NCBI RefSeq assembly: GCF_900104815.1
Contig: NZ_FNTD01000004.1
Span: 2,558,501-2,622,500, forward strand
DNA from: Streptomyces misionensis
GTDB lineage: Bacteria > Actinomycetota > Actinomycetes > Streptomycetales > Streptomycetaceae
Reading direction: 5' to 3'
Length of the DNA stretch: 64,000 nt
In this document: positions 1 to 64,000 of the stretch, one piece after another
How the letters are laid out: each line of letters starts with the position of its first letter
Position numbering within the stretch: position 1 is the stretch's first letter
Translations under genes and position numbers: made by a program
The notes under the pieces: generated by a model
The model's input: only the letters and a program-made list of their open reading frames with translations
What the model was told of the DNA's origin: nothing
The model's database searches: none

Positions 1-517
1 TGACGTCGGTGTCGATCCGCTCGATCTCCGGGTCCTGGAGCAGCACGGCCGACAGGTGGTGGAAGGCGGCGGTGACCCGGGAGTCGGGCAGCAGCGCGGC
101 GGCCTGCTCGGCGGCGCTGCCCTCCTCGGGCTTGAGCGCGTAGGCGCCCTTCTTGTCGAAGCCCAGCGGGTTGACGCAGTCCACGACGAGCTTGCCGGCC
201 AGCTCGGCGGCGAGCGACTTCAGCGTGTCGCCGTGGCCGTCCCACGGCACGGCGACGATCACGATGTCGCTGCGGCGCGCGGCCTCGGCGTTGTCGGCGC
301 CCTCGACGCCGTGCCCGAGTTCCTCGGCGGCGGACCGGGCGCGGTCGGCGGACCGGGAGCCGATGATCACCTTCTGCCCGGCCCTGGCGAGCCGGTAGGC
401 GAGTCCCTTGCCCTGCGGCCCGGTGCCGCCGAGCACGCCGACGACGTGTCCGGAGACGTCGGGCAGGTCCCAGGGGTCCTTGGCGGGGGCCTTCTGTGCG
501 CTGTCGCTAGAGGTCAT
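1..517 (-). CDS. npdG: NADPH-dependent F420 reductase, C-terminus cut by window edge
   Basis: Transfers hydride between NADPH and the deazaflavin cofactor F420 in the cytosol, supplying reduced F420 to F420-dependent enzymes. About 172 residues are visible from the ATG at 517. The nucleotide-binding loop GGTGPQGKG lies near residues 30-38 and is followed by IIGSRS, where NADPH specificity is normally set. Further on come VPWDGHG, VDCVNPLGF and AAFHHLSA, all typical of the Fno/NpdG family. Family members are about 230 residues, so roughly 60 C-terminal residues lie before base 1. The gene is divergent from the MFS gene at 634. Family assignment is strong; the physiological direction of hydride transfer is not visible. 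Confidence 0.93.
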   Translation of the reverse strand, partial: MTSSDSAQKAPAKDPWDLPDVSGHVVGVLGGTGPQGKGLAYRLARAGQKVIIGSRSADRARSAAEELGHGVEGADNAEAARRSDIVIVAVPWDGHGDTLKSLAAELAGKLVVDCVNPLGFDKKGAYALKPEEGSAAEQAAALLPDSRVTAAFHHLSAVLLQDPEIERIDTDV

Positions 518-633
518 GGTGTGACTCTACGTCGCCGGGTGCGGGCGGACGGCCGGGACGGAAGGCGAGGGCGCGGACGGCCGGGAGCGGAAAAGGGGTT
601 GCCGCCGCACCGCCGCCGCCCGAGCATGCCCGG

Positions 634-1911
634 GTGACCTCCGCCCTGCTCCCCGACCTCTCCCCCTGGAAGGCGTCCGCGGACTTCCGACGGCTGTGGA
701 AGTCCGGGCTGATCAGCAACTTCGGCAGTTTCCTCACCTTCGTGGCCCTGCCCGTTCAGTTGAAGGACCTCACGGAGTCCACCGCCGCCGTGGGCGCCGT
801 CGGCGCCGTCGAGCTGCTGCCGCTGATCGTGTGCGGGCTGTACGGCGGCGCGCTCGCCGACGCGCTGGACAAGCGGCGCCTGATCCTGTGGACGGAGGCC
901 GGTCAGGGCCTGCTCAGCGCGGCGCTGCTGCTCAACGCCCTGCTGCCGGACCCCGCGGTCTGGCCGCTGTACGCCGTCGCCGCCCTGTCCTCCGCCCTCG
1001 GCGCCGTGCAGCGTCCGGCCCTCGACTCGCTGTGGCCGCGGATCGTCGCCCATGCCGACATGCCCGCCGCGGCCTCGCTGAACTCGCTGCGCTGGACGGT
1101 CGGCGGGGTGGCGGGCCCGGCACTCGCCGGGGTGGTGGTGGCCTACGCGGGCCTCGGCTGGGCGTACGCCGCCGACCTGCTGACCTTCGCCGTCTCGCTG
1201 GCGTACATCGTGCCGATCGCCGCCTCCCCCGCCGCCCACGAGGCCGCGAAGCCGTCGCTGCGGGCCGTCGCGGAGGGTGCCCGGTACGCGTGGAGCCGCA
1301 AGGAGCTGCTCGGCACCTACGTCGTGGACCTCGCGGCGATGTCGCTGGCCATGCCGCTCGCGGTGCTGCCGTTCCTCGCCGACGACCTGGGCGCCGACTG
1401 GGCGCTCGGACTGATGTACGCGAGCATCCCGGCGGGCTCCCTGCTGGTGAGCCTGACCAGCGGCTGGGCCTCGCGGGTGCGCCGGCACGGTCTGATGGTG
1501 GTGCTGTCGGCGGCCGGTTTCGGCCTCGCGGTCGCGGGGGCGGGCCTGGCCCGGAACGTCTGGCTGGTGCTGTCCCTGCTGGCGCTCGGCGGCGCCTTCG
1601 ACATGGTCAGCGGCATCTTCCGGTCCGCGATGTGGAACCAGACGATCCCCGACGAGCTGCGCGGCCGGCTCGCCGGGATCGAACTGCTGTCCTACTCGGT
1701 GGGGCCCCAGCTGGGCCAGGTCCGCGCGGGCGGCCTCGCCGCCCTGACCGGGCTGCGGGCCTCCGTCGTCTCCGGCGGCCTGGCCTGCGCGGGCGCGGTG
1801 GGCCTGCTCGCGCTGTGCCTGCCGGGGCTCATGACGTACGACGCGCGGACGAACGTCCACGCGGTGCGGATGCGGGAGCGGCGGGCCGCGGCCGTGCCCG
1901 GGGAGGCGTGA
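634..1911 (+). CDS. MFS exporter (EntS-like)
   Basis: Polytopic inner-membrane permease of 425 residues with about 12 hydrophobic segments. After a short cytosolic start (FRRLWKSGLISNFGSFLTF) comes the loop 2-3 region GGALADALDKRR, a form of the MFS GxLaDrxgrr signature. The overall pattern resembles the EntS/DUF894 branch, often annotated as a siderophore or drug exporter, but the substrate cannot be read from sequence. The GTG at 634 is the first start and has no clear Shine-Dalgarno, so translation may be leaderless. The stop abuts the stop of the convergent gene at 1912 with no intergenic base. Confidence 0.9.
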   Translation: MTSALLPDLSPWKASADFRRLWKSGLISNFGSFLTFVALPVQLKDLTESTAAVGAVGAVELLPLIVCGLYGGALADALDKRRLILWTEAGQGLLSAALLLNALLPDPAVWPLYAVAALSSALGAVQRPALDSLWPRIVAHADMPAAASLNSLRWTVGGVAGPALAGVVVAYAGLGWAYAADLLTFAVSLAYIVPIAASPAAHEAAKPSLRAVAEGARYAWSRKELLGTYVVDLAAMSLAMPLAVLPFLADDLGADWALGLMYASIPAGSLLVSLTSGWASRVRRHGLMVVLSAAGFGLAVAGAGLARNVWLVLSLLALGGAFDMVSGIFRSAMWNQTIPDELRGRLAGIELLSYSVGPQLGQVRAGGLAALTGLRASVVSGGLACAGAVGLLALCLPGLMTYDARTNVHAVRMRERRAAAVPGEA

Positions 1912-2142
1912 TCACTCCTCGTCGGCGTCCGTCCCGGCCGTGTCGTGCCAGCGCGGGTCGTTCTCCCACTGGAGGTTGCGCTCGGCGGCGAGGTCCATCG
2001 CCCGCTGGGCCTCCTGCGGGGAGGCGTACGGCCCGAAGCGGTCCTTGCCCGGGCAGTCCGGGCCCTCCTCGACCTTCTTGTGCTCCAGGCAGTAGTACCA
2101 CTCACCCGGCTTGCCCGCGGTGCGCTTCTTGAACAGGGGCAT
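1912..2142 (-). CDS. Conserved 76-aa protein of unknown function
   Basis: Small soluble acidic protein beginning [20 protein letters not shown]. It has two cysteines ([13 protein letters not shown]) about ten residues apart and a C-terminal segment [16 protein letters not shown] followed by WENDPRWHD. The two cysteines could bind metal but form no standard zinc motif alone. The layout, a short basic head and SPQEA helix, recurs in small actinobacterial proteins of unknown function. It starts at the ATG at 2142; longer upstream reading into the map gene is an out-of-frame shadow. Function not recognised. Confidence 0.75.
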
Positions 2143-2189
2143 TGGATCAGCTCCTCTCGCCAACGACATGTTCCCCCATGTGCGCTCGA

Positions 2190-2195
2190 TAGACT
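2190..2195 (+). promoter_or_regulatory. Candidate -10 element of a leaderless map transcript
   Basis: TAGACT fits the actinobacterial TANNNT -10 consensus and lies exactly 7 bases before the map ATG. Transcription would start at or next to the initiation codon. No Shine-Dalgarno is present upstream of the ATG. No convincing -35 is visible at 17-18 bases. Confidence 0.45.
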
Positions 2196-2202
2196 CGCCG
2201 GC

Positions 2203-3060
2203 ATGTCTGGCCAGTCGCTGCTCGTACCGGGGGAACAGTCCCCCATCCGTTCCGTCCCGGGCAACATCCGTCGCCCCGAGTACGTCGGCAAGCCCGCGCC
2301 GGCGCCGTACACCGGGCCGGAGGTGCAGACTCCGGAGACCGTCGAGGCGATGCGGACCGCCGGCCGCATCGCCGCGCGGGCGATGGCGGAGGCCGCGAAG
2401 ATCATCGCGCCCGGCGTCACCACGGACCAGCTGGACAAGGTCGCCCACGAGTACATGTGCGACCACGGCGCCTACCCGTCCACGCTGGGCTACCGCGGCT
2501 TCCCGAAGTCGCTGTGCACGTCGGTCAACGAGGTCATCTGCCACGGCATCCCGGACTCGACCGTCCTCAGGGACGGCGACATCGTCAACCTGGACGTGAC
2601 CGCGTACATCGGCGGGGTGCACGGCGACAACAACGCCACCTACCTGGTCGGGGACGTGGACGAGGAGTCGCGGCTGCTGGTCGAGCGCACCCGCGAGGCC
2701 CTGAACCGGGCCATCAAGGCGGTCAAGCCGGGCCGGCAGATCAACATCATCGGCCGCGTCATCGAGTCGTACGCCAAGCGCTTCGGCTACGGCGTGGTCC
2801 GGGACTTCACCGGGCACGGCATCAGCACCTCGTTCCACTCCGGGCTGATCGTCCCGCACTACGACAGCCCGCACGCCACCACGGTGATGCGCCCCGGCAT
2901 GACCTTCACCATCGAGCCGATGCTGACGCTGGGCACCCACGAGTACGACCTGTGGGAGGACGGCTGGACGGTGGTGACGAAGGACCGCAAGCGGACCGCG
3001 CAGTTCGAGCACACGCTGGTGGTGACGGACGACGGCGCCGACATCCTGACCCTGCCGTAG
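2203..3060 (+). CDS. map: Methionine aminopeptidase, type I
   Basis: Removes the initiator methionine from nascent proteins. It has 285 residues, the usual length for the type I form with the short N-terminal extension common in actinobacteria. All five metal ligands are visible: D131 (NLDVTAY), D142 (HGDNN), H205 (GHGIS), E238 (TIEPM) and E269 (QFEHT). The substrate-positioning histidine H114 lies in CHGIP. The start at 2203 gives the N-terminus [14 protein letters not shown]; no ribosome binding site precedes it and a -10 box lies 7 bases upstream, so the mRNA is probably leaderless. A strong hairpin terminator follows at 3081. Streptomyces usually have more than one map gene, so essentiality cannot be inferred. 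Confidence 0.96.
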
Positions 3061-3080
3061 GCGTTCCACCTTGCACGCAG

Positions 3081-3111
3081 AAGGGCCCGCCCCACCCGGG
3101 GGCGGGCCCTT
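3081..3111. terminator. Intrinsic terminator hairpin after map
   Basis: Perfect 13-bp inverted repeat (AAGGGCCCGCCCC / GGGGCGGGCCCTT) with a 5-base loop, followed by TCG rather than a T-run as is usual in Streptomyces. It lies 20 bases after the map stop and separates it from hmuO. Confidence 0.85.
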
Positions 3112-3141
3112 TCGCATGCCCACCGGCCCTCTCCTGGTGTG

Positions 3142-3162
3142 TTTCCGACACGCTGTCGGTAA
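3142..3162. promoter_or_regulatory. Palindromic operator 1 upstream of heme oxygenase
   Basis: 21-bp palindrome with arms TTTCCGACA and TGTCGGTAA (one mismatch) around CGC. It is a sibling of the palindrome at 3165 and overlaps the probable core promoter; a TANNNT -10 (TAAACT) spans 3160-3165. It does not match the DtxR/DmdR iron-box consensus. Confidence 0.6.
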
Positions 3163-3164
3163 AC

Positions 3165-3185
3165 TTGCCGACACCACGTCGGCAA
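3165..3185. promoter_or_regulatory. Palindromic operator 2 upstream of heme oxygenase
   Basis: 21-bp perfect palindrome with arms TTGCCGAC and GTCGGCAA around ACCAC. It is aligned base for base with operator 1, the centres being 23 bp apart, and ends 15 bases before the hmuO ATG. The shared core is CCGACAC then GTCGG. It would place a dimeric repressor over the start of the transcript. Confidence 0.65.
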
Positions 3186-3200
3186 ACCGAGGAGTGTTCC

Positions 3201-3848
3201 ATGGAGTCGTTCTCGACGCTGATCCGCACCGCCACCCATGAGCAGCACGCGGCGGCGGAGGCCTCGGCCTTCATGAGCGACCTGCTCGGCGGCCGGCTGG
3301 GGGTGGACGCGTACACGCGCTACACGGAGCAGCTGTGGTTCGTCTACGAGGCCCTGGAGGGCGCGGCCGGGCGGCTGGCGGCGGACCCGGTGGCGGGGCC
3401 CTTCATCCGGCCGGAGCTGCACCGGCTGGCCGCGCTGGAGCGGGACCTGGCGCATCTGCGCGGGCCGCGGTGGCGGGCGGGGCTCGACCCGCTGCCCGAG
3501 ACGCGGGCGTACGCGGAGCGGATACGCGAGTGCGCCGAGCGGTGGCCGGGCGGTTACGTCGCCCACCACTACACCCGCTACCTCGGCGACCTCTCCGGCG
3601 GCCAGGTCATCCGGGACCGAGCGGAGCGGACGTGGGGCTTCGACCGGAAGGGCGACGGGGTGCGGTTCTACGTCTTCGAGGAGATCGCCAACCCGGCCGC
3701 GTTCAAGCGGAGTTACCGGGAGCTGCTGGACGGGATCGCGATGGACGACCTGGAGAAGCAGCGGGTCGCCGGGGAGTGCGGGCGGGCGTTCGCCCTGAAC
3801 ACGGCGGTGTTCGGGGCGCTGGGCGAGGAGTTCCGGCTGAGCGCCTGA
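3201..3848 (+). CDS. hmuO: Heme oxygenase (biliverdin-producing)
   Basis: Opens heme to biliverdin, carbon monoxide and ferrous iron in the cytosol, for iron scavenging or heme turnover. It has 215 residues, the usual bacterial HO length. The proximal heme ligand is probably H16 in EQHAAAE, matching the HxxAE pattern of HmuO/HO-1. The distal helix glycine signature GDLSGG lies at 129-134 and supports the distal pocket. The ATG at 3201 follows GAGGAGTG with suitable spacing (positions about 3189-3196). It is preceded by two tandem 21-bp palindromes, so tight repression is likely, but the regulator is not encoded next to it. Monocistronic: a terminator lies upstream and a convergent gene downstream. 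Confidence 0.95.
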   Translation: MESFSTLIRTATHEQHAAAEASAFMSDLLGGRLGVDAYTRYTEQLWFVYEALEGAAGRLAADPVAGPFIRPELHRLAALERDLAHLRGPRWRAGLDPLPETRAYAERIRECAERWPGGYVAHHYTRYLGDLSGGQVIRDRAERTWGFDRKGDGVRFYVFEEIANPAAFKRSYRELLDGIAMDDLEKQRVAGECGRAFALNTAVFGALGEEFRLSA

Positions 3849-3850
3849 AC

Positions 3851-3930
3851 GCCGGGCACCCGGCGCCCACGACCGGCGCCCGGCGTTCAGGGCTCGGCGC
3901 CCGGCACTCAGCGTTCAGCGTTCAGCGTTC
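3851..3930. repeat. Short GC-rich hairpin and direct repeats between convergent genes
   Basis: Holds a perfect hairpin GCCGGG-CA-CCCGGC (3851-3864), several copies of CGGCGCCC/CGGCGTTCAG, and three tandem GCGTTCA units (3911-3928) that run into the last codons of the phzF-like gene. It probably serves as a bidirectional terminator for hmuO and the phzF-like gene. The tandem units look like replication slippage. Confidence 0.5.
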
Positions 3931-4566
3931 GAGGAAGACCCGGCCGCCGACCTCCACCCAGCCCTCCGGCTGGGGCGCGGTGAGCAGCTGGGAGCCCCTG
4001 CCCTGGGTGATGTTGAGGGCGCGGCCCAGCCGGGCGGTGAGCTGGAGCGCGGCCGCGCCCGTCGCCTCGTCCTCCGCGATGCCGTCGCCCCGGCCGGGGA
4101 AGGCGCGGGCCCGCACCCGGCCCGCGGCCTCGTCCTCCCAGGCCCAGGCGTACACCCACTCGCCGGGCGGCGGCACGTCGAGCGCGTCGACCTCGGCGGG
4201 GGTGGCGTACTGGCGCAGGGTGCGCGGCTCGGGCCACTCCGGGCGGGCCTCGACCCAGCAGAACTCGCCGTCCTGGCGGGCGCCCACCACGCCCGCGGGG
4301 ACCACGAGTTCGGGGACGTCCAGCAGCCAGGCGGTGCCGACGCAGGGGTGCCCGGCGAACGGCAGCCGCACGGAGGGCGTGTAGATGTCGATCACTCCGC
4401 GCTCGGGGTCGTCCACGAACACGGTCTCGCTGAAGCCGAGTTTGGCGGCGAGCGCCTGCCGGTCGGCACGCTCGGGCAGCGCGGAGCCGTCGCGGACGAC
4501 ACCCAGCTCGTTGCCGTAGCCGCCGGTCGGGCCGCAGAAGACGCGCAGTACGTCGTAGTCAGTCAC
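3922..4566 (-). CDS. Short PhzF-family isomerase-like protein
   Basis: Member of the PhzF/diaminopimelate-epimerase-fold family, whose enzymes isomerise small metabolites (in phenazine synthesis, DHHA). Family marks: GNELGVV near residue 18, SETVFV with the catalytic Glu equivalent, PFAGHPCVGTA, and EDEATGAAA near the C-terminus (usual form EDPATGSA). At 214 residues it is clearly shorter than the usual 260-300, so the second half-domain is compressed. The GTG at 4566 overlaps the end of the upstream gene by 8 bases, so the two are one operon. No phenazine genes are nearby; the substrate is unknown. Confidence 0.8.
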   Translation of the reverse strand: MTDYDVLRVFCGPTGGYGNELGVVRDGSALPERADRQALAAKLGFSETVFVDDPERGVIDIYTPSVRLPFAGHPCVGTAWLLDVPELVVPAGVVGARQDGEFCWVEARPEWPEPRTLRQYATPAEVDALDVPPPGEWVYAWAWEDEAAGRVRARAFPGRGDGIAEDEATGAAALQLTARLGRALNITQGRGSQLLTAPQPEGWVEVGGRVFLER

Positions 4567-5425
4567 CCGGGCATTGAAACACCGCCCGCGCGGCGAGCGC
4601 GTCCCAGGCGGGGGCGCCGCCGGCGAGGGGCCAGGAGCGCGTGCGGGCCTCCTGGAGGGGCAGGCCCCCCAAGGTATCGCCGTAGGCCCGCAGCACGACC
4701 TGCCGTCGCCGCTCCTCACCGGCGGCGGGCCGCTCCACCAGCAGCCGGTACGCCTCGGCGATCCCGTCGGCCTCCCGGCGCCAGTCCTCCTCGTCCGACA
4801 GCCGGGTGAGCACCACACAGGGCGGGGTCAGCCCCTCGGCCAGCGCGGCCACCGCCCGGTCGTGCCCGTCGAGCAGCAGCCAGCCGTCCAGGCAGCTCAC
4901 CCACCACAGCAGCACGGGCGCGAGCGTGCCCGCACGGGCGTGCTTGCGGTAGGCCTTCACGCGGGCCGCGTCCGGCGGGGACAGCCGGCGCAGGGGCACC
5001 ACACCGTTCCAGCCCGCGGCCGACCAGTCGAGGTGACAGGCGGGCCACTCCCGGACGAAGTCCTCCCCGTGCCAGACGTAGGGCGGGAACCAGTGGCGGA
5101 CGCCGAGGTGCCAGCGCGCCTCGTACAGGGGGCCCTCCGGCGCCTCCTCAAGACGGCGCGCGTAGGTGTGCGCCCAGTCGCCCGCCTCCCGCATCAGCGC
5201 CGACCGCACCGGCGGCAGCGGCGAGCGGTAGCCCTCGTACCGGCGCAGGCGCACGCCCTGGTTCCCCTCCGTCACGCGCCCGAGCAGCAGGATCCGCGCG
5301 CCCTGGCGCAGCAGCAGGCGCCCCGCGTCGGCCACTTCGAACCGCAGCGGCGGCGGGTCCGCGCGGCCCCGCACCCGCAGCACCACGCCCTCCCGCCCCA
5401 GCGGTTCCCTGTGCGCCCTCCCCAT
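4559..5425 (-). CDS. Uncharacterised 288-aa protein with ParB/sulfiredoxin-like C-terminal motif
   Basis: Soluble protein, no signal peptide or membrane segment. The N-terminal half is rich in Arg and aromatics (WHLGVRHWFPPYVWHG around residue 105-120). Around residues 178-196 LDGWLLLDGHDRAVAALAEG resembles the 'vlDGhhRlaAa' loop of ParB/Srx-fold nucleotidases, an inference from pattern only. It is the first gene of a two-gene operon with the phzF-like gene (8-base overlap). It starts at the ATG at 5425; its promoter shares the region with the divergent efe operon. I do not recognise the family with certainty. Confidence 0.75.
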   Translation of the reverse strand: MGRAHREPLGREGVVLRVRGRADPPPLRFEVADAGRLLLRQGARILLLGRVTEGNQGVRLRRYEGYRSPLPPVRSALMREAGDWAHTYARRLEEAPEGPLYEARWHLGVRHWFPPYVWHGEDFVREWPACHLDWSAAGWNGVVPLRRLSPPDAARVKAYRKHARAGTLAPVLLWWVSCLDGWLLLDGHDRAVAALAEGLTPPCVVLTRLSDEEDWRREADGIAEAYRLLVERPAAGEERRRQVVLRAYGDTLGGLPLQEARTRSWPLAGGAPAWDALAARAVFQCPGD

Positions 5426-5478
5426 GGCCGCAGCCTCCCCGGCGTGAGATCCGGATCACGCACCCCGAAGGGTATGAG

Positions 5479-5497
5479 AAGGGTAAGGCTCAGGTAA
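5479..5497 (+). promoter_or_regulatory. Upstream half of a tandem DtxR/DmdR iron box (weak copy)
   Basis: AAGGGTAAGGCTCAGGTAA matches 13 of 19 positions of the DtxR/IdeR consensus TTAGGTTAGGCTCACCTAA. It abuts the stronger box at 5499 with a single base between them, so the centres are 20 bp apart. Confidence 0.5.
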
Positions 5498-5498
5498 G

Positions 5499-5517
5499 TT
5501 AGGGCAGCCTCACCAAA
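5499..5517 (+). promoter_or_regulatory. DtxR/DmdR-type iron box upstream of efeO
   Basis: TTAGGGCAGCCTCACCAAA matches 15 of 19 positions of the DtxR/IdeR/DmdR1 consensus. It lies 21 bases before the efeO ATG and just downstream of a possible -10 (TAAGTT), so it should repress when ferrous iron is plentiful. Confidence 0.75.
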
Positions 5518-5537
5518 CTGGATCGCAGGGAGCCCGC

Positions 5538-6674
5538 ATGCGTGCCGTCCGTCTGACCGTCGCCGCAGCCGCCACCGCGGCAGCACTGACCGCCCTGTCG
5601 GCCTGCACCGCCAAGAGCGAGGCCGAGGACGGCAAGGCCATCCAGGTCACCGCCGCGGACTCCGCCTGTGACACCTCCGCGAAGTCGGTCCCCGCGGGTC
5701 AGGTCACGCTGAAGATAGAGAACAAGGGCTCGAAGGCCACCGAGGTCGAGATCCTGTTCCCGGACGACCGGATCGTCTCCGAGAAGGAGAACATCGGCCC
5801 GGGCACCAAGTACACGCTGACCGCCGAGGTGAAGGCGGGCTCGTACGAGATAGCCTGCCGCCCCGGCATGAAGGGCCACGGCGTCCGGCAGCCGCTCACC
5901 GTCACCGGCGGCGCCAGCGCCGCCCGGCGCGACCCCGCGCTGGACAAGGCCGTCGCCGAGTACCGGCAGTACGCGCAGGACCAGGCCGACGCCACCGTGC
6001 CGCTCGCCGGGAAGTTCGCCGACGCGATCAAGGCCGGCGACCTCGACGCCGCGAAGAAGGCCTACGCCCCCTCCCGCCTCGGCTGGGAGCGCACCGAGCC
6101 GGTCGCCGAGTCCTTCGGTGACATCGATCCGAAGACGGACACCCGCGCCGACGGCCTGGAGAAGGGCCAGAAGTGGACGGGCTGGCACCGGCTGGAGAAG
6201 GCCCTGTGGGCCGACAAGAAGATCGGCGCCGAGGAGAAGACCCTCGCCGGGCAGCTGGTGACCGACCTGACGGACTGGCAGAAGCGGGTCGGCACCGCCG
6301 AGATCACCCCGACCTCCATGGCCAACGGCGCCAAGGAGCTGCTGGACGAGGTCGCCACCGGCAAGGTCACCGGCGAGGAGGACCGCTACTCGCACACCGA
6401 CCTGGTCGACTTCAAGGGCAACGTCGAGGGCGCGCGGAAGGCGTACGAGCTGCTCAAGCCGGTCGCCGTGAAGAACGACCCGGCGCTCGTCAAGGAGCTG
6501 GACAAGCAGTTCGCCGCGCTCGACGGCGTGCTGGACAAGTACCGCGCGGACAAGACCTCGTACGAGTTCGTCTCCTACGACAAGGTCACCGGCGAGCAGC
6601 GCAAGGAGCTGTCGGACGCGGTGAACGCGCTCGCCGAGCCGCTGTCGAAGCTCGCCGCCGCGGTCGTGAAGTAG
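5538..6674 (+). CDS. efeO: EfeO iron-uptake lipoprotein (cupredoxin + M75 domain)
   Basis: Extracellular lipid-anchored subunit of the EfeUOB ferrous/ferric iron uptake system. The signal peptide ends in a lipobox (LTALSAC) with C23 as the lipid-bearing residue. Residues about 35-125 form an EfeO-type cupredoxin domain. The remainder is the M75 peptidase-like helical domain with the metal motif HRLE (H217, E220) and the family string WERTEPVAESFGDID at 183-197. The 378-residue length is normal for EfeO. It is first in an operon with efeB (12-base gap) and efeU. The tandem iron boxes upstream predict induction by iron starvation. Confidence 0.95.
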   Translation: MRAVRLTVAAAATAAALTALSACTAKSEAEDGKAIQVTAADSACDTSAKSVPAGQVTLKIENKGSKATEVEILFPDDRIVSEKENIGPGTKYTLTAEVKAGSYEIACRPGMKGHGVRQPLTVTGGASAARRDPALDKAVAEYRQYAQDQADATVPLAGKFADAIKAGDLDAAKKAYAPSRLGWERTEPVAESFGDIDPKTDTRADGLEKGQKWTGWHRLEKALWADKKIGAEEKTLAGQLVTDLTDWQKRVGTAEITPTSMANGAKELLDEVATGKVTGEEDRYSHTDLVDFKGNVEGARKAYELLKPVAVKNDPALVKELDKQFAALDGVLDKYRADKTSYEFVSYDKVTGEQRKELSDAVNALAEPLSKLAAAVVK

Positions 6675-6686
6675 GAGCGGGAGTCG

Positions 6687-7934
6687 ATGACCGAGGCTCA
6701 GGAGACCAGGCCCTCGCGCCGGGCGCTGATCGGCTGGGGCGGGGCCGGGATCGCGCTCGGGGCCGTGGCCGCCGGGGGCGCGGTGGCGCTGACCAACGCA
6801 GGCTCCGGCAGCGCGGAGGCGGCCGGGACGGACGGCGCGGTGGAGTTCCACGGCGCCCACCAGGCCGGTATCGCCACCCCCGTGCAGGACCGGCTGCACT
6901 TCGCCGCGTTCGACGTGAAGACCGACGACCGCGCGGAGTTCGTCCAGCTGCTGAAGGACTGGACGGCCGCGGCCCGGCGGATGACCGCGGGCAAGGCGGT
7001 CGGCGAGGGCGCCTACGGCGGGCTCGCCGAGGCCCCGCCGGACGACACCGGCGAGGCGCTGGGCCTCAGCCCGTCCCGGCTGACCCTGACCATCGGCTTC
7101 GGGCCGTCCCTCTTCGACCGGTTCGGGCTGCGCGAGCAGCGGCCCGCCGCCCTGGCCGACCTGCCCCACTTCCCCGGGGACAACCTGGACAAGGCCCGCA
7201 CCGGCGGCGACCTGTGCGTCCAGGCCTGTGCGGACGACCCGCAGGTCGCCGTGCACGCGATCCGCAACCTGGCCCGCATCGGCTTCGGCAAGGTCGCCGT
7301 GCGCTGGTCCCAGCTCGGCTTCGGCAAGACCTCCTCCACCACCCCGGACGCGCAGACCCCGCGCAACCTGTTCGGCTTCAAGGACGGCACCCGCAACATC
7401 GCGGGCACCGAGACCGACCGGCTGAAGAAGTTCGTGTGGGTCGGCGAAGGGGACGGCCCGGACTGGATGACCGGCGGGTCGTACCTGGTCGCCCGGCGCA
7501 TCCGCATGAACATCGAGACCTGGGACCGCACCTCGCTCCAGGAGCAGGAGGACGTGTTCGGGCGGGACAAGCGCGAGGGCGCGCCGGTCGGCAAGGCGGG
7601 CGAGCACGACGAGCCGTTCCTGAAGGCGATGAAGCCCACCGCGCACGTGCGCCTCGCGCACCCGGACGCCAACGGCGGGATCACCATCCTGCGCCGCGGC
7701 TACTCCTTCACCGACGGCACCGACGGCCTCGGCCGTCTCGACGCGGGCCTGTTCTTCCTCGCCTACCAGCGCGACGTGCGCGAGGGGTTCATCCCGCTGC
7801 AACGCAGGCTGGCGGCGCACGACGCGCTGAACGAGTACATCCAGCACGTGGGTTCGGCGGTCTTCGCGATCCCGCCCGGGGTCCGGGACGCCACCGACTG
7901 GTGGGGCCGTTCACTGTTCTCGAAGGAGGCGTAG
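6687..7934 (+). CDS. efeB: EfeB, Tat-exported DyP-type heme peroxidase
   Basis: Heme peroxidase of the EfeUOB system; thought to oxidise ferrous iron or aid heme-iron use outside the membrane. It has 415 residues. A twin-arginine signal begins SRRALIG (RR at 11-12), so the protein is folded and heme-loaded before export by Tat. The DyP signature GFKDG is present with catalytic D233; the likely proximal heme ligand is H320 in AHVRLAHP. It is 12 bases after efeO and 3 bases before efeU, with a ribosome binding site GGAGCGGGAG before the ATG. Confidence 0.95.
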   Translation: MTEAQETRPSRRALIGWGGAGIALGAVAAGGAVALTNAGSGSAEAAGTDGAVEFHGAHQAGIATPVQDRLHFAAFDVKTDDRAEFVQLLKDWTAAARRMTAGKAVGEGAYGGLAEAPPDDTGEALGLSPSRLTLTIGFGPSLFDRFGLREQRPAALADLPHFPGDNLDKARTGGDLCVQACADDPQVAVHAIRNLARIGFGKVAVRWSQLGFGKTSSTTPDAQTPRNLFGFKDGTRNIAGTETDRLKKFVWVGEGDGPDWMTGGSYLVARRIRMNIETWDRTSLQEQEDVFGRDKREGAPVGKAGEHDEPFLKAMKPTAHVRLAHPDANGGITILRRGYSFTDGTDGLGRLDAGLFFLAYQRDVREGFIPLQRRLAAHDALNEYIQHVGSAVFAIPPGVRDATDWWGRSLFSKEA

Positions 7935-7937
7935 CCC

Positions 7938-8816
7938 GTGTTCTCCAACTACCTGATCGGCCTGCGGGAGGGACTGGAGGCGTCGCTCGTCGTCTGCATC
8001 CTGATCGCCTACCTGGTCAAGACCGGCCGCCGGGACGCCCTGCGGCCGATCTGGACCGGCATCGGCATCGCGATCGCGCTGGCGATGGGCTTCGGCTGCG
8101 CGCTCGAATTCGGCTCGCAGGAGCTGACGTTCCAGGCGCAGGAGGCACTGGGCGGCTCCCTGTCGATCATCGCCGTGTGCCTGGTGACCTGGATGGTGTT
8201 CTGGATGCGGCGCACCGCCCGGCACCTGAAGTCGGAGCTGCACGGCAAGCTGGACGCGGCGCTCGCCATGGGCACCGGCGCGCTGGTCGCCACGGCGTTC
8301 CTCGCGGTCGGCCGGGAAGGTCTGGAGACGGCACTGTTCGTGTGGGCCTCGGTGCACGCGGCCAGCGACGGCACCCCGCGCCCGCTGATCGGCGTCGCCC
8401 TCGGCATCGCCACGGCCGTCCTGCTGGGCTGGCTGTTCTACCGGGGCGCGCTGCGGATCAACCTGGCGAAGTTCTTCACCTGGACCGGCGGCATGCTGGT
8501 CGTGGTCGCGGCGGGCGTGCTGGCGTACGGCGTGCACGACCTCCAGGAGGCCGACTGGATCCCCGGCATCAACCGGCTGGCCTTCGACATCAGCGGCACC
8601 ATCCCGCCGGACAGCTGGTACGGCACGCTCCTCAAGGGCGTGTTCAACTTCCAGCCGGACCCGACGGTCGTCCAGGTCACGGTGTGGGCGCTGTACTTGG
8701 TCCCGGTGCTCATGGTGTTCCTCGCCCCGGTAGGGTTCGCCTCCGGGAAGGGGAAGGTGAAGGAGCCCGATGACCAGGGAACGCAGTCCTCGACGGCTTC
8801 GCCGGCGCGGCCGTGA
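7938..8816 (+). CDS. efeU: EfeU, FTR1-family iron permease
   Basis: Membrane permease that moves iron delivered by EfeO/EfeB into the cytosol. It has 292 residues and seven or so hydrophobic segments. Both FTR1 REGLE motifs are present: REGLE at 10-14 and GREGLET near residue 126. These carry the glutamates that bind iron during transport. It starts with GTG at 7938, 3 bases after the efeB stop, and its last 47 bases overlap the next gene in another frame, so all four genes are translationally linked. The C-terminal tail is hydrophilic and cytosolic. Confidence 0.95.
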   Translation: MFSNYLIGLREGLEASLVVCILIAYLVKTGRRDALRPIWTGIGIAIALAMGFGCALEFGSQELTFQAQEALGGSLSIIAVCLVTWMVFWMRRTARHLKSELHGKLDAALAMGTGALVATAFLAVGREGLETALFVWASVHAASDGTPRPLIGVALGIATAVLLGWLFYRGALRINLAKFFTWTGGMLVVVAAGVLAYGVHDLQEADWIPGINRLAFDISGTIPPDSWYGTLLKGVFNFQPDPTVVQVTVWALYLVPVLMVFLAPVGFASGKGKVKEPDDQGTQSSTASPARP

Positions 8817-9762
8817 CGCACTGATGGCGGCCACGCTGGCCGCGATGTCCTTCACGGCGAGCGGGTGCGTGGTGGTGCACGGGGAACGCGAGGTGCTGCC
8901 CGGTGCCACCCGGGCCGAGGCGACGAAGGCGGTGGCCGCCTTCACCGACGCCTACAACAAGGCCGACAAGGCGTACGACCGCTCCCTCGACGCGCCCTAC
9001 GTCACCGGCCCGCTCGCCGACATCGACGGTGCCCGGCTGAAGGCGGGGCACGTCAACAGCCCGTCGGGCAACGCGAGTCACGTCCCGCTGAAGCTGACGG
9101 ACGTGAAGATCACCATCCCGAAGAAGGCCGGCTGGCCCCGCTGGTTCGTGGCGGACGCGCGCGGCAACAAGGGGGGCGGCTACCGCTGGCTGCTGGTGTT
9201 CACCCGGGGGGACCTGGGCGAGCGCTGGCGGGTGGCGTACCTGACGCTGGTCGCGCCGCGCGACGTACCGGAGTTCAAGAAGGACGAGGCCGGCTGGGCG
9301 GAGGCGGTCCCGGCGCGATCGCCCGGACTGGCCGCGGAACCGGCCGAGTTGAGCCGCGCCTACGTCTCCTACCTGAAGAAGGGCGGCGACGGCTTCGCCG
9401 ACGGGCCGAGCACGAGCACGCTGCGCGCCTACCGCACGAACATGGCGCGCAAGCCGGGTCTGGTCCGCCAGTACATCGACCAGCCCCTGACCCACGACGA
9501 CTACGCCCCCCTCGCCCTGCGCACGGCCGACGGCGGCGCGCTGGTCTTCTTCACCACCCACCACTACGAGAAGCAGACGGCCGCCGCGGGCACCTCGGTC
9601 CCCGCTCCGAGCAAGGCGGTCCAGGCCCTGACCACCGGCGACATCCACCAGTCGCTGACCCTGGAGTCGATAGCCGGCGAGGTGGCCCTCGACCCGGCGG
9701 GCAAGGGGAAGATCTCGATGCTGGGACGGGTGCAGGGGCTCACCGCCGCCAAGGGGGAGTAA
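8770..9762 (+). CDS. Efe-operon lipoprotein of unknown function
   Basis: Predicted exported protein of 330 residues. After an arginine-rich n-region (RRLRRRGRD) a hydrophobic stretch ends in FTASGC, a lipobox, so it is probably anchored to the outer face of the membrane. No catalytic motif was recognised; the mature part is mixed alpha/beta with a repeated pattern of aromatic strands. It overlaps efeU by 47 bases, which argues for co-translation and a role with the iron transporter, for example in substrate handling. That role is inference from position only. Confidence 0.85.
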   Translation: MTRERSPRRLRRRGRDALMAATLAAMSFTASGCVVVHGEREVLPGATRAEATKAVAAFTDAYNKADKAYDRSLDAPYVTGPLADIDGARLKAGHVNSPSGNASHVPLKLTDVKITIPKKAGWPRWFVADARGNKGGGYRWLLVFTRGDLGERWRVAYLTLVAPRDVPEFKKDEAGWAEAVPARSPGLAAEPAELSRAYVSYLKKGGDGFADGPSTSTLRAYRTNMARKPGLVRQYIDQPLTHDDYAPLALRTADGGALVFFTTHHYEKQTAAAGTSVPAPSKAVQALTTGDIHQSLTLESIAGEVALDPAGKGKISMLGRVQGLTAAKGE

Positions 9763-9767
9763 GCGGC

Positions 9768-10502
9768 TCAGTGGCGCAGCGGCCAGGCCGGGTCCATGTG
9801 CGGGGAGCCGTCGCCGGCGTGGCGGGCGCAGGCGTCGGTGAGCGCCTCCAGCAGGGTCAGCGGCTCGGGGAGCGGGTGCTCGGGACCGCGCACCCAGCGG
9901 ACCCCCTGGCCGTCGCCGGGGAGGCGGGCCGGGGGGACGAGGACGTAGGAGCCCCGGCAGTGCCAGCGCAGCCCCGGGTGCTCGGCCATCGTCTCGGGGT
10001 GGCAGTCCAGCTCGCAGGGCCACCACTCGTCCTCGTCCTCGGGGGTGCCCCGGGTGAGGGTGAAGAACAGCATCCGGCCGTCGTCGCTCTCGGCCACCGG
10101 CCCGACCTCGACGCCCTCCGCGAGCAGCCGCTCCAGCGCCTCCCGCCCGGCCTGGAGCGGTACGTCCAGGACGTCGTGGACCATGCCGGTGGCGGTGATG
10201 AAGTTGGCCTCCGGCTGGTGCCGGGCCCACCGCTCGATCTGGGCGCGGTCGGTCGTGGACTGGGTCTGCCAGGCGAACGACACCGGGTGCCGGGCCGGGG
10301 TGGGACAGCCCACCCGGTCGCAGGAGCACCCGTAGCCGGGCGCGGGGTGCGCGGCGGGCGCGAGCGGCAGTCCCGCGCCGCCGGCGGCGAGCAGCAGGGC
10401 CTCACGGCCGCCGTCGTCGGCGGCTTCCTTCGGGCGGCGTCCACGCAGCCACTGGGAGAGTCTGCCCTGTCGGCCGCCCCGGCCGCCGAACGTCCCGCTC
10501 AT
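9768..10502 (-). CDS. Stand-alone primase/polymerase-like (prim-pol) domain protein
   Basis: Soluble 244-residue protein. It carries CSCDRVGCPTPARHP near residues 58-72, the cysteine-rich N-terminal signature of bifunctional DNA primase/polymerase (AEP/prim-pol) domains found in actinomycete plasmids and chromosomal paralogues. The catalytic acidic DxD is not evident and no helicase domain follows, so it may lack polymerase activity; chromosomal Streptomyces members of this length are of unknown role. It starts at the ATG at 10502. Its 3' end is convergent with the efe lipoprotein gene (5-base gap). The 202 bases upstream (10503-10704) hold no gene I can support. Confidence 0.75.
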   Translation of the reverse strand: MSGTFGGRGGRQGRLSQWLRGRRPKEAADDGGREALLLAAGGAGLPLAPAAHPAPGYGCSCDRVGCPTPARHPVSFAWQTQSTTDRAQIERWARHQPEANFITATGMVHDVLDVPLQAGREALERLLAEGVEVGPVAESDDGRMLFFTLTRGTPEDEDEWWPCELDCHPETMAEHPGLRWHCRGSYVLVPPARLPGDGQGVRWVRGPEHPLPEPLTLLEALTDACARHAGDGSPHMDPAWPLRH

Positions 10503-10704
10503 CTATCCCCTCGCCTCGCTGGTGTGCGGACAGCATGCCTCATGGTCCCACCTTCGTGCCCTTCGGGGGGTCGCAGGCGGATACGGGAGGGATTCCGGCG
10601 AGACGCACCTCACACCGGGTGACGGCCCGGACGCGCCGGCGCACGCCCCCGGGACGGAAGTGCGCCGCCGCCCGCCGCACCGGCTGGGCGCCCGGCCGGG
10701 AGGG

Positions 10705-11688
10705 TCACCGCGGGGGCCAGGCCGCGCCCCAGTCCGTGTCCCGCGCCGCCCGGTACAGGTCGCCGTGGCGCTTGGTGACCGTGGTGCGGCGCAGCGCCTC
10801 GTCCCGCTCGCACAGGTCCAGCAGCACCTGGCCCTTGCGGATCTGGGGGCGCCGTACCACCCGGGCGTCGGCGGGCTCGGCCGGCAGCCGGGTCGCGGCG
10901 ACGTAGGAGAACTTCTCGTCCTCGTACGCCAGCGAGCCGCCCTTGACCCGCCGGTGCAGGGAGGAGCGGCCGACCCGCGCGGCGAAGTGGCACCAGTCGC
11001 TGCCGGGCACGATCGGGCACGCGGCGCTGTGCGGGCAGGGCGCGGCGACCCGGAACCCGGCCCGGACCAGCCGGTCGCGGGCCTCGATGACCCGTGCGTA
11101 CCCGGCGGGCGTGCCGGCCTCCACGATCACGACGGACCGGGCGGCGCGCGCGGCGGCGTCGACGAGCGCCGCGCGGTCGGCCTCGGTCAGTTCGTTGAGC
11201 ACGTACGACACGGTGAGCAGGTCCACCGGCTCCAGGTCGAGCCCCGCGCCGATGCGGGCGCGCTGCCAGCGGGCGCCGGCGAGGGCCGGATTGGCGGCGG
11301 CCAGTTCCCGGCCGAGGGCGAGCGCGGGCTCGGCCCAGTCGAGCACGGTCACCGGCCGCTTTCCGGCCCAGGTGTCGGTCACCGCCCAGGTGGCCGCCCC
11401 GGTGCCGCCGCCGACGTCCACGTGGCTGCCGGGCACCCAGCCGGGCACCGCGTCCGCGAACGCCGCGAGGGCCGAGCGCACCGCCTCGAAGGTGGCCGGC
11501 ATCCGGTAGGCGGCATAGGCGGCGACGTCGGCGCGGTCGCGGAGGATCGGCGCGTGCGTCGGGGTGTCGCCGCGGTAGGTCGCGATCAGCCGGTCGACGG
11601 CGCCCGCGGCCTGGGTGGGCGGCAGCCCGTCGAGCAGCTCGGCGAGACTCCTGCGCAGGGCTTCGGCCGGTTGTACGGGGTCGTTCAC
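10705..11688 (-). CDS. Rsm22-family ribosomal-RNA methyltransferase-like protein
   Basis: Class I SAM-dependent methyltransferase-fold protein of 327 residues related to mitochondrial/bacterial Rsm22, implicated in small-subunit ribosome assembly. The SAM loop HVDVGGGTGAATWAV lies at about residues 89-103. VSYVLNELTEADR is the post-II motif typical of Rsm22. A cysteine cluster PCPHSAACPI with a later SDWCHF probably binds a metal or Fe-S centre, as described for this family. It starts with GTG at 11688. No partner gene is adjacent. Confidence 0.85.
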   Translation of the reverse strand: MNDPVQPAEALRRSLAELLDGLPPTQAAGAVDRLIATYRGDTPTHAPILRDRADVAAYAAYRMPATFEAVRSALAAFADAVPGWVPGSHVDVGGGTGAATWAVTDTWAGKRPVTVLDWAEPALALGRELAAANPALAGARWQRARIGAGLDLEPVDLLTVSYVLNELTEADRAALVDAAARAARSVVIVEAGTPAGYARVIEARDRLVRAGFRVAAPCPHSAACPIVPGSDWCHFAARVGRSSLHRRVKGGSLAYEDEKFSYVAATRLPAEPADARVVRRPQIRKGQVLLDLCERDEALRRTTVTKRHGDLYRAARDTDWGAAWPPR

Positions 11689-11737
11689 CCGGTGATTCTA
11701 TGGCGCCCGCCGCGCGCGCCGGTCCGCCGTGACCCGC

Positions 11738-12862
11738 TCACACGACGGCTCTCGCCAGCCATGTCGCCATCCGCGCCCGCGGCAGGCTGTCCGCCGGCCG
11801 CCTGCGCGGGTGCACCGTGTTGGCCAGCAGCACCAGGAAGGTGTCCGTCGCCCGGTCGACGACCAGGGAGGTGCCCGTGAACCCGGTGTGCCCCGCCGCG
11901 TCCGGGCCCGCCAGCTCGCCCATGAACCAGGGCTGGTCCACGGCGAAGCCCAGTCCGGGCGGGGAGAGCAGGAGGTCCACGAAGTCGGGGCCGAGGATGC
12001 GCGCGGTGCCGTAGGAGCCGCCCGCGAGCAGGGTGCGGCAGAAGACGGCGAGGTCGCCCGCGGTGGAGAACAGCCCGGCGTGGCCGGCGACCCCGCCGAG
12101 CGCCCAGGCGTTCTCGTCGTGGACGACGCCCCGCAGCATCCCGCGGTCGGCCTTGGCCCACGGCCGCCACTGGTCCTCGGTGGCCGCGGCCCCCGGGCAG
12201 GGTCCGAACCGGGTCGCGGTCATGCCGAGCGGCCGGGTGATGCCGTGGTGCACGAGGACGTCGAGGGGGCGTCCGGTGACGCGCTCCAGGACGAACTGGA
12301 GCAGCAGCATGTTCAGGTCCGAGTAGCGGTAGCCGCCCCGCGTGCTCGTCGGCGCCTCGGCGCGCAGCATCGCCAGCCGGGCGGCGCGGTCCGGGCAGTC
12401 GTACAGCGGGAGTTCGGGCCGCAGGCCGGAGGTGTGGGTGAGCAACTGCCGCACGGTGATGCCGTGTTCGGCGGCGGCGCGGAACTCGGGCAGGTAGTGG
12501 CCGACCTGGGCGTCCATCCCCAGGGTGCCGCGCTCGATCTGCTGCACGGCGGCGACCGAGGTGAACAGCTTGGTCAGCGAGGCCAGGTCGAAGGGGGTGG
12601 CGACGGTGACCGGGACCCGGTCGGCGGCCGGCAGTTCGACGCCGGCGCCGGTCTCGGGGTCGCAGGCGGAGTACCGTACGGCCCAGCCCGCGGCCTCCGC
12701 CACGGCGATCACGGGTCCGCGTCCGGCCAGGACGACCGCGCCGGATGCCCAGGGGCGCGGCCCCTCGGTGAGGGCGTGCACCTCGCCGACCAGGTGGCCG
12801 AGCGCGGCGGGGTCGAGCCCGGCCCGTTCCGGTGTGCCGGCGCGCAGTCTCGGGGCGCTCAG
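11738..12862 (-). CDS. Serine hydrolase, beta-lactamase/PBP-like (class C type), CTG start
   Basis: Penicillin-recognising-fold serine hydrolase of 374 residues; the family includes beta-lactamases, DD-peptidases and esterases. The nucleophile motif is SLTK in DLASLTKLF and the second motif is the Tyr of YSDLN. HTGFTG near the end takes the KTG place, as in class C-like esterases and peptidases. There is no signal peptide, so it is probably cytosolic. No ATG, GTG or TTG lies in frame near the expected N-terminus; a CTG at 12862 follows AAGGAG at a spacing of 7 and overlaps the MFS stop codon, so translation is probably coupled and starts at CTG. Confidence 0.85.
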   Translation of the reverse strand: MSAPRLRAGTPERAGLDPAALGHLVGEVHALTEGPRPWASGAVVLAGRGPVIAVAEAAGWAVRYSACDPETGAGVELPAADRVPVTVATPFDLASLTKLFTSVAAVQQIERGTLGMDAQVGHYLPEFRAAAEHGITVRQLLTHTSGLRPELPLYDCPDRAARLAMLRAEAPTSTRGGYRYSDLNMLLLQFVLERVTGRPLDVLVHHGITRPLGMTATRFGPCPGAAATEDQWRPWAKADRGMLRGVVHDENAWALGGVAGHAGLFSTAGDLAVFCRTLLAGGSYGTARILGPDFVDLLLSPPGLGFAVDQPWFMGELAGPDAAGHTGFTGTSLVVDRATDTFLVLLANTVHPRRRPADSLPRARMATWLARAVV

Positions 12863-14160
12863 TTCTCGTCTCCTTCCGACCCCGCACGGGTGTGCTCCCG
12901 CGTGTTCCAGGGACGGCACATTCCCACGAAGCAGGCTCCCGCGACCAGTGCGCCCGCCAGTTGGACGACGGCCATCGGGACGGCGGTGCGTTCCCCGGCG
13001 ATCCCGACGAGCGGTGAGGCGACCGCGCCGACGAGGAAGGAGGAGGTGCCGAGCAGCGCGGAGGCGGACCCGGCGGCGTGCTTGGTGCGCAGCAGGGCGA
13101 GGGACTGGGCGTTGGGCAGGGTGATGCCCATGGCGGACATCAGGACGAACAGCGCGGCGGCCACGGGGACGAGTCCCGCCTGGCCGAAGACGCCGCCGGC
13201 CATCAGCAGCAGCGCGGTGGCGGCGAGCGCGATCACGGCGAGCCCGGTGGCCAGCACCTTGTCCAGGCTGACCCGGCCGACCAGCACCTTGCCGTTGACC
13301 TGCCCGGCGATCACCAGGCCGACCGAGTTGAGGCCGAACAGCAGGCTGAAGGTCTGCGGGGAGGCGCCGTAGATCTCCTGGATCACGAACGGCGAGGCCG
13401 ATATGTAGGCGAACAGCGCGGCGAAGGCGAAGCCGCCGGCCAGCATGTAGCCGGTGAAGGGCAGGTCGGCGAGGAGCGCCCGCATCGAGCGCAGCGCGTG
13501 GACCGCTCCCCCGCCGTGCCGGTCGCCCGGCGGCAGGGTCTCGGGCAGCCGCAGCCAGACCAGTGCGCCGAGCAGCACCCCGACCACGGTGAGCACCATG
13601 AACACCCCGCGCCAGTCGGTCACCCGCAGGATCTGCCCGCCGATCAGCGGGGCCACGACCGGTGCGACGCCGGAGATCAGCATCAGGGTGGAGAAGAAGC
13701 GGGCCATGGCGACGCCGTCGTAGAGGTCGCGGACGACGGCCCGCGCGATGACGATGCCGGCCGCGCCCGCGAGGCCCTGTGCCAGCCGGAAGGCGACCAG
13801 GGTCTCGACGTTGGGGGCGACGGCGCACAGCGCGGTCGCGACGACGTTGACGGCGAGCCCGGCCAGCAGCGGCCGGCGGCGGCCCCAGCGGTCGCTCATC
13901 GGGCCGACGACCAGTTGGCCGAGGGCCATGCCCAGCAGGCAGGCGGTGAGGGTGAGCTGGACGGTGGCCGCGGGCGCGTGCAGGGACCGGGTGACCTCCG
14001 GCAGCGACGGCAGGTACATGTCCATGGCCAGCGGGGGCGTCGCGGTGAGGCCGCCGAGGACGAAGGTCACGAGGAGACCGGTGCGGCGGGCGGCGGGGGT
14101 CGCGGGCGGTCCGGCGGTGTCCTGCGTCTGCGGTGTCGGTGCCGCCGCGTGCTCGGGCAT
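12859..14160 (-). CDS. MFS multidrug exporter, Bcr/CflA family
   Basis: Inner-membrane drug:proton antiporter of 433 residues with 12 predicted membrane segments. Family marks: DMYLPSLPEVTR after segment 1 (motif D1), GPMSDRWGRRRPL in loop 2-3, and RAVVRDLYDG at the end of segment 5, all typical of Bcr/CflA. The ATG at 14160 is preceded by GGGAGGGGA at good spacing; the in-frame extension to 14262 lacks such a site. It forms an operon with the serine hydrolase, whose CTG start overlaps this stop. The pair may hydrolyse and export the same compound, but this is speculative. Confidence 0.9.
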   Translation of the reverse strand: MPEHAAAPTPQTQDTAGPPATPAARRTGLLVTFVLGGLTATPPLAMDMYLPSLPEVTRSLHAPAATVQLTLTACLLGMALGQLVVGPMSDRWGRRRPLLAGLAVNVVATALCAVAPNVETLVAFRLAQGLAGAAGIVIARAVVRDLYDGVAMARFFSTLMLISGVAPVVAPLIGGQILRVTDWRGVFMVLTVVGVLLGALVWLRLPETLPPGDRHGGGAVHALRSMRALLADLPFTGYMLAGGFAFAALFAYISASPFVIQEIYGASPQTFSLLFGLNSVGLVIAGQVNGKVLVGRVSLDKVLATGLAVIALAATALLLMAGGVFGQAGLVPVAAALFVLMSAMGITLPNAQSLALLRTKHAAGSASALLGTSSFLVGAVASPLVGIAGERTAVPMAVVQLAGALVAGACFVGMCRPWNTREHTRAGSEGDEN

Positions 14161-14262
14161 GAAGTCCCCTCCCGTGTCTGTCGTCCGGCCACCATGTTCC
14201 CAGCTCGCACGGCCGCTCGGGGAACGCGTGAGCGAGAGGGGGGACACGGGCGCGCGCGGCAA

Positions 14263-14295
14263 CCGTATGACGGACAGGCGATTCCGTATGACGGA
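14263..14295. promoter_or_regulatory. Two palindromic direct repeats upstream of the SDR gene
   Basis: CCGTATGACGGA occurs at 14263-14274 and again at 14284-14295, a 21-bp period. Each is itself a palindrome (TCCGT-ATG-ACGGA in the second copy). The second copy covers the likely -35 (TTCCGT, 14282), 17 bases before a -10 TACCCT (14305). Probably an operator for the SDR gene, perhaps also for the divergent MFS gene. Confidence 0.55.
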
Positions 14296-14318
14296 TATCA
14301 GCCCTACCCTGCGGTGGC

Positions 14319-15077
14319 ATGACCGATACGCAATCGAAGATCGCGGTGGTGACCGGCGCGGGTTCCGGGATCGGCCGGGCCGTCGCCGTCGAACTGCTGC
14401 GCGCCGGCTGGTCGGTGGCGCTGGCGGGCCGGCGCGCCGGAACGCTCCGGGAGACGGCGGCGCTCGCGGCCGGGGCGCCCTCGCTCGTCGTGCCCACCGA
14501 CGTCTCCCGGCCCGAGGAGGTGGCGGCGCTGTTCACGGCGACCGTGGACCGCTTCGGCCGGGTGGACCTGCTGTTCAACAACGCGGGCACGTTCGGGCCG
14601 GGCGGGGTCCCGGTCGAGGACCTGTCCTACGACGCCTGGCGGCACGTGGTGGACACCAACCTCAACGGGGCGTTCCTGTGCGCGCAGACGGCGTACCGGA
14701 CGATGAAGGAACAGGACCCGCGCGGCGGCCGGATCATCAACAACGGCTCGGTCTCGGCGCACACGCCCCGCCCGCACTCGGTCGCCTACACCGCGACCAA
14801 GCACGCGCTGACCGGCCTCACCAAGTCCCTTTCCCTGGACGGGCGTCCGTACCGGATCGCGGTCGGGCAGATCGACATCGGCAACGCGGCCACCGACATG
14901 ACGCGGCGGATGCGGTCCGGCGTGCTCCAGGCGAACGGGGAGACGGCGCCCGAGCCGATGATGGACGTGGCCGATGTGGCGCGCACCGTACGGCACATGG
15001 CGGAGCTGCCGCTGGAGGCGAACGTGCAGTTCGCGACGGTGCTGGCGACGGGGATGCCGTACATCGGGCGCGGCTGA
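14319..15077 (+). CDS. Short-chain dehydrogenase/reductase (SDR)
   Basis: NAD(P)-dependent oxidoreductase of the classical SDR family, 252 residues. Cofactor loop TGAGSGIG at 13-20 and the strand motif NNAG near 88 are present. The catalytic Ser lies in NNGSVSAH and the catalytic YxxxK in YTATK. The arginine pair RR after the second strand (AGRRAG) favours NADP. It starts at the ATG at 14319, 24 bases after a palindromic repeat pair that probably controls it. The substrate is unknown. A 17-bp hairpin terminator lies downstream. Confidence 0.93.
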
Positions 15078-15202
15078 CGATCCGTCCGACCGGAATTCCG
15101 ACGTCCGCGGTATTGCGGCTGGTCGAGCCTTCGTGTTCCACTCTTCTCCACGAAAGCTCCACAGTTGGAGCACGTGGGTTCCAGAGCCACATCGAGGGGG
15201 GA

Positions 15203-15243
15203 GACGGCGGCCGTTCCGCATCCGAGGCGGAACGGCCGCCGTC
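15203..15243. terminator. Bidirectional hairpin terminator
   Basis: Perfect 17-bp inverted repeat (arms 15203-15219 and 15227-15243) with a 7-base loop, between the convergent SDR and carboxypeptidase genes. It serves both strands. The rest of 15078-15202 holds a smaller hairpin GCTCCA-CAGT-TGGAGC but no supported gene. Confidence 0.85.
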
Positions 15244-15247
15244 CGGC

Positions 15248-16546
15248 TCAGCGCCGGTGACGGCCGCCGGGCGGCTCCGTCGGGGCCGGGGGCTCCTCGG
15301 GGCCGGCGTCCGCCTGGTGCGGCACCTGCGGCACACCGGTCGCCGCGCTCGCCCCGCGGACCGCGAGGGCCCGCCGGCGACGCCGTACCAAAAAGCCGCC
15401 CGCGACGGCCAGCAGCGCCGCCGTGCCCGCGGCGCCCTCCACCAGGCGCCCGGTGGAGGGACCCTTGGCCGGTGCGCCCGACGCGCCGGCCGCCGCCTGT
15501 CCGCCCGCGTGCCCGGGCGCCGGGGTCGCGGGCGCGCCGCCCTCGCTGAGCGGCTTGACCAGGGTGCCCACCGGCTGGACCGAACCGCCGTGCGTGAAGC
15601 CCCAGTCGAGCAGGGCGGCGGTCTGCTCGTACACGGCGTTGCTGCCGGTGGCCGGGTGCATGACCGTGACCAGCAGGGTGCGGCCGCCGCGGGTGGCGGC
15701 GCCGGTGAAGGTGTTGCCGGCGTGGCTGGTGTAACCGTTCTTCACGCCGATCAGGCCGTCGTACGTCTTCAGCCCCCACGCGCCGGTCAGCAGGCGGTCG
15801 GTGTTCTGGATCTGGAAGGTCTTCTTGCCGCCCGCCGGGAAGTCCGCGACGCGCGTGCCGCAGTAGCCCCGGAAGTCGGGGTCCTGCAGCCCGTGCCGGG
15901 CGAAGAGCGTGAGGTCGTACGCCGAGGACAGCTGGCCCGGGTGGTCGAAGCCGTCGGGGCTGACCACATGGGTGTCGAGGGCCTGGAGGTCCTGCGCCCT
16001 GGCCTGCATCTCGGCGACGGTCTTGGCGATGCCGCCGTTCATGTGCGACAGGACGTGCACGGCGTCGTTGCCGGAGCGCAGGAACACGCCCTGCCACAAC
16101 TGCTCGACGGTGTAGGTGATGCCGGCCTTGATGCCGACGAGGCTGGAGCCCGCCGGGACGTCCGCGATGTCGGAGTCCTTGACGGTGTACTTCTCGGTCC
16201 GGTCGAACTTCTTCAGCACGGTGTCCGCGAACAGCATCTTCAGCGTGGACGCGGGCGCGAGGCGCTGGTGGGCGTTGCAGGAGGCGAGCACCTCGCCCGT
16301 CGTACCGTCGGCGATGAGCCATGCGCGGGCCGTGAGCGACTTGGGGAGCCCGGTGGCGCCGTTCGTCTGGACTCCGCGCCGGGCCAGCCGGGCGCCGCCG
16401 ACGGCGGTGGGTTCGGCGGAGGCCGGGGCGGCCGCGGACAGGGGGAGGGCGGCGGCCGTCAGCCCGAGGACGGCACGCCGGCTGAGCCGGGAGGATTCGC
16501 GCACCCCGGGACGGTACACCGCGCCGAGCAGCGGATTCCGCACCAT
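15248..16546 (-). CDS. dacA: D-alanyl-D-alanine carboxypeptidase (low-molecular-weight PBP)
   Basis: Trims the terminal D-alanine of peptidoglycan stem peptides outside the membrane. It has 432 residues. The N-terminal signal has a twin arginine (LSRRAVLGLTAAALPL, RR at 23-24) and an AxA-type cleavage site near 44. The peptidase S11 motifs are STLK (nucleophile S100, K103), SGN near 159, and KNG in GVKNGYTSHAG in place of the usual KTG. A Pro/Ala-rich linker leads to a C-terminal membrane segment (AAGTAALLAVAGGFLV) and an RRRRR stop-transfer. The start at 16546 (ATG) gives a plausible signal. An 8-bp inverted repeat with a 14-base spacer lies just upstream. The gene symbol is by family only. 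Confidence 0.92.
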   Translation of the reverse strand: MVRNPLLGAVYRPGVRESSRLSRRAVLGLTAAALPLSAAAPASAEPTAVGGARLARRGVQTNGATGLPKSLTARAWLIADGTTGEVLASCNAHQRLAPASTLKMLFADTVLKKFDRTEKYTVKDSDIADVPAGSSLVGIKAGITYTVEQLWQGVFLRSGNDAVHVLSHMNGGIAKTVAEMQARAQDLQALDTHVVSPDGFDHPGQLSSAYDLTLFARHGLQDPDFRGYCGTRVADFPAGGKKTFQIQNTDRLLTGAWGLKTYDGLIGVKNGYTSHAGNTFTGAATRGGRTLLVTVMHPATGSNAVYEQTAALLDWGFTHGGSVQPVGTLVKPLSEGGAPATPAPGHAGGQAAAGASGAPAKGPSTGRLVEGAAGTAALLAVAGGFLVRRRRRALAVRGASAATGVPQVPHQADAGPEEPPAPTEPPGGRHRR

Positions 16547-16572
16547 CGGCCGGTGACCGGCAGGGAATTTGC

Positions 16573-16602
16573 CACGTTATGAAAATCTGACCGGATAACG
16601 TG
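16573..16602. promoter_or_regulatory. Inverted repeat in the carboxypeptidase promoter
   Basis: CACGTTAT (16573-16580) and ATAACGTG (16595-16602) are perfect 8-bp arms with a 14-base AT-richer spacer, 27 bases upstream of the dac ATG. The position suits an operator or an overlapping promoter. The regulator is unknown. Confidence 0.45.
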
Positions 16603-16623
16603 AGCTGCGCGACGTGAGCGACC

Positions 16624-16950
16624 TCACGCCTGGCCGGTCTCGAAGCGCGAGATCCGCCCTTCCTCGTCCACGGTGAAGCTCCACCGGGTGCGCATCTCGC
16701 CCCACGCGTCGTTGCGGTAGCGGGCCACCAGCGAGCGGCCGTCCCGGCCCTCGCTGTCGACGTCCAGGTGGCCGTTGGACGAGAAGATCTCCCGGTCGAT
16801 CCAGTCGTCGAGATCGCGGTCGGAGCCGTCGTCGGACATGGTGGCGTCCGGCGCGAGCAGGGCCAGGAAGCCGTCACGGTCATGCGCGTTGACGGCGCTG
16901 ACGAAGGCCCGGACGGCCGGATCGCTGAGTTTGGCCGGCTGAATGGTCAT
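16624..16950 (-). CDS. NTF2-like (SnoaL-type) small protein
   Basis: Soluble 108-residue cone-shaped NTF2-fold protein. The pattern FVSAVNAHDRDGFLALLAPDATMSDDG at residues 15-41 followed by strands ending in RWSFTVDEEGRISRFE is characteristic of nuclear-transport-factor-2-like proteins. Members may be isomerases, hydrolases or binding modules; no catalytic pair can be assigned here. It starts at the ATG at 16950. The stop lies within a small hairpin (CGTGAG-CGAC-CTCACG, 16613-16628). Confidence 0.85.
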   Translation of the reverse strand: MTIQPAKLSDPAVRAFVSAVNAHDRDGFLALLAPDATMSDDGSDRDLDDWIDREIFSSNGHLDVDSEGRDGRSLVARYRNDAWGEMRTRWSFTVDEEGRISRFETGQA

Positions 16951-17080
16951 GGCGCCAGGCTCACACCGCCGCCCGGACCCCGCCACCCGAGCGGACGCGG
17001 GAGGTGTCCGATGGTGTGACCGCCGTGACGGTGGTAACACGGGGAGGGCCTTGTACTTCACATCCCGTTGGGGAGTCACC

Positions 17081-17644
17081 GTGACCTGTTACGACCGACG
17101 TGATCTGGGCCTGCTGCTGCTCCGGCTGGGGACGGGCGGGGTACTGGCGGCGCACGGCGCGCAGAAGCTGTTCGGCTGGTTCGGCGGACACGGCCTGGAG
17201 GGCACCGGCCAGTTCATGGAGTCCGTCGGCTACTCCCCCGGCAAGGCCAGCGCGACGGCCGCGGGCCTCGCAGAGGCGGGCGGCGGCGCGCTGCTCGCCC
17301 TGGGCCTGGCCACGCCGGGGGCGGGCGCGGCGGCCGCGGGCGCGATGGCCGGCGCGGCGGCGGTGCACGCGCCCAACGGCTTCTTCGCCCAGGAGGGCGG
17401 CTACGAGCACGCGGCCACCCTGGGCCTGGCCGCCGCCGGTCTCGCCGTCACCGGCCCGGGCCGGCTCTCCCTCGACCACGCCCTCGGCCACGTCCTCGAC
17501 CGCGGCTGGATGGTCCCCGCCGCACTCGCGGCCACGGCGGCGGGCACGGCCCTGGTGGTGGGGGCCCGCACCAGGCGGGTGCGGGCGAAGGCGGCGGGGG
17601 AACAGGAGGCGCTGTTCGAGGAGGAGAGCCTCAAGGAGGACTAG
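17081..17644 (+). CDS. DoxX-family membrane protein
   Basis: Integral membrane protein of 187 residues with four hydrophobic helices in the DoxX arrangement. It begins LGLLLLRLGTGGVLAAHGAQKLFGWFGG, where RxxxG...HGxqKLF is the DoxX hallmark, followed by PGKASATAAGLAEAGGG. DoxX proteins have been linked to redox and thiol stress; the role here is unproven. The GTG at 17081 follows TTGGGGAG at a spacing of 5 and is preferred over longer in-frame reads. The last 30 residues are a charged cytosolic tail (EALFEEESLKED). The stop TAG begins a 9-base repeat also found at 18072. Confidence 0.88.
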   Translation: MTCYDRRDLGLLLLRLGTGGVLAAHGAQKLFGWFGGHGLEGTGQFMESVGYSPGKASATAAGLAEAGGGALLALGLATPGAGAAAAGAMAGAAAVHAPNGFFAQEGGYEHAATLGLAAAGLAVTGPGRLSLDHALGHVLDRGWMVPAALAATAAGTALVVGARTRRVRAKAAGEQEALFEEESLKED

Positions 17645-17690
17645 GGCCTCTCGTTTGGACCGGGCGGACCGGGCCGGACCAGGCCGGATC
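17642..17690 (+). repeat. Left copy of an intergenic repeat bracketing the MazG-like gene
   Basis: Reads AGGG-CCTCTCGTTTGGACC and then AGGCCGGATC. The right-hand copy (18080-18134), read on the other strand, has AGGGTCTTTCGTTTGGATC and AGGCCGGATC. The left copy carries an extra GC-rich stretch of about 19 bases between the two conserved parts. Confidence 0.5.
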
Positions 17691-17738
17691 GGCGGCGGGA
17701 GAAGCGTCGTGCCGCCGGGGCGTGGGACCCTGCGGGGC

Positions 17739-18074
17739 ATGACCGACCAGCTTCCCGCCCCGCTCTGGCCCACCGTCGACGAACTCTTCTCCCGCATGGA
17801 GGCCACCCGCGTCCACACCGGCCAGGAGGGCCTGCTGCTGCGCATCCTCAAGCTGTCCGAGGAGGTCGGCGAGGTCGCCGAGGCGGTGATCGGGGCCACC
17901 GGGCAGAACCCCCGCAAGGGCTTCTCCCACACCTGGGACGACGTCCAGGCGGAGCTGTGCGACGTGGCCATCACCGCCCTGATGGCCCTGCGCACCCTGA
18001 CCCCCGACGCCCCCGCGGTGTTCGAACGGCATCTGGCGGGCGTGCGGGACCGGCCGCAGAAGCCGTCGGCGTAG
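17739..18074 (+). CDS. MazG-like nucleotide pyrophosphohydrolase-fold protein
   Basis: All-alpha NTP-pyrophosphohydrolase-fold protein of 111 residues. It has the EExxE...ExxD metal-binding pattern: SEEVGEVAEAVIGA near residues 45-58 and ELCDVAIT near 83-90. Members hydrolyse non-canonical or stress nucleotides. It is preceded by a weak ribosome binding site and starts at the ATG at 17739. It stands alone, bracketed by inverted copies of an intergenic repeat and by a direct 9-mer TAGGGCCTC at 17642 and 18072, so the gene may have moved as a cassette. Confidence 0.85.
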   Translation: MTDQLPAPLWPTVDELFSRMEATRVHTGQEGLLLRILKLSEEVGEVAEAVIGATGQNPRKGFSHTWDDVQAELCDVAITALMALRTLTPDAPAVFERHLAGVRDRPQKPSA

Positions 18075-18134
18075 GGCCTCGCACGGCACCAGACCCCGCT
18101 CCCTGATCCGGCCTGATCCAAACGAAAGACCCTG
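18072..18134 (-). repeat. Right copy of the intergenic repeat bracketing the MazG-like gene
   Basis: Contains GATCCGGCCTGATCC then AAACGAAAGACCCT, the inverted counterpart of the left copy. It starts with TAGGGCCTC, an exact 9-base direct match to 17642-17650. The copies form imperfect terminal inverted repeats around a single gene. Confidence 0.5.
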
Positions 18135-18140
18135 GGGCCG

Positions 18141-19544
18141 TCAGGTCAGCGGCACGCCCGCGCCTGCCAGCCGGCGGAGCTCGTCGGGCGTGAACGTCGG
18201 CCCGTCGGTCAGCGGACGCCGGGGCCCGAGGGCCGCCGCGAGGAGCACGTCCGGGCGGACCAGGACGGTCGGCGGGGCCTGGAGGGTGAGCACCTCGGTG
18301 AGGGCCGTGGCGACGCGGAAGCTGCCGATCGCGGTGTACGACAGCCGGCTCACGTAGCGGTGCAGCAGCCGGTCGCCGAGGTTCGGCCGCCTGCCCTCGG
18401 TGGTGGGGTAGTGCACGTCCTGCCCGACGGCGAGGGACCAGGCGACGTCGACGGGCCGGGCGATGGCGCGCTGGGCCCGCCGGGCCAGTCCGTCCGTGAG
18501 TCCGCCGGCCGCCAACCGCCGCAGCGCGAGGGCGCCTTGGGCCGCCACCGACATGCCCTGCCCGTAGATCGGATTGAACGCGGCCACCGAGTCGCCCAAC
18601 GCGACCAGTCCCTCGGGCCAGTCCCGCAGACGCTCGTAGTAGTGGCGCCGGTTGGTCGTGGTGTGGGTGACGGTGACGTCGGTGAGCGGTTCGGCGCGGG
18701 CCAGCAACTCCGCGACCAGGGGGTGGCGCAGGCCGCGCGCGTACGCCTCGAACGCGTCGGCGTCCGCGGTGGGCTGGTTGCCCGGCGGCCCGTAGAAGCT
18801 CACGTGCCAGCGGTCGCCCTCGATGGGCACGATGGATCCCGCGCCGCCCGGACGCCGCGGGTCGGCCAGCACGTTGACCACCGGCCAGTCGTCGGTGGCG
18901 ACCGGGGCGCGGTAGATCCTGCTCGCGTACGCCAGTCCGGACTCGATGCGGTCCTCCGCCAGCCCGGTGACGCCGAGGCCGGCCAGCCAGCGCGGGGTGC
19001 GGGTGGACCGGCCCGAGGCGTCGACGACGAGGTCCGCGGCGAGTTCGGTCTCGGTGCCGTCGGCGGTGCGCAGCCGCACCCCGGTGACCCGTCCGCGGCC
19101 GCCGAGCAGCCCGACGACCCGGCAGCCGGCACGCGCCCCGACCCGGGGGTCGGCGAGCACCTGCCGGCGCACCACGTGGTCGGTCAGATCGCGGCCGGCG
19201 GCGATCAGGTACTGGGTGGTCCTGCGCCAGCGCCGGTACCAGCCCTCGGCCGAGAGGTAGACCATGTTCGTCGTCATGGGCACCCGGTTGGCGCCCGCCG
19301 CCACCAACTGCTCGACGGTGCCGGGCAGCAGGGCGTCGATGGCGTCCGCGCCGCCGGACAGCAGGGGGTGGACGTGCGCGGCCTGCGGCACACCCGTGCG
19401 GGGCTCGGGCCCGGCGGGCAGCTCGTGCGCCTCGATGATCTCGACGGCGTCGACGGCGTCCTTCACGGCGGCCGCGGCGAGCATGCCGGCGAGACTGCCT
19501 CCGATGACGACGGCACGGGTGGGCTGCTGACGGGGCTCAGTCAC
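18141..19544 (-). CDS. FAD-dependent monooxygenase-like protein (module A)
   Basis: Flavoprotein of the PHBH/group A monooxygenase superfamily, 467 residues. The N-terminal dinucleotide fold is VVIGGSLAGMLAA (a GxGxxG variant with Ser). RTGVPQAAHVHPLLSGG near residues 49-65 and the FAD-ribityl motif GDSVAAFNPIYGQGMSVAA near 326-344 are nearly identical in the module B paralogue at 48350. No membrane segment or signal. It starts with GTG at 19544, overlapping the membrane-protein gene by 8 bases, and is last in module A. The substrate is unknown; the constant pairing with a membrane protein suggests a lipophilic or membrane-delivered substrate (inference). Confidence 0.9.
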   Translation of the reverse strand: MTEPRQQPTRAVVIGGSLAGMLAAAAVKDAVDAVEIIEAHELPAGPEPRTGVPQAAHVHPLLSGGADAIDALLPGTVEQLVAAGANRVPMTTNMVYLSAEGWYRRWRRTTQYLIAAGRDLTDHVVRRQVLADPRVGARAGCRVVGLLGGRGRVTGVRLRTADGTETELAADLVVDASGRSTRTPRWLAGLGVTGLAEDRIESGLAYASRIYRAPVATDDWPVVNVLADPRRPGGAGSIVPIEGDRWHVSFYGPPGNQPTADADAFEAYARGLRHPLVAELLARAEPLTDVTVTHTTTNRRHYYERLRDWPEGLVALGDSVAAFNPIYGQGMSVAAQGALALRRLAAGGLTDGLARRAQRAIARPVDVAWSLAVGQDVHYPTTEGRRPNLGDRLLHRYVSRLSYTAIGSFRVATALTEVLTLQAPPTVLVRPDVLLAAALGPRRPLTDGPTFTPDELRRLAGAGVPLT

Positions 19545-20727
19545 GGTGGCTGCTTTCTGCCTGGGCGGCGCGGGAGCGCTCGCGGAGGGCGGACAGGACG
19601 GGCGAGGACAGGGCCCGGGACAGGGGGATCAGATCACGCGGCTGCCGGGGCGGTGGGTCCGCGGGCCGCCCGGGAACGGCTCCCGCCCGGGACCGCCGGG
19701 TGCGGGCCGCGATGACCATGGCCGCCTCCGCCGTCGCCTCGGCGGTGGCCGCGTCGTCGCCGCGGTCGAGTGCGGCGCGCAGCGCCCGCTCGCGCACGGC
19801 GGGGTCGTAGTGCGGGGCCAGCGCGAGGAGCGCGTCGTAGATGCTGGTCCTGCGGCGGGTGAGCCGTACGGCGGGAGAGGACCACCAGGGCAGGGAGGTG
19901 CGGACCGCGCCGGGCGTGGGCACGTCCCGCAGTTCCTCCCACAGGGGCGTCAGCCGGCGCAACTGCCGCAGCGAGCGGACCGATTGCGCGAGCGGCGGGC
20001 CGGCGAGGGGCACCCCGAAGCCGCAGACCACGAAGGCGGCGGAGGGAGCGGCGGTCTGCGGGGCCACCTGGTCGATGAGGAAGTCCCACCGGTGCCCGGC
20101 CCAACGGCCGCCGATGGCGACGAGCTTGACGACGTCGTAGCACACGTGCAGCAGATAGCCGGGCGCCAGGATGCGCAGTCCGGCCCGCAGCGAGCCGTGG
20201 ACCTGCTTGGACCAGCGCCAGCACAGGACGCTGGTGGCCATCGTGCCCACGCCCTGGGCCACGAGGTAGGTCAGGATCATCTCGCGGATGAACGGGGTGC
20301 TCGCGTAGTACCCGTCGAACAGGGTGAGTTGCTCCACCGGGGCACGCCCCGCCCAGAACAGCACGTTGACGGCGACGACGACCAGGCCGTAGACGAGGAC
20401 GCACACCCGCGAGGCGCGCCGGGTCCGTTCGGCGGGTGCCGGCCGCCAGTTGATGATCAGCAGCAGGCTGGCGCCGCCGAAGACGGCCAGCGCCGAATAG
20501 GCCAGCGGCGCCGCGAAGTTGGGCACGCCGGTGACCCGGTTGATCTCGGCGATCGAGTCCGGTGCGGCGAAGAAGAAGACCAGCGCGCCGTCGAAGAGCA
20601 GCAGGACCACGGAGCCGAGCAGCAGGTCGCGGCGGTGGCGCAGCAGCGCCGGCACCTTCAGCAGACAGATCAGCAGCAGCAGCGTGCCGCAAAGGTAGAA
20701 GACGGTGTTGTCGGGTCCGTGGCTCAC
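19537..20727 (-). CDS. Polytopic membrane protein, MAB_1171c-like (module A)
   Basis: 396-residue protein with about seven hydrophobic segments in the first 250 residues and a long cytosolic C-terminal domain rich in Arg and Ala. Motifs shared with both module B paralogues: GVPNFAAPLAYS after segment 2, FDGYYASTPFIREMI between segments 4 and 5, and IGGRWAGHRW before the last segment. This corresponds to the family labelled MAB_1171c-like putative transporter in public annotation; transport has not been shown. It starts at the ATG at 20727, 40 bases after the ImmA/IrrE-like gene, and overlaps the FAD gene by 8 bases. Confidence 0.88.
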   Translation of the reverse strand: MSHGPDNTVFYLCGTLLLLICLLKVPALLRHRRDLLLGSVVLLLFDGALVFFFAAPDSIAEINRVTGVPNFAAPLAYSALAVFGGASLLLIINWRPAPAERTRRASRVCVLVYGLVVVAVNVLFWAGRAPVEQLTLFDGYYASTPFIREMILTYLVAQGVGTMATSVLCWRWSKQVHGSLRAGLRILAPGYLLHVCYDVVKLVAIGGRWAGHRWDFLIDQVAPQTAAPSAAFVVCGFGVPLAGPPLAQSVRSLRQLRRLTPLWEELRDVPTPGAVRTSLPWWSSPAVRLTRRRTSIYDALLALAPHYDPAVRERALRAALDRGDDAATAEATAEAAMVIAARTRRSRAGAVPGRPADPPPRQPRDLIPLSRALSSPVLSALRERSRAAQAESSHRD

Positions 20728-20767
20728 GGCGGTGAGGGCTCCTCGGGCGGCTCGGTCGTGTCCGGGG

Positions 20768-21376
20768 TCAGGAGCCGCGGATGCGATGCACCAGCGACAC
20801 CCGGATACGGCCCTCCAGCCGAGCGGGGTCGGCGAGCGACCGCGCCTCGGCCAGTGCCTCGCGCACTCCGGTGGCGAACCGGTACCCGAAGAACTCGGCC
20901 TCCTCCTCCTGGCGGACCACGGCCGGGTCGTCGGCCCGCAGGGCGATGTGGAACCCGAGGTCCATCCGCTCCCCGGGCGTCCCGGCCGAACCGTCGTCGC
21001 AGACGTCGGCGACCAGGTCGCGCAGGGCGTCCGGCATCCCGTCGCCGAGCGCGCGGGAGGCGGCCGGGCCGTGCGCCGTCAGGGAACCGCAGTGCCCCTC
21101 GAACATGTGCCAGACCTCGTGCCCGATGATGACCAGCTGGTGGTCGAGGTCGGTGTTCCGCTCGTACGCGATCACGTCCTGGCCGGCGCGGTCGATCCAC
21201 AGCCCGCTGGCGAGTTCGGGCGGAAACGCCACGGCGTGCAGCCGCACGGGCCGCCCCCGCACCTGTGTGACGGCCCTGCCGACGGCGGGCAGGAGGGTGT
21301 CGTCACCGCCGGGCACGTCGAGCGCGGCGAACAACCGCGAACCGAGCCTGCGCATCGCCCTGGTCCCGGCGCTCAC
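20768..21376 (-). CDS. ImmA/IrrE-like HExxH metallopeptidase (module A)
   Basis: Soluble zinc-metallopeptidase-like protein of 202 residues. The active-site motif HEVWH lies in VIIGHEVWHMFEGHC (H86, E87, H90); the third ligand is probably E161 in EEEAEFFGY. ImmA/IrrE relatives cleave XRE-type repressors, and this family is often labelled a toxin. No XRE/HTH gene is adjacent here. The GTG at 21376 is chosen because it gives an N-terminus (VSAGTRAMRR) aligning residue for residue with the paralogue MVRTTRKMRR at 52673, with GAGGAG upstream; the internal ATG at 21355 is the alternative. First gene of module A. Confidence 0.82.
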   Translation of the reverse strand: MSAGTRAMRRLGSRLFAALDVPGGDDTLLPAVGRAVTQVRGRPVRLHAVAFPPELASGLWIDRAGQDVIAYERNTDLDHQLVIIGHEVWHMFEGHCGSLTAHGPAASRALGDGMPDALRDLVADVCDDGSAGTPGERMDLGFHIALRADDPAVVRQEEEAEFFGYRFATGVREALAEARSLADPARLEGRIRVSLVHRIRGS

Positions 21377-21578
21377 CGCACTCCTCGGCAACGACGGAGA
21401 AACGCCGTCGGAAGAGACGGGACGGACTCCACCGGCGTACTCCCAGAATGTGCAACGACTCCAGTTGACGTGCGCACGGCACCCTACCGGAGGGGGTGAG
21501 CGGGCTCAACGGTGGTTTGTGGCCAGGTGGGGTGGGTTCCTGGCGGAGGGACCGGCTTGCGGGCGCGCATGATGCATC

Positions 21579-22151
21579 TCAGTCTTCGGAGAAGGCCCAG
21601 AAGACTCCGACTTCGGAGTCGGAGACGACGACGAGACCGCAGTCCGTGGTGAACTCGGACAGGCAGTTCCACTCGGTGTCGGGGTTCGTCAGATCGGCGT
21701 TCGGATCGTCCCGGGCCTCGGCTGCGTTCGTATAGTGATCAGCCTTGTCGCCGAACCGGGAAAGGACTCTCCCGGCGCATTCGAAGAGCCGGTCCTTGCG
21801 CCTGACGAAATCCGGGATGTTGGCCGACTGGTAGAACTCCCCTTGCAGGGCCACCAGTAGCTGCGTGGCGGATTCCCTGCCCACGGGGTGGAGGAGCCTG
21901 TCGAATTCATCGAGACGGAGATCAGCGAACGGCTTCTCGTCGGCCCTCGCCGCGCCGCTGGCCGGCGGGGTGGAAACCAGGGTGTTCCACCTACGCGGAT
22001 CCTTAGCCCGGAGCGTCATGACCGCCTGGACATCGCGCCGCCAGTCCTCGTGGGCTCGCGGCCCTGCCGCCGCGAAGGCGAAGGTCCCCCCGAACAACTC
22101 CAGCAGACCGGCCTGCCAGGAAGCGGAGTCGAGCACTCGGTCTCCTTTCAC
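21579..22151 (-). CDS. Unknown 190-aa protein, last gene of the WXG-Fic operon
   Basis: Soluble acidic protein with no signal or membrane segment. The C-terminus has an alternating strand pattern (CGLVVVSDSEVGVFWAFSED). No catalytic motif is recognised. Its ATG overlaps the Fic stop codon (ATGA at 22148-22151), so it is translated with Fic; that position would suit an immunity or antitoxin protein, but this is an inference. Base composition is clearly lower in GC than the flanking genes. Confidence 0.7.
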   Translation of the reverse strand: MKGDRVLDSASWQAGLLELFGGTFAFAAAGPRAHEDWRRDVQAVMTLRAKDPRRWNTLVSTPPASGAARADEKPFADLRLDEFDRLLHPVGRESATQLLVALQGEFYQSANIPDFVRRKDRLFECAGRVLSRFGDKADHYTNAAEARDDPNADLTNPDTEWNCLSEFTTDCGLVVVSDSEVGVFWAFSED

Positions 22152-22792
22152 GGCGACTGCTGAACCGTGTCATTCTGCCCACGCCGGCCGGTCGCCATGG
22201 CCAAGGTGTGGATGACCCGGGCCAGCGACGCGGCACCAACGGCATCGTCCGCGTACCTGCGGATCTGGATGGGGCCCACTTCCTCCAGGAAGACGTTCTC
22301 CCGTGCCAGCACGAAGCCCAGTGCCAGCAGAGCGGCGCGACCGTTGCCGTCGTGGAACGGATGAAAGAAGCAGACGTCGAGGTACAAGCGTGCGGCGCGT
22401 GCGGCCAGGGGAACGTCCGAGGCCCCACTCTCGGCCAGGCAGGCATCGAAGAGCAGTGGGGTCTCGGCGCCGAGTCCGTACCGTTCCCTTCCCTTCTTGG
22501 CGAAGGCGGGCAGCATGCGAAACGAGACCTCGGGGAGGCCAAGGACGAGTTTCTGCCACTCGCTGAGCAGACGGAATTCGAGGAGCGCTCCGGCCGCTGC
22601 GTCCGAACACGCTCGCTGCCAGGCGGCCCGCAGTCTGTCACCACGCGTGGTGTCTCCCGGCCTGTCACGCAGGGCGGCCGCAGCCAGGATCCCGTCGCGG
22701 CGCCCACGGATCGGACCGGTCACATCCTTCACGTCACCCCAATCGACCTCCTCACGGACGCGAAGCCAAGCCTGTAGATCGTCACGCACCAT
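22148..22792 (-). CDS. Fic-domain protein (probable AMP-transferase)
   Basis: Fic proteins transfer AMP or related groups from nucleotides to target hydroxyls. The core motif HPFHDGNGRA (residues 144-153) matches the active consensus HPFx[D/E]GNGR fully, so catalysis is expected. It has 214 residues. I see no clear inhibitory [S/T]xxxE[G/N] helix in this protein or its neighbours. It starts at the ATG at 22792, overlapping the upstream gene by 11 bases and the downstream one by 4. It is in one operon with two WXG-type proteins, so it may be a type VII-associated effector or a toxin-antitoxin toxin. Confidence 0.88.
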   Translation of the reverse strand: MVRDDLQAWLRVREEVDWGDVKDVTGPIRGRRDGILAAAALRDRPGDTTRGDRLRAAWQRACSDAAAGALLEFRLLSEWQKLVLGLPEVSFRMLPAFAKKGRERYGLGAETPLLFDACLAESGASDVPLAARAARLYLDVCFFHPFHDGNGRAALLALGFVLARENVFLEEVGPIQIRRYADDAVGAASLARVIHTLAMATGRRGQNDTVQQSP

Positions 22793-23402
22793 GCTTCCCG
22801 ATGATGTCGCGTGCCTTGTCCACTGCCTCGGCATCAGGCGCGATCCAACTTTGGAACTCCCCGTCGACGACGTCGTCGGCAAGCTCCTCCGCGTCTTCGG
22901 GGGCCATGCCCGTCGATTCGAGGTACCAGGTCAGTGTCCGCGCGCACGCGGCACGCCAAAGTTCGCCCGCACTGGTGCGTTCCACCACAAGAGCCACCAC
23001 GGGGGCCACACCGCGCTCGCGGGAGCGACGCTTTTCTTCTTCGTCTGCGTCGGTGTCGGGAGCGGAGTCGGCGAAAACCGCGGACAAGGTCTCGATCCAC
23101 GAACGCCACTCCAGCAAGATCTCTGTATAGCGCCGAGCCTGAGCGTCGAGATCCTCGGCAGTGTCACACAGAGGTTTCCTGATGAGCGCGCCCGCGTCGG
23201 GGTCCTGATCCACGTTCCCCAACCAGCCGAATGCCCAGGAACCATAGTGCTCGGCCAAACCACAGGCCACCGAATGGGCAGACCACAGTCCTCGCGGTCT
23301 GCCGGTTCCCGGATCCGGGGAGAAAACCACATCGCGTACTACGGCGAGCGCTTGCTCGGGGTCGAATGGGTGCGTGGTCGGATCCACATCCTTCCACGTC
23401 AT
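22782..23402 (-). CDS. Unknown 206-aa acidic protein upstream of Fic
   Basis: Soluble, strongly acidic protein with no signal peptide. The central part is helical (AEDLDAQARRYTEILLEWRSWIETLSAVFA, shown here only by its ends AEDLDA...SAVFA) followed by an Asp/Glu run, and the C-terminus ends in ELADDVVDGEFQSWI. No known domain recognised. It overlaps the fic start by 11 bases, so it is co-translated and a candidate antitoxin, chaperone or immunity partner. It starts at the ATG at 23402 with a weak ribosome binding site. The neighbouring WXG-type gene ends 52 bases upstream. Confidence 0.7.
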   Translation of the reverse strand: MTWKDVDPTTHPFDPEQALAVVRDVVFSPDPGTGRPRGLWSAHSVACGLAEHYGSWAFGWLGNVDQDPDAGALIRKPLCDTAEDLDAQARRYTEILLEWRSWIETLSAVFADSAPDTDADEEEKRRSRERGVAPVVALVVERTSAGELWRAACARTLTWYLESTGMAPEDAEELADDVVDGEFQSWIAPDAEAVDKARDIIGKHGA

Positions 23403-23454
23403 TGACTCGGGATACCAGAGGCTGTTGATCGCTGCTCCTGAAGTGGCGTGTGGA

Positions 23455-24231
23455 TCAGGGAGTCGGCATGGACGTCAGAACAACGAACGGCGGAGTGAGC
23501 GAGGGATCGTACTTGAGGATGGTCCGCACGTTCTTGACCGGGATCGCCCGGGCATCCAAGCCCTTGTTCTTGAAGCCATCCCCGTTCACGTTGTTCGCCT
23601 GCTTGGTGACGCTGCGCCCGCTGTCCTCGCCATCTGGAGCGGCACATTCGACAGGCAGTTTCAGATCGTCATTCGCCGCCGAGGGTGGGCGTCCCAGCAA
23701 GATCTCGGCTCCGACTTCGGCACCTTTTTCCAAGAGGCCGCCGAGGAGTCGACCGACGGTCTTGACTCCCGCTTTGACGTCTTCCATGTCGAATCCGTCG
23801 CTGAAATCGATACTCTTGACCGCCTGTTTCACCGCATCGAAATAAATGTTCCAGACTTTGTGGTTGAGGTCGACCGCAGCCTCCGCCAGTTCCCGGAGAA
23901 GGTCACTGATCTTTTCAGCGCTGTCGAAGAGGACCGACATGACCGGGTGCGTCGCGGTGGGGCTGGACGCCTTGTCGTGCTGCCACTGGTAGGGGGAGCC
24001 GCCGGGATTGTTCTTGCCCCAGGCCGTCGTTCCCCACAATGCGCTGCAGAACTGACGCATAGCGTCGTACCACTCACTGTTGCTCTGCTGCGTGATGCCG
24101 CTCACGTAGCCGGTCAGCATGCTCTCCGTCGTGGAGAGCGCGATGGTCATGTCCGCCCACGCCTGCGACAGGGAGTTCAGGTAGTGCTGCTGCGGGGGGT
24201 CGGCGTGGTCATCAGGCGGCTCCCCAGCCAC
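23455..24231 (-). CDS. WXG/LXG-like secreted-effector-type protein
   Basis: About 258 residues, mainly helical. The N-terminal half has spaced Trp-Gly motifs (SALWGTTAWG) and a helix-turn-helix hairpin layout resembling WXG/LXG proteins exported by ESX/type VII systems. A Gly-rich amphipathic stretch follows (VGRLLGGLLEKGAEVGAEILLG). The C-terminal 70 residues are polar and end in an unassigned beta-type domain; no known toxin motif is seen. The GTG at 24231, overlapping the WXG100 stop by 20 bases, is the preferred start, but the ATG at 24150 is possible. It belongs to the lower-GC operon. Confidence 0.65.
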   Translation of the reverse strand: MAGEPPDDHADPPQQHYLNSLSQAWADMTIALSTTESMLTGYVSGITQQSNSEWYDAMRQFCSALWGTTAWGKNNPGGSPYQWQHDKASSPTATHPVMSVLFDSAEKISDLLRELAEAAVDLNHKVWNIYFDAVKQAVKSIDFSDGFDMEDVKAGVKTVGRLLGGLLEKGAEVGAEILLGRPPSAANDDLKLPVECAAPDGEDSGRSVTKQANNVNGDGFKNKGLDARAIPVKNVRTILKYDPSLTPPFVVLTSMPTP

Positions 24232-24523
24232 GGAGCACCGCCCGGTGCGCGGCGGCGTAATTGGCGTGCCCGGTGGTGACGTACGCGTGCAGCCACTTCT
24301 GGGCCGCCTGGAGGTCCTGCGCGGAGCGGTCCCATTCGTCCAGTTTCTCGACGAAGACCTCGCGGGCCTCGCCCTTCCAGGACAGTACGACCGGTTCCAC
24401 GCGGTGGTAGAGATCGCCCAGTTCGCCGTTGAGCTTCTTGAGGATGTCCTCCAGGTCCATGGCGAGTTCATGGAGCGTGGCGAACGAGACAGTGATGTGG
24501 TCGCCGTCGGCACCGGTCGACAT
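24212..24523 (-). CDS. WXG100-family (ESAT-6-like) protein
   Basis: 103 residues, two long helices separated by a central turn with the W-x-G signature WKG (VLSWKGEAREVF) near residue 48, the defining mark of WXG100 proteins, which are exported as helical-hairpin dimers by ESX/type VII systems. There is a well placed ribosome binding site (AAGGGGG) before the ATG at 24523. First gene of the five-gene operon reaching to 21579. No type VII ATPase (EccC) or channel gene lies in the window, so export would depend on machinery elsewhere. Confidence 0.85.
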   Translation of the reverse strand: MSTGADGDHITVSFATLHELAMDLEDILKKLNGELGDLYHRVEPVVLSWKGEAREVFVEKLDEWDRSAQDLQAAQKWLHAYVTTGHANYAAAHRAVLRGWGAA

Positions 24524-25037
24524 GTTTCCCCCTTGGTGTCGGTCGCCTTGATGGTGAGCCGGTCACGTCGCGCCGGAAGTGTCAGAAGCCGTCCAGGCTG
24601 CTGTGCGGACGCGTCGACGCTCACCGGCCCCGGTATTCGGCGTGGACAGCTTGTCGGCCTCGCTGCCGATGTCCACGTGGATCCGTCGCATCTGGTCGTA
24701 CCACCCGTCATCGGCGCCACCAAGGGCCCACCGGCGGGGTCATTCTACGGCGGACCCGCCGGAAGGCTTCCTGAGCGCTTCCCGTAGTCAACTCCCGTTC
24801 CGCGCAGGCGAACTGGAAACACCACGGTTGCCGACGGCCGGCCGGTTGATCCATGGGCGCCTCGACGGGCCCGTGAGGCCCCCACCTGGCTGGACCGAGC
24901 GGAGTTCCGACGGCGGACCGGCTCCTCGGTCGCTTTCGTTTCGAGCGTGCTTGTGTGCAACGGCTCCACAGGCACTGCGCGAACCGCGCTCGGTGGGATC
25001 CACATGCCTGACCGCCGGCCGGGACGGAGACGGAGAA
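24524..25037. other. 514-base stretch without a supported gene
   Basis: Must hold the promoter of the WXG-Fic operon and the 3' processing/termination region of rnpB. One imperfect hairpin is visible at 24731-24762 (CCGGCGGG...CCCGCCGG). Open frames here are short, mutually overlapping and without ribosome binding sites. Composition rises back to chromosomal GC across the stretch, so it marks the edge of the accessory block. Confidence 0.6.
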
Positions 25038-25447
25038 GGCAGACGAGTCGGGCTGTACGCCGGGTTCTGTTCCCCGGGTCCCTCGCGGGGCCCGGGGCGA
25101 CGGCCATCCATCTAGGGCCGGTGTTGCCACCGGCCTCGTGCGGTCTACCCGCGGACTCGGGCGGGCAGCCCTCGGTCGTCCGCGCAGAAACACCGGGGTG
25201 TTTCCTTTTGACCTTGCTCCGGGTGGGGTTTACCTAGCTGCCCAGGTCACCCTGGGCACTGGTGGTCTCTTACACCACCGTTTCACCCTTACCGAGGACC
25301 GAGGTCCCCGGCGGTCTGCTTTCTGTGGCACTGTCCCGCGGGTCACCCCGGGTGGCCGTTAGCCACCACCCTGCCCTGTGGAGCCCGGACGTTCCTCGGG
25401 AAGCCCCCTAGGGGACTCCACGCGGCCGCCCGCCCGGCTCGTCTGCC
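25038..25447 (-). ncRNA. rnpB: RNase P RNA (bacterial type A)
   Basis: Catalytic RNA that matures tRNA 5' ends. On the minus strand the 5' region contains GAGGAACGTCCGGGCTCCAC and the universally conserved core, followed by GGTGACCCGCGGGACAGTGC and CACAGAAA-GCAGACC. Near the 3' end comes the ACAGAA-CCCGGCGTAC-AG segment. The proposed ends are fixed by helix P1: GGCAGACGAG at the 5' end pairs perfectly with CTCGTCTGCC at the 3' end, giving 410 nt, a normal actinobacterial length. A TANNNT -10 lies 9 bases upstream. Confidence 0.96.
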
Positions 25448-25456
25448 GTGCCGACC

Positions 25457-25462
25457 ATGGTA
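25457..25462 (-). promoter_or_regulatory. Candidate -10 box of rnpB
   Basis: TACCAT on the minus strand, 9 bases before the first paired base of P1 in rnpB, fits TANNNT and a start at or near 25447. No clear -35 is seen. The remaining bases to 25626 hold no supported gene. Confidence 0.45.
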
Positions 25463-25626
25463 CCGGTCCGCGCCCGGGGCCGTGGACCGGCGGTGAGCCG
25501 GGGCCGGGCCGAGGGGCGGGCGTCGGTGATCACGCCGTTCCTCGTGCGCTTCGCGCCGAGTTGCCCTCGGCTCGGGGCCGAGGCCGTGCGCAGTGCGCTA
25601 CGTATGGTGAGCGGAGGGGAGGACGG

Positions 25627-26193
25627 ATGAGGACGGTGCGCCGGCTGGTGCTGCACGAGGCCCGGGTCTTCGGGAGCCTCGCGCTGTGGCTGGGGCGGCG
25701 CAGTCAGGGGACCGCCGGCGGGCGGGCGTTCGGATACGCGCGGGGGCAGGGCTCGACCCTGCTGGGGCTGGCGTTCGTGTGCGTGATCGAGACGGTCGGC
25801 GTGGCCGCGATGCTGCGCGACTGGCCCGCCGCGCACGACGTGATGCTGGTGCTGGACGTCTACACCGTGCTGCTCGTCCTCGGCCTGCACGCGGCCGGTG
25901 TGGTGCGCCCGCACGTGCTGACCGGGGACGCGCTGCGGGTGCGGTACGGGGTCCGGGTGGACGTGCGGATACCGCTGGGCGCGATCGGGGCCGTACGGCG
26001 GGAGACCCGGATGACCCACGCGTACGCGGCGGGGGAACTCGATCTGCCCGTCGGCTCCCAGACCTCGGTCACCCTCGAACTCGCCGAACCGGTTCCGTAC
26101 GTGACGTTGCTCGGCCGTCGCAGGGAAGTGCGCGTGGTGCGGCTGTACGCCGACGATCCCGGCGCGCTCGTCCAGGCCCTCACACGGGCGTGA
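25627..26193 (+). CDS. Unknown membrane protein, 188 aa
   Basis: Two strongly hydrophobic helices at about residues 44-62 (LLGLAFVCVIETVGVAAML) and 72-90 (VMLVLDVYTVLLVLGLHAA), then a soluble C-terminal domain of beta strands (VRVDVRIPLGAIGAVRRE and a final VRVVRLYADDP). The arrangement, two helices followed by a PH-like beta domain, resembles bacterial PH/DUF membrane proteins, but I cannot name the family. The ATG at 25627 follows AGGGGAGGACGG. The 3' end overlaps the convergent RNB gene by 14 bases. Confidence 0.8.
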   Translation: MRTVRRLVLHEARVFGSLALWLGRRSQGTAGGRAFGYARGQGSTLLGLAFVCVIETVGVAAMLRDWPAAHDVMLVLDVYTVLLVLGLHAAGVVRPHVLTGDALRVRYGVRVDVRIPLGAIGAVRRETRMTHAYAAGELDLPVGSQTSVTLELAEPVPYVTLLGRRREVRVVRLYADDPGALVQALTRA

Positions 26194-27613
26194 ACAGGGG
26201 CTTCGCCCTGCCGGGGGCGGCCTGGGCCAGGCGGACCCGCAGGGGTTCGCCCAGGGGCAGGCCGGGGCCCTCGACGCGGCCGATGACCGCCGGGGAGGCC
26301 AATTGGACGGTGCCGGTGTCCGGCCGGCGCTCGTCCACATCGACCACGCAGGCGTCGAAGACCTCGCCGACCCGGTCCTTCAGCAGGGCCGCCGCCACGA
26401 TGTCGATGGCCTCGTGCTCCACCGTGCCCGCGCGCTGCGCGCCGTCGGCCATCCGGTGGGGCAGGGCGTCGAGCGCGGCGAGGACCCAGTCGGGCGCGGG
26501 CTGGTCGGACACCGCGCTCAGGCAGAGTTCCAGGGCGTAGCGGTCGGCGAGGCGCCGCAGGGGGGCGGTGCAGTGGGTGTAGGGGGCGGCGACGGCCGCG
26601 TGCGTGGTGATCGCGGGCAGGGCGCCGTCGCGGAAGACCGTGTAGCCGGCGCCGCGCAGCAGGGTGGTGCACTCCTGGAGGAAGGCCGCGTGGTGGGGTT
26701 CGCGCGGGTCGAGGGCGCTGATCACGGCCGCGTACGGCACGTGGTGCGGCCAGTCGATGCCGAGGGCCCGCGCGGTACGGCGCAGCCGGGCGACGGCGCC
26801 GTCCGGGGCGGCGGGCAGGGTGCGCAGGATGCCGGTGCCCAGGGCGAGCATCAGATCGGCGGCGGCCATGCCGGTGAGCAGGGAGAGCTGGGCGTTCCAG
26901 CCCTCGGCGGGCAGTGGCGCGCGGTACGACAGCGCGTAGGTGTGGTCCCGTTCGGTGATCCGCTGCTCGGGCACGGACAGGGAGATGCCGCCGCGCTCGG
27001 CCTCCTGCCGCTCCCGGGCCCGGCCGATCTCCGCGAGCAGGGCGACCGGCTCCTCGGCGGTGCCCGTGTCGATCGCCCGCTGCACGCCCGCGTAGTCGAG
27101 CCGGGCGCGGCTGCGGACCAGGGCCCGGCGCACGTCGACGGCGATGGTCCGGCCCAGCTCGTCCAGATCGAGCGTCCACAGCACGGCGGGCCGGGTCCGG
27201 CCGGGCAGCAGGCTGGCCGCGTCCTCGCTGAGCACGACGGGGTGCAGCGGCACCCGCTCGTCGGGGAAGTACAGGGTGTTCACCCGCCGGTGCGCCTCCG
27301 CGTCCAGGGCGCCGCCGGGTGCGACGAAGTGGGCGACGTCGGCGATGGCGTACCGCACCCGGTAGCCGGTGCCCTGCCGGGAGAGGTGGGCGGCCTGGTC
27401 GAGGTCCGGGGAGCCGGGCGGGTCGAGGGTGAAGAACGGGATGTCCGTGGCGTCGTACGACGGCGGGGGCGGGGCCTTCGCGGCGCGCTCGGCCTCGGCC
27501 CTGGCCTCCGGCGGGAAGTCCTCGGGGATGCCCAGGCCGGTGCGCAGGGCGGCGAGCGCGGCCCTCAGGGGTGCCTCGGGGGCGCCGGTCACGCGGATCT
27601 TGCGCGGGGGCAT
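26180..27613 (-). CDS. RNB-domain exoribonuclease (RNase II/R family)
   Basis: 3'-5' exoribonuclease-type protein of 477 residues. The RNB catalytic core is visible: DIPFFTLDPPGSPDLDQA near residues 56-73 contains the Asp cluster that binds magnesium, with YAIADVAHFV next and RITERDHTY... later. APYTHCTAPLRRLADR near 352-367 matches the RNB motif in which Arg contacts the RNA end. The usual N-terminal cold-shock domains and C-terminal S1 domain of full RNase II/R are missing, as in the short actinobacterial RNB proteins. It starts at the ATG at 27613. Confidence 0.9.
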   Translation of the reverse strand: MPPRKIRVTGAPEAPLRAALAALRTGLGIPEDFPPEARAEAERAAKAPPPPSYDATDIPFFTLDPPGSPDLDQAAHLSRQGTGYRVRYAIADVAHFVAPGGALDAEAHRRVNTLYFPDERVPLHPVVLSEDAASLLPGRTRPAVLWTLDLDELGRTIAVDVRRALVRSRARLDYAGVQRAIDTGTAEEPVALLAEIGRARERQEAERGGISLSVPEQRITERDHTYALSYRAPLPAEGWNAQLSLLTGMAAADLMLALGTGILRTLPAAPDGAVARLRRTARALGIDWPHHVPYAAVISALDPREPHHAAFLQECTTLLRGAGYTVFRDGALPAITTHAAVAAPYTHCTAPLRRLADRYALELCLSAVSDQPAPDWVLAALDALPHRMADGAQRAGTVEHEAIDIVAAALLKDRVGEVFDACVVDVDERRPDTGTVQLASPAVIGRVEGPGLPLGEPLRVRLAQAAPGRAKPLFTPV

Positions 27614-27653
27614 GTGTCGAGCGTAGGGCGGGGGGACGCGGGCGGCACTCCGT

Positions 27654-27728
27654 ACGGGGGGCGGGAAGCATCCCTTACGGGGGCGGGGAGGATCCCTTAC
27701 GGGGACGGGAAGCATCCTTTACGGGGGC
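27654..27728. repeat. Tandem 22-23 bp repeat, about 3.4 copies
   Basis: Units ACGGGG(GG)CGGGAAGCATCCCTT start at 27654, 27677, 27699 and 27721 (partial). Each unit carries a small palindrome GGGA-AGCA-TCCC or GGGGA-GGA-TCCC. It lies between the divergent RNB and yaaA genes, 41 bases from one start and 104 from the other. Confidence 0.75.
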
Positions 27729-27832
27729 ACGCGGCGTCCGTGCACGGGCCGGGAGCCCCGCGCCCCCTTCCCCGGCCGTGCCCCGCCGACGAGCCCGTAC
27801 GCTGGCCGCGAGCGCAAGAGAAGGAGTACGTG

Positions 27833-28615
27833 TTGCTGGTCCTGCTGCCGCCCTCGGAAGGTAAGGCCGACTCGGGCAAGGGTGCCCCGTTGCGGTGGGA
27901 GTCGCTGTCCCTGCCGGGGCTGACCGCCGCGCGGGAGGCCGTGCTCGGGGAGTTGGTCGCGTTGTGCGCGGGCGACGAGGAGAAGGCGCGCGAGGTGCTG
28001 GGGCTCAGCGAGGGGCTGCGCGGCGAGGTCGCCAAGAACGCGGCCCTGCGCACGGCCGGCGCCCGTCCCGCCGGGGAGATCTACACCGGTGTCCTGTACG
28101 ACGCCCTCGGCCTGGCTTCCCTGGACGCGGCGGCGAAGCGGCGGGCGGCGCGCTCGCTGCTGGTGTTCTCCGGGCTGTGGGGCGCGGTGCGGGTGACCGA
28201 CCGCATCCCCTCCTACCGCTGCTCGATGGGGATCAAGCTGCCCGGGCTCGGGGCGCTGGCCGGGCACTGGCGGGCGCCGATGGCCGAGGTGCTGCCGGCG
28301 GCGGCCGGGGACGGACTGGTGCTCGACCTGCGCTCGGCGGCGTACGCGGCGGCCTGGAAGCCGAAGGGCGAGGTCGCGGAGCGGACGGCGACGGTACGGG
28401 TGCTGCACGCGCCGACGCGGAAGGTGGTCAGCCACTTCAACAAGGCGACGAAGGGGCGGATCGTGCGGGCGCTGCTGTCGTCCGGCGTGACGCCGGCGGA
28501 CCCCGCCGAGCTGGTGGCGGCGCTGCGGGAGCTGGGGTACGCGGTGGAGGCGCAGGCGCCGGAGCGGGCGGGGAAGGCGTGGGCGCTGGACGTGCTGGTG
28601 GAGGAGGTCCACTAG
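27833..28615 (+). CDS. yaaA: YaaA/DUF328 peroxide-stress protein, TTG start
   Basis: YaaA proteins lower free iron and bind DNA under peroxide stress in E. coli. The protein is 260 residues, the family length, and begins LVLLPPSEGKA, the YaaA signature. The central FSGLWGAVRVTDRIPSYR near residue 110-127 and the HFNKATKGRIVRALL segment near 202-216 are the other conserved blocks. GTG at 27830 is only 3 bases from AAGGAG, whereas TTG at 27833 has a spacing of 6 and gives the usual N-terminus, so TTG is chosen. Divergent from the RNB gene, with a tandem repeat between. Confidence 0.9.
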   Translation: MLVLLPPSEGKADSGKGAPLRWESLSLPGLTAAREAVLGELVALCAGDEEKAREVLGLSEGLRGEVAKNAALRTAGARPAGEIYTGVLYDALGLASLDAAAKRRAARSLLVFSGLWGAVRVTDRIPSYRCSMGIKLPGLGALAGHWRAPMAEVLPAAAGDGLVLDLRSAAYAAAWKPKGEVAERTATVRVLHAPTRKVVSHFNKATKGRIVRALLSSGVTPADPAELVAALRELGYAVEAQAPERAGKAWALDVLVEEVH

Positions 28616-28652
28616 GTCCACTACGGCCACTACGGCCACTACGGCCACTACG
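28607..28652 (+). repeat. 9-bp tandem repeat at the 3' end of yaaA
   Basis: About five units of GGCCACTAC (first two read GGTCCACTA-G and GGTCCACTAC), beginning within the last yaaA codons and running past the stop. Multiples of 9 bases keep frame, so it looks like slippage at the gene end. Confidence 0.8.
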
Positions 28653-28683
28653 GCCCCGTTAGGGGCGACCACTACGGGGGCAG

Positions 28684-28702
28684 CGTTGCACGGTGCGCAA
28701 CG
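28684..28702. promoter_or_regulatory. Candidate operator upstream of the KDPG aldolase gene
   Basis: GTTGCAC-GGT-GCGCAAC is a palindrome with one mismatch in 7-bp arms, 40 bases before the eda ATG. The size and spacing suit a GntR- or LacI-type dimer. No regulator gene lies next to it. Confidence 0.4.
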
Positions 28703-28741
28703 GTGATTGCGAGTGGTGCAGCGGCTCGGCACGATGAGGGC

Positions 28742-29374
28742 ATGATCTCCGTGCTGGACCTCTCGCCGGTCGTGCCCGTGGTGGTGCTGCCGGACGCCTC
28801 CGTCGCCGTACCGCTGGCCCGGGCCCTGGTGGCCGGGGGGCTGCCCGCGATCGAGGTGACGCTGCGCACCCCCGCCGCGCTGGACGCGATCCGGGCGATC
28901 GCCGACGAGGTGCCGCGGGCGGTGGTCGGCGCGGGCACGGTGATCACACCGGAGCAGGTGGACGCGTGTGTCGCGGCCGGGGCGCGGTTCCTGGTGAGTC
29001 CGGGGTGGACGCAGGCGCTGCTGGACGCCATGCGGGGATCCGGGGTGCCGTTCCTGCCCGGGGTGTCGACCGCCTCGGAGGTGGTCGCGCTGCTGGAGCG
29101 CGGGGTGCGGGACATGAAGTTCTTCCCGGCGCGGGCGGCCGGCGGCACCGAGTATCTGAGGTCGCTCGCGGGGCCGCTGCCGCAGGCCCGGTTCTGTCCG
29201 ACCGGCGGGATCGGCCCGGCGACCGCGCCGGAGTATCTGGCGTTGCCCAACGTCGGCTGTGTGGGCGGGAGTTGGATGGTGCCGGCGGACGCGGTGGCCG
29301 AGCGGGACTGGGCCCGGATCGAGGCGCTGGCGCGCGCCGCGGCCGGGCTCAGCGCAGGTGGGACGTGTCGTTGA
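28742..29374 (+). CDS. eda: KDPG/KHG aldolase
   Basis: Class I aldolase that splits 2-keto-3-deoxy-6-phosphogluconate (or 4-hydroxy-2-oxoglutarate) to pyruvate plus an aldehyde. It has 210 residues. The catalytic Glu is E38 in AIEVTLRT and the Schiff-base lysine K126 is in DMKFFPA. Phosphate-site glycines lie in CPTGGIG. The ATG at 28742 follows GATGAGGG. There is no Entner-Doudoroff dehydratase nearby, so a role in sugar-acid or proline/hydroxyproline catabolism is equally possible. The 3' end overlaps the convergent RNase H gene by 26 bases. Confidence 0.93.
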   Translation: MISVLDLSPVVPVVVLPDASVAVPLARALVAGGLPAIEVTLRTPAALDAIRAIADEVPRAVVGAGTVITPEQVDACVAAGARFLVSPGWTQALLDAMRGSGVPFLPGVSTASEVVALLERGVRDMKFFPARAAGGTEYLRSLAGPLPQARFCPTGGIGPATAPEYLALPNVGCVGGSWMVPADAVAERDWARIEALARAAAGLSAGGTCR

Positions 29375-30635
29375 AGAGGCGGACGCTCGCGTTGCCGTCC
29401 GCGTAGTACGCCACCGCGGACAGGGAGGCCGCCGACAGTTCCATGCGGAACAGGGACTCGGGCGGGGCGCCGAGGGCGAGGCGGACGAAGGTCTTGATCG
29501 GGGTGACGTGGGTGACCAGCAGGACGGTGTGGCCCGCGTGCGCGGTGACCAGCCGGTCGCGGGTGGCCTCGATACGGGCGGCGGTCTCGGCGAAGCTCTC
29601 GCCGCCGCCGGTGGGGCGCGCCTGCGTGTCGGCGAGCCAGGCGTTCAGGTCGTCCGGGTAGCGGTCGCGGACCTCGCCGAAGGTCAGGCCCTCCCAGGCG
29701 CCGAAGTCCGTCTCCCGCAGGCCGTCCTCGAGGTGGACGTCCAGGTTCAGCCGGGCGGCGACGATCTCGGCGGTCTCCCGGGTGCGGGCGAGGGGGGAGG
29801 CGAGGACGGTCTCGATGGTGCCGCGCGCGGCCAGCGCCTCGGCCACCCGGTGGGCCTGCTCCCGGCCGATGTCCGAGAGGGGCGGGTTGGTGCCGCCGCT
29901 GCCGGAGAAGCGCTTCTGCGGGGTGAGGGGGGTCTCGCCGTGCCGGAGCAGGACGAGGGTGGCGGGGGCGCCGAGGTCGGGGGCGGCGGACCAGCCGCGG
30001 GCGGTGGCACCGGGGGTGCGGGCCTGCGCTTCGGTCCCGGCCGGCTCCGCCGGACCCACGGCTGCCGACACCTCGACCCCACCCGCGCCCGCATGCGCCG
30101 CCACGTCGGCCGCCCCCGGCTCTCCCGGACGCGCGGCCACGTCGGCTGCCCCCGGCTCCGCCGCGCGTACCTCCGCGTCAGCCGCGTCCAGCTCCGCCGT
30201 CGACGTCGTCGCCGACCACTGCTCGCCGCGCGCCCCCGCGTCCATCGCCTCGTTGGCCAGGCGGTCGGCGTGCTTGTTCTCGGCGCGCGGGATCCACTCG
30301 TAGGTGACCTGGTCCGCCGGGAACACCCCGCGCGCCTGCGTCGCCAGTGGCTTTATCGCCGGGTGCTTGATCTTCCAGCGGCCCGTCATCTGCTCGACGA
30401 CCAGCTTGGAGTCCATCCGCACGTGGACCCGCGCGGCGGGGTCCAGGGTGTGGGCGGCGCGCAGGCCGGCCAGCAGGCCCCGGTACTCGGCGACGTTGTT
30501 GGTGGCGAGGCCGAGGTACTCGGCCGCCTCCAGCAGCGTCCGGCCCGTCGCCGCGTCACGGACCACCGCGCCGTAGCCCGCGGGCCCCGGGTTGCCCCGT
30601 GACCCGCCGTCCGCCTCGACGATGAACTCCCGCAC
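29349..30635 (-). CDS. Bifunctional RNase HI / histidine phosphatase (CobC-type)
   Basis: Two-domain cytosolic protein of 428 residues. The N-terminal RNase HI domain carries D9 (EADGGSRGNPG), E50 (NNVAEYRG), D75 (RMDSKLVVEQM) and D124 (KHADRLANEA), the four catalytic carboxylates. The C-terminal domain starts at LVLLRHGETP, the RHG motif of the phosphoglycerate-mutase-like family. The Mycobacterium orthologue Rv2228c has both RNase HI and alpha-ribazole phosphatase (CobC) activity. Between them is a low-complexity linker with the repeated unit EPGAADVAA. It is third in an operon with the zinc-ribbon and Nif3 genes, in the Rv2230c-Rv2228c order. It starts with GTG at 30635. Confidence 0.94.
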   Translation of the reverse strand: MREFIVEADGGSRGNPGPAGYGAVVRDAATGRTLLEAAEYLGLATNNVAEYRGLLAGLRAAHTLDPAARVHVRMDSKLVVEQMTGRWKIKHPAIKPLATQARGVFPADQVTYEWIPRAENKHADRLANEAMDAGARGEQWSATTSTAELDAADAEVRAAEPGAADVAARPGEPGAADVAAHAGAGGVEVSAAVGPAEPAGTEAQARTPGATARGWSAAPDLGAPATLVLLRHGETPLTPQKRFSGSGGTNPPLSDIGREQAHRVAEALAARGTIETVLASPLARTRETAEIVAARLNLDVHLEDGLRETDFGAWEGLTFGEVRDRYPDDLNAWLADTQARPTGGGESFAETAARIEATRDRLVTAHAGHTVLLVTHVTPIKTFVRLALGAPPESLFRMELSAASLSAVAYYADGNASVRLFNDTSHLR

Positions 30636-30647
30636 GCCGCGCGCCCC

Positions 30648-31391
30648 TTACAGACCGGACTCGGCCGTGCGCACCAGGATCCGGCGGCAGTTCTCGCAGC
30701 GCACCACCGTGTCGGGCGCGGCCGCGCGGACCTCGTTCAGCTCGGTGATGGCCAGCTCCTGGCGGCAGCCCTGGCAGGTGCGCGCGTACAGCTTCGCCGC
30801 GCCGATGCCGCCCTGCTGCTCGCGCAGCTTGTCGTACAGCTTGAGCAGGTCCGCGGGGACGGAGGCCGCCACGACCTCGCGCTCCTTGGTCACCGCCGCG
30901 GCCTCGCGGTCGATCTCCTCGAACGCGGCGTCCCGGCGCCCGCTCGCGTCGTCGATCTTCGACTGGACGGAGGCGACCCGCTCGGTCAGCTCGTTCACCC
31001 GCTCCTGCGCGGACTCGCGGCGCTCCATGACCTCCAGGACCACGTCCTCCAGGTCGCCCTGCCGCTTGGCGAGCGAGGCGATCTCGTGCTGGAGGTTGGC
31101 GAGGTCCTTGGGCGAGGTGACGGCGCCGGAGTCGAGGCGCTGCTGGTCGCGGGTGGCGCGCTGGCGCACCTGGTCGACGTCCTGCTCGGCCTTGGTCTGC
31201 TCGCGGGCGCAGTCGCTCTCCTCGGTCTGCGCGGCCACGAGCAGGTCGCGCAGCTGGGTGAGGTCCTTGGTCAGCGACTCGATCTCGGCGTGCTCGGGCA
31301 GGGACCTCCGCTTGTGCGCGAGCTGCTGCAGGCGGACGTCGAGGGCCTGGACGTCGAGGAGTCGGATCTGGTCTGCGGGCGCGGCGTTCAG
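30648..31391 (-). CDS. Coiled-coil zinc-ribbon protein (CT398/Rv2229c-like), CTG start
   Basis: 247 residues: a long antiparallel coiled coil (residues about 10-190) followed by a C4 zinc ribbon CQGC...CENC near 203-230. Chlamydial CT398 and related proteins bind nucleic acids or secretion ATPase partners; the function here is unknown. The conserved N-terminus LNAAPADQIRLLDVQ has no ATG, GTG or TTG; a CTG at 31391 follows GGGAG with a spacing of 7. A GTG at 31238 would remove half the coiled coil and is rejected. It lies 13 bases after the Nif3 stop and 12 before the RNase H gene. Confidence 0.88.
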   Translation of the reverse strand: MNAAPADQIRLLDVQALDVRLQQLAHKRRSLPEHAEIESLTKDLTQLRDLLVAAQTEESDCAREQTKAEQDVDQVRQRATRDQQRLDSGAVTSPKDLANLQHEIASLAKRQGDLEDVVLEVMERRESAQERVNELTERVASVQSKIDDASGRRDAAFEEIDREAAAVTKEREVVAASVPADLLKLYDKLREQQGGIGAAKLYARTCQGCRQELAITELNEVRAAAPDTVVRCENCRRILVRTAESGL

Positions 31392-31404
31392 TTGGGGGCT
31401 CCCA

Positions 31405-32244
31405 TTAGCTAGTGGTGACGGAGGACGCCGCGTGGGCGGTCCAGGGGTCGGTGACCGTCTTGGAGACGTGGACGCGAAGGTCCCAGCCGTGGCGGTCGGA
31501 GATCTCGTCGAGCTGGCTCGCGGCCAGTTCGCACCAGGGCCACTCGGTGGCCCAGTGCGCGGCGTCGAGCAGCGCGAGCGGACTGTGCGCGACGGCCTCG
31601 GAGGCCGGGTGGTGGCGCAGGTCGGCGGTGAGGAAGGCGTCCACTTCGGCCGCCCTGACCTGGTCGAAGAGGCTGTCGCCCGAGCCGCCGCTGACGGCGA
31701 TGGTGCGGATGACGGCGTCGGGGTCGCCGGCCACCCGGATGCCCTGCGCGGTGGCGGGCAGCCGCTCGGCGGCGCGTGCGGCCAGCTCCCGCAGGGTGAG
31801 CGGGTGGTCGAGGGCGCACACCCGGCCGAGGCCCCGACGGCCGTTCGGATCGGTGGGGTCCGGGACCAGGGGGCGCACGACCCGCAGGTCGAGCGCGCCC
31901 GCGAGGGCGTCGGAGACGCCCGGGTCGGCGGTGTCGGCGTTGGTGTGGGCGACGTGCAGCGCGATGTCGTTCTTGATCAGCGTGTGGACGACCCGGCCCT
32001 TGAAGTGCGAGGCCGCGACCGTGGTCGTGCCCCGCAGATAGAGCGGGTGGTGGGTAACGAGCAGGTCGGCGCCGAGCCGTACCGCCTCGTCGACGATCTC
32101 CCGCACGGGGTCGACGGCGAACAGGACCCGGGTGACCTCCTGGTCGGGGTCGCCCACGACCGTGCCGACCGCGTCCCAGGACTCGGCCCGCTCGGCGGGC
32201 CACAGGTTCTCCAGCGCGGCGATGACTTCAGACAGACGGGGCAC
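31405..32244 (-). CDS. Nif3-like dinuclear metal-centre protein
   Basis: NIF3/YbgI-family protein of 279 residues, forming hexamers with a two-metal centre; the biochemical role is still unsettled, with GTP cyclohydrolase I-type assignments doubtful. Metal ligands: THHPLY near residue 64-69 (HH), HVAHTNAD near 96-104, and the late cluster LTADLRHHPASEA. It starts with GTG at 32244. First gene of the operon Nif3 - zinc ribbon - RNase HI/phosphatase, the same order as in Mycobacterium. Confidence 0.92.
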   Translation of the reverse strand: MPRLSEVIAALENLWPAERAESWDAVGTVVGDPDQEVTRVLFAVDPVREIVDEAVRLGADLLVTHHPLYLRGTTTVAASHFKGRVVHTLIKNDIALHVAHTNADTADPGVSDALAGALDLRVVRPLVPDPTDPNGRRGLGRVCALDHPLTLRELAARAAERLPATAQGIRVAGDPDAVIRTIAVSGGSGDSLFDQVRAAEVDAFLTADLRHHPASEAVAHSPLALLDAAHWATEWPWCELAASQLDEISDRHGWDLRVHVSKTVTDPWTAHAASSVTTS

Positions 32245-32430
32245 GGGAAAAGGCTACCTGGCTGTTCGGCGGGGCTGAACCGCATCCGCCGGTCCCGGTC
32301 CCGCGCAGCACAGTCGCCGCCGCTTCCTCGGAGGAATCGCTTTCGCGCCACCCGTATGTGTGAAGCGGCGGGCGGCCCCCCGCACGGCCGTGCGCGGAAA
32401 ACTAGCTTCGTCGCCGGAGGTGACCGAAGA

Positions 32431-33696
32431 ATGACGGTCTGTGCCATCGAATCCCGGTCCGTCGGCGAGGACGACCGCTCGCCGGGTCGCGGTTGCGTGC
32501 TCACGGCGGACGGCGCGTACGCCGCCCGGCTCGCGCGCAGCGGTGACTCCTGGTTCCCGGAGCGCTGGACGCTGGACGGCCCCGAGCCGTACGCGGTGCC
32601 GCTGCCCGGGAACCAGCCGGAGGAGCCCGGCACCGAGTTGCAGCCGCTGGGCGACGGCCGGGTCCTGATCCACCGGCGGGCGGCGCGGCGGCACCTCTTC
32701 GCGCTGCTGTACCCGACGGGCCCCGGCACCGGGGAGCTGCCGCTGGGCGCGATGGAGTGCGCGACGCCCGGCACCCGGCTCACCCTGCTGCCCCCGGCGC
32801 CGGGCGGGGCGCGGGCGTACGCCGTCTCGGTCGGCGCGCGGTCCAGCGCGGTGTGGCAGGTGGCGGGCGGGTCGTCCGGTCCGGCGCGGCTCGCCGAGGT
32901 GCCGGGGCGCTGCTCGGGCGGGGTCTGGCTGGACCGCGCCGGGCGGCTGCTGGCGCTGGACCGGGAGCTGGAGGGCCGCACCAAGACGGTCGTGGTGGAC
33001 CTGGAGCGGGGCGAGGTCTCGCCGCTGCTCCAGATCGCGCCGGACAGCGACGACCGGCTGCTGCTGGCCGACCTCGACAGCGGGCTGCTGCTGATCTCCT
33101 CGGACGCCCCCTCGCCGGGGCAGGAACGATTGGGCTGGGGCATCCTCGGCTCCACCCTGCCGGTGCGTTTCCCCACGTCGCTGCGGCTGCCGGAGTGTAC
33201 GGCGGTGCCGTTCGCGATCCAGCCCGGGCAGGTGCTGGAGCCGGAGGACTGCGCGGTGGCGCTGCGCATCGACGGCCCGGTGGGCACCTGGGTGGGCCTG
33301 TGGCGGCCGGCCGAGCGCCGGGTGCGGCACCTGCCCGCGCCCGAGGGCTGGCTGACCGGGGCCGGGCTGTGGACCCCGGACGGAGTGCTGCGGCTGCCGT
33401 ACGCCACCCGGGAGACGCCGTGCGGGGTGGCGGAGCTGCGGATGCCCGAGCGCGAGCCGCGCGCGGAACGGCCGGCGGGCGCGGCGGCCGGGCGGCCGGG
33501 CGAGGCGGGGCAGCCGACGGGCCCGGGGCGGGCGGGCCCGGACCCGGACGGCACGGCCGTCCGAACGCCCGGCGCGGTGTCCCGGCAGGCGGCGGAACCG
33601 GCCTCTTCGGACCCGGTGGCGACCCCCGGGGAGCCCGCTTCGCACCGTCCGGTGCCGTTGCAGCAAGCGCCTCTGGAACGTCTTGTAACGAACTAG
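32431..33696 (+). CDS. Unknown 421-aa protein, beta-propeller-like with disordered tail
   Basis: Soluble protein, no signal or membrane segment. Residues about 20-340 alternate short strands with repeated patterns ending in D-x-x-G-R-L-L (for example GVWLDRAGRLLALDREL and ADLDSGLLLISSD), as in WD40/NHL-like propellers, although blades cannot be counted reliably by eye. The last 75 residues (from EREPRAERP) are Pro/Ala/Gly-rich and likely disordered. The ATG at 32431 is preceded by GGAGGTGACCGAAGA. No function assigned; conserved position next to the Nif3 operon. Confidence 0.78.
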   Translation: MTVCAIESRSVGEDDRSPGRGCVLTADGAYAARLARSGDSWFPERWTLDGPEPYAVPLPGNQPEEPGTELQPLGDGRVLIHRRAARRHLFALLYPTGPGTGELPLGAMECATPGTRLTLLPPAPGGARAYAVSVGARSSAVWQVAGGSSGPARLAEVPGRCSGGVWLDRAGRLLALDRELEGRTKTVVVDLERGEVSPLLQIAPDSDDRLLLADLDSGLLLISSDAPSPGQERLGWGILGSTLPVRFPTSLRLPECTAVPFAIQPGQVLEPEDCAVALRIDGPVGTWVGLWRPAERRVRHLPAPEGWLTGAGLWTPDGVLRLPYATRETPCGVAELRMPEREPRAERPAGAAAGRPGEAGQPTGPGRAGPDPDGTAVRTPGAVSRQAAEPASSDPVATPGEPASHRPVPLQQAPLERLVTN

Positions 33697-33792
33697 TGCC
33701 GGTTGGCGTGTACGCCTGGATTCGCCCGGCGGTGGGCCGGTTAAACTCGCCCGGCTGTACGAAAGATGATGTTGACGGGGTGAATACGTCCG

Positions 33793-33948
33793 ATGAGCGA
33801 CACCAGCACGACGAAGCAGCTGTCTGCCGACTCTGAGAACGCCGGCCACGGCCGGCACCGCGGTGAGGTCGCGGCCAAGGAGAGCGACACGGCTCCCCAC
33901 GGCCGGCACCGCAGGACCGCCGAGGAGACCACCGAGGCGGCCGCCTGA
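33793..33948 (+). CDS. Small 51-aa protein with paired HGRHR motifs
   Basis: Short reading frame MSDTSTTKQLSADSENAG...EETTEAAA, well supported by codon bias and by the strong terminator 20 bases downstream. It contains two repeats of the same charged motif, GHGRHRG and PHGRHRR, 19 residues apart between acidic flanks, and no membrane segment. A TANNNT box (TAAACT, near 33742) may be the -10. No modification enzyme or transporter is adjacent, so a RiPP precursor is not supported, but the repeated His/Arg modules suggest nucleic acid or metal binding. Not recognised. Confidence 0.6.
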   Translation: MSDTSTTKQLSADSENAGHGRHRGEVAAKESDTAPHGRHRRTAEETTEAAA

Positions 33949-33967
33949 GGCCGAACAGCGGGAAGGG

Positions 33968-33997
33968 AAGAGGGGGCACCGGCCGGTGCCCCCTCTT
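33968..33997. terminator. Bidirectional terminator
   Basis: Perfect 30-base palindrome: arms AAGAGGGGGCACCGG and CCGGTGCCCCCTCTT with no extra loop, followed by TCC. It lies between the convergent small-protein and MaoC genes and has A and T tracts on both sides. Confidence 0.9.
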
Positions 33998-34024
33998 TCC
34001 GTCGCTCCCCTCGTCGGTCCGGTG

Positions 34025-34885
34025 TCAGGAGTGCTCCACGACGGTGTCGGCGAGCACGGGCGCGTCGTCCCGCCCGGCGACGCCCACGGCGACCCGCACC
34101 CGGCCCGCCTCCTCGCGCCACATGCGGACGCGCAGCGTCTCGCCGGGGAAGACCACGCCGGCGAACCGGGCGGTGTACGACCGCACCCGCCCCACGTCGC
34201 CGTCGAGCAGGGTGTCGACCACGGCCTTGAGCGTCATGCCGTACGTGCACAGGCCGTGCAGGATGGGCCGGTCGAACCCGGCGAGCCGTGCGAACTCGGG
34301 GTCGGCGTGCAGCGGGTTGCGGTCGCCGGACAGGCGGTAGAGCAGGGCCTGGTCCGGGCGGACGGGTCGCTCGACCACCCGGTCCGGCGGTCCGGCCGGC
34401 TCCCGGGTGCGGGCCGAGGGGCCCCGCTCACCGCCCCAGCCGCCCTCCCCCCGCACGAAGATCCGGGCGTCGTTCGTCCACAACGCCCCCTGCTCGTCGG
34501 CCACTTCGGTACGCAGGACGAGGACGGCGGCCTTGCCCTTGTCGTACACGGCGACGATGCGGGAGGTGGCGGTGGCGGTGCCGGCCACCGGGACGGGCCG
34601 GTGCAGACGCAGGGTCTGCCCGCCGTGCAGGACCTTGGCCAGGTCGACGTCGACGCCCGGCATGGACAGCCCGCCGATCACCCCGGGCGCCCCGGCGCCC
34701 GCCACGGTGGCGAAGCTCGGCAGCACGTGCAGCCGGGACTCCAGGGTGTAGCGCAGCTCGTCCGGGTCGGTGGCGGGGGTGCCGGCGCCGATGCCCAGGT
34801 GGTAGAGCAGCACGTCCTTGGCGGTCCAGGTGATCGGTCCGGAGCGGGGTTCGGCGGCGAGGGCCTTGGCTGCGTCGATGGGCAT
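34025..34885 (-). CDS. MaoC-like enoyl-CoA hydratase (double hot-dog)
   Basis: 286-residue protein of the type 2 (R)-hydratase family, two hot-dog domains in one chain. The C-terminal active domain has the hydratase 2 motif YRLSGDRNPLHADPEFA (near residue 185-201, Asp/His catalytic dyad) and FDRPILHGLCTYG. The N-terminal domain is a degenerate hot dog with GAGAPGVIGGLSMPGVDVD. It hydrates 2-enoyl-CoA intermediates, as in sterol or fatty acid beta-oxidation. The start at 34885 (ATG) has a weak ribosome binding site. No other beta-oxidation gene is adjacent. Confidence 0.92.
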   Translation of the reverse strand: MPIDAAKALAAEPRSGPITWTAKDVLLYHLGIGAGTPATDPDELRYTLESRLHVLPSFATVAGAGAPGVIGGLSMPGVDVDLAKVLHGGQTLRLHRPVPVAGTATATSRIVAVYDKGKAAVLVLRTEVADEQGALWTNDARIFVRGEGGWGGERGPSARTREPAGPPDRVVERPVRPDQALLYRLSGDRNPLHADPEFARLAGFDRPILHGLCTYGMTLKAVVDTLLDGDVGRVRSYTARFAGVVFPGETLRVRMWREEAGRVRVAVGVAGRDDAPVLADTVVEHS

Positions 34886-35122
34886 GGGGCTCCTGGGAGG
34901 TTTCGGGACCTCGGCGCGGGCCGTCCGCAACCGTCGGCCGCACCGGGGTCGTCCACGGGACGGGGAACGCGTTCCGGTCCGGCGCCCCTGTATAGCCGAG
35001 CCCTCCCTACCCGTGAAGGCCGCTGACGGCGCGTCGGTTGCGCCGGGCCGTGACATCCGTACTGCCCGGATCCGTACATCCGCATCTGCCGGGCGGCCGG
35101 TCCTGCTCGTACTGTCATAGCC

Positions 35123-36088
35123 ATGACGGAGAAGGACGAGGACACCGCCGTGTCCTTCACGGGGGCGGTCCGGGCATACGGGTCCGTGCGCGCCGTGGAC
35201 GGGGTGGATCTGCGGATCGGGCGCGGCGAGACCGTGGCCCTGCTGGGCCGCAACGGGGCCGGCAAGTCGACCACGATCGGCCTGCTGCTGGGGCTGTACC
35301 CGCCGGACGCCGGCCGGGTGGAGCTGTTCGGCACCGAGCCGGAGCGGGCGGTGCGGGCCGGGCGGGTGGGCGCGATGCTCCAGGACGCCCGGCCGGTGCC
35401 CCGGGTCACCGTGGGCGAGCTGGTCGGCTTCGTGGCCTCCCGCTATCCGGCGCCGATGCCGGTGCCCCGGGCGCTGGAGCTGGCCGGGATCGCCGCGCTG
35501 GCCGGGCGCCGGGTGGACCGGCTGTCGGGCGGGCAGGTGCAGCGGGTGCGGTTCGCGGTGGCGCTGGCCGGCGATCCGTCGCTGCTGGTGCTGGACGAGC
35601 CGACGGCGGCGCTGGACGTGGAGGCGCGGCACGTGTTCTGGGAGGCGATGCGCGGCTACGCCCGGCGCGGCCACACCGTCGTCTTCTCCACCCACTACCT
35701 GGAGGAGGCGGACGACTTCGCCGACCGGATCGTGGTCATGGACCGGGGCCGGATCGTCGCCGACGGCACGGGCGAGGAACTGCGGCGCGCGGCGGGCGGC
35801 AGCCTGGTCACGGTGTCCCTCGCGGGCCGCGACCCGGACGGGCTCGCCCTGCTGCCCGGCGTCCGCTCCCTTCAGGTGCACGGCGACCGGGCCCGGCTGC
35901 GCACCGACGACTCCGACGCGACGGTGGTCGCGCTGGCGCAACTGGGGGCGATACGGGGGCTGGAGGTCGCGCCCGCGTCGCTGGACGACGCGTTCCTGGC
36001 GCTCACCTCGTCGGCCCGCGACGACGGCCCCGCCGGGCCCGGCGCGCCCGCACCCCTCGACCACTCCCCCACCGCGAAGGCTTCGTGA
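35123..36088 (+). CDS. ABC exporter ATP-binding protein
   Basis: ATPase subunit of a two-gene exporter, 321 residues. Walker A GRNGAGKST near residue 46-54, signature LSGGQVQR near 138-145, Walker B LLVLDEPTAALD near 157-168, and the switch His in FSTHYLEEADDFADR. The C-terminal 80 residues form the DrrA-type extension of daunorubicin/ABC-2 ATPases. It starts at the ATG at 35123 and its stop overlaps the permease start by one base (TGATG), giving coupled translation. The exported substrate is unknown; homologous pairs confer drug resistance or export lipids. Confidence 0.93.
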   Translation: MTEKDEDTAVSFTGAVRAYGSVRAVDGVDLRIGRGETVALLGRNGAGKSTTIGLLLGLYPPDAGRVELFGTEPERAVRAGRVGAMLQDARPVPRVTVGELVGFVASRYPAPMPVPRALELAGIAALAGRRVDRLSGGQVQRVRFAVALAGDPSLLVLDEPTAALDVEARHVFWEAMRGYARRGHTVVFSTHYLEEADDFADRIVVMDRGRIVADGTGEELRRAAGGSLVTVSLAGRDPDGLALLPGVRSLQVHGDRARLRTDDSDATVVALAQLGAIRGLEVAPASLDDAFLALTSSARDDGPAGPGAPAPLDHSPTAKAS

Positions 36089-36804
36089 TGCTCGCCTACG
36101 TCCGTCTGGAGATCCGCCGCACCCTGCGCGACCTCGGCTTCGTCATCGGCGGCATCGGGATGCCGGTCATGATGTACCTGCTGTTCACCAACGTCGGCGG
36201 CGCCGACCGGGCCTGGCGCACCGCCGCGATGGTCGGCATGGCGGCGTACGGCGCCGTCGGCTCCGCGCTGAACACGGGCGGCGCGGTCGCCGAGGACCGC
36301 GCGGTGGGCTGGCTGCGCCAGCTGCGGGTGACGCCGATGACCCCGCGCGAGGTGGTGTGCGGGCGCGCGCTGACCGGTGTGGTGACGGTGCTGCCCGCGA
36401 TCGTGGCCGTCCTCGCGGCGGGCGGTCTGGTCAACGGGGTGCGGCTGGCGCTCTGGCAGTGGGTGCTGATCGCGCTGCTGCTGTGGGCGGGCTCGGTCCC
36501 GTTCACGCTGCTGGGTCTCGGCAACGGCTACCGGCTGACCGGGCCCGCGACCGGGGTGGTCAACATGGTGTGCAACCTGGGGCTCGCGGTGCTGGGCGGC
36601 CTGTGGTTCCCGGTCGCGCTGTTCCCCGGCTGGCTGCGCGCGGTGTCGGCGTACACCCCCACCAACCGGTTCGCCGAACTGGGCGAGGCGGTCGCGCGCG
36701 GCCACGCCCCGGGGGCCACCGCCGTCATCGTGCTGACGGCCTGGCTGCTGCTGTTCGGCACGTACGCCGTGCTGTCGTACCGCCGTACCGCGGGCACGAT
36801 CTGA
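36088..36804 (+). CDS. ABC-2-type exporter permease
   Basis: Membrane subunit of 238 residues with six hydrophobic segments, the ABC-2 layout (MLAYVRLEIRRTLRDLGFVIGGIGMPVMMYLL at the N-terminus is the signature start, given here by its ends MLAYVRLE...MMYLL). The loop RQLRVTPMTPREV after segment 2 is the conserved coupling region and YTPTNRFAELG near the end is also typical. It starts at the ATG at 36088, overlapping the ATPase stop by one base. It works with that ATPase as a homodimer pair. It is followed by a 10-codon frame that may be a gene remnant. Confidence 0.92.
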   Translation: MLAYVRLEIRRTLRDLGFVIGGIGMPVMMYLLFTNVGGADRAWRTAAMVGMAAYGAVGSALNTGGAVAEDRAVGWLRQLRVTPMTPREVVCGRALTGVVTVLPAIVAVLAAGGLVNGVRLALWQWVLIALLLWAGSVPFTLLGLGNGYRLTGPATGVVNMVCNLGLAVLGGLWFPVALFPGWLRAVSAYTPTNRFAELGEAVARGHAPGATAVIVLTAWLLLFGTYAVLSYRRTAGTI

Positions 36805-36818
36805 TCGGGGGACGAGGG

Positions 36819-36851
36819 ATGACGCGGGCCCGGCAGCAGGGGTGGCGGTGA
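36819..36851 (+). pseudogene. Ten-codon frame, possible remnant of a third ABC-operon gene
   Basis: ATG at 36819 with a good ribosome binding site (GGGGACGAGGG) codes for MTRARQQGWR and stops. It lies 14 bases after the permease. Streptomyces ABC pairs of this kind are often followed by a sensor kinase and response regulator. The frame may be the surviving start of a deleted kinase gene or a tiny upstream frame; the region to 36858 has no other coding. Confidence 0.35.
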
Positions 36852-36858
36852 GCCGCCG

Positions 36859-38289
36859 TCACTTGTGCGCGAGGCGGCGCGGCAGCCACAGCAGCATCAG
36901 CAGCGCCCCGGCCAGCAGGACGGCCGCGGAGGCGCGGAAGGCCAGGGCGTAGCCCTCGGTCAGGGACTGCGGGTCGGTGCCCGTGCCGGTACCGGTCGCG
37001 GCGACCGTCGACATCACCGCGAGGCCCAGCGAACCGCCCATGGTCCGGGAGGTGTTGATCAGGCCGGAGACGACGCCGGCCTCGCCGCTCGCCGCGCCCG
37101 AGGTGGCCAGCGCGGCCAGCGGTGTCGTCGCCAGGCCGCCGCCGAACATCATCAGGATGCCGGGGCACATGATCGCGGTGACGTACGGCTCGTGCGCGCT
37201 CATCGTCGACTGCCAGCCGAACCCGGCCACCGCCACCAGGGTGCCCAGCACCGCCACACGGCGCGGGCCCGCCGTCCGCATCAGGCGCGGCGCCAGCTTG
37301 GAGCCGACGACCACCGCGAGCGAGCTGGGCACCAGCGCGGCACCGGCCTCCAGCGGGGAGTAGCCGAGCACGTTCTGCGCGTACAGGGTCATGAAGTACC
37401 ACATGCAGAACATCGCCGAACCGGACACCAGCATGGCCGCGTTGGCCGACGCCACCGCGCGCCGCCGCAGCAGTCCGAGCGGCATCAGCGGGGCCGCGGT
37501 GCGCGCCTCGGTCAGCAGGAACAGCGCGATCAGCAGCACCCCGGCCGCCAGCGGCACCAGGGTGGCCGCGGACGTCCAGCCCGCCTCCTGGGTGCGCGAG
37601 ATGCCGTACGCCAGCGTGCCGAGGCCCGCCGTGACCAGCAGCGCGCCCGGCAGGTCCAGGCGCCGCCCGTCCCCGGCCCGGCTCTCGGTGAGCCAGCGCG
37701 CCGAGCCGGCCAGCACCACCGCGCCCACCGGCACGTTGATCAGCAGCACCCAGCGCCAGGACAGCGCGTCCACCAGCACCCCGCCGACGAGTCCGCCCGC
37801 GGCGCCGCCGCCCGCTCCCACCGCGGCCCAGGTCGCGATGGCCCGTGCCCGGGCGGCGCCCTCCGGCACCGCGGCCGTCAGCAGGGTGAGCGTGGAGGGC
37901 GCGAGGACCGCCGCGCCGAGGCCCTGCGCGGCGCGGGCGAGCAGCAGCTGCCAGCCCTCCTGGGCGAGGCCGCCGCCCAGCGAGGCGAGGGTGAACAGGC
38001 CGAGGCCGACGAGGAACATCCGCTTGCGGCCGTAGAGGTCGCCGGCCCGGCCGCCGAGCAGCATGAAACCGGCGAAGGCGATCGCGTACGCGTTCACCAC
38101 CCATTGCAGTCCGGACGGGCTGAGGCCGAGGTCCGCGCGCATCGACGGCAGGGCGACGTTCACCACGGAGACGTCCAGCACCACCAGGAACTGTCCGGCG
38201 CAGGCCAGCGCCACCACCAGCCAGGTGGGGGGTGTCGTACGGCGGGATATGAGGGGTGGGGTGTCGGCGGTCTCCAGCATGGGTGTCAT
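36859..38289 (-). CDS. MFS drug exporter, DHA2 (14-TMS) family
   Basis: 476 residues, about 14 hydrophobic segments. DHA2 marks: FLVVLDVSVVNVALPSM in segment 1 (motif D1), GGRAGDLYGRKRMFL in loop 2-3 and GWRWVLLINVPVG-type SWRWVLLINVPVG in segment 5 (motif C region). These transporters export drugs or antibiotics with proton antiport. The ATG at 38289 is the first start; the ATG at 38280 is also possible. It is divergent from another MFS gene, with a 242-base AT-richer region holding two inverted repeats between them. Confidence 0.92.
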   Translation of the reverse strand: MTPMLETADTPPLISRRTTPPTWLVVALACAGQFLVVLDVSVVNVALPSMRADLGLSPSGLQWVVNAYAIAFAGFMLLGGRAGDLYGRKRMFLVGLGLFTLASLGGGLAQEGWQLLLARAAQGLGAAVLAPSTLTLLTAAVPEGAARARAIATWAAVGAGGGAAGGLVGGVLVDALSWRWVLLINVPVGAVVLAGSARWLTESRAGDGRRLDLPGALLVTAGLGTLAYGISRTQEAGWTSAATLVPLAAGVLLIALFLLTEARTAAPLMPLGLLRRRAVASANAAMLVSGSAMFCMWYFMTLYAQNVLGYSPLEAGAALVPSSLAVVVGSKLAPRLMRTAGPRRVAVLGTLVAVAGFGWQSTMSAHEPYVTAIMCPGILMMFGGGLATTPLAALATSGAASGEAGVVSGLINTSRTMGGSLGLAVMSTVAATGTGTGTDPQSLTEGYALAFRASAAVLLAGALLMLLWLPRRLAHK

Positions 38290-38410
38290 GGTCCCAGGCC
38301 GCTTGCGGTCCTTGCATCGGCATTTCGGACCACGGGACCTACTCCGCGCGGACTACGTCGCGGACCACCCCGGACGGTCCCCGCGGCCGCCGGACCGGCT
38401 CGAACCGCGG

Positions 38411-38480
38411 CTGACGCAACGTCAGAAACCAATAGGATGGTCAAATAAACATTAGAAGCCCGAAGCAACGGAATAGTTGC
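38411..38480. promoter_or_regulatory. Two small inverted repeats between divergent MFS genes
   Basis: CTGACG-CAA-CGTCAG (38411-38425) and GCAAC-GGAATA-GTTGC (38465-38480) lie in the AT-richest part of the region (CAAATAAACATTAGAAG between them). They are candidate operators for a regulator of either MFS gene. No regulator gene is adjacent, which is unusual for such exporter pairs. Confidence 0.4.
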
Positions 38481-38531
38481 GCGTGCATACGAGGTTTACC
38501 CGGCACTTATGTCTACGGGAGGCCGCACTCA

Positions 38532-41029
<2,498 letters not shown>

Positions 41030-41051
41030 GGCCCCGGTTAGAGTCGCTGAC

Positions 41052-41954
41052 GTGTCATACACAGGCCCGGAGTTCGAACCCCCGCGGCAGCGCCGCCCCC
41101 GGCGCGGTCCGCTCGTCGTGACGCTCGCCGCGCTGGTGGTGGGCGCGCTGGCCGGCGGGCTGGCGTACGAGACCGCGGGCGGCGGTGGCAAGCACGCCGA
41201 CGCCGCCCCCTCGCCCTCCCCCTCCGCTCATGCCTCCGCGTCCGCGTCGTCCGGCGCCGACGGCAAGGCCGCCGCACCGCTCGAGGGCAAGGTCGTCGTC
41301 ATCGACCCGGGGCACAACCCGGGCAACTTCCGGCACCCGGCCGAGATCAACCGCCAGGTGGACATCGGCAGCAACCGCAAGGAGTGCGACACCACCGGGA
41401 CCGCCACCGACGACGGTTACGCCGAGGCGTCGTTCACGCTCGACGTGGCGCACCGGCTGCGGGCACTGCTGGAGCGGCAGGGTGCCACCGTGCGGCTGAC
41501 CCATGACGACAAGGGCCCGGACTGGGGGCCGTGCGTGACCGAGCGGGCCGCGATCGGCAACAAGGCGCACGCGGACGCGGCGATCTCGATCCACGCGGAC
41601 GGGGCGCCGGCGGGCGACCGGGGCTTCCACGTGATCCTGCCGGGGGCGGTGCACGCGGGTGCCGCCGACACCCGGCCGATCGTGGCGCCCTCCCGCGATC
41701 TCGGCAAGCGGGTCGCGGGGAGCTTCCTGCGGGTGACCGGCGAGCCGCCGTCCAACTACATCGGCCACGGCACCGCGCTGGACACCCGCACCGATCTCGG
41801 CGGTCTCAATCTGTCAACGGTTCCCAAGGTGTTCATCGAGTGCGGCAACATGCGCGATACCAAGGACGCGGCACTGCTGACCAGCGGCAGCTGGCGACAG
41901 AAGGCCGCGCAGGGGATCTCTGAGGGAATCGTGAGTTTCCTGCGCGAGTCCTGA
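41052..41954 (+). CDS. N-acetylmuramoyl-L-alanine amidase (Amidase_3)
   Basis: Cuts the amide bond between muramic acid and the stem peptide. 300 residues. After a basic N-terminus there is one hydrophobic segment (PLVVTLAALVVGALAGGLA) acting as signal or anchor, then a Ser/Ala-rich linker and the amidase domain from residue 80. Zinc ligands: H in VIDPGHNPGN, E in the region of the DDGYAEAS motif, H in AISIHADG. The catalytic Glu is in FIECGNMRD. GTG start at 41052. The 22-base spacing to the methyltransferase suggests cotranscription. Confidence 0.93.
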   Translation: MSYTGPEFEPPRQRRPRRGPLVVTLAALVVGALAGGLAYETAGGGGKHADAAPSPSPSAHASASASSGADGKAAAPLEGKVVVIDPGHNPGNFRHPAEINRQVDIGSNRKECDTTGTATDDGYAEASFTLDVAHRLRALLERQGATVRLTHDDKGPDWGPCVTERAAIGNKAHADAAISIHADGAPAGDRGFHVILPGAVHAGAADTRPIVAPSRDLGKRVAGSFLRVTGEPPSNYIGHGTALDTRTDLGGLNLSTVPKVFIECGNMRDTKDAALLTSGSWRQKAAQGISEGIVSFLRES

Positions 41955-42036
41955 CCAGGGCCGTGACCAGCCGGACAGCCGGATCTCGCGGACGGTAGTG
42001 TCTAGCGACGACGAGACGACTCACGAAGGACCTGAA

Positions 42037-42828
42037 GTGAACATCCGCTCCCTCACTAGAGGCGACGGCGTGGTGATCGGAGCAGCGGTGTTGCTGTTCA
42101 TCGCGTCGTTCCTCAATCTCTACTCCTACTCGGCCTCCGGCTTCTCGGAAAGCCAGAGCGTGTGGGACAACCTGGGGACGGGCCTCGGCACGTACATGGG
42201 GGCCGTCATCGGTGCCGCGCTGATCGTCCTCAACCGCTGCATGCCGCAGCAGCGCAAGGTGCTGGGCCTCGACCTCGGCATGGTGGGCACGGGATTCACG
42301 GTTCTCGCCGCGTGGACCCTGTTCTGGACGCTGGTGGACGTGCCGGACCACATCGACGCGGGCGCCGGCCTGGTGCTCGGCTTCATCGCGGCCCTGGTCC
42401 TCGCCGCCGCCGCCATCGCCACCCCGCTGGTCCCGCCCCTCCAGGGCGCGCTGATCCCGGCCCCCAAGCCGGTCGCCCCGCAGCCCTACGGCGCGCAGCC
42501 GCCCGCGGGTTACGGGTACCCGGGCGCCCAGCAGCAGCCGTACGGCGCCCAGCCGCAGCAGCAGGGGCAGCCGTTCGGGCAGCCGCAGCCGGCCGCCGCG
42601 CAGGCCGCCGCGCCGCAGCCCGCGCCGGCGGACTTCTCGCCGTTCTGGTTCGCGGTGCCGGTGACCCGGCCGCTGTTCGCGGAGGACGGCTCGCCCACGC
42701 CCGTCGCCGAACTGGCGCCGGGGACCTGGTACTTGGCGGTCGAGCAGCGCGGTGCCGCGCTGGTCGCGCAGACCCAGGACGGCCGCCGCGGCGTGCTCCA
42801 GGACACCTCGGGCATCCAGCGCGGCTGA
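42037..42828 (+). CDS. Membrane protein with Gln/Pro-rich tail (DUF5336-like)
   Basis: 263 residues. Four hydrophobic segments in the first 140 residues (first VVIGAAVLLFIASFLNL), then a low-complexity region of repeated PYGAQP / QQPYGAQPQQ units (residues 145-195), and a C-terminal domain ending GVLQDTSGIQRG. Such four-helix proteins with Pro/Gln-rich tails recur in actinomycetes; function unknown. The GTG at 42037 follows AAGGA at spacing 6, and is preferred to the upstream frame. A 14-bp terminator follows. Confidence 0.85.
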   Translation: MNIRSLTRGDGVVIGAAVLLFIASFLNLYSYSASGFSESQSVWDNLGTGLGTYMGAVIGAALIVLNRCMPQQRKVLGLDLGMVGTGFTVLAAWTLFWTLVDVPDHIDAGAGLVLGFIAALVLAAAAIATPLVPPLQGALIPAPKPVAPQPYGAQPPAGYGYPGAQQQPYGAQPQQQGQPFGQPQPAAAQAAAPQPAPADFSPFWFAVPVTRPLFAEDGSPTPVAELAPGTWYLAVEQRGAALVAQTQDGRRGVLQDTSGIQRG

Positions 42829-42841
42829 GCCCCGGAGCGTA

Positions 42842-42873
42842 ACGGCCCCCCGCCCTTCCGGGCGGGGGGCCGT
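42842..42873. terminator. Bidirectional terminator hairpin
   Basis: Perfect 14-bp inverted repeat (arms ACGGCCCCCCGCCC and GGGCGGGGGGCCGT) with loop TTCC, between the convergent genes at 42037-42828 and 42918-43499. No T-run follows. Confidence 0.88.
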
Positions 42874-42917
42874 CGTCGTAAAGACGCCTCCTGGCAGACA
42901 TCTGACGGAGCGTCAAC

Positions 42918-43499
42918 TCAGGAACCGCTCCGGAGCTGGCTCGCGCTCGGCACCTTGTTCTGGACCGGGGCGCCCGCGCTCTTGCCCGCGTCCTTCACGT
43001 TGTTGATGACGTCGTCGAAGCTGTTCGCCGCGTTGGTGTCGCCACCGCGCAGCTTGGCCGGCAGGTCGCGCAGGTTCTCGATGCTCTTGCTCAGCGGGGC
43101 GAGCGCCTTGGACAGCGTGGGGTCGCCCTTGGCGTTGCGCTCGGCGGCCTTGAGCCGGTTGTAGGTGAACAGACCGGCGACACCGGCCTTCACCAGGGCC
43201 GTCCTGCGGCCGTGCGCGCCCTTCTTGAACTTGCCGGCCTTCCACGGCTTCACGATCCACTGGTAGGTGGCTCCGGCCGCGAGACCCGCGTTGGCCACGA
43301 ACCGGGTCTTGGCGAACTTCTGCCGCTCGGCGGGCGTGGTGGGACTGGGCGTGGCCGCGCGCTGGTCGAGCGCCGCGGCGGTGACGGTCTTGGTGCCGGC
43401 GTGGGAACCGGCGTTGGTGTTTCCGCAGGCCGTGGCACCGGCTACCAGCGCACAGCACAGGGTCAGCGCCACGCAGAGGCGCCGTATCGGTACAGGCAC
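42918..43499 (-). CDS. Exported helical lipoprotein-like protein, unknown function
   Basis: 193 residues. The N-terminus is a signal with a lipobox-like end VAGATAC (Cys near 25), so it is probably lipid-anchored outside the membrane. The mature part is helical and basic with KPWKAGKFKKG and a final predicted amphipathic helix. No domain recognised. The GTG at 43499 follows GGGAGG. It may be an envelope or actinobacterial spore-associated protein; that is speculation. Adjacent genes on its strand are not in the same operon (107-base gap to the toroid gene's stop region). Confidence 0.75.
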   Translation of the reverse strand: MPVPIRRLCVALTLCCALVAGATACGNTNAGSHAGTKTVTAAALDQRAATPSPTTPAERQKFAKTRFVANAGLAAGATYQWIVKPWKAGKFKKGAHGRRTALVKAGVAGLFTYNRLKAAERNAKGDPTLSKALAPLSKSIENLRDLPAKLRGGDTNAANSFDDVINNVKDAGKSAGAPVQNKVPSASQLRSGS

Positions 43500-43606
43500 G
43501 GGGTCCTCCCGGCGTGTCTTTCCGAGTAGGGGGCTTCCTACGCCAGCGTCACTCCGCGCGGGCGGTTACGCCACTCGGGGGACACGGCCCCGGCCCGCCG
43601 CCGCGG

Positions 43607-44677
43607 TCAGCGGCAGCAGTCCGGGTCCAGGCCGGACGGGAGGCGGTCGCCGCCGAACACCGCGCAGGTGGCCTCGTGTCCGCCCAGCGCGGCGACCGCG
43701 AGCAGCAGGGAACCCGCCGTCCAGGTGGTCAGTTCCCGCGGCCAGACGACGTCGTCCTCGAAGACGTAGCCGGTCCAGTACAGGCCGGACTCCGGGTCCC
43801 GCAGGTGCTGGATGGACTTCAGGATCTCCAGCGCCCGGTCGGACTCGCCCACCGCCCAGAGCGCGAGCGCCAGTTCGCTGGACTCGCCGCCGGTCACCCA
43901 CGGGTTGGGCACGACACAGCGCACGCCGAGGCCGGGCACGACGAACCGGTCCCAGTCCCGGGCTATCCGCGCCGCGGCCTCCGCTCCGGTCAGGGCGCCG
44001 CCGAGGACCGGGTAGTACCAGTCCATCGAGTAGCGGTCCTTGTCCAGGAAGCGCTCCGGATGCCGGCGGATCGCGTGCCGCAGCGCGCCCGCCGCCAACT
44101 CCCAGTCGGGCTGCGCCTCTTCGCGCTGTTCGGCGATGGCGAGGGCGCAGCGCAGCGCGTGGTGCACGGAGGAGCTGCCGGTCAGCAGGGCGTCGGCGGT
44201 CGGCGTGCCGTCGTCCTCGCGCCGCCAGCCGATCTGCCCGCCGGGCTGCTGGAGGGCGAGCACCCACTCCACGGCCGCGTACACGCACGGCCACATGCGG
44301 TCCAGGAAGGTGTCGTCGCCGGTGGAGAGGTAGTGGTGCCAGACCCCGACGGCTATGTACGCCACGAAGTTGGACTCGCGGGCGCGGTCGGTGACCTCGT
44401 CGTGGGCGCCGTCGGCGTAGGCCGCGTACCAGGAGCCGTCCTGGTTCTGGTGCCGGGCGAGCCAGAGGTAGGCACGCTCGGCGGCCTCGTGCTCGCCGGC
44501 CGCGTCCAGGGCCATGGCGGCCTCGGTGTGGTCCCACGGGTCCAGGTGGTGACCCCGGAACCACGGGATCGCGCCGTCCTCCCGCTGACCCGCCAGGATG
44601 CCGCGTACGGTCGCGGCGGCCTGCTCGGCGGTGAGGACCCCGGGCAGGACGAGGTGTTCTGTCCGGGGGGTGGTCAC
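43607..44677 (-). CDS. Alpha/alpha-toroid protein (prenyltransferase/squalene-cyclase-like)
   Basis: 356 residues, all helical, with repeating blocks of the terpenoid-cyclase/protein-prenyltransferase toroid fold, for example LVWLARHQNQDGSWY (seen as LWLARHQNQDGSWY) where QDGSW is the QW-like motif, and WALAL and WTAGSLLLAVAALGG turns. The squalene cyclase DxDD motif is not seen, so a carbohydrate- or lipid-binding/processing role is more likely than cyclisation. It is last in the GT4 - methyltransferase operon, overlapping the methyltransferase by 4 bases (GTGA at 44674-44677). The GTG at 44677 is the only reasonable start. Confidence 0.85.
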   Translation of the reverse strand: MTTPRTEHLVLPGVLTAEQAAATVRGILAGQREDGAIPWFRGHHLDPWDHTEAAMALDAAGEHEAAERAYLWLARHQNQDGSWYAAYADGAHDEVTDRARESNFVAYIAVGVWHHYLSTGDDTFLDRMWPCVYAAVEWVLALQQPGGQIGWRREDDGTPTADALLTGSSSVHHALRCALAIAEQREEAQPDWELAAGALRHAIRRHPERFLDKDRYSMDWYYPVLGGALTGAEAAARIARDWDRFVVPGLGVRCVVPNPWVTGGESSELALALWAVGESDRALEILKSIQHLRDPESGLYWTGYVFEDDVVWPRELTTWTAGSLLLAVAALGGHEATCAVFGGDRLPSGLDPDCCR

Positions 44678-45420
44678 CGGGCGGCCGCCTCCTCGGCGAG
44701 CCGGGGCAGGTGCGGCTTGGTCGCGTAGACCACGAAGCTCTTGCCCATCACCGGGTTGAGCGTCCGCTCGGCCAGCCGGGTGGCCAGCGGCTTCTTCATG
44801 ATGTCCCAGACCAGGAGCTTGTGGTACGCGCGCACCGGCAGCGCCTTGTCGTTGTCGACGCCGAAGGCGCACTTCAGCCACCAGTAGGGGGCGTGCAGGG
44901 CGTGCGCGTGGTGGCTGCCGTAGGGCTTGAGGCCGGCCTCGCGGACCTTGGCCACCAGTTCGTCGGCCTTGTAGATGCGGATGTGGCCGCCCTCGACCTC
45001 GTGGTAGGCGTCGGACAGCGCCCAGCAGACCTTCTCCGGGCCGTAGCGGGGCACGGTGATCGCGATCCGGCCGCCCGGCTTGAGCACGCGCACCATCTCG
45101 GCGAGCACGCCCTTGTCGTCGGGGATGTGCTCCATCACCTCGGAGATGATCACGACGTCGAAGGACTCGTCGGGGAAGGGCAGTGCGAGCGCGTCGCCCT
45201 CCATGGCGGTGGCGGTGGCGCCCTCGGGGGCCTCGCCCTCCTGCTCCATCGCCGCGAACCACTTGGCGACCTCGCGGATCTCGTCGGCGCTGCGGTCCAG
45301 GGCCACGACCCGGGCGCCGCGCCGGTAGCACTCGAACGCGTGCCGGCCGGCCCCGCAGCCGAGGTCCAGGACACGGTCGCCGGGGGCGAGCGGGAACCGG
45401 GAGAAGTCGACGGTCAGCAC
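44674..45420 (-). CDS. Class I SAM-dependent methyltransferase
   Basis: 248 residues, UbiE/methyltransf_11 type. SAM motif I VLDLGCGAGRHAFE near residue 17-30, acidic post-I VVALDRS, motif II FDVVIISEVMEHIPD near 93-107, and LKPGGRIAITVPR in motif III. The C-terminal helices (YWWLKCAFGVDNDKA) are hydrophobic and may give lipid-substrate access. It overlaps the glycosyltransferase by 7 bases and the toroid gene by 4, so all three are translated together. Probably methylates a sugar or lipid made by the operon (inference). Confidence 0.9.
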   Translation of the reverse strand: MLTVDFSRFPLAPGDRVLDLGCGAGRHAFECYRRGARVVALDRSADEIREVAKWFAAMEQEGEAPEGATATAMEGDALALPFPDESFDVVIISEVMEHIPDDKGVLAEMVRVLKPGGRIAITVPRYGPEKVCWALSDAYHEVEGGHIRIYKADELVAKVREAGLKPYGSHHAHALHAPYWWLKCAFGVDNDKALPVRAYHKLLVWDIMKKPLATRLAERTLNPVMGKSFVVYATKPHLPRLAEEAAAR

Positions 45421-46925
45421 GTGGCCCTGCTTTCGGAAGAGACGCCTGCGGTGTTTGCCGGGGCCGCGGAGCGGCCGGGAGTCTGGGGCGCGGAGCCGTC
45501 GCCACCGGACGCGAGGGGCTCGGGGGCCACGGCGGGTGCGCCGGGCGCGGAACGGTCCTGCGCGGGCCCGGGGCGCCCGGCGGCGCCCGGGGAGCGCGCG
45601 GGGCGGTCGGCGCGGGCCCGGTGCGCGGAGCGGGCGATGGCCTCCCGGTACCGGGCGACCGTGCCCTGGGCCGCGCGCGCCCACGTGAAGTTGGCCAGCA
45701 CCCGTTCGCGGCCCGCGTCGCCGAGCCGCAGCCGCAGCTCGCGGTCGCCGAGCAGCCGGCCGAGCGCGGCGGCCAGCGCCCCCGCGTCGCCGGGCGGCAC
45801 GGCCAGGCACGTCTCGCCGTCCCGTCCCGCGACCTCGGGGATCGCGCCCCCGGTGGTCGCCACCAGCGGTGTGCCGGTCGCCATCGCCTCGGCGGCGGGC
45901 AGCGAGAACCCCTCGTACAGCGAGGGCACGCAGGCGACCTCGGCGGACCGGATCAGGTCGACCAGTTCGGCGTCGGAGATGCCCTTGACGAACTCCACGG
46001 CGCCGTCGAGGCCGTACCGCTCGACCGCCTGGGCGACCGGCCCCTCGGTGGGTCGCTTGCCGACGACGACGAGGTGGGCGGCCGGATGCTCGGTGCGCAC
46101 CTTGGCCAGCGCCTCCACCAGGAACACCAGCCCCTTGAGCGGGACGTCGGCGCTGGAGGTGGTGACGATGCGTCCGGGCACCTGCGGGACGGCCGGATCC
46201 GGCGCGAACAGGTCGGTGTCGGCGCCGATGTGGACCACGTGCACGCGGTCCCGTCGCACCCCGAGGTGGTCCACGATCTCCTGCCGGGAGCTGCCGGAGA
46301 CGGTGAGCACCGAGGGCAGCCGGCGGGCGACGCGCTTCTGCATCCGGGTGAAGGCGTACCAGCGGCGCACCGAGTACCGGCGCTGCCAGCCCTCGGCCGC
46401 GTCCAGCTCCAGCTGCCGGTCGACGGTGATGGGGTGGTGGATCGTGGTGACCAGGGGCGCGCCGATGTCGCCGAGCAGGCCGTAGCCGAGGGTCTGGTTG
46501 TCGTGGACGACGTCGAACTCGCCGCGCCGGGCCCGCAGATGGCGGCGGGCGCGCAGCGAGAAGGTCAGCGGTTCGGGGAAGCCGCCGGTCCACATCGTGC
46601 CGACTTCGAGGGCGTCGATCCAGTCCCGGTACTCGTCGCGGCCCGGGGTGCGGAACGGGTCGGGCTGGCGGTAGAGGTCGAGGCTGGGCAGCTCGGTCAG
46701 GGTGAGCGCCGGGTATCCCTCGTCGAGCACCGGATAGGGCTGGGAGCCGATGACCTCGACGCGGTGTCCGAGGCGGGCCAGTTCGCGCGAGAGGTGCCGT
46801 ACGTAGACGCCCTGCCCGCCGCAGAACGGGTTCCCCTTGTAGGTGAGGAGCGCGATGTCGAGCGGTTTCCCGCCGTCGGCGGCCGAGTCCTCGCGGGCAC
46901 CCGCTTCCCGGGCCTCAGCGGTCAC
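45414..46925 (-). CDS. Glycosyltransferase family 4
   Basis: GT-B-fold retaining glycosyltransferase of 503 residues. The N-terminal acceptor domain has GNPFCGGQGVYVRHLSRELA near residue 31-50. The donor domain includes VPLKGLVFLVEALAKV near residue 252 and the nucleotide-sugar E-x7-E motif EGFSLPAAE near 330. The last 80 residues (from RADRPARSPG) are disordered and Pro/Ala-rich. The start at 46925 (GTG) lies just downstream of a perfect KstR-type operator at 46980, and the operon includes a methyltransferase and a toroid protein. The acceptor is unknown; a polyprenyl or lipid glycan is likely. Confidence 0.92.
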   Translation of the reverse strand: MTAEAREAGAREDSAADGGKPLDIALLTYKGNPFCGGQGVYVRHLSRELARLGHRVEVIGSQPYPVLDEGYPALTLTELPSLDLYRQPDPFRTPGRDEYRDWIDALEVGTMWTGGFPEPLTFSLRARRHLRARRGEFDVVHDNQTLGYGLLGDIGAPLVTTIHHPITVDRQLELDAAEGWQRRYSVRRWYAFTRMQKRVARRLPSVLTVSGSSRQEIVDHLGVRRDRVHVVHIGADTDLFAPDPAVPQVPGRIVTTSSADVPLKGLVFLVEALAKVRTEHPAAHLVVVGKRPTEGPVAQAVERYGLDGAVEFVKGISDAELVDLIRSAEVACVPSLYEGFSLPAAEAMATGTPLVATTGGAIPEVAGRDGETCLAVPPGDAGALAAALGRLLGDRELRLRLGDAGRERVLANFTWARAAQGTVARYREAIARSAHRARADRPARSPGAAGRPGPAQDRSAPGAPAVAPEPLASGGDGSAPQTPGRSAAPANTAGVSSESRATC

Positions 46926-46979
46926 TCCGTGCCCCCTTCTGCCAGCACTGTCCCGCGAGACTACGACGGGACGCTAATC

Positions 46980-46993
46980 TAGAACAAGTTTCA
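46980..46993. promoter_or_regulatory. KstR-type operator between the GT4 operon and its regulator
   Basis: TAGAACAAGTTTCA fits the KstR consensus TnnAACnnGTTnnA at every fixed position. It lies 55 bases from the GT4 start and 154 from the KstR-like TetR gene, in the divergent promoter region. Confidence 0.7.
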
Positions 46994-47146
46994 GACTTGA
47001 TCGTTCAAGAGGCTCTGAATCTACCGGCAGGTAGGGGTGCTGTGAGCCGTGGATCAGGTGATTCGCGCCACGACGCGCGGCCCCGCCGTGCTGCCTGATC
47101 ACGTGCCCTGTCGGCACCCTCACCGATTGTCACGGAACGGGGACCC

Positions 47147-47770
47147 ATGCCTGCGCAAGCCAGTACCTCGCGTCCCGCCTCGCCACCCCTCACCGCACGG
47201 CAGGAGGACCGCCGCCGCCGCATCCTGCGCGCGAGCGCGCGGCTGGCCGGCCGGGGCGGCTTCGACGCGGTGCAGATGCGCGAGGTGGCCGAGTGCTCCC
47301 AGGTGGCGCTCGGCACGCTGTACCGCTACTTCCCGTCCAAGGTGCACCTCCTGGTGGCCACCATGCAGGACCAGCTGGAGCGCATGCACGGCACCCTGCG
47401 CCGCAGGCCGCCCGCGGGCGAGGCGCCCGCCGAGCGGGTGGCCCGGACGCTGATGCGGGCCTTCCGCGCGCTCCAGCGCGAGCCGCAGCTGGCCGACGCC
47501 ATGGTCCGCGCCCTGACCTTCGCGGACCGCAGCGTCAGCCCGGAGGTGGACCAGGTCTCCCGCCAGACGACGGCGATCATCCTCGACGCCATGGGCGTCG
47601 AGGACCCCACCGACCGGCAGCTCTCGGTGGTCCGTGTCATCGAGCACACCTGGCACTCGGCCCTGATCACCTGGCTGTCCGGGCGGGCCTCCATCGCCCA
47701 GGTGCGGATCGACATCGAGACGGTCTGCCGGCTGATCGACCTGCCGGACCCGGCCGCGGCGGACCGCTGA
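47147..47770 (+). CDS. TetR regulator, KstR-like
   Basis: 207-residue TetR-family repressor. The N-terminal helix-turn-helix reads GGFDAVQMREVAECSQVALGTLYRYFPSKVHLLV (shown here by its end GTLYRYFPSKVHLLV), which is very close to that of mycobacterial KstR, the cholesterol-catabolism repressor. The C-terminal ligand domain also follows KstR's pattern (EPQLADAMVRALTFADRSVSPEVDQV). KstR senses 3-oxo-cholestenoyl-CoA-type ligands. Divergent from the GT4 operon with a perfect KstR operator between, so it probably represses that operon and perhaps itself. There is no sterol gene here. It starts at the ATG at 47147. Confidence 0.88.
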   Translation: MPAQASTSRPASPPLTARQEDRRRRILRASARLAGRGGFDAVQMREVAECSQVALGTLYRYFPSKVHLLVATMQDQLERMHGTLRRRPPAGEAPAERVARTLMRAFRALQREPQLADAMVRALTFADRSVSPEVDQVSRQTTAIILDAMGVEDPTDRQLSVVRVIEHTWHSALITWLSGRASIAQVRIDIETVCRLIDLPDPAAADR

Positions 47771-47878
47771 CGGCGAGCGCGGCCGCGCGGAGCCGGGCCG
47801 GGGAGCGAGCCCGTGACGTACGCGGCGGTGTGCGCCGCGGTGGCCACGACGGGCCGCGGGCTGGTACACAACAGCCCC

Positions 47879-48328
47879 ATGGACCCCATGCGGCGGCTGC
47901 TCGTCGAACGCGCCTGCGAGCGCCTGATCGTGGATTTCGTGCACCGCCTCGACCTCGGCGAACCCGCCTCCGTGGCCGAGCTGTTCACCGAGGACGGCAG
48001 CTGGGAGTGGCCGCCGCCCGGGGACGGGCGCCGGGTGCGGGGGCGGGCGGCGCTCGGGGAGTACTTCGGCGCCCGCCCCGCCGACCGGCTCTCGCGCCGT
48101 CTGATGTCCAACATCCTGGTCACGGTCGTCTCCGAGGAGACGGCGACGGCGGTCTCGTACTTCTCGACGCACCGCGTCGACGGCTACACCGGCGGCCTCG
48201 TGCCCGCCGGGCCGCCGGTCCAGGTCGGGCACTACGAGGACACCTTCCGGCGAACCGGCGACGGCTGGCTGCTGGCCTCCCGGGTGCTGCGCCTGCCCTT
48301 CGGCGGCCCCACCCCCGCGCTCCGCTGA
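47879..48328 (+). CDS. SnoaL-like (NTF2-fold) protein
   Basis: 149 residues starting MDPMRRLLVERACERLIVDFVHRLD at 47879. The helix-strand pattern DFVHRLDLGEPASVAELFTEDGSWEW followed by FSTHRVDG and EDTFRRTGDGWLLASRVLRLPF is typical of SnoaL_4-type NTF2-like proteins, including dehydratases and isomerases. The 5' extension to 47813 is rejected for lack of a ribosome binding site. It is 108 bases after the TetR gene, possibly in the same operon. No active-site residues assigned. Confidence 0.85.
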   Translation: MDPMRRLLVERACERLIVDFVHRLDLGEPASVAELFTEDGSWEWPPPGDGRRVRGRAALGEYFGARPADRLSRRLMSNILVTVVSEETATAVSYFSTHRVDGYTGGLVPAGPPVQVGHYEDTFRRTGDGWLLASRVLRLPFGGPTPALR

Positions 48329-48349
48329 GGCCGCGCGGGACGGCCCGGG

Positions 48350-49747
48350 TCAGCCGATGCCGGCCAGGAAGGCCCGTTCGGCGGCGGTCAGCGGCGGCCC
48401 GGCGAGGGCGGGCAGCGGGGGCCCGGCGAGGCTGTGCAGCAGGGCGTCCGGGCGGAACAGGCGGGACGGCGGGGTGCGCAGGGTGGTGACGTCCCACAGC
48501 GCGGCGGCCGCGGCGTACGACCCGGTGGCCGCCCGCGTCAGCCGCTGGGAGTAGGCGGCGGCCACCCGGTCCCCGGGGGTCGCCCGGCCGCCCTCCACGC
48601 CGGGGTAGAGGACGTCGGTGCTGACCGCCATCGTCCAGGCGCCGTCGGCGGCCCGGCCCACCGCGCGCTGGACCCGGCGGGCCAGTCCGGGCGTGCCGAT
48701 GCCGTCCTCGCGCAGTGCCCGGGCGAGGGCCAGGGCGCCGTGCGCCGCGACCGACATGCCCTGCCCGTAGATCGGGTTGAACGTGGCCGCCGCGTCCCCG
48801 AGCGCCACGAAGCCCTCCGGCCACACGGGCGCGTCCTCCAGGTACCGGCGGGAGTTGCTGGTGCTGCGGCTGACGTGCACCGGGCCGAGGGGCTCGGCGG
48901 CCCGGATCAGCCGGCCCACCAGGGGGCTCGGCAGGTCGAGCGCGTACCCGACGAAGCCCTCGGGGTCCTTCGGGGGTTCGCTGCCGCGCATCCCGCCGAG
49001 GCTCACCATCCACCGGTCGTCCTCGATGGGCACGATCATGGCGCTGCGGCCGGGCCGCCCGCTCCACGGGTCGGCCTGGATCAGGGTCATCGGCCAGTCG
49101 CGGGCCCCGTCCGGGACCCGGTAGACCCGGGTGGCGTTGGCCAGGCCGCTGTCGACGCCGCGCTCGCGGATGCCGTGCACGCCGAGGGTGTCGAGCCAGG
49201 CCAGCAGCCGGGTGCCGCGGCCGCCGGCCTCCACCACCCAGTCCGCGTCCAGGTCCTGCGCGGGCCCGCCGTCCGGGCCGGCCAGCCGCACCCCGGTCAC
49301 CCGGCGGGCGCTGCCGCGCAGCCCGGTCACCCGCGCGTGGCGCACCCGCACGTTCTCGCCGCAGCGCAGCACCGCCCGGCGCACCACCCACTCCAGCAGC
49401 GGCCGGCTGGAGGTGATCGTGACGTGCGAACGGTGCCGCCAGCGCCGGAACCAGCCCACCGGGGTGAGCGCCACCATGTCGCGGCTCAGCGCCGTCTCCC
49501 GGGCGCCCGCCGCCAGCAGCTCGGCGCGCAGACCGGCCCGGGGCAGCAGCTCCTCCATCGCGTCCATGCCGCCGGGCATCAGCAGATGGGCGTGCCGGGA
49601 CTGCGGCACCCCCGTGCGGTGCTCGGGCCCGTCGGGCAGCTCGTCGCGATCGACCACCACGACCTCCTCCACGGCCGGCGACAGCGCCGCGGCGGCCAGC
49701 AGACCGGCCGGTCCGGCCCCGATGACAACGGCTCTTCGTGCGTTCAC
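48350..49747 (-). CDS. FAD-dependent monooxygenase-like protein (module B)
   Basis: 465-residue paralogue of the module A flavoprotein at 18141. The Rossmann loop GAGPAGLLAAAAL is canonical. RTGVPQSRHAHLLMPGGMDA and GDAAATFNPIYGQGMSVAA are shared with module A. The two differ in the central substrate region, so the modules may act on different compounds. GTG start at 49747, 43 bases after the membrane-protein gene. Last gene of module B. Confidence 0.9.
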   Translation of the reverse strand: MNARRAVVIGAGPAGLLAAAALSPAVEEVVVVDRDELPDGPEHRTGVPQSRHAHLLMPGGMDAMEELLPRAGLRAELLAAGARETALSRDMVALTPVGWFRRWRHRSHVTITSSRPLLEWVVRRAVLRCGENVRVRHARVTGLRGSARRVTGVRLAGPDGGPAQDLDADWVVEAGGRGTRLLAWLDTLGVHGIRERGVDSGLANATRVYRVPDGARDWPMTLIQADPWSGRPGRSAMIVPIEDDRWMVSLGGMRGSEPPKDPEGFVGYALDLPSPLVGRLIRAAEPLGPVHVSRSTSNSRRYLEDAPVWPEGFVALGDAAATFNPIYGQGMSVAAHGALALARALREDGIGTPGLARRVQRAVGRAADGAWTMAVSTDVLYPGVEGGRATPGDRVAAAYSQRLTRAATGSYAAAAALWDVTTLRTPPSRLFRPDALLHSLAGPPLPALAGPPLTAAERAFLAGIG

Positions 49748-49790
49748 GCTTCCTCTTCCCTCCGCTCGGACGTCCGCCGCGCGGGCGGCC

Positions 49791-50972
49791 TCAGCCGCCC
49801 GCGGTCCGTGCCGCGCCCTGCCGAGCCGCCTCGACGACGGATGATCCGGCCAACGCCCGGGCGAGCCGTACGAGTTCCCGGGTGTCCGAGAAGAGGGCCG
49901 TGTGCAGCCGGTCGGTGCCCTCCGGTCCGGCGCTCTCGGCCGGGCGGGGCCGCCGGGCCTGCCGGGCGGCGTCCACGACCATGGCGGCGGCCGCGATGAA
50001 GTGCGCCTCGCCGGGCGGGCTGCCCTGGGCCCGGGCCCGCTGGTACGCCGTCTCGCGCACCCGGCCGTCGCAGCGGGACTGGAGGGCGAGCAGCGCGTCG
50101 AGGATGCGCAGCTCGCGGTAGTACAGCCGGCCGCGCGGCAGCAGCCAGCGCGGCGGCGCGGGCTTGGGGGCGGTGGGCACGCTGCGCAGCTCCGCCCACA
50201 GGGGGCCGAGCGCCCGGTAGTCCCAGACGCTGTGCCACTGGGCGAGGGCCGCGGGCAGCAGCCGGGGCAGCACGAAGCCGGCGGCGCACAGCAGGGCGCC
50301 CAGGGCGGCGGCGCGCGGGGCGAGACCGGTGGACAGCCGGTCCAGGTCGTGCCCGGCCCACCGGGCCGCGACCGCCGTCAGCTTGGCGCCCTCGAAGCCG
50401 GTGACGTCCACGGCCAGGCCCGCCATGATCAGCCGCAGCCCGACCCGGAGGATGCCGGTGACCTCCCGCGACCAGCGCAGGCACACATAGATGGTGATCA
50501 GCGCGCAGGCACCGTGTCCGAGGAGGTACAGCACGATCATCTCGCGCATGTACGGGGTGTTCGCGTAGTAGGTGTCCAGGTCCCGCAGCCGCTCGGCCGG
50601 CGCGTCGGCCAGCGCGAACAGGGTGATCACGGCGGTGATCACCAGGCTGTACACGGTGATCACCCGCACCGCCTGGCGCCGTACCCGCTCGGCCGGTCCA
50701 CCGCGCCAGTTGATCAGCAGGATCAGCAGCGAGGCGCTGTAGGCGGAGATGACGCTGTAGGTCATCGGGGCGCCGAAGTTGGGGACGCGGGTGAGGTGGT
50801 TGACCGCGCCGAGGGTGACGGGGGCCGAGCAGAAGAAGCACAGCCCGCCGAGGAAGATCGACACGCAGGTGGAGGCGGTCAGCGGGTCCCGCAGGGCGAG
50901 CCGCGGTCTGCGGAAGACCAGCAGGGCGGTCGCGGTGAACAGGCTCGCCACCGTGTAGACGATCAGGCTCAT
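49791..50972 (-). CDS. Polytopic membrane protein, MAB_1171c-like (module B, second copy)
   Basis: 393 residues; hydrophobic segments in the first 250 and a cytosolic tail, as in module A. Shared motifs: RVPNFGAPMTYS, DTYYANTPYMREMIVLYL and AARWAGHDL. It is adjacent to and 16 bases downstream of a second paralogue (50989), so the membrane gene was duplicated within this module. Starts at the ATG at 50972. Function unknown, transport only presumed from the family label. Confidence 0.88.
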   Translation of the reverse strand: MSLIVYTVASLFTATALLVFRRPRLALRDPLTASTCVSIFLGGLCFFCSAPVTLGAVNHLTRVPNFGAPMTYSVISAYSASLLILLINWRGGPAERVRRQAVRVITVYSLVITAVITLFALADAPAERLRDLDTYYANTPYMREMIVLYLLGHGACALITIYVCLRWSREVTGILRVGLRLIMAGLAVDVTGFEGAKLTAVAARWAGHDLDRLSTGLAPRAAALGALLCAAGFVLPRLLPAALAQWHSVWDYRALGPLWAELRSVPTAPKPAPPRWLLPRGRLYYRELRILDALLALQSRCDGRVRETAYQRARAQGSPPGEAHFIAAAAMVVDAARQARRPRPAESAGPEGTDRLHTALFSDTRELVRLARALAGSSVVEAARQGAARTAGG

Positions 50973-50988
50973 GGCGCGACGGCTCCCT

Positions 50989-52125
50989 TCAGGCCACGGC
51001 CAGGGCGCGGTCGCCCGTGCCGTCGGCGAGCGCGTCGGAGATGCGCAGCAGCGCCGGCAGGTCGGGGCGGTCGGCGAGCGGTACGGCCGCTTGCGCCGGC
51101 CGCTCGTGCGGCGCCCGGGTGGCGGCGGCGATCGCCGCGGCCCACGCGGCGGCCTGGGCCTCGTGCGGGTCGCCGCCCGCGCGCAGCCGGTCGGCGTAGG
51201 TCTGCCGGTACAGCCCCTCGTCCAGGTAACGCCCCAGATAGTGCAGCCCGTTGTAGATGGAGCTCTGCCGCCAGGTCAGCCAGCGGGTGGCGGACGGCCA
51301 CCGGGGGCGCGGCACCCGCAGGGCCTCGCGGGTGAGCAGCCCGGTGAGCGCCCGTTCCAGCGGGCCGAGCCGCGCGTACGTCCGCCAGCAGCACACCCGC
51401 TCGGCCAGGAAGGGCGCGAGGAGCGGGATCACGATGCCGACGACGGTGAGCGCCGCGCTGAGCCCGGCGCAGGCCGACGCGAAGGTCGTGCCGAGCGCGG
51501 GCCAGTCGTGTCCGCCCCAACGGCCGCCCACGGCCGCGAGTTTGGCGGCGCTGTAGCCGCACCCGGCCACGGTGCCCGTCCCCATGGTCACCAGACCGGC
51601 CCGCAGCGACCCGCGCAGCCGCCGGGCCCAGGACAGCGAGCGGTGGGCGGTGACCAGGGCGGCGGTCAGGTGCGCGGCGAGGTAGAGGACGATCATCTCG
51701 CCGATGTAGGGCGTGGTGGCGTAGTACGTGTCGAAGTCCGTGCGGCGCTCCACGGAGGCGTCGCCGAGCACGAACAGGGCGGCGATGCCCGCGAGTACGG
51801 CGGTGTAGCCGAGGGTCCAGCGGCGGATCGCGCGGGTGGTGCCCGGGCCGCCGCGCCAGCGCGTGACGAGCGCGAGGGAGGCGGCGCCGTAGGCGGTGAT
51901 GGTGCCGTACGTCAGCGGGGCGGCCAGGTTGGGCACGCCGCTGACGTCGTTGACGAAGCCGACCGTGTCGGGAGCGCCGAACAGGAAGCACAGCGAGGAG
52001 AGGGCCAGCACGGTGCTGAGGGTGAGCAGGAAGGGGTCCCGCCAGCGCCGCGCCAGGTCGGGCGCCTTGGTCAGCAGGCCCAGCCACAGCAGTCCGCAGC
52101 TGACGTAGTTGATCAGGTCGCTCAC
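50989..52125 (-). CDS. Polytopic membrane protein, MAB_1171c-like (module B, first copy)
   Basis: 378 residues. Shared motifs: GVPNLAAPLTYG, DFDTYYATTPYIGEMIVLYL and VGGRWGGHDWPALG. The N-terminal half (SDLINYVSCGLLWLGLL) starts with a membrane segment and seven segments follow. The GTG at 52125 overlaps the ImmA/IrrE-like stop by 4 bases (GTGA). The C-terminal tail has no recognisable domain. It diverges substantially from its neighbour, so the duplication is old or the two copies have different jobs. Confidence 0.88.
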   Translation of the reverse strand: MSDLINYVSCGLLWLGLLTKAPDLARRWRDPFLLTLSTVLALSSLCFLFGAPDTVGFVNDVSGVPNLAAPLTYGTITAYGAASLALVTRWRGGPGTTRAIRRWTLGYTAVLAGIAALFVLGDASVERRTDFDTYYATTPYIGEMIVLYLAAHLTAALVTAHRSLSWARRLRGSLRAGLVTMGTGTVAGCGYSAAKLAAVGGRWGGHDWPALGTTFASACAGLSAALTVVGIVIPLLAPFLAERVCCWRTYARLGPLERALTGLLTREALRVPRPRWPSATRWLTWRQSSIYNGLHYLGRYLDEGLYRQTYADRLRAGGDPHEAQAAAWAAAIAAATRAPHERPAQAAVPLADRPDLPALLRISDALADGTGDRALAVA

Positions 52126-52673
52126 CTTCGGGCCCCGCGGTAGTTGAGGGCCGCGCCGATGCGTCCGGCGAGGTCGTCGTGGCCGGAGGTGTGCGCCGCG
52201 TACACGGAATCGGGGGAGGCTTTCAGCCAGGGCCGCAGCCGGTCGCCGATCAGCATGCCGAACAGGTCGGCCCGCTGCTCGGCGGCCTCCAGGAAGCGGG
52301 TGCGGGCGGCGGTGGGCGGCGCGTCGTCGGCGCCGGCCGGCGCGAGGGCGCCCTCGGCGTGCGCGGCGCGGTGCGCCGGGTCGTCGTCGGCCATGTGCCA
52401 CAGCTCGTGACCCAGGATCACCAGCTTCATCCAGGGCGGGGCGTCGGCCTCGATGACGATGTCGTCGCGGGTGCCGCGGTCGATCCACAGCCCGGTCGCG
52501 GAGGTCTGCGGCGGGAAGTTCGCCAAGTGGACGGCGATGGGCCGGCCGCGCCAGCGGGTGGCGGACTCGACCAGCGCGTCCAGCAGGTCGCCGGGGTCGG
52601 CGGGGATCGGCACTCGGAGGGGATCGATCAGCTCGTTGGCGAACCGGCGCATCTTCCTGGTTGTTCGCACCAT
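52122..52673 (-). CDS. ImmA/IrrE-like HExxH metallopeptidase (module B)
   Basis: 183-residue paralogue of the module A protein at 20768. Active site HELWH in VILGHELWHMADDD (H89, E90, H93), with the third ligand probably D136 in EQRADLFG. GLWIDRG and the N-terminal MRRF block are shared with module A. The start at 52673 (ATG) has no strong ribosome binding site. A perfect 7-bp palindrome lies 18 bases upstream. First gene of module B. Confidence 0.88.
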   Translation of the reverse strand: MVRTTRKMRRFANELIDPLRVPIPADPGDLLDALVESATRWRGRPIAVHLANFPPQTSATGLWIDRGTRDDIVIEADAPPWMKLVILGHELWHMADDDPAHRAAHAEGALAPAGADDAPPTAARTRFLEAAEQRADLFGMLIGDRLRPWLKASPDSVYAAHTSGHDDLAGRIGAALNYRGARR

Positions 52674-52690
52674 TCCCCCGGAGGCTGCAA

Positions 52691-52708
52691 GCGGTCACGT
52701 CTGACCGC
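52691..52708. promoter_or_regulatory. Palindrome upstream of module B
   Basis: GCGGTCA-CGTC-TGACCGC is a perfect 7-bp inverted repeat, 18 bases before the first gene of module B. Module A has no matching palindrome upstream. Confidence 0.5.
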
Positions 52709-52755
52709 AATATGCCAACTCCGCGCCGCTTCAGCCAGCTTCACCGATCGGGCAC

Positions 52756-52781
52756 GTACGTCACGAAAGGGATGTACGTCA
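52756..52781. repeat. Direct repeats GTACGTCA in the module B promoter region
   Basis: GTACGTCA at 52756-52763 and 52774-52781, followed by (C)GAAA and GAAAC, an 18-bp period (slightly less than two turns). They could bind a regulator of module B. Nothing else in 52674-52872 is recognised. Confidence 0.4.
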
Positions 52782-52872
52782 GAAACGGGCCGCCGGCCGT
52801 CCTGCCGACTGGCCGAAAGGAACGCCTCGGGTGTCGCGGCCCCCGGTTTTTTCAGCCAACAGGAAAGCGGGC

Positions 52873-53544
52873 TCAGGCCAGTTGCCCGACCTCGCGTACC
52901 AGCCTCCCCGCCTCCCCCAGCAGCCCGGTCTCCGCCGCGCTCATCGTCGGATTGTCCGCGCGCCGCCGCAGCGCCCGCGCCAGCCCCTCCCCGGTGAGGC
53001 CGGAGGGGTCGGCCAGCAGGGCGTCCAGCATCGCGCGGGCGGGTGCCGCGAGGGCGCCGGGGGCCACGGCGACCTGGGCGAGGATCACCGCGGACATGCC
53101 CCAGTCCAGTCCCGGGTGCCCGTCCTCGGCGTTGGACCAGTCGATGACCCGGGGCCCGTCCGGGGTGAGCATCACGTTGTCGGGGTGCAGGTCCAGGTGC
53201 AGCACCCGCGCGTCCGGGTCGCGCGGGTCCCGGCCCGGCACGGCGTGCAGCCGGCGCAGCAGCCGGGCGAGCAGCGCCCCCGCCTCCGCCGGCTCCACCC
53301 GGCCCCGCGTCAGGGCGCCGAGCAGGGTGGGGCCGGACAGCCGCTCCAGGACCAGGTCGGTGCGGGAGCCGGTGGGGCGCACGCGGGGTGCCGGATAGCC
53401 GTGCCGCCGTACGTACGTCATCACGGCGCCCTCGGCCGCCGCGTCCCCCCAGCCCTCCCGGTCACGGCGCAACACCCAGTCGGCGTCGATCTCGTAGACG
53501 TCCGCCGAGCGGCCGGAGCCCAGCAGTCTTCCGGTGGTTGTCAT
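52873..53544 (-). CDS. Aminoglycoside-phosphotransferase-like kinase
   Basis: Protein of the APH/choline-kinase fold, 223 residues (short; usual range 250-300). The catalytic loop LHLDLHPDNVM near residue 125-135 has the HxDxxxxN set, and the metal site VIDWSNAEDGHPGLDWG near 141-157 has the Asp (D of DW). The N-lobe is reduced (LLGSGRSADVYEID). Such proteins phosphorylate aminoglycosides, macrolides or small metabolites; substrate unknown. The ATG at 53544 follows an AGGG box; the upstream in-frame ATG/GTG codons are less likely. Confidence 0.85.
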   Translation of the reverse strand: MTTTGRLLGSGRSADVYEIDADWVLRRDREGWGDAAAEGAVMTYVRRHGYPAPRVRPTGSRTDLVLERLSGPTLLGALTRGRVEPAEAGALLARLLRRLHAVPGRDPRDPDARVLHLDLHPDNVMLTPDGPRVIDWSNAEDGHPGLDWGMSAVILAQVAVAPGALAAPARAMLDALLADPSGLTGEGLARALRRRADNPTMSAAETGLLGEAGRLVREVGQLA

Positions 53545-53609
53545 GACCGTGACCCTAATCACCGGGGCCTCGTGCCGGCGGCCGCTCCTCGGGGCCGCGG
53601 GGCTGCCGG

Positions 53610-53615
53610 TAAAGT
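53610..53615 (+). promoter_or_regulatory. Candidate -10 box for the cobalamin operon
   Basis: TAAAGT fits TANNNT and sits just upstream of the riboswitch, so transcription would start near 53622 and include the whole aptamer. A clear -35 is not visible. Confidence 0.35.
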
Positions 53616-53624
53616 GGCGGGGTC

Positions 53625-53740
53625 GTCATCACACCCGTACGGGGGAAAGCCGGTGCAATTCCGGCGCTGACCCGCAACCGTGAGCCGTTTCCCCGCGGAG
53701 CGGCGAGCCGGAACGCCCCGGGGGGCACGTTGACCGGCTC
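53625..53740 (+). promoter_or_regulatory. Cobalamin (AdoCbl-type) riboswitch
   Basis: Contains the near-invariant aptamer core GGGGGAAAGCCGGTGCAATT followed by CCGGCGCTGACCCGCAACCG and TGAGCC, then the 3' B12-box-like AGCCGGAACGCCCC. These are the P3-P6 elements and the GCAACCGTGAG core of cobalamin riboswitches. It lies 112 bases upstream of the first gene of the ECF operon on the same strand. High cobalamin should switch the operon off by blocking translation or transcription. The boundaries are approximate; the expression platform is presumably 53741-53851. Confidence 0.9.
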
Positions 53741-53851
53741 GTGTGCGCCGGCCGCCGCCGCGCACAGCACCGTCGAGGTTTACGGAGTCGAGCCGCCCGG
53801 GGCCCTCCCGTGCGCTGCCCGGCTCCCCGCAGGGAGAGGCAGTCGCCGACC

Positions 53852-55063
53852 ATGAACGTCCGCCGCAACGCCGCGGCTCTCGCCGCCATAGGCGTGCTGG
53901 CAGCCGCCGCACCCGCCGTGGCCGCCGGCCCGTCCCCTTCCCCGAAGGTCTCGGTCCCCGCCGGGCTCTACGGCAAGTCGGACCCCACCTACGACGGCGT
54001 CTGGCGCCAGTCCCTGGCCCTGACCGCCCTGCACACGCTCGGCTACCGGCCGGCCCCCGGCGCTGTCGACTGGCTCACCGGCCAGCAGTGCGCAAGCGGC
54101 GCCTTCGCCGCGTTCCGCGCCGACCCCGGCAAGGACTGTGACGCCAAGACCACGGTGGACACCAACAGCACGGCCGCCGCCGTACAGGCGCTGCACGCCG
54201 TCGGCGGCCACGACGCCGCCGTCACCAAGGCGGTCGGCTGGCTGAAGTCCGCGCAGAACGAGGACGGCGGCTGGGGCTACAACCCCGGCAGCCCCAGCGA
54301 CGCCAACTCCACCTCCGTCGTCATCGGCGCGCTGGCCGCGACCGGCACCGACCCCGCGCACGTCGAGAAGTCCGGCAAGTCGCCCTACGACGCGCTGGCC
54401 GGCTGGTCCATCCCCTGCGACCAGGACGGCGGCGGCGCGCTCGCCTACCAGCCCGACAAGAAGGGCAGGCTGGCCGCCAACGCGGACGCCACCGCGGCCG
54501 GTGTGCTCGGCGCGCTCGGCAAGGGCTTCGTGGCCGAGGAGGGCAAGCCCCCCGCGCAGGACGCCTGCGCGGGTTCCGGCCACCCCGGCCCGGCCCAGGT
54601 CGCCGACAACGGCGGCGCGTACCTGTCCGCGGCCGTCGCCCGCAGCGGCCACCTCACGTCCGCGCTGCCCGGCGCCGAGGACCAGCCCGACTACGGCAAC
54701 ACCGCCGACACCGTCGTGGCGCTCGCCGCGGACGGGCGGATGGAGCCGGCCAAGAAGGCGTACGCCTGGCTGGAGAAGAACGCGGGCCCCTGGGCCACGC
54801 AGACCGGCCCGGCCGCGTACGCCCAGCTGATCCTCGCCGCGCACGCGGTCGGCGCCCAGCCCGGCGACTTCGGCGGCACCAGCCTGGTGACCTCCCTCGC
54901 CGCCCTCGGCCCGGCCCCGGTGGTGGCGGGCCACACCGAGAACCGGACCAAGGCCGCCGACGGCACCTCGCACGCCGGGGTCTGGTGGAGCGTCGGCATC
55001 TGCCTCGTCGCGGGCATCGGCATCGGCTTCCTGCTCAGCACCCGGAAGAAGCAGCAGTCGTGA
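53852..55063 (+). CDS. Surface-anchored alpha-toroid protein, transcobalamin-like candidate binder
   Basis: 403 residues. Signal peptide (VRRNAAALAAIGVLAAAAPAVAA), a mature alpha/alpha toroid made of repeats such as AAVQALHAVGGHDAAVTKAV and GWLKSAQNEDGGWGY, typical of squalene-cyclase/prenyltransferase repeats and also of the alpha domain of intrinsic factor/transcobalamin. It ends in a membrane anchor (VGICLVAGIGIGFLL) and RKKQQS. The riboswitch before it, and the ECF genes after it, make an extracellular cobalamin-binding role plausible (inference). Its stop overlaps the next start by 4 bases (GTGA). The ATG at 53852 is the only good start. Confidence 0.85.
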   Translation: MNVRRNAAALAAIGVLAAAAPAVAAGPSPSPKVSVPAGLYGKSDPTYDGVWRQSLALTALHTLGYRPAPGAVDWLTGQQCASGAFAAFRADPGKDCDAKTTVDTNSTAAAVQALHAVGGHDAAVTKAVGWLKSAQNEDGGWGYNPGSPSDANSTSVVIGALAATGTDPAHVEKSGKSPYDALAGWSIPCDQDGGGALAYQPDKKGRLAANADATAAGVLGALGKGFVAEEGKPPAQDACAGSGHPGPAQVADNGGAYLSAAVARSGHLTSALPGAEDQPDYGNTADTVVALAADGRMEPAKKAYAWLEKNAGPWATQTGPAAYAQLILAAHAVGAQPGDFGGTSLVTSLAALGPAPVVAGHTENRTKAADGTSHAGVWWSVGICLVAGIGIGFLLSTRKKQQS

Positions 55064-55719
55064 CCGCCGTCCGCCGTGCCGTGCCGGTGCTGCTGGCCGC
55101 CGTGGCGCTGCTGCTGGGCGCGGGGGCCGGGCAGGCCCAGGCCACCGGCTACCGCTACTGGTCCTTCTGGGAGCGCTCCGGCGACCACTGGACGTACGCC
55201 ACCCAGGGCCCCTCGCTCGCCCGCCCCGACGACGGCGCCGTGGAGGGCTTCCGGTTCTCCGTGAGCGCGGACTCCGCAGACGCGAGCAAGCCGCGCGGCA
55301 CGGCGGACTTCGGCACCATCTGCGCCGACACGCCCGCGAAGCCGGGCACCAAGCGGGTGGCGCTGGTCATCGACTTCGGCGTCGAGGCCGACGCGCCTTC
55401 CGGCGAGACCCCGCCGGCCCGCCGCACGGCCTGCGCCCGCGTGGCGCCGTCGGCGTCCGCCGCGCAGGCGCTGGCCGCCGTGGCCGAGCCGCTGCGGTAC
55501 GACACCAACGCCCTGCTGTGCGCGATCTCCGGGTATCCCCGCACGGGGTGCGGCGAGCAGGTCGCGGCGAACGGCTCGGCGGGCTCCGCCGGTTCGGCCG
55601 CCGCCGAGAAGCCGGCCGCCCCGTCCGGCGGCCCGTCCCTGGGGCTGCCGATCGGCGCGGGTGTCGTCGTGCTGCTCGCGGGCGCGGCGGTGTGGCAGTC
55701 GCGACGGCGACGCGGATGA
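55060..55719 (+). CDS. Membrane-anchored exported protein (SCO2322-like)
   Basis: 219 residues. Signal peptide (VLLAAVALLLGAGAGQAQA), a mature domain with WSFWERSGDHWTYATQG and two pairs of cysteines (ICAD, ACAR, LLCAI, GCGEQ) that may form disulphides, then a Ser/Ala linker and a C-terminal anchor (PIGAGVVVLLAGAAVW) followed by RRRRG. It corresponds to the family labelled SCO2322-like in public annotation, whose function is unknown. It is translated with its neighbours (4-base overlaps on both sides), so it is likely an accessory factor of the cobalamin ECF transporter. Confidence 0.83.
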   Translation: MTAVRRAVPVLLAAVALLLGAGAGQAQATGYRYWSFWERSGDHWTYATQGPSLARPDDGAVEGFRFSVSADSADASKPRGTADFGTICADTPAKPGTKRVALVIDFGVEADAPSGETPPARRTACARVAPSASAAQALAAVAEPLRYDTNALLCAISGYPRTGCGEQVAANGSAGSAGSAAAEKPAAPSGGPSLGLPIGAGVVVLLAGAAVWQSRRRRG

Positions 55720-56963
55720 CTCCGCCGAAGGGCCGGGCCGGGACCGGCCGCGCGGTTCCCCGCGGGCGGACGCCGGGCGACGGCGACCGTCCCACCCCGG
55801 CCGCCGCACCCGGCCGGGTCCCGGCCGGGACCTGGTCCGGCCCGGCCCCGGCCGCTCGCGCGGTTCCGCCCGCCCCGGGGCCCTCGCGGTCCCGGCGGCC
55901 CGGCGGTGCCACCGTGCACCCCGGCGCCTGGTGGCTCTGGGCCGTATCCCTGGGCACCGCCGCCACCCGCACCACCAACCCCCTGCTCCTCGCCCTGCTC
56001 ATCGCCGCGTCGGCGTACGTCGTCGCCACGCACCGCTCCGCGGCCCCCTGGGCCCGCTCCTACACCGCGTTCGCCCGGCTCGCCCTCGCCGTCCTTCTCA
56101 TCCGCCTCCTCTTCGCGGTGGCGCTCGGCTCCCCGATCCCCGGCACCCACACCCTGCTCACCCTCCCGGAGATCCCCCTCCCGCACTGGGCGCAGGGCAT
56201 CCGCCTGGGCGGCGAGGTCACCGCGGAGGCCCTCGTCTTCGCGGCCTACGACGGCCTGAAACTGGCCACCCTGCTGATCTGCGTGGGCGCCGCGAACGCC
56301 CTCGCGAGCCCGTCGCGCCTGCTGAAGTCCCTCCCCGGCGCCCTGTACGAGACCGGCGTCGCCGTCGTCGTCGCGCTCACCTTCGCCCCGCATCTGATCG
56401 CCGACGTACAGCGGCTGCGCGCCGCCCGCCGTCTGCGCGGCCGCCCGGACCGCGGCATCCGGGGCCTGCTCCAGGTCGGACTCCCGGTCCTGGAGGGCGC
56501 GTTGGAGCGCTCGGTCGCCCTCGCCGCCGCGATGGAGGCGCGCGGCTACGGCCGCGCCGCCGAGGTCCCCGCCCGGGTCCGCCGCACCACCGCCGCGCTC
56601 ACCCTCGGCGGGCTGCTCGGCGTCTGCGCCGGCACCTACGGGCTGCTCACCGCCGAGGGCGGGGGGTACGGCATCCCGCTGCTGCTCGCCGGGGTCGCCG
56701 CCGCCCTGGCGGGACTGCGCCTGGGCGGCCGCCGCTCGCTGCGCACCCGGTACCGCCCCGACCGCTGGGACGCCCGCGCCTGGCTGGTCACCGGCTCCGG
56801 CGTCGCCGTCGCCGCGCTGCTCACCCTCGCCTCGGCCCGCGCCCCGGAGGCGCTGCACCCGGGTGTGGTCCCGCTGTCCGCGCCGACCCTGCCCCTGTGG
56901 CCCGCCGCCGCGGTCCTCCTCGCCCTGCTGCCCGCCTTCGCCGTCCCCAGGGAGCACTCGTGA
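55716..56963 (+). CDS. ECF transporter transmembrane (T) component, CbiQ/EcfT type
   Basis: Couples ATP hydrolysis to S-component toppling in an energy-coupling-factor transporter. 415 residues, with an unusual 70-residue Pro/Ala/Arg-rich N-terminal extension before the first membrane segment. There are several TM segments (WLWAVSLGTAA onward), and the coupling helices carry AMEARGYGRA, with the Ala-Arg-Gly motif that docks into the ATPases. The ATG at 55716 overlaps the previous stop (ATGA) and the stop overlaps the next GTG by 4 bases. Confidence 0.92.
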   Translation: MTPPKGRAGTGRAVPRGRTPGDGDRPTPAAAPGRVPAGTWSGPAPAARAVPPAPGPSRSRRPGGATVHPGAWWLWAVSLGTAATRTTNPLLLALLIAASAYVVATHRSAAPWARSYTAFARLALAVLLIRLLFAVALGSPIPGTHTLLTLPEIPLPHWAQGIRLGGEVTAEALVFAAYDGLKLATLLICVGAANALASPSRLLKSLPGALYETGVAVVVALTFAPHLIADVQRLRAARRLRGRPDRGIRGLLQVGLPVLEGALERSVALAAAMEARGYGRAAEVPARVRRTTAALTLGGLLGVCAGTYGLLTAEGGGYGIPLLLAGVAAALAGLRLGGRRSLRTRYRPDRWDARAWLVTGSGVAVAALLTLASARAPEALHPGVVPLSAPTLPLWPAAAVLLALLPAFAVPREHS

Positions 56964-58669
56964 TCCGCTTCGAGGATGTCAGCGTGACGTACGACGGCGC
57001 CGCCGAACCCACCGTCCGGGGCGTCGACTTCGAGGTGCCGGAGGGCGAACTCGTGCTCCTCGTCGGCCCGTCCGGGGTCGGCAAGTCGACGGTGCTCGGC
57101 GCGGTCAGCGGCCTGGTCCCGCACTTCACCGGCGGCACCCTGCGCGGCCGGGTCACCGTCGCCGGCCGCGACACCCGGGCCCACAAACCGCGCGAACTCG
57201 CCGATGTCGTCGGCACGGTGGGCCAGGACCCGCTCGCCCACTTCGTCACGGACACCGTGGAGGACGAACTCGCCTACGGCATGGAGTCGCTGGGCCTCGC
57301 GCCCGAGGTGATGCGGCGCCGCGTGGAGGAGACCCTCGACCTGCTGGGCCTGGCCGGACTGCGGGACCGCCCGATCGCCACCCTCTCCGGCGGCCAGCGC
57401 CAGCGCGTCGCCATCGGCTCCGTCCTCACCCCGCACCCCCGGGTGCTCGTCCTGGACGAGCCGACGTCCGCGCTGGACCCGGCCGCCGCGGAGGAGGTGC
57501 TGGCCGTGCTCCAGCGCCTGGTGCACGACCTGGGCACCACGGTCCTCATGGCCGAACACCGCCTCGAACGCGTCGTCCACTACGCCGACCGGGTCGTCCT
57601 CCTCCCCGCTCCCGGACGGCCCCCCGTCACCGGCACCCCGGCCGACGTCATGTCCGTCTCGCCGGTCCACCCCCCGGTGGTGGCCCTCGGCCGGCTGGCC
57701 GGCTGGTCCCCCCTCCCGCTGACCGTCCGGGACGCCCGGCGCAGGGCCGGGGAGCTGCGGGAGCGGCTGTCCACGGCCGCGGACAGCCGTACGGCCGGAC
57801 CGGCGGGGAGCACGGCGGCACCCCGCCCGGCCGCGCGGGCGATGCCCGCCCGGCCCGGCCGGGGCGCGGGCCGCCTGTTCGGCCGCCGCCCCAAGGCCGC
57901 CCCCGCGGCCGGGCCCGCCCCGATGGCGGCGGCCGCCTCCCTCACCGTCCGCCGCGCCCACGTCACCGCCCTCGACCGGCTCTCGCTCACCGTCTCCCCC
58001 GGCGAGACCATCGCCCTCATGGGCCGCAACGGCGCCGGCAAGTCCACCCTCCTCAACACCCTCGTCGGCCTGCTCGAACCCACCTCCGGCACGGTCACCG
58101 TCGGCGGCGCCGCCCCGCACCGCACCGCGCCCCGCGAGCTGATCCGGCACGTCGGCCTGGTCCCGCAGGAACCGCGGGACCTGCTGTACGCCGACACGGT
58201 GGCGGCCGAATGCGCCGCCGCCGACCAGGACGCGGGCGCGGACCCCGGCACCTGCCGCGCCCTGCTGTCCCGGCTGCTGCCGGGCATCGCCGACGACACC
58301 CACCCCCGCGACCTCTCCGAGGGACAGTGCCTCGCGCTGGCGCTGGCCGTCGTGCTGGCCGCCCGTCCGCCGCTGCTCCTGCTGGACGAGCCCACCCGCG
58401 GCCTGGACTACGCGGCGAAGGCCCGGCTGGTGACCACGCTGCGCGGCCTCGCCGCCGAGGGGCACGCGATCGTGCTGGCCACGCACGACGTGGAGCTGGC
58501 CGCGGAGGTCGCGCACCGGGTGGTGCTGCTGGCCGAGGGCGAGGTGATCGCGGACGGGCCCACGGCGGAGATCGTGGTGTCGTCGCCGTCCTTCGCCCCG
58601 CAGGTGACGAAGATCCTGGCCCCCCAGCGGTGGCTGACCGTGGCCGAGGTGCGGGAGGCGCTGGGATGA
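56960..58669 (+). CDS. ECF transporter fused ATPase (EcfA-EcfA')
   Basis: Two ABC ATPase domains in one 569-residue chain; ECF transporters more often have two separate genes. Domain 1: Walker A GPSGVGKST, signature LSGGQRQR, Walker B VLVLDEPTSALDP. Domain 2 begins after a linker of about 60 residues rich in Ala/Pro (from SRTAGPAGS): Walker A GRNGAGKST, a degenerate signature LSEGQCLALAL, Walker B LLLLDEPTRGLD, switch ATHDVE. The degenerate second signature suggests one of the two composite sites is weak. GTG start at 56960. Confidence 0.93.
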   Translation: MIRFEDVSVTYDGAAEPTVRGVDFEVPEGELVLLVGPSGVGKSTVLGAVSGLVPHFTGGTLRGRVTVAGRDTRAHKPRELADVVGTVGQDPLAHFVTDTVEDELAYGMESLGLAPEVMRRRVEETLDLLGLAGLRDRPIATLSGGQRQRVAIGSVLTPHPRVLVLDEPTSALDPAAAEEVLAVLQRLVHDLGTTVLMAEHRLERVVHYADRVVLLPAPGRPPVTGTPADVMSVSPVHPPVVALGRLAGWSPLPLTVRDARRRAGELRERLSTAADSRTAGPAGSTAAPRPAARAMPARPGRGAGRLFGRRPKAAPAAGPAPMAAAASLTVRRAHVTALDRLSLTVSPGETIALMGRNGAGKSTLLNTLVGLLEPTSGTVTVGGAAPHRTAPRELIRHVGLVPQEPRDLLYADTVAAECAAADQDAGADPGTCRALLSRLLPGIADDTHPRDLSEGQCLALALAVVLAARPPLLLLDEPTRGLDYAAKARLVTTLRGLAAEGHAIVLATHDVELAAEVAHRVVLLAEGEVIADGPTAEIVVSSPSFAPQVTKILAPQRWLTVAEVREALG

Positions 58670-59505
58670 GCCTCTCCCCCGAGGCCCGGGGCCCCCGGGT
58701 CCGCGCCGTCCGCCTCGGCCCCCGGTCCGTCGCCGCCCTGGTCCTGGTCACCGCGGTCGGTGTGATCGCCTTCGGCTGGCCCTTCCTCGCCCCGCCCGCC
58801 TCCCGGCTCAGCGCGCACGCCCAGGACGCCCCCTGGCTCTTCGCGGGCCTGCTGATCCTGCTGGTGGCGGTGGTCGCGGCAACCATCTCGGAGTCGGACC
58901 TCGGTCCCAAGGCGGTCGCGACACTCGGCGTGCTGGCCGCGACCGGTGCCGCGCTGCGGCCGATCGGCGCGGGCACGGCCGGGATCGAGCCGATGTTCTT
59001 CCTGCTGGTGCTCAGCGGCCGTGTCCTCGGCCCCGGCTTCGGGTTCGCGCTGGGCTCGGTGACGATGTTCGCGTCCGCGCTGCTGACCGGCGGGGTCGGC
59101 CCCTGGCTGCCGTTCCAGATGCTGTCGATGGGCTGGTTCGCGATGGGCGCGGGCCTGCTGCCGGGCCCGGTACGGCTGCGCGGCCGGGGCGAACTGCTGC
59201 TCCTGGCCGGATACGGCTTCCTCGCCTCCCTCGCCTACGGCACCGTCATGAACCTGGCCGGCTGGCCCTTCATGGGCGCCACCGCGTCGGGCATCTCCTT
59301 CCACCCGGGCGACTCGGTCGCCGCCAATCTGGCCCGCTTCGTCGCCTACTGCCTGGCCACCTCCCTCGGCTGGGACCTGGGCCGGGCCCTGTGCACGGTG
59401 GTGCTGACCTTCGCGCTCGGCCCGGCGGTGCTGCGCGCGCTGCGCCGGGCCACGCGCCGCGCCGCCTTCGAGACCCCGGTCACCTTCGAGCGCCCCGGGG
59501 GGTGA
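58666..59505 (+). CDS. ECF transporter substrate-binding S component, cobalamin specific by context
   Basis: 279 residues, six hydrophobic segments after a 20-residue polar N-terminus. It shows the loop ISFHPGDSVAANLARFVAYCLATSLGWDLGR in the final third (seen as its ends ISFHPGDS...LGWDLGR). Riboswitch control and the linked operon point to cobalamin or a corrinoid precursor. S components are too diverged to assign the substrate from sequence alone. The start at 58666 overlaps the ATPase stop by 4 bases (ATGA). Last gene of the operon. Confidence 0.85.
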   Translation: MSLSPEARGPRVRAVRLGPRSVAALVLVTAVGVIAFGWPFLAPPASRLSAHAQDAPWLFAGLLILLVAVVAATISESDLGPKAVATLGVLAATGAALRPIGAGTAGIEPMFFLLVLSGRVLGPGFGFALGSVTMFASALLTGGVGPWLPFQMLSMGWFAMGAGLLPGPVRLRGRGELLLLAGYGFLASLAYGTVMNLAGWPFMGATASGISFHPGDSVAANLARFVAYCLATSLGWDLGRALCTVVLTFALGPAVLRALRRATRRAAFETPVTFERPGG

Positions 59506-59849
59506 GGGGCCGTACCCGTGCGGTGAACGGGCCGGTGAGGCACCCCACATGACGCAGTTCACCTACGAAGGACGGCCGTACCTCCGTTCGGCGCAGGAAC
59601 ATCGGCCCGCACCCCCTTTGACCTGCGGTTTGCGGCCTGCGCCACATAGCGGACAGGGCACACCCATCCGGCCTCAACTAGTAAATGCGGTGATTGCGGG
59701 CGGTTGTCCGGGCTGCTTATCTGGTCGGCGTCGCCAGGCGCCACGGGCCCCCAGGGTCGCGGCGCCGACGCATGCCGGTCGCGGAAACGCGGCCCGCCCC
59801 CAGGGGCTCGTGCGCGGCGATTCCCTGTCCCCGACGCAAGAGGTTCTCC
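59506..59849 (+). other. 344-base leader region before the lysozyme-like gene
   Basis: No protein gene is supported. A possible promoter is TTGCGG then TTATCT 17 bases later (near 59695-59723), leaving an untranslated leader of roughly 120 bases with several GC hairpins (GGCGCC / GGCGCC). No ydaO-type (cyclic di-AMP) aptamer core or other known riboswitch could be recognised, though such leaders are common before cell-wall hydrolase genes in Streptomyces. Confidence 0.5.
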
Positions 59850-60263
59850 GTGTCCGTTTCCGTGATCCGTCGCATCGCCTCCCCGAAGAAGGCCCTCACC
59901 GTCGCCGCCGTGGCCGCCGCCACCACCGGCATGGCGCTGTCCGCGGCTCCCGCCCAGGCCGCCCCCGCCTCCGCCTCCTCGGCCCAGGCGATCGCGCACA
60001 AGATGATCCCGGACGCCGCGCAGTTCAACGCGTTCAGCAAGATCGTCGAGCGGGAGAGCGGCTGGAACCCGACCGCCACCAACAGCTCCTCCGGCGCCTA
60101 CGGCCTGGTCCAGGCCCTGCCGGGGTCGAAGATGGCCTCCGCGGGCGCCGACTGGAAGACGAACCCGGCCACCCAGATCAAGTGGGGCCTGGACTACATG
60201 AACTCCCGCTACGGCAGCCCGGTCAAGGCCTGGTCCTTCTGGCAGGCGAACGGCTGGTACTGA
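59850..60263 (+). CDS. Secreted lytic-transglycosylase/lysozyme-like protein
   Basis: 137 residues. Signal peptide (ALTVAAVAAATTGMALSAAPAQA) then a compact SLT/goose-type lysozyme domain. The catalytic Glu lies in KIVERESGWNPTA and the substrate-cleft motifs SGAYGLVQALPGSK and GLDYMNSRYGSP are present. It ends in FWQANGWY. This short single-domain type resembles secreted Streptomyces cell-wall lytic enzymes of spore germination. GTG start at 59850 with AGAGG upstream at spacing 6. A long leader precedes it. Confidence 0.88.
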   Translation: MSVSVIRRIASPKKALTVAAVAAATTGMALSAAPAQAAPASASSAQAIAHKMIPDAAQFNAFSKIVERESGWNPTATNSSSGAYGLVQALPGSKMASAGADWKTNPATQIKWGLDYMNSRYGSPVKAWSFWQANGWY

Positions 60264-60288
60264 GCCGGTCCCACGGCCACCGGACCGC

Positions 60289-61551
60289 TCACCGCGCTCC
60301 GGCGCCGAACCAGCGCGCCACCCCGGCCAGCGCGCCCCGTCCCGACCCCTGGTGGTCGACGGCGCCCAGGTCGAGCAACCGCACCCTCGCCCCCCGCGCG
60401 GCGAGGGTGCGTTCGCATGCCCGGGCGTTGCCGATCGGCACGTCCGTGTCGCCGTCCCCGGCGTACAGCCGCACCGGCACGCCGGGCTTCCAGGCGCAGG
60501 CGCCGTCGTTGGCCCGCAGCGCCTCGGCGAAGCCGCCCGTGGGGTGGCCGAGGCCGCGGTAGAAGTCGGCCGTCACCAGCTCCTTCACGTTCGGCGCGAG
60601 CTGCCGGACGATGTCCTCGTCCTCGTGCCGCCCGTCGAAGAGGTGCTCGACGCGGTCGGCGTACGGCTGCCGGAACACCTCGGACGGGTCCCTGTAGATG
60701 GCGTGCAGCCGGTTCTGGGCGACGAGGAAGTAGGAGAGGTAGAACACCGCGCTGATGTCGTTGACCCGGCCGTCGGTCATCGCGGGCACCTGGGTGCCGA
60801 GCAGGTCGTAGGGCCCGGAGACCGGGGCGAGCGCCTTCAGCCGGAAGCCCGGCGCGTCCCCCGCCTGCACCGCCCGGCCCAGTGCCATGGCGACCTGGCC
60901 GCCCTGGGAGAAGCCGCTGACGTACAGGTCGCCGTCGATCGTCCGGCCCAGCCCGCGCGCGGCCGTCCGGGCGGCGCGCAGCATGTCCACGGAGGCGGTG
61001 ACGGCGGACCGCGTGTCCATGTAGGGGTGCGGTCCGGGGCCCTCGCCCAGGCCCAGGTAGTCGGGCGCGGCGACCGCGCGGCCGGTGGCGGCGAAGAGGT
61101 ACGAGGGTGCCCGCGCCGCCTCGGCGACGGAGGGGGCGTAGGCGCGGTCGGACATGGTGCCGTGGGTGTCGGAGACGAGCGCGAGCCGGCGGCCGCCGCC
61201 GTCCGGGAGGGTGAGCAGTCCGGTGGCGGTGGTGGGCCCGCCGTACGGGTCCACCGTGCGGTACGTCAGCCGGTAGGCGCGCACGCCGTGGCGGACCGGG
61301 TCGGTGCCGATGTGCTGGTCGGCGAGTTCGCGGACGACCTCCGCCCGGTCGCGCGCGGCGACCGGGACGACGGAGAGGAGCCGCCCCCTGCCGTCCCCGC
61401 CGGGTGCGCCGGCCGCGAGGGCGGCGGGTGCCGCCGCGGCCCCGGCGCCCGCGAGCAGCAGTGCGGCGAGCCCGGCCGCCGCCGCCCGCCGGGCCCCTGC
61501 GGTGCGCCGGCTCGTCCGTCGCGTTCCTGTTCCGTGCGTTCCCCGTGTCAT
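60289..61551 (-). CDS. Secreted lipase / alpha-beta hydrolase (LIP-type)
   Basis: 420 residues. N-terminal signal with an Arg-rich n-region (RRTSRRTAGARRAAAA) and hydrophobic LAALLLAGAGAAAAP, possibly Tat. The core is a secretory-lipase fold; the nucleophile elbow is GFSQGG (SGFSQGGQVAMALG near 220). The catalytic Asp/His lie near AGDGDTDVPIG and VDHQGSG. The cap and length match LIP-type bacterial lipases. It starts at the ATG at 61551. The end of the gene contains a 12-bp hairpin in the coding region (60380). Confidence 0.9.
   Translation of the reverse strand: MTRGTHGTGTRRTSRRTAGARRAAAAGLAALLLAGAGAAAAPAALAAGAPGGDGRGRLLSVVPVAARDRAEVVRELADQHIGTDPVRHGVRAYRLTYRTVDPYGGPTTATGLLTLPDGGGRRLALVSDTHGTMSDRAYAPSVAEAARAPSYLFAATGRAVAAPDYLGLGEGPGPHPYMDTRSAVTASVDMLRAARTAARGLGRTIDGDLYVSGFSQGGQVAMALGRAVQAGDAPGFRLKALAPVSGPYDLLGTQVPAMTDGRVNDISAVFYLSYFLVAQNRLHAIYRDPSEVFRQPYADRVEHLFDGRHEDEDIVRQLAPNVKELVTADFYRGLGHPTGGFAEALRANDGACAWKPGVPVRLYAGDGDTDVPIGNARACERTLAARGARVRLLDLGAVDHQGSGRGALAGVARWFGAGAR
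60380..60411. terminator. Strong hairpin inside the lipase coding region
   Basis: CGCACCCTCGCC (60380-60391) and GGCGAGGGTGCG (60400-60411) are perfect 12-bp arms with an 8-base loop, inside the last part of the lipase gene. On the plus strand it is well placed, 117 bases after the lysozyme-like gene, to act as that gene's terminator. Confidence 0.45.
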
Positions 61552-61654
61552 GGCCCACACGCTAGGCGGACACGCCTTCCGCGCCCATGCAGTTCGCCCC
61601 CGCTCCCGTGGTGGAGTTGTCCTCACCCTGTCCGTCCGGCGAACCGGAGGAACG

Positions 61655-62356
61655 ATGACGACGCCGAAGACAGCGGGGCCGGCGGGCACCGGGCCGGACC
61701 CGGAGGCCCGCGGGGTGCGGCTGGTCGTCGTCCTGCTCGCGCTGACCGTGGTGAGCGGTCTGATCGACGCCGTCAGTTATCTGGGGCTCGGCCGGGTCTT
61801 CACGGCGAACATGACCGGCAACCTGGTGGTGCTGGGGTTCGCGGCGGCGGGGGCGCCCGGGTTCTCGGTGCCGCACACCGCGACCTCGCTGGGCTGTTTC
61901 CTGCTCGGCGCGGTGGTGGGCGGCCGGGTGGCGGCCCGGTTCGAAAGCGGCTCCCGGCGCCGCTGGGCGCGGCTGAGCCTGGCGGCCGAGGCGGCCCTGG
62001 TGGGACTGTCCACGGCGGTGGCCTTCGCCTGGCCGGGCGACGCGGGCGCCGCCTACGCGCTCATCGCCCTCACCGCCCTCGCGATGGGCCTGCGCAACGC
62101 CACCGTCCGCAGGCTCGGCATCGCCGATCTGACCACCACGGTACTGACCGGGACCCTGACCGGGCTGGCCGCCGACTCCCGCCTCGGCAACGGCACCGGG
62201 CACCGCTCCCCGCGCCGCACCGCCTCGGTCCTCGCCATGCTCGCCGGTGCCGTCCTGGGCGCCTGGCTGGTGCTGCACCACGGCCTGGGCCTGCCGCTGC
62301 TGCTCGCGGCCGTGGGGTCGGCGGTGCCGGCGATGACCGCCTCCGGCCGCGAGTAG
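61655..62356 (+). CDS. YoaK/DUF1275-family membrane protein
   Basis: 233 residues, six hydrophobic segments. The signature VSGLIDAVSYLGLGRVFTANMTGNLVVLG near residues 34-61 (seen by its ends GLIDAVSYL...NMTGNL) identifies the DUF1275/YoaK family, which has no assigned function. RHLGIADLTTTVLTGTLTGLA-type RRLGIADLTTTVLTGTLTGLA near 150 is the second conserved block. The ATG at 61655 follows GGAGG at spacing 4. It stands alone between convergent genes. Confidence 0.92.
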   Translation: MTTPKTAGPAGTGPDPEARGVRLVVVLLALTVVSGLIDAVSYLGLGRVFTANMTGNLVVLGFAAAGAPGFSVPHTATSLGCFLLGAVVGGRVAARFESGSRRRWARLSLAAEAALVGLSTAVAFAWPGDAGAAYALIALTALAMGLRNATVRRLGIADLTTTVLTGTLTGLAADSRLGNGTGHRSPRRTASVLAMLAGAVLGAWLVLHHGLGLPLLLAAVGSAVPAMTASGRE

Positions 62357-62369
62357 CGCCGCTCGGCCG

Positions 62370-64000
62370 TCAGCCCTCGGCGACGGCCACCGCTCCCGTC
62401 TTCGGCTCCCCGGCGCGGGCGGCCTGGAGTACGGTGCGCACCCGCGGCCCCTGTACCAGGTACGACAGCCCGAAGCCGGCGGTGACCACCACCGCGCCGC
62501 CCACCGCGTCCAGCACCCAGTGGTTGGCGGTGGCGAGGATGGCCGAGACGGTGAAGAAGGGGTGCAGGAGGCCGAGGGCCTTCATCCACCACTTGGGCGC
62601 CAGGATCACGATCACCATGCCGCACCACAGGGACCAGCCGAAGTGCAGGGACGGCATCGCCGCGTACTGGTTGGTGAGCGCGGTCATCGCCCCGTAGTCG
62701 GGGTGGGCGAGGTCCTGGGTGCCGTGCACGGTGTCGATGAAGCCGAGCCCCGGCATCAGCCGCGGCGGGGCCAGCGGGAAGAGCCAGAAGCCGATCAGGG
62801 CGAGGAAGGTGGCGAAGCCGAGGGAGGTGCGGGCCCAGCGGTAGTCCACCGGGCGGCGCCAGTACAGGACCGCGAGCACGGCGAGCGGCAGCACGAAGTG
62901 GAACGACTCGTAGTAGAAGTCGAAGAAGCCCCGCAGCCAGCCGATCCCCGCGACCGTGTGGTTGAGCCAGTGCTCGATGTCTATGTGCAGGAACCGCTCG
63001 ATGTCGACGACGATCCGCCCGTGGTGCTCGGCGGCGTCCCGGCCCCGGTCGTCCCCGCCGGCGCCCGCGGCCAGCCGGACCTTCGCGTAGGCGGCGTACA
63101 CGACCCGTATCAGCAGCAGTTCCAGGAGCAGGTTGGGGCGGGTCAGGACCCGGCGCAGGAACGGCACCAGCGGCACGTGCTTCCAGCGGGCGGGGACCGC
63201 GGGGGCGTACTCGGTGGGGACCGGGGTCTGGTAGTACGGCGAGGTGCGGGACAGGAACGGTACGGCGACGGCGGCGGCCAGCGCCGCGACCAGCACCAGG
63301 TCGTCGCGCAGGGCGTACAGCGCCGGGGTGTTCGGCAGCATCATCTTCGCCGGCAGGGTGGTCACCAGCACCACCGCCACCGGCCAGACGGTGCGGTCGG
63401 AGGCCCGGCGCCCGACCCGTCCGACCACCGCGAGCAGCAGCCACAGCAGCTGGTGCTGCCAGGTGGTGGGCGACACGGCCACGGCGGCGCAGCCGGTGAC
63501 GGCCACGGCGAGCAGCAGCTGCCCGTCGTGCGCGTAGCGCACCGCGCGGCGCAGGGCGAGGACCGCGACGGCCGCGCCGAGCAGCAGGAAGAGCGTGATC
63601 TCCAGGGGGCCGGTGAGGCCGAGGCGGAGCAGGGCGCCGTGCAGGGACTGGTTGCCGAGGGCGTCGGCCTTGCCGCCGAGGCCCACCCCGGCCGGGTGGC
63701 GCAGCCAGTAGGTGACCGAGTCGTGCGGCAGCGCCGCCCAGGCGAGCGCGGTCAGCGCGGCGAAGGTGCCGGTGCCGGTCAGCGCGGCCCGGCGGCGGTC
63801 GGTGAACCAGAGCAGGGGGACGAAGAGCAGCACGGTGGGCTGGAGGGCCGCCGCCAGGCCGATGCACACCCCGCCGGCCCGCTGCCCGCGCACGGCGAAG
63901 CAGCCGGCCAGCACCAGCAGCACCGGCAGGATGCTGGTCTGGCCGAGCCACAGGGCGTTGCGGACCGGCAGCGAGACCATGAGCAGGCTGATCGCGACCG
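62370..64000 (-). CDS. Fusion of GT87 mannosyltransferase and PAP2 phosphatase, N-terminus cut by window edge
   Basis: About 543 residues are visible; the reading frame is open to base 64000, so the true start lies beyond. The N-terminal portion is a polytopic GT87 (DUF2029) mannosyltransferase, using polyprenyl-phosphate mannose (HWLNHT-type loops and a string of TM segments). The C-terminal 200 residues are a PAP2 phosphatase with PSLHFGWSLW and HWVLDAVGG, two of the three PAP2 motifs. The fusion may couple sugar transfer to dephosphorylation of the lipid carrier. Confidence 0.9.
   Translation of the reverse strand, partial: VAISLLMVSLPVRNALWLGQTSILPVLLVLAGCFAVRGQRAGGVCIGLAAALQPTVLLFVPLLWFTDRRRAALTGTGTFAALTALAWAALPHDSVTYWLRHPAGVGLGGKADALGNQSLHGALLRLGLTGPLEITLFLLLGAAVAVLALRRAVRYAHDGQLLLAVAVTGCAAVAVSPTTWQHQLLWLLLAVVGRVGRRASDRTVWPVAVVLVTTLPAKMMLPNTPALYALRDDLVLVAALAAAVAVPFLSRTSPYYQTPVPTEYAPAVPARWKHVPLVPFLRRVLTRPNLLLELLLIRVVYAAYAKVRLAAGAGGDDRGRDAAEHHGRIVVDIERFLHIDIEHWLNHTVAGIGWLRGFFDFYYESFHFVLPLAVLAVLYWRRPVDYRWARTSLGFATFLALIGFWLFPLAPPRLMPGLGFIDTVHGTQDLAHPDYGAMTALTNQYAAMPSLHFGWSLWCGMVIVILAPKWWMKALGLLHPFFTVSAILATANHWVLDAVGGAVVVTAGFGLSYLVQGPRVRTVLQAARAGEPKTGAVAVAEG

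What the first reader, a model, noticed from the sequence alone, without database searches (positions are those of the whole stretch)
18141..21376. Module A: metallopeptidase, membrane protein and flavoprotein as one system
An ImmA/IrrE-like HExxH protein, a 7-segment membrane protein and an FAD monooxygenase are co-translated (40-base gap and 8-base overlap) and the same trio recurs at 48-52 kb. The membrane protein shares the motifs FDGYYASTPFIREMI and GGRWAGH with its paralogues. A plausible model is a membrane sensor or flippase that supplies a lipophilic compound to a flavin enzyme, with the protease releasing a regulator, yet no XRE target is adjacent. The recurring architecture with no known function is the best candidate here for an undescribed system.
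Basis: partly seen in the sequence, partly recalled or inferred. Interest (0 to 1): 0.75.

Follow-up and report, generated by a model that had tools for sequence, protein, structure and literature searches.

The report
Receptor-protease-repressor module with swappable enzyme
In Streptomyces a receptor-shaped membrane protein, a protease of a repressor-cutting type and a metabolic enzyme are inherited together as one gene set, often with a gene repressor that has been lost from this copy, which suggests an undescribed way for these bacteria to sense a chemical and switch on the enzyme that deals with it.

Summary
At 18141-21376 (minus strand) lie an ImmA/IrrE-type metallopeptidase, a DUF6545/MAB_1171c membrane protein and a flavin enzyme, spaced as stated; 48350-52673 repeats them with two membrane proteins. 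It is a real module: of 53 relatives of the flavin enzyme with enough upstream DNA, 44 have DUF6545 within 700 bases upstream and 42 have ImmA. Around 38 sampled DUF6545 genes, 35 have ImmA directly upstream and 24 an EspR-like XRE regulator before it. The enzyme behind varies: flavin epoxidase, P450, amidohydrolase, dehydrogenase and others. The missing XRE is present in some sister copies; in the window only its promoter and a 19-codon remnant remain. The membrane protein models as a GPCR-like seven-helix fold, not a flippase; the protease as IrrE/CapP-like; the flavin enzyme is related to the polyether epoxidases Lsd18 and MonCI. Best reading: a ligand-gated switch in which receptor activates protease, protease removes repressor, and the enzyme is made. 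Parts and linkage are shown; ligand, activation, cleavage and repression are inferred. Six literature searches found no description. New variant of a known kind.

The parts
20768..21376 (-). ImmA/IrrE-type metallopeptidase (module A), GTG start 21376
19537..20727 (-). DUF6545 / MAB_1171c-family protein: seven-helix receptor-like part (residues 1-266) and cytosolic helical C-terminal domain (285-396)
18141..19544 (-). flavin-dependent epoxidase-like monooxygenase (module A)
   Evidence: phmmer to Lsd18/LasC E 3.8e-103 and MonCI E 7.7e-95
21373..21432 (-). putative remnant of the XRE gene: 19 codons whose start resembles the XRE 5' end, stop overlapping the ImmA start by 4 bases
   Evidence: compared with XRE 5' ends of L039, L042, L043 and L084; no other XRE similarity in 20501-24500 at E<=0.1
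21481..21509 (-). putative promoter TTGAGC-17-TAGGGT
   Evidence: read by eye; similar boxes precede the XRE gene in sister modules
21508..21517 (-). degenerate operator-like site (AACCACCGTT; AACGATCGTT or AACGATCATT in sister modules with an XRE)
52122..52673 (-). ImmA/IrrE-type metallopeptidase (module B)
50989..52125 (-). DUF6545 protein, first copy of module B, 4-base overlap with ImmA
   Evidence: NF042915 102.8 bits
49791..50972 (-). DUF6545 protein, second copy of module B
   Evidence: NF042915 104.3 bits
48350..49747 (-). flavin epoxidase-like enzyme (module B), 51% identical to module A

Best explanation
A ligand-gated derepression module. Full order in relatives: EspR-like XRE repressor, ImmA-type protease, DUF6545 seven-helix receptor, enzyme. 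Proposed steps: the receptor senses a small, probably lipophilic molecule; its cytosolic helical domain activates the protease encoded next to it; the protease cuts the XRE repressor; the operon is derepressed and the enzyme (here a flavin epoxidase) modifies the molecule, which ends the signal. Shown: the parts, their order and spacing, conservation of the protease active site, a receptor-like predicted fold, linkage of receptor clade and enzyme class, and an operator-like site over the promoter of some XRE-bearing sister modules. Inferred: ligand, protease activation, cleavage and repression. In window module A the XRE gene is reduced to a remnant and the operator-like site is degenerate, so this copy is probably expressed without its own repressor; its protease may act on another EspR-like protein.
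For: Linkage: of 53 flavin loci, 44 with DUF6545 <=700 bases upstream, 42 with ImmA <=3.5 kb, 13 with XRE <=6.5 kb; of 38 DUF6545 loci, 35 with ImmA <=300 bases upstream (32 of these overlapping or <=20 bases apart) and 24 with XRE upstream. Genomes: EspR-like XRE in 75 of 83 genomes with DUF6545 and 2 of 18 without. Protease: invariant HE, second His and a Glu in at least 90%; IrrE/PprI/CapP fold. XRE of L006: homologous to M. tuberculosis EspR, E 1.6e-22, matches CapH, E 9.6e-10. Receptor: the 50 structural matches shown are natural or designed seven-helix GPCR-like folds. Enzyme class follows receptor clade: 17 changes against 33.1 in shuffles. Operator-like word: 11 sites in 1.38 Mb against 0-1 in five simulated sets (partly circular), and again upstream of the XRE in both plasmid modules of the full order.
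Against: No experiment. Only 13 of 53 flavin loci have a recognised XRE within 6.5 kb, yet ImmA is kept, so the target is often elsewhere or is not an XRE. The XREs next to module-A relatives are weak matches (23-29 bits) and none of those five reached a Pfam HTH cut-off. The palindrome is not exclusive: 69 of 101 genomes hold it. Foldseek found no match at E<=0.001 for either model. Receptor clade and enzyme class may be linked by plain co-inheritance, P450 modules fall in three places on the tree, and several branches are long. 8 of 83 genomes with DUF6545 have no EspR-like gene at the cut-off used. NCBI names the membrane protein a putative transporter.
Confidence: 0.5

Rival explanations
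1. Autoinducer circuit: the enzyme makes or matures the ligand (a hormone-like small molecule) that the receptor senses.
For: Several of the alternative enzymes are of tailoring kinds: epoxidase, P450, short-chain dehydrogenase, acyl-CoA dehydrogenase, AMP ligase. Lsd18 and MonCI act in biosynthesis (abstract starts).
Against: Amidohydrolase and amidase modules look degradative; no gene of synthase size was called in the window, the largest called gene being 581 aa (not scanned by profile).
Confidence: 0.2
2. Export system: DUF6545 is a transporter (its NCBI name) that exports the product of the enzyme; protease and XRE only regulate expression.
For: NCBIfam name; a M. abscessus MAB_1171c mutant makes about half the biofilm and the paper suggests export (PMC8707978, passages).
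Against: GPCR-like predicted fold and topology; no transporter among the 50 structural matches shown; many loci have no same-strand gene close behind DUF6545.
Confidence: 0.15
3. Toxin-antitoxin or phage-defence locus: ImmA/XRE as in CapP/CapH with unrelated cargo.
For: Two plasmid ImmA genes are annotated as toxin; the L006 XRE matches CapH.
Against: No PADLOC match for the other eight proteins tested; cargo is metabolic; the membrane partner is conserved.
Confidence: 0.08
4. Hitch-hiking: core receptor and protease are functional, but the enzymes behind them are passengers.
For: The enzyme varies and is often absent.
Against: The flavin gene closely follows DUF6545 in 44 of 53 flavin loci and overlaps it by 8 bases also on a plasmid; enzyme class tracks receptor clade.
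Confidence: 0.07

Closest known systems
ImmR/ImmA of ICEBs1 (XRE repressor and anti-repressor metallopeptidase)
   Same: Repressor gene and metallopeptidase gene in tandem in relatives; M78-type fold and HExxH here; cleavage of ImmR by ImmA is reported (PMC8960796, passages).
   Different: Adds a seven-helix membrane protein and a metabolic enzyme; XRE is EspR-like; no integrase or conjugation genes were seen in the module (gene order).
CapH/CapP regulators of immune operons
   Same: The L006 XRE matches the CapH model, the protease model matches CapP; CapP is activated by ssDNA and cuts CapH (PMC13373217, passages).
   Different: Cargo is metabolic, not immune; a membrane receptor-like protein accompanies the protease.
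BlaR1/BlaI/BlaZ (recalled, from no call)
   Same: Logic: membrane sensor, repressor proteolysis, induction of an enzyme that destroys the ligand.
   Different: Sensor and protease are separate proteins here and of other families.
MAB_1171c family (NF042915) / DUF6545 (PF20182)
   Same: The membrane protein is a member by score.
   Different: I found no shown function; the name says putative transporter; here it models as a receptor and sits in a regulatory module.
Lsd18/LasC and MonCI polyether epoxidases
   Same: Full-length homology, E 3.8e-103 and 7.7e-95.
   Different: No gene of synthase size was called in the window (largest 581 aa); substrate unknown.
Xre-COG2856 gene pairs of Makarova et al. 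2009
   Same: The XRE and Zn-protease pairing, with a further, more complex cascade proposed (PMC2701414, passages).
   Different: That survey set aside XRE-membrane pairs and does not, in the passages seen, describe this four-gene module.

Membership tests
MAB_1171c family / DUF6545 | score over NCBIfam and Pfam cut-offs | tested here: met
   139.1 over 100 and 58.5 over 24.4 bits for module A; module B copies 104.3 and 102.8 bits on NCBIfam
MAB_1171c family / DUF6545 | transport activity implied by the name | not testable with these tools
   fold search gave GPCR-like folds, which does not test transport
Peptidase M78 (ImmA/IrrE) | HExxH zinc motif plus downstream acidic ligand | tested here: met
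   H86 and E87 invariant, H90 and E157 at least 90% in an alignment of 68
Peptidase M78 (ImmA/IrrE) | profile match to PF06114 | tested here: inconclusive
   40 of 68 aligned proteins match at E<=0.5, best 1.2e-5; the window's module A protein has no match
Peptidase M78 (ImmA/IrrE) | IrrE-like fold | tested here: met
ImmR/ImmA-type derepression system | XRE repressor gene next to the protease gene | tested here: inconclusive
   not met in the window (remnant only); XRE upstream in 24 of 38 DUF6545 loci and 13 of 53 flavin loci
ImmR/ImmA-type derepression system | protease cuts the repressor | not testable with these tools
   needs a cleavage assay
Lsd18/MonCI flavin epoxidase family | full-length sequence homology | tested here: met
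   residues 10-464 aligned, 349 bits
Lsd18/MonCI flavin epoxidase family | alkene epoxidation | not testable with these tools
   needs an enzyme assay
G-protein-coupled receptor superfamily | detectable common ancestry | tested here: inconclusive
anti-phage defence system | match to PADLOC models | tested here: not met
   no match for the seven window proteins nor for the L039 XRE; the L006 XRE matches capH

The most novel reading that the evidence does not exclude
DUF6545 proteins are a large family of bacterial seven-helix chemoreceptors that signal, not through kinases or G proteins, but by switching on a dedicated metallopeptidase that destroys an EspR-like repressor; each receptor clade is matched to its own ligand-modifying enzyme, so the genomes carry a readable set of receptor-enzyme pairs.
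Probability: 0.3. Interest if true: 0.88.

Novelty: new variant of a known kind. Interest (0 to 1): 0.66.

Why it matters
If true, it gives a function to a family present in 83 of 101 sampled genomes of the window's genus and now labelled a putative transporter, links EspR-like and ImmA-like proteins to small-molecule sensing, and makes the ligand guessable from the neighbouring enzyme. It would also show a bacterial membrane protein of GPCR-like fold coupled to regulated proteolysis of a repressor.

Tried and rejected
Flippase or transporter: not excluded, but the fold search gave GPCR-like folds. Defence system: PADLOC gave nothing for the window proteins. Chance juxtaposition: rejected by the locus survey. 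Operator word as a module-specific mark: weakened, since 69 of 101 genomes hold the 10-mer; its absence from the window's genome is weak evidence because 32 of 101 genomes, this one included, lack it. A shared operator between the window modules and the orphan EspR locus: none seen by eye in alignments of upstream regions (no motif search was run on them). Flavin enzyme presence against DUF6545 presence at genome level: weak link only (76 of 83 against 13 of 18, p 0.04); the flavin family at E<=1e-60 also holds relatives without partners. Plasmids: of five loci read, two (L166, L170) have XRE, ImmA, DUF6545 and flavin enzyme in order; L167 has no flavin enzyme, L168 has it on the other strand and no XRE match, L169 has DUF6545 and flavin genes with ImmA on the far side and no XRE match. 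Paper searches for the module: 'MAB_1171c' 1 paper, 'DUF6545' none, EspR+ImmA+Streptomyces 13 papers, none on it by title and abstract start, five of ImmA, IrrE, Streptomyces, P450, XRE and integral membrane protein 3 papers, none on it, receptor, metallopeptidase, XRE, actinobacteria, ImmA 45 papers of which 20 were listed, none on it by title and abstract start, COG2856+Streptomyces+membrane protein 2 papers.

Rows dropped or chosen: of 56 flavin loci, 3 (L047, L061, L065) had under 2 kb upstream and were left out of the counts. The flavin scan used two short peptide patterns, so it sees only part of the family. The 38 DUF6545 loci are about every fourth row of the matches listed, a list cut off at the better scores; a few rows on short contigs were swapped for neighbouring rows. 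The tree used 63 proteins: DUF6545-anchored loci, every second flavin locus, and the window. Enzyme names rest on Pfam scans of representatives; other members were placed by BLAST clusters. In some searches the entries for the two DUF6545 genes of module B (proteins 5 and 6) and two more (proteins 8 and 9) were wrong-frame ORFs without a match; the module B DUF6545 genes rest.
Full report
What is there. The three ORFs exist as described, on the minus strand: ImmA-type metallopeptidase 20768-21376, membrane protein 19537-20727, flavin enzyme 18141-19544, with a 40-base gap and an 8-base overlap. The second copy, 48350-52673, has ImmA, two membrane proteins and the flavin enzyme. The genome has five genes of the membrane family in four loci. 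ImmA adjoins every one of the four. The flavin enzyme adjoins only the two in the window. A locus on contig C3 has XRE, ImmA, membrane protein and an amidohydrolase; the fourth (L007) has ImmA and membrane protein only. The best protein match of the membrane protein is 96% identical and named Streptomyces misionensis, so the genome is probably close to that species; this is inference.

The families. The membrane protein belongs to the NCBIfam family 'MAB_1171c family putative transporter' and to Pfam DUF6545. The flavin enzyme is a full-length relative of the epoxidases Lsd18/LasC and MonCI, which form epoxides in lasalocid and monensin biosynthesis (abstract starts seen). The protease keeps HExxH and a downstream glutamate in an alignment of 68 proteins, 19-92% identical to the window's; 40 of the 68 match Pfam M78 at E<=0.5, though the window's module A protein does not. 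The XRE of the C3 locus is homologous to M. tuberculosis EspR, E 1.6e-22, and matches the CapH model, E 9.6e-10.

Is the association real? I scanned the collection of 84,980 species genomes with two peptide patterns of the flavin enzyme alone and got 56 loci. Of the 53 with at least 2 kb upstream, 44 have DUF6545 within 700 bases upstream on the same strand, 42 have ImmA within 3.5 kb and 13 an EspR-like XRE within 6.5 kb. The nine without close DUF6545 are L038, L044, L045 and L082 (no partner found), L055 and L057 (DUF6545 about 5.5 kb upstream), L058 (partners on the other strand), L084 (XRE directly before the flavin gene) and L089 (1-kb gap). Starting instead from DUF6545 in 101 genomes of the genus (83 of 101 have it), I read 38 loci: 35 have ImmA within 300 bases upstream, 32 of those overlapping or at most 20 bases apart; two have XRE and ImmA downstream; one (L120) has no ImmA; 24 have XRE upstream, 12 have none. 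Of five plasmid loci annotated by others, two show XRE, ImmA, DUF6545 and flavin enzyme in this order, one of them with the same 8-base overlap of membrane and flavin genes; the other three are incomplete or rearranged. In the phylum, DUF6545 over the NCBI cut-off is found in 9 of 296 genomes, eight of them in this genus. In five loci from genomes of other families (L140, L146, L147, L149, L150) the DUF6545 match, weak in all but L140, also lies beside ImmA and XRE matches.

The enzyme is exchangeable. Representative genes behind DUF6545 were scanned: amidohydrolase, cytochrome P450, aldo/keto reductase, amidase, acyl-CoA dehydrogenase, AMP ligase, short-chain dehydrogenase, sugar kinase, an FMN oxidoreductase and others, one without any family. 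On a tree of 63 DUF6545 proteins the enzyme classes need 17 changes, against 33.1 on average in 200 shuffles, none as low. The 25 flavin-linked proteins fall in one supported group of 33 rows, the other 8 having no enzyme; P450 is split over three places, and several branches are long. Linked descent alone could give this.

The missing XRE. In five sister copies of module A an XRE-like gene stands first: L039, L042 and L043 have the full order XRE-ImmA-DUF6545-flavin enzyme, L049 lacks a recognised ImmA, and L084 lacks ImmA and DUF6545. These XREs match my EspR profile weakly (23-29 bits) and none reaches a Pfam HTH cut-off, but they align with the EspR-like set. Read by eye, a promoter of TTGNNN, 16-18 bases, TANGGT precedes them, and AACGATCGTT or AACGATCATT overlaps the first box. 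In the window the boxes are at 21509-21504 and 21486-21481, 17 apart, the palindrome reads AACCACCGTT, and behind it stand only 19 codons (VESVPSLPTA...), whose start resembles the XRE start (VESTPLPET in L084), ending in a stop that overlaps the ImmA start. The near relative L037 shows the same promoter and a slightly longer remnant. The simplest reading, an inference, is that the repressor gene was lost by an internal deletion while promoter and coupling stayed. The protease keeps its active site all the same.

How good is the operator? The 10-mer and close variants occur 11 times in 1.38 Mb of loci, all within about 520 bases upstream of an XRE or ImmA start, against 0 or 1 in five simulated sets. 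The word was found by looking at some of these loci, so this is partly circular. The two full plasmid modules, fetched later, carry it upstream of their XRE; L167, with XRE but no flavin gene, does not. Genome-wide it is not exclusive: 69 of 101 genomes have it, and the window's genome is one of 32 without. By eye, in the capped list, sites in G007, G017 and G022 lie about 2.5 kb upstream of flavin hits.

EspR elsewhere. Whole-genome search finds two strong EspR-like genes (about 160 bits; the next has 29): one in the C3 module and an orphan at C4:6644103. Within 1.5 kb of the orphan no ImmA or DUF6545 is found. Its neighbours match those of complete XRE-ImmA-DUF6545 modules in L119, L124 and L125, to whose XRE it is 90-93% identical (77-82% to those of L112, L115, L127 and L050). 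So ImmA and DUF6545 were probably lost there and the XRE kept. It is a candidate target in trans; both points are inference. Across 101 genomes an EspR-like gene (E<=1e-12) is found in 75 of 83 with DUF6545 and 2 of 18 without (Fisher p 6e-11, no correction for kinship).

Mechanism. ImmA cuts the repressor ImmR (PMC8960796, passages), and CapP, once activated by ssDNA, cuts CapH (PMC13373217, passages). Placing a receptor-like membrane protein and an enzyme in the same gene set suggests that the receptor supplies the activating signal and the enzyme acts on, or makes, the ligand. I give the sensor-derepression reading 0.5, the autoinducer form 0.2, export 0.15, defence 0.08, passengers 0.07.

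Novelty. Six searches of an open-access library found no description of the module. Makarova et al. 2009 describe Xre-COG2856 pairs, propose that the protease cuts an Xre repressor within a more complex cascade, and set aside XRE-membrane pairs (PMC2701414, passages). One paper reports that a MAB_1171c mutant of M. abscessus forms about half the biofilm (PMC8707978, passages). Most subscription journals are not in the library.

Noticed in passing
window 21579-24723: Upstream of module A lies a minus-strand set of ORFs, one with HPFHDGNGR, the Fic-type motif (recalled, not scanned); my simple gene caller found only fragments there, which hints at unusual composition.
   Followed up: no
L131 (G000:C4:6644103): Orphan EspR-like XRE gene where relatives have a complete XRE-ImmA-DUF6545 module.
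   Followed up: partly
L040, L083, L114: Tandem or nested modules with two flavin genes or several DUF6545 genes in one run.
   Followed up: no
L055 and L057, 200-7000: A long opposite-strand ORF (about 1230 aa) and another gene sit between DUF6545 and the flavin gene, as if inserted.
   Followed up: no
L084 6266-8404: XRE directly followed by the flavin gene without ImmA or DUF6545.
   Followed up: no
L051-L092, many loci: Many module B-type loci are flanked by an IclR-like and an SMP-30/gluconolactonase-like gene on the opposite strand (clusters seen in 32 and 31 loci; one member of each scanned), as at one stable chromosomal site.
   Followed up: partly
101 genomes of the genus: AACGATCGTT occurs in 69 of 101 genomes, its backwards control word in 7; I matched the sites of only three genomes to flavin hits, by eye, so the others may be operators of related XRE proteins.
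   Followed up: no
window 52873-53562: Next to module B, upstream on the same strand, an ORF that reads like a small-molecule phosphotransferase (by eye, not scanned).
   Followed up: no
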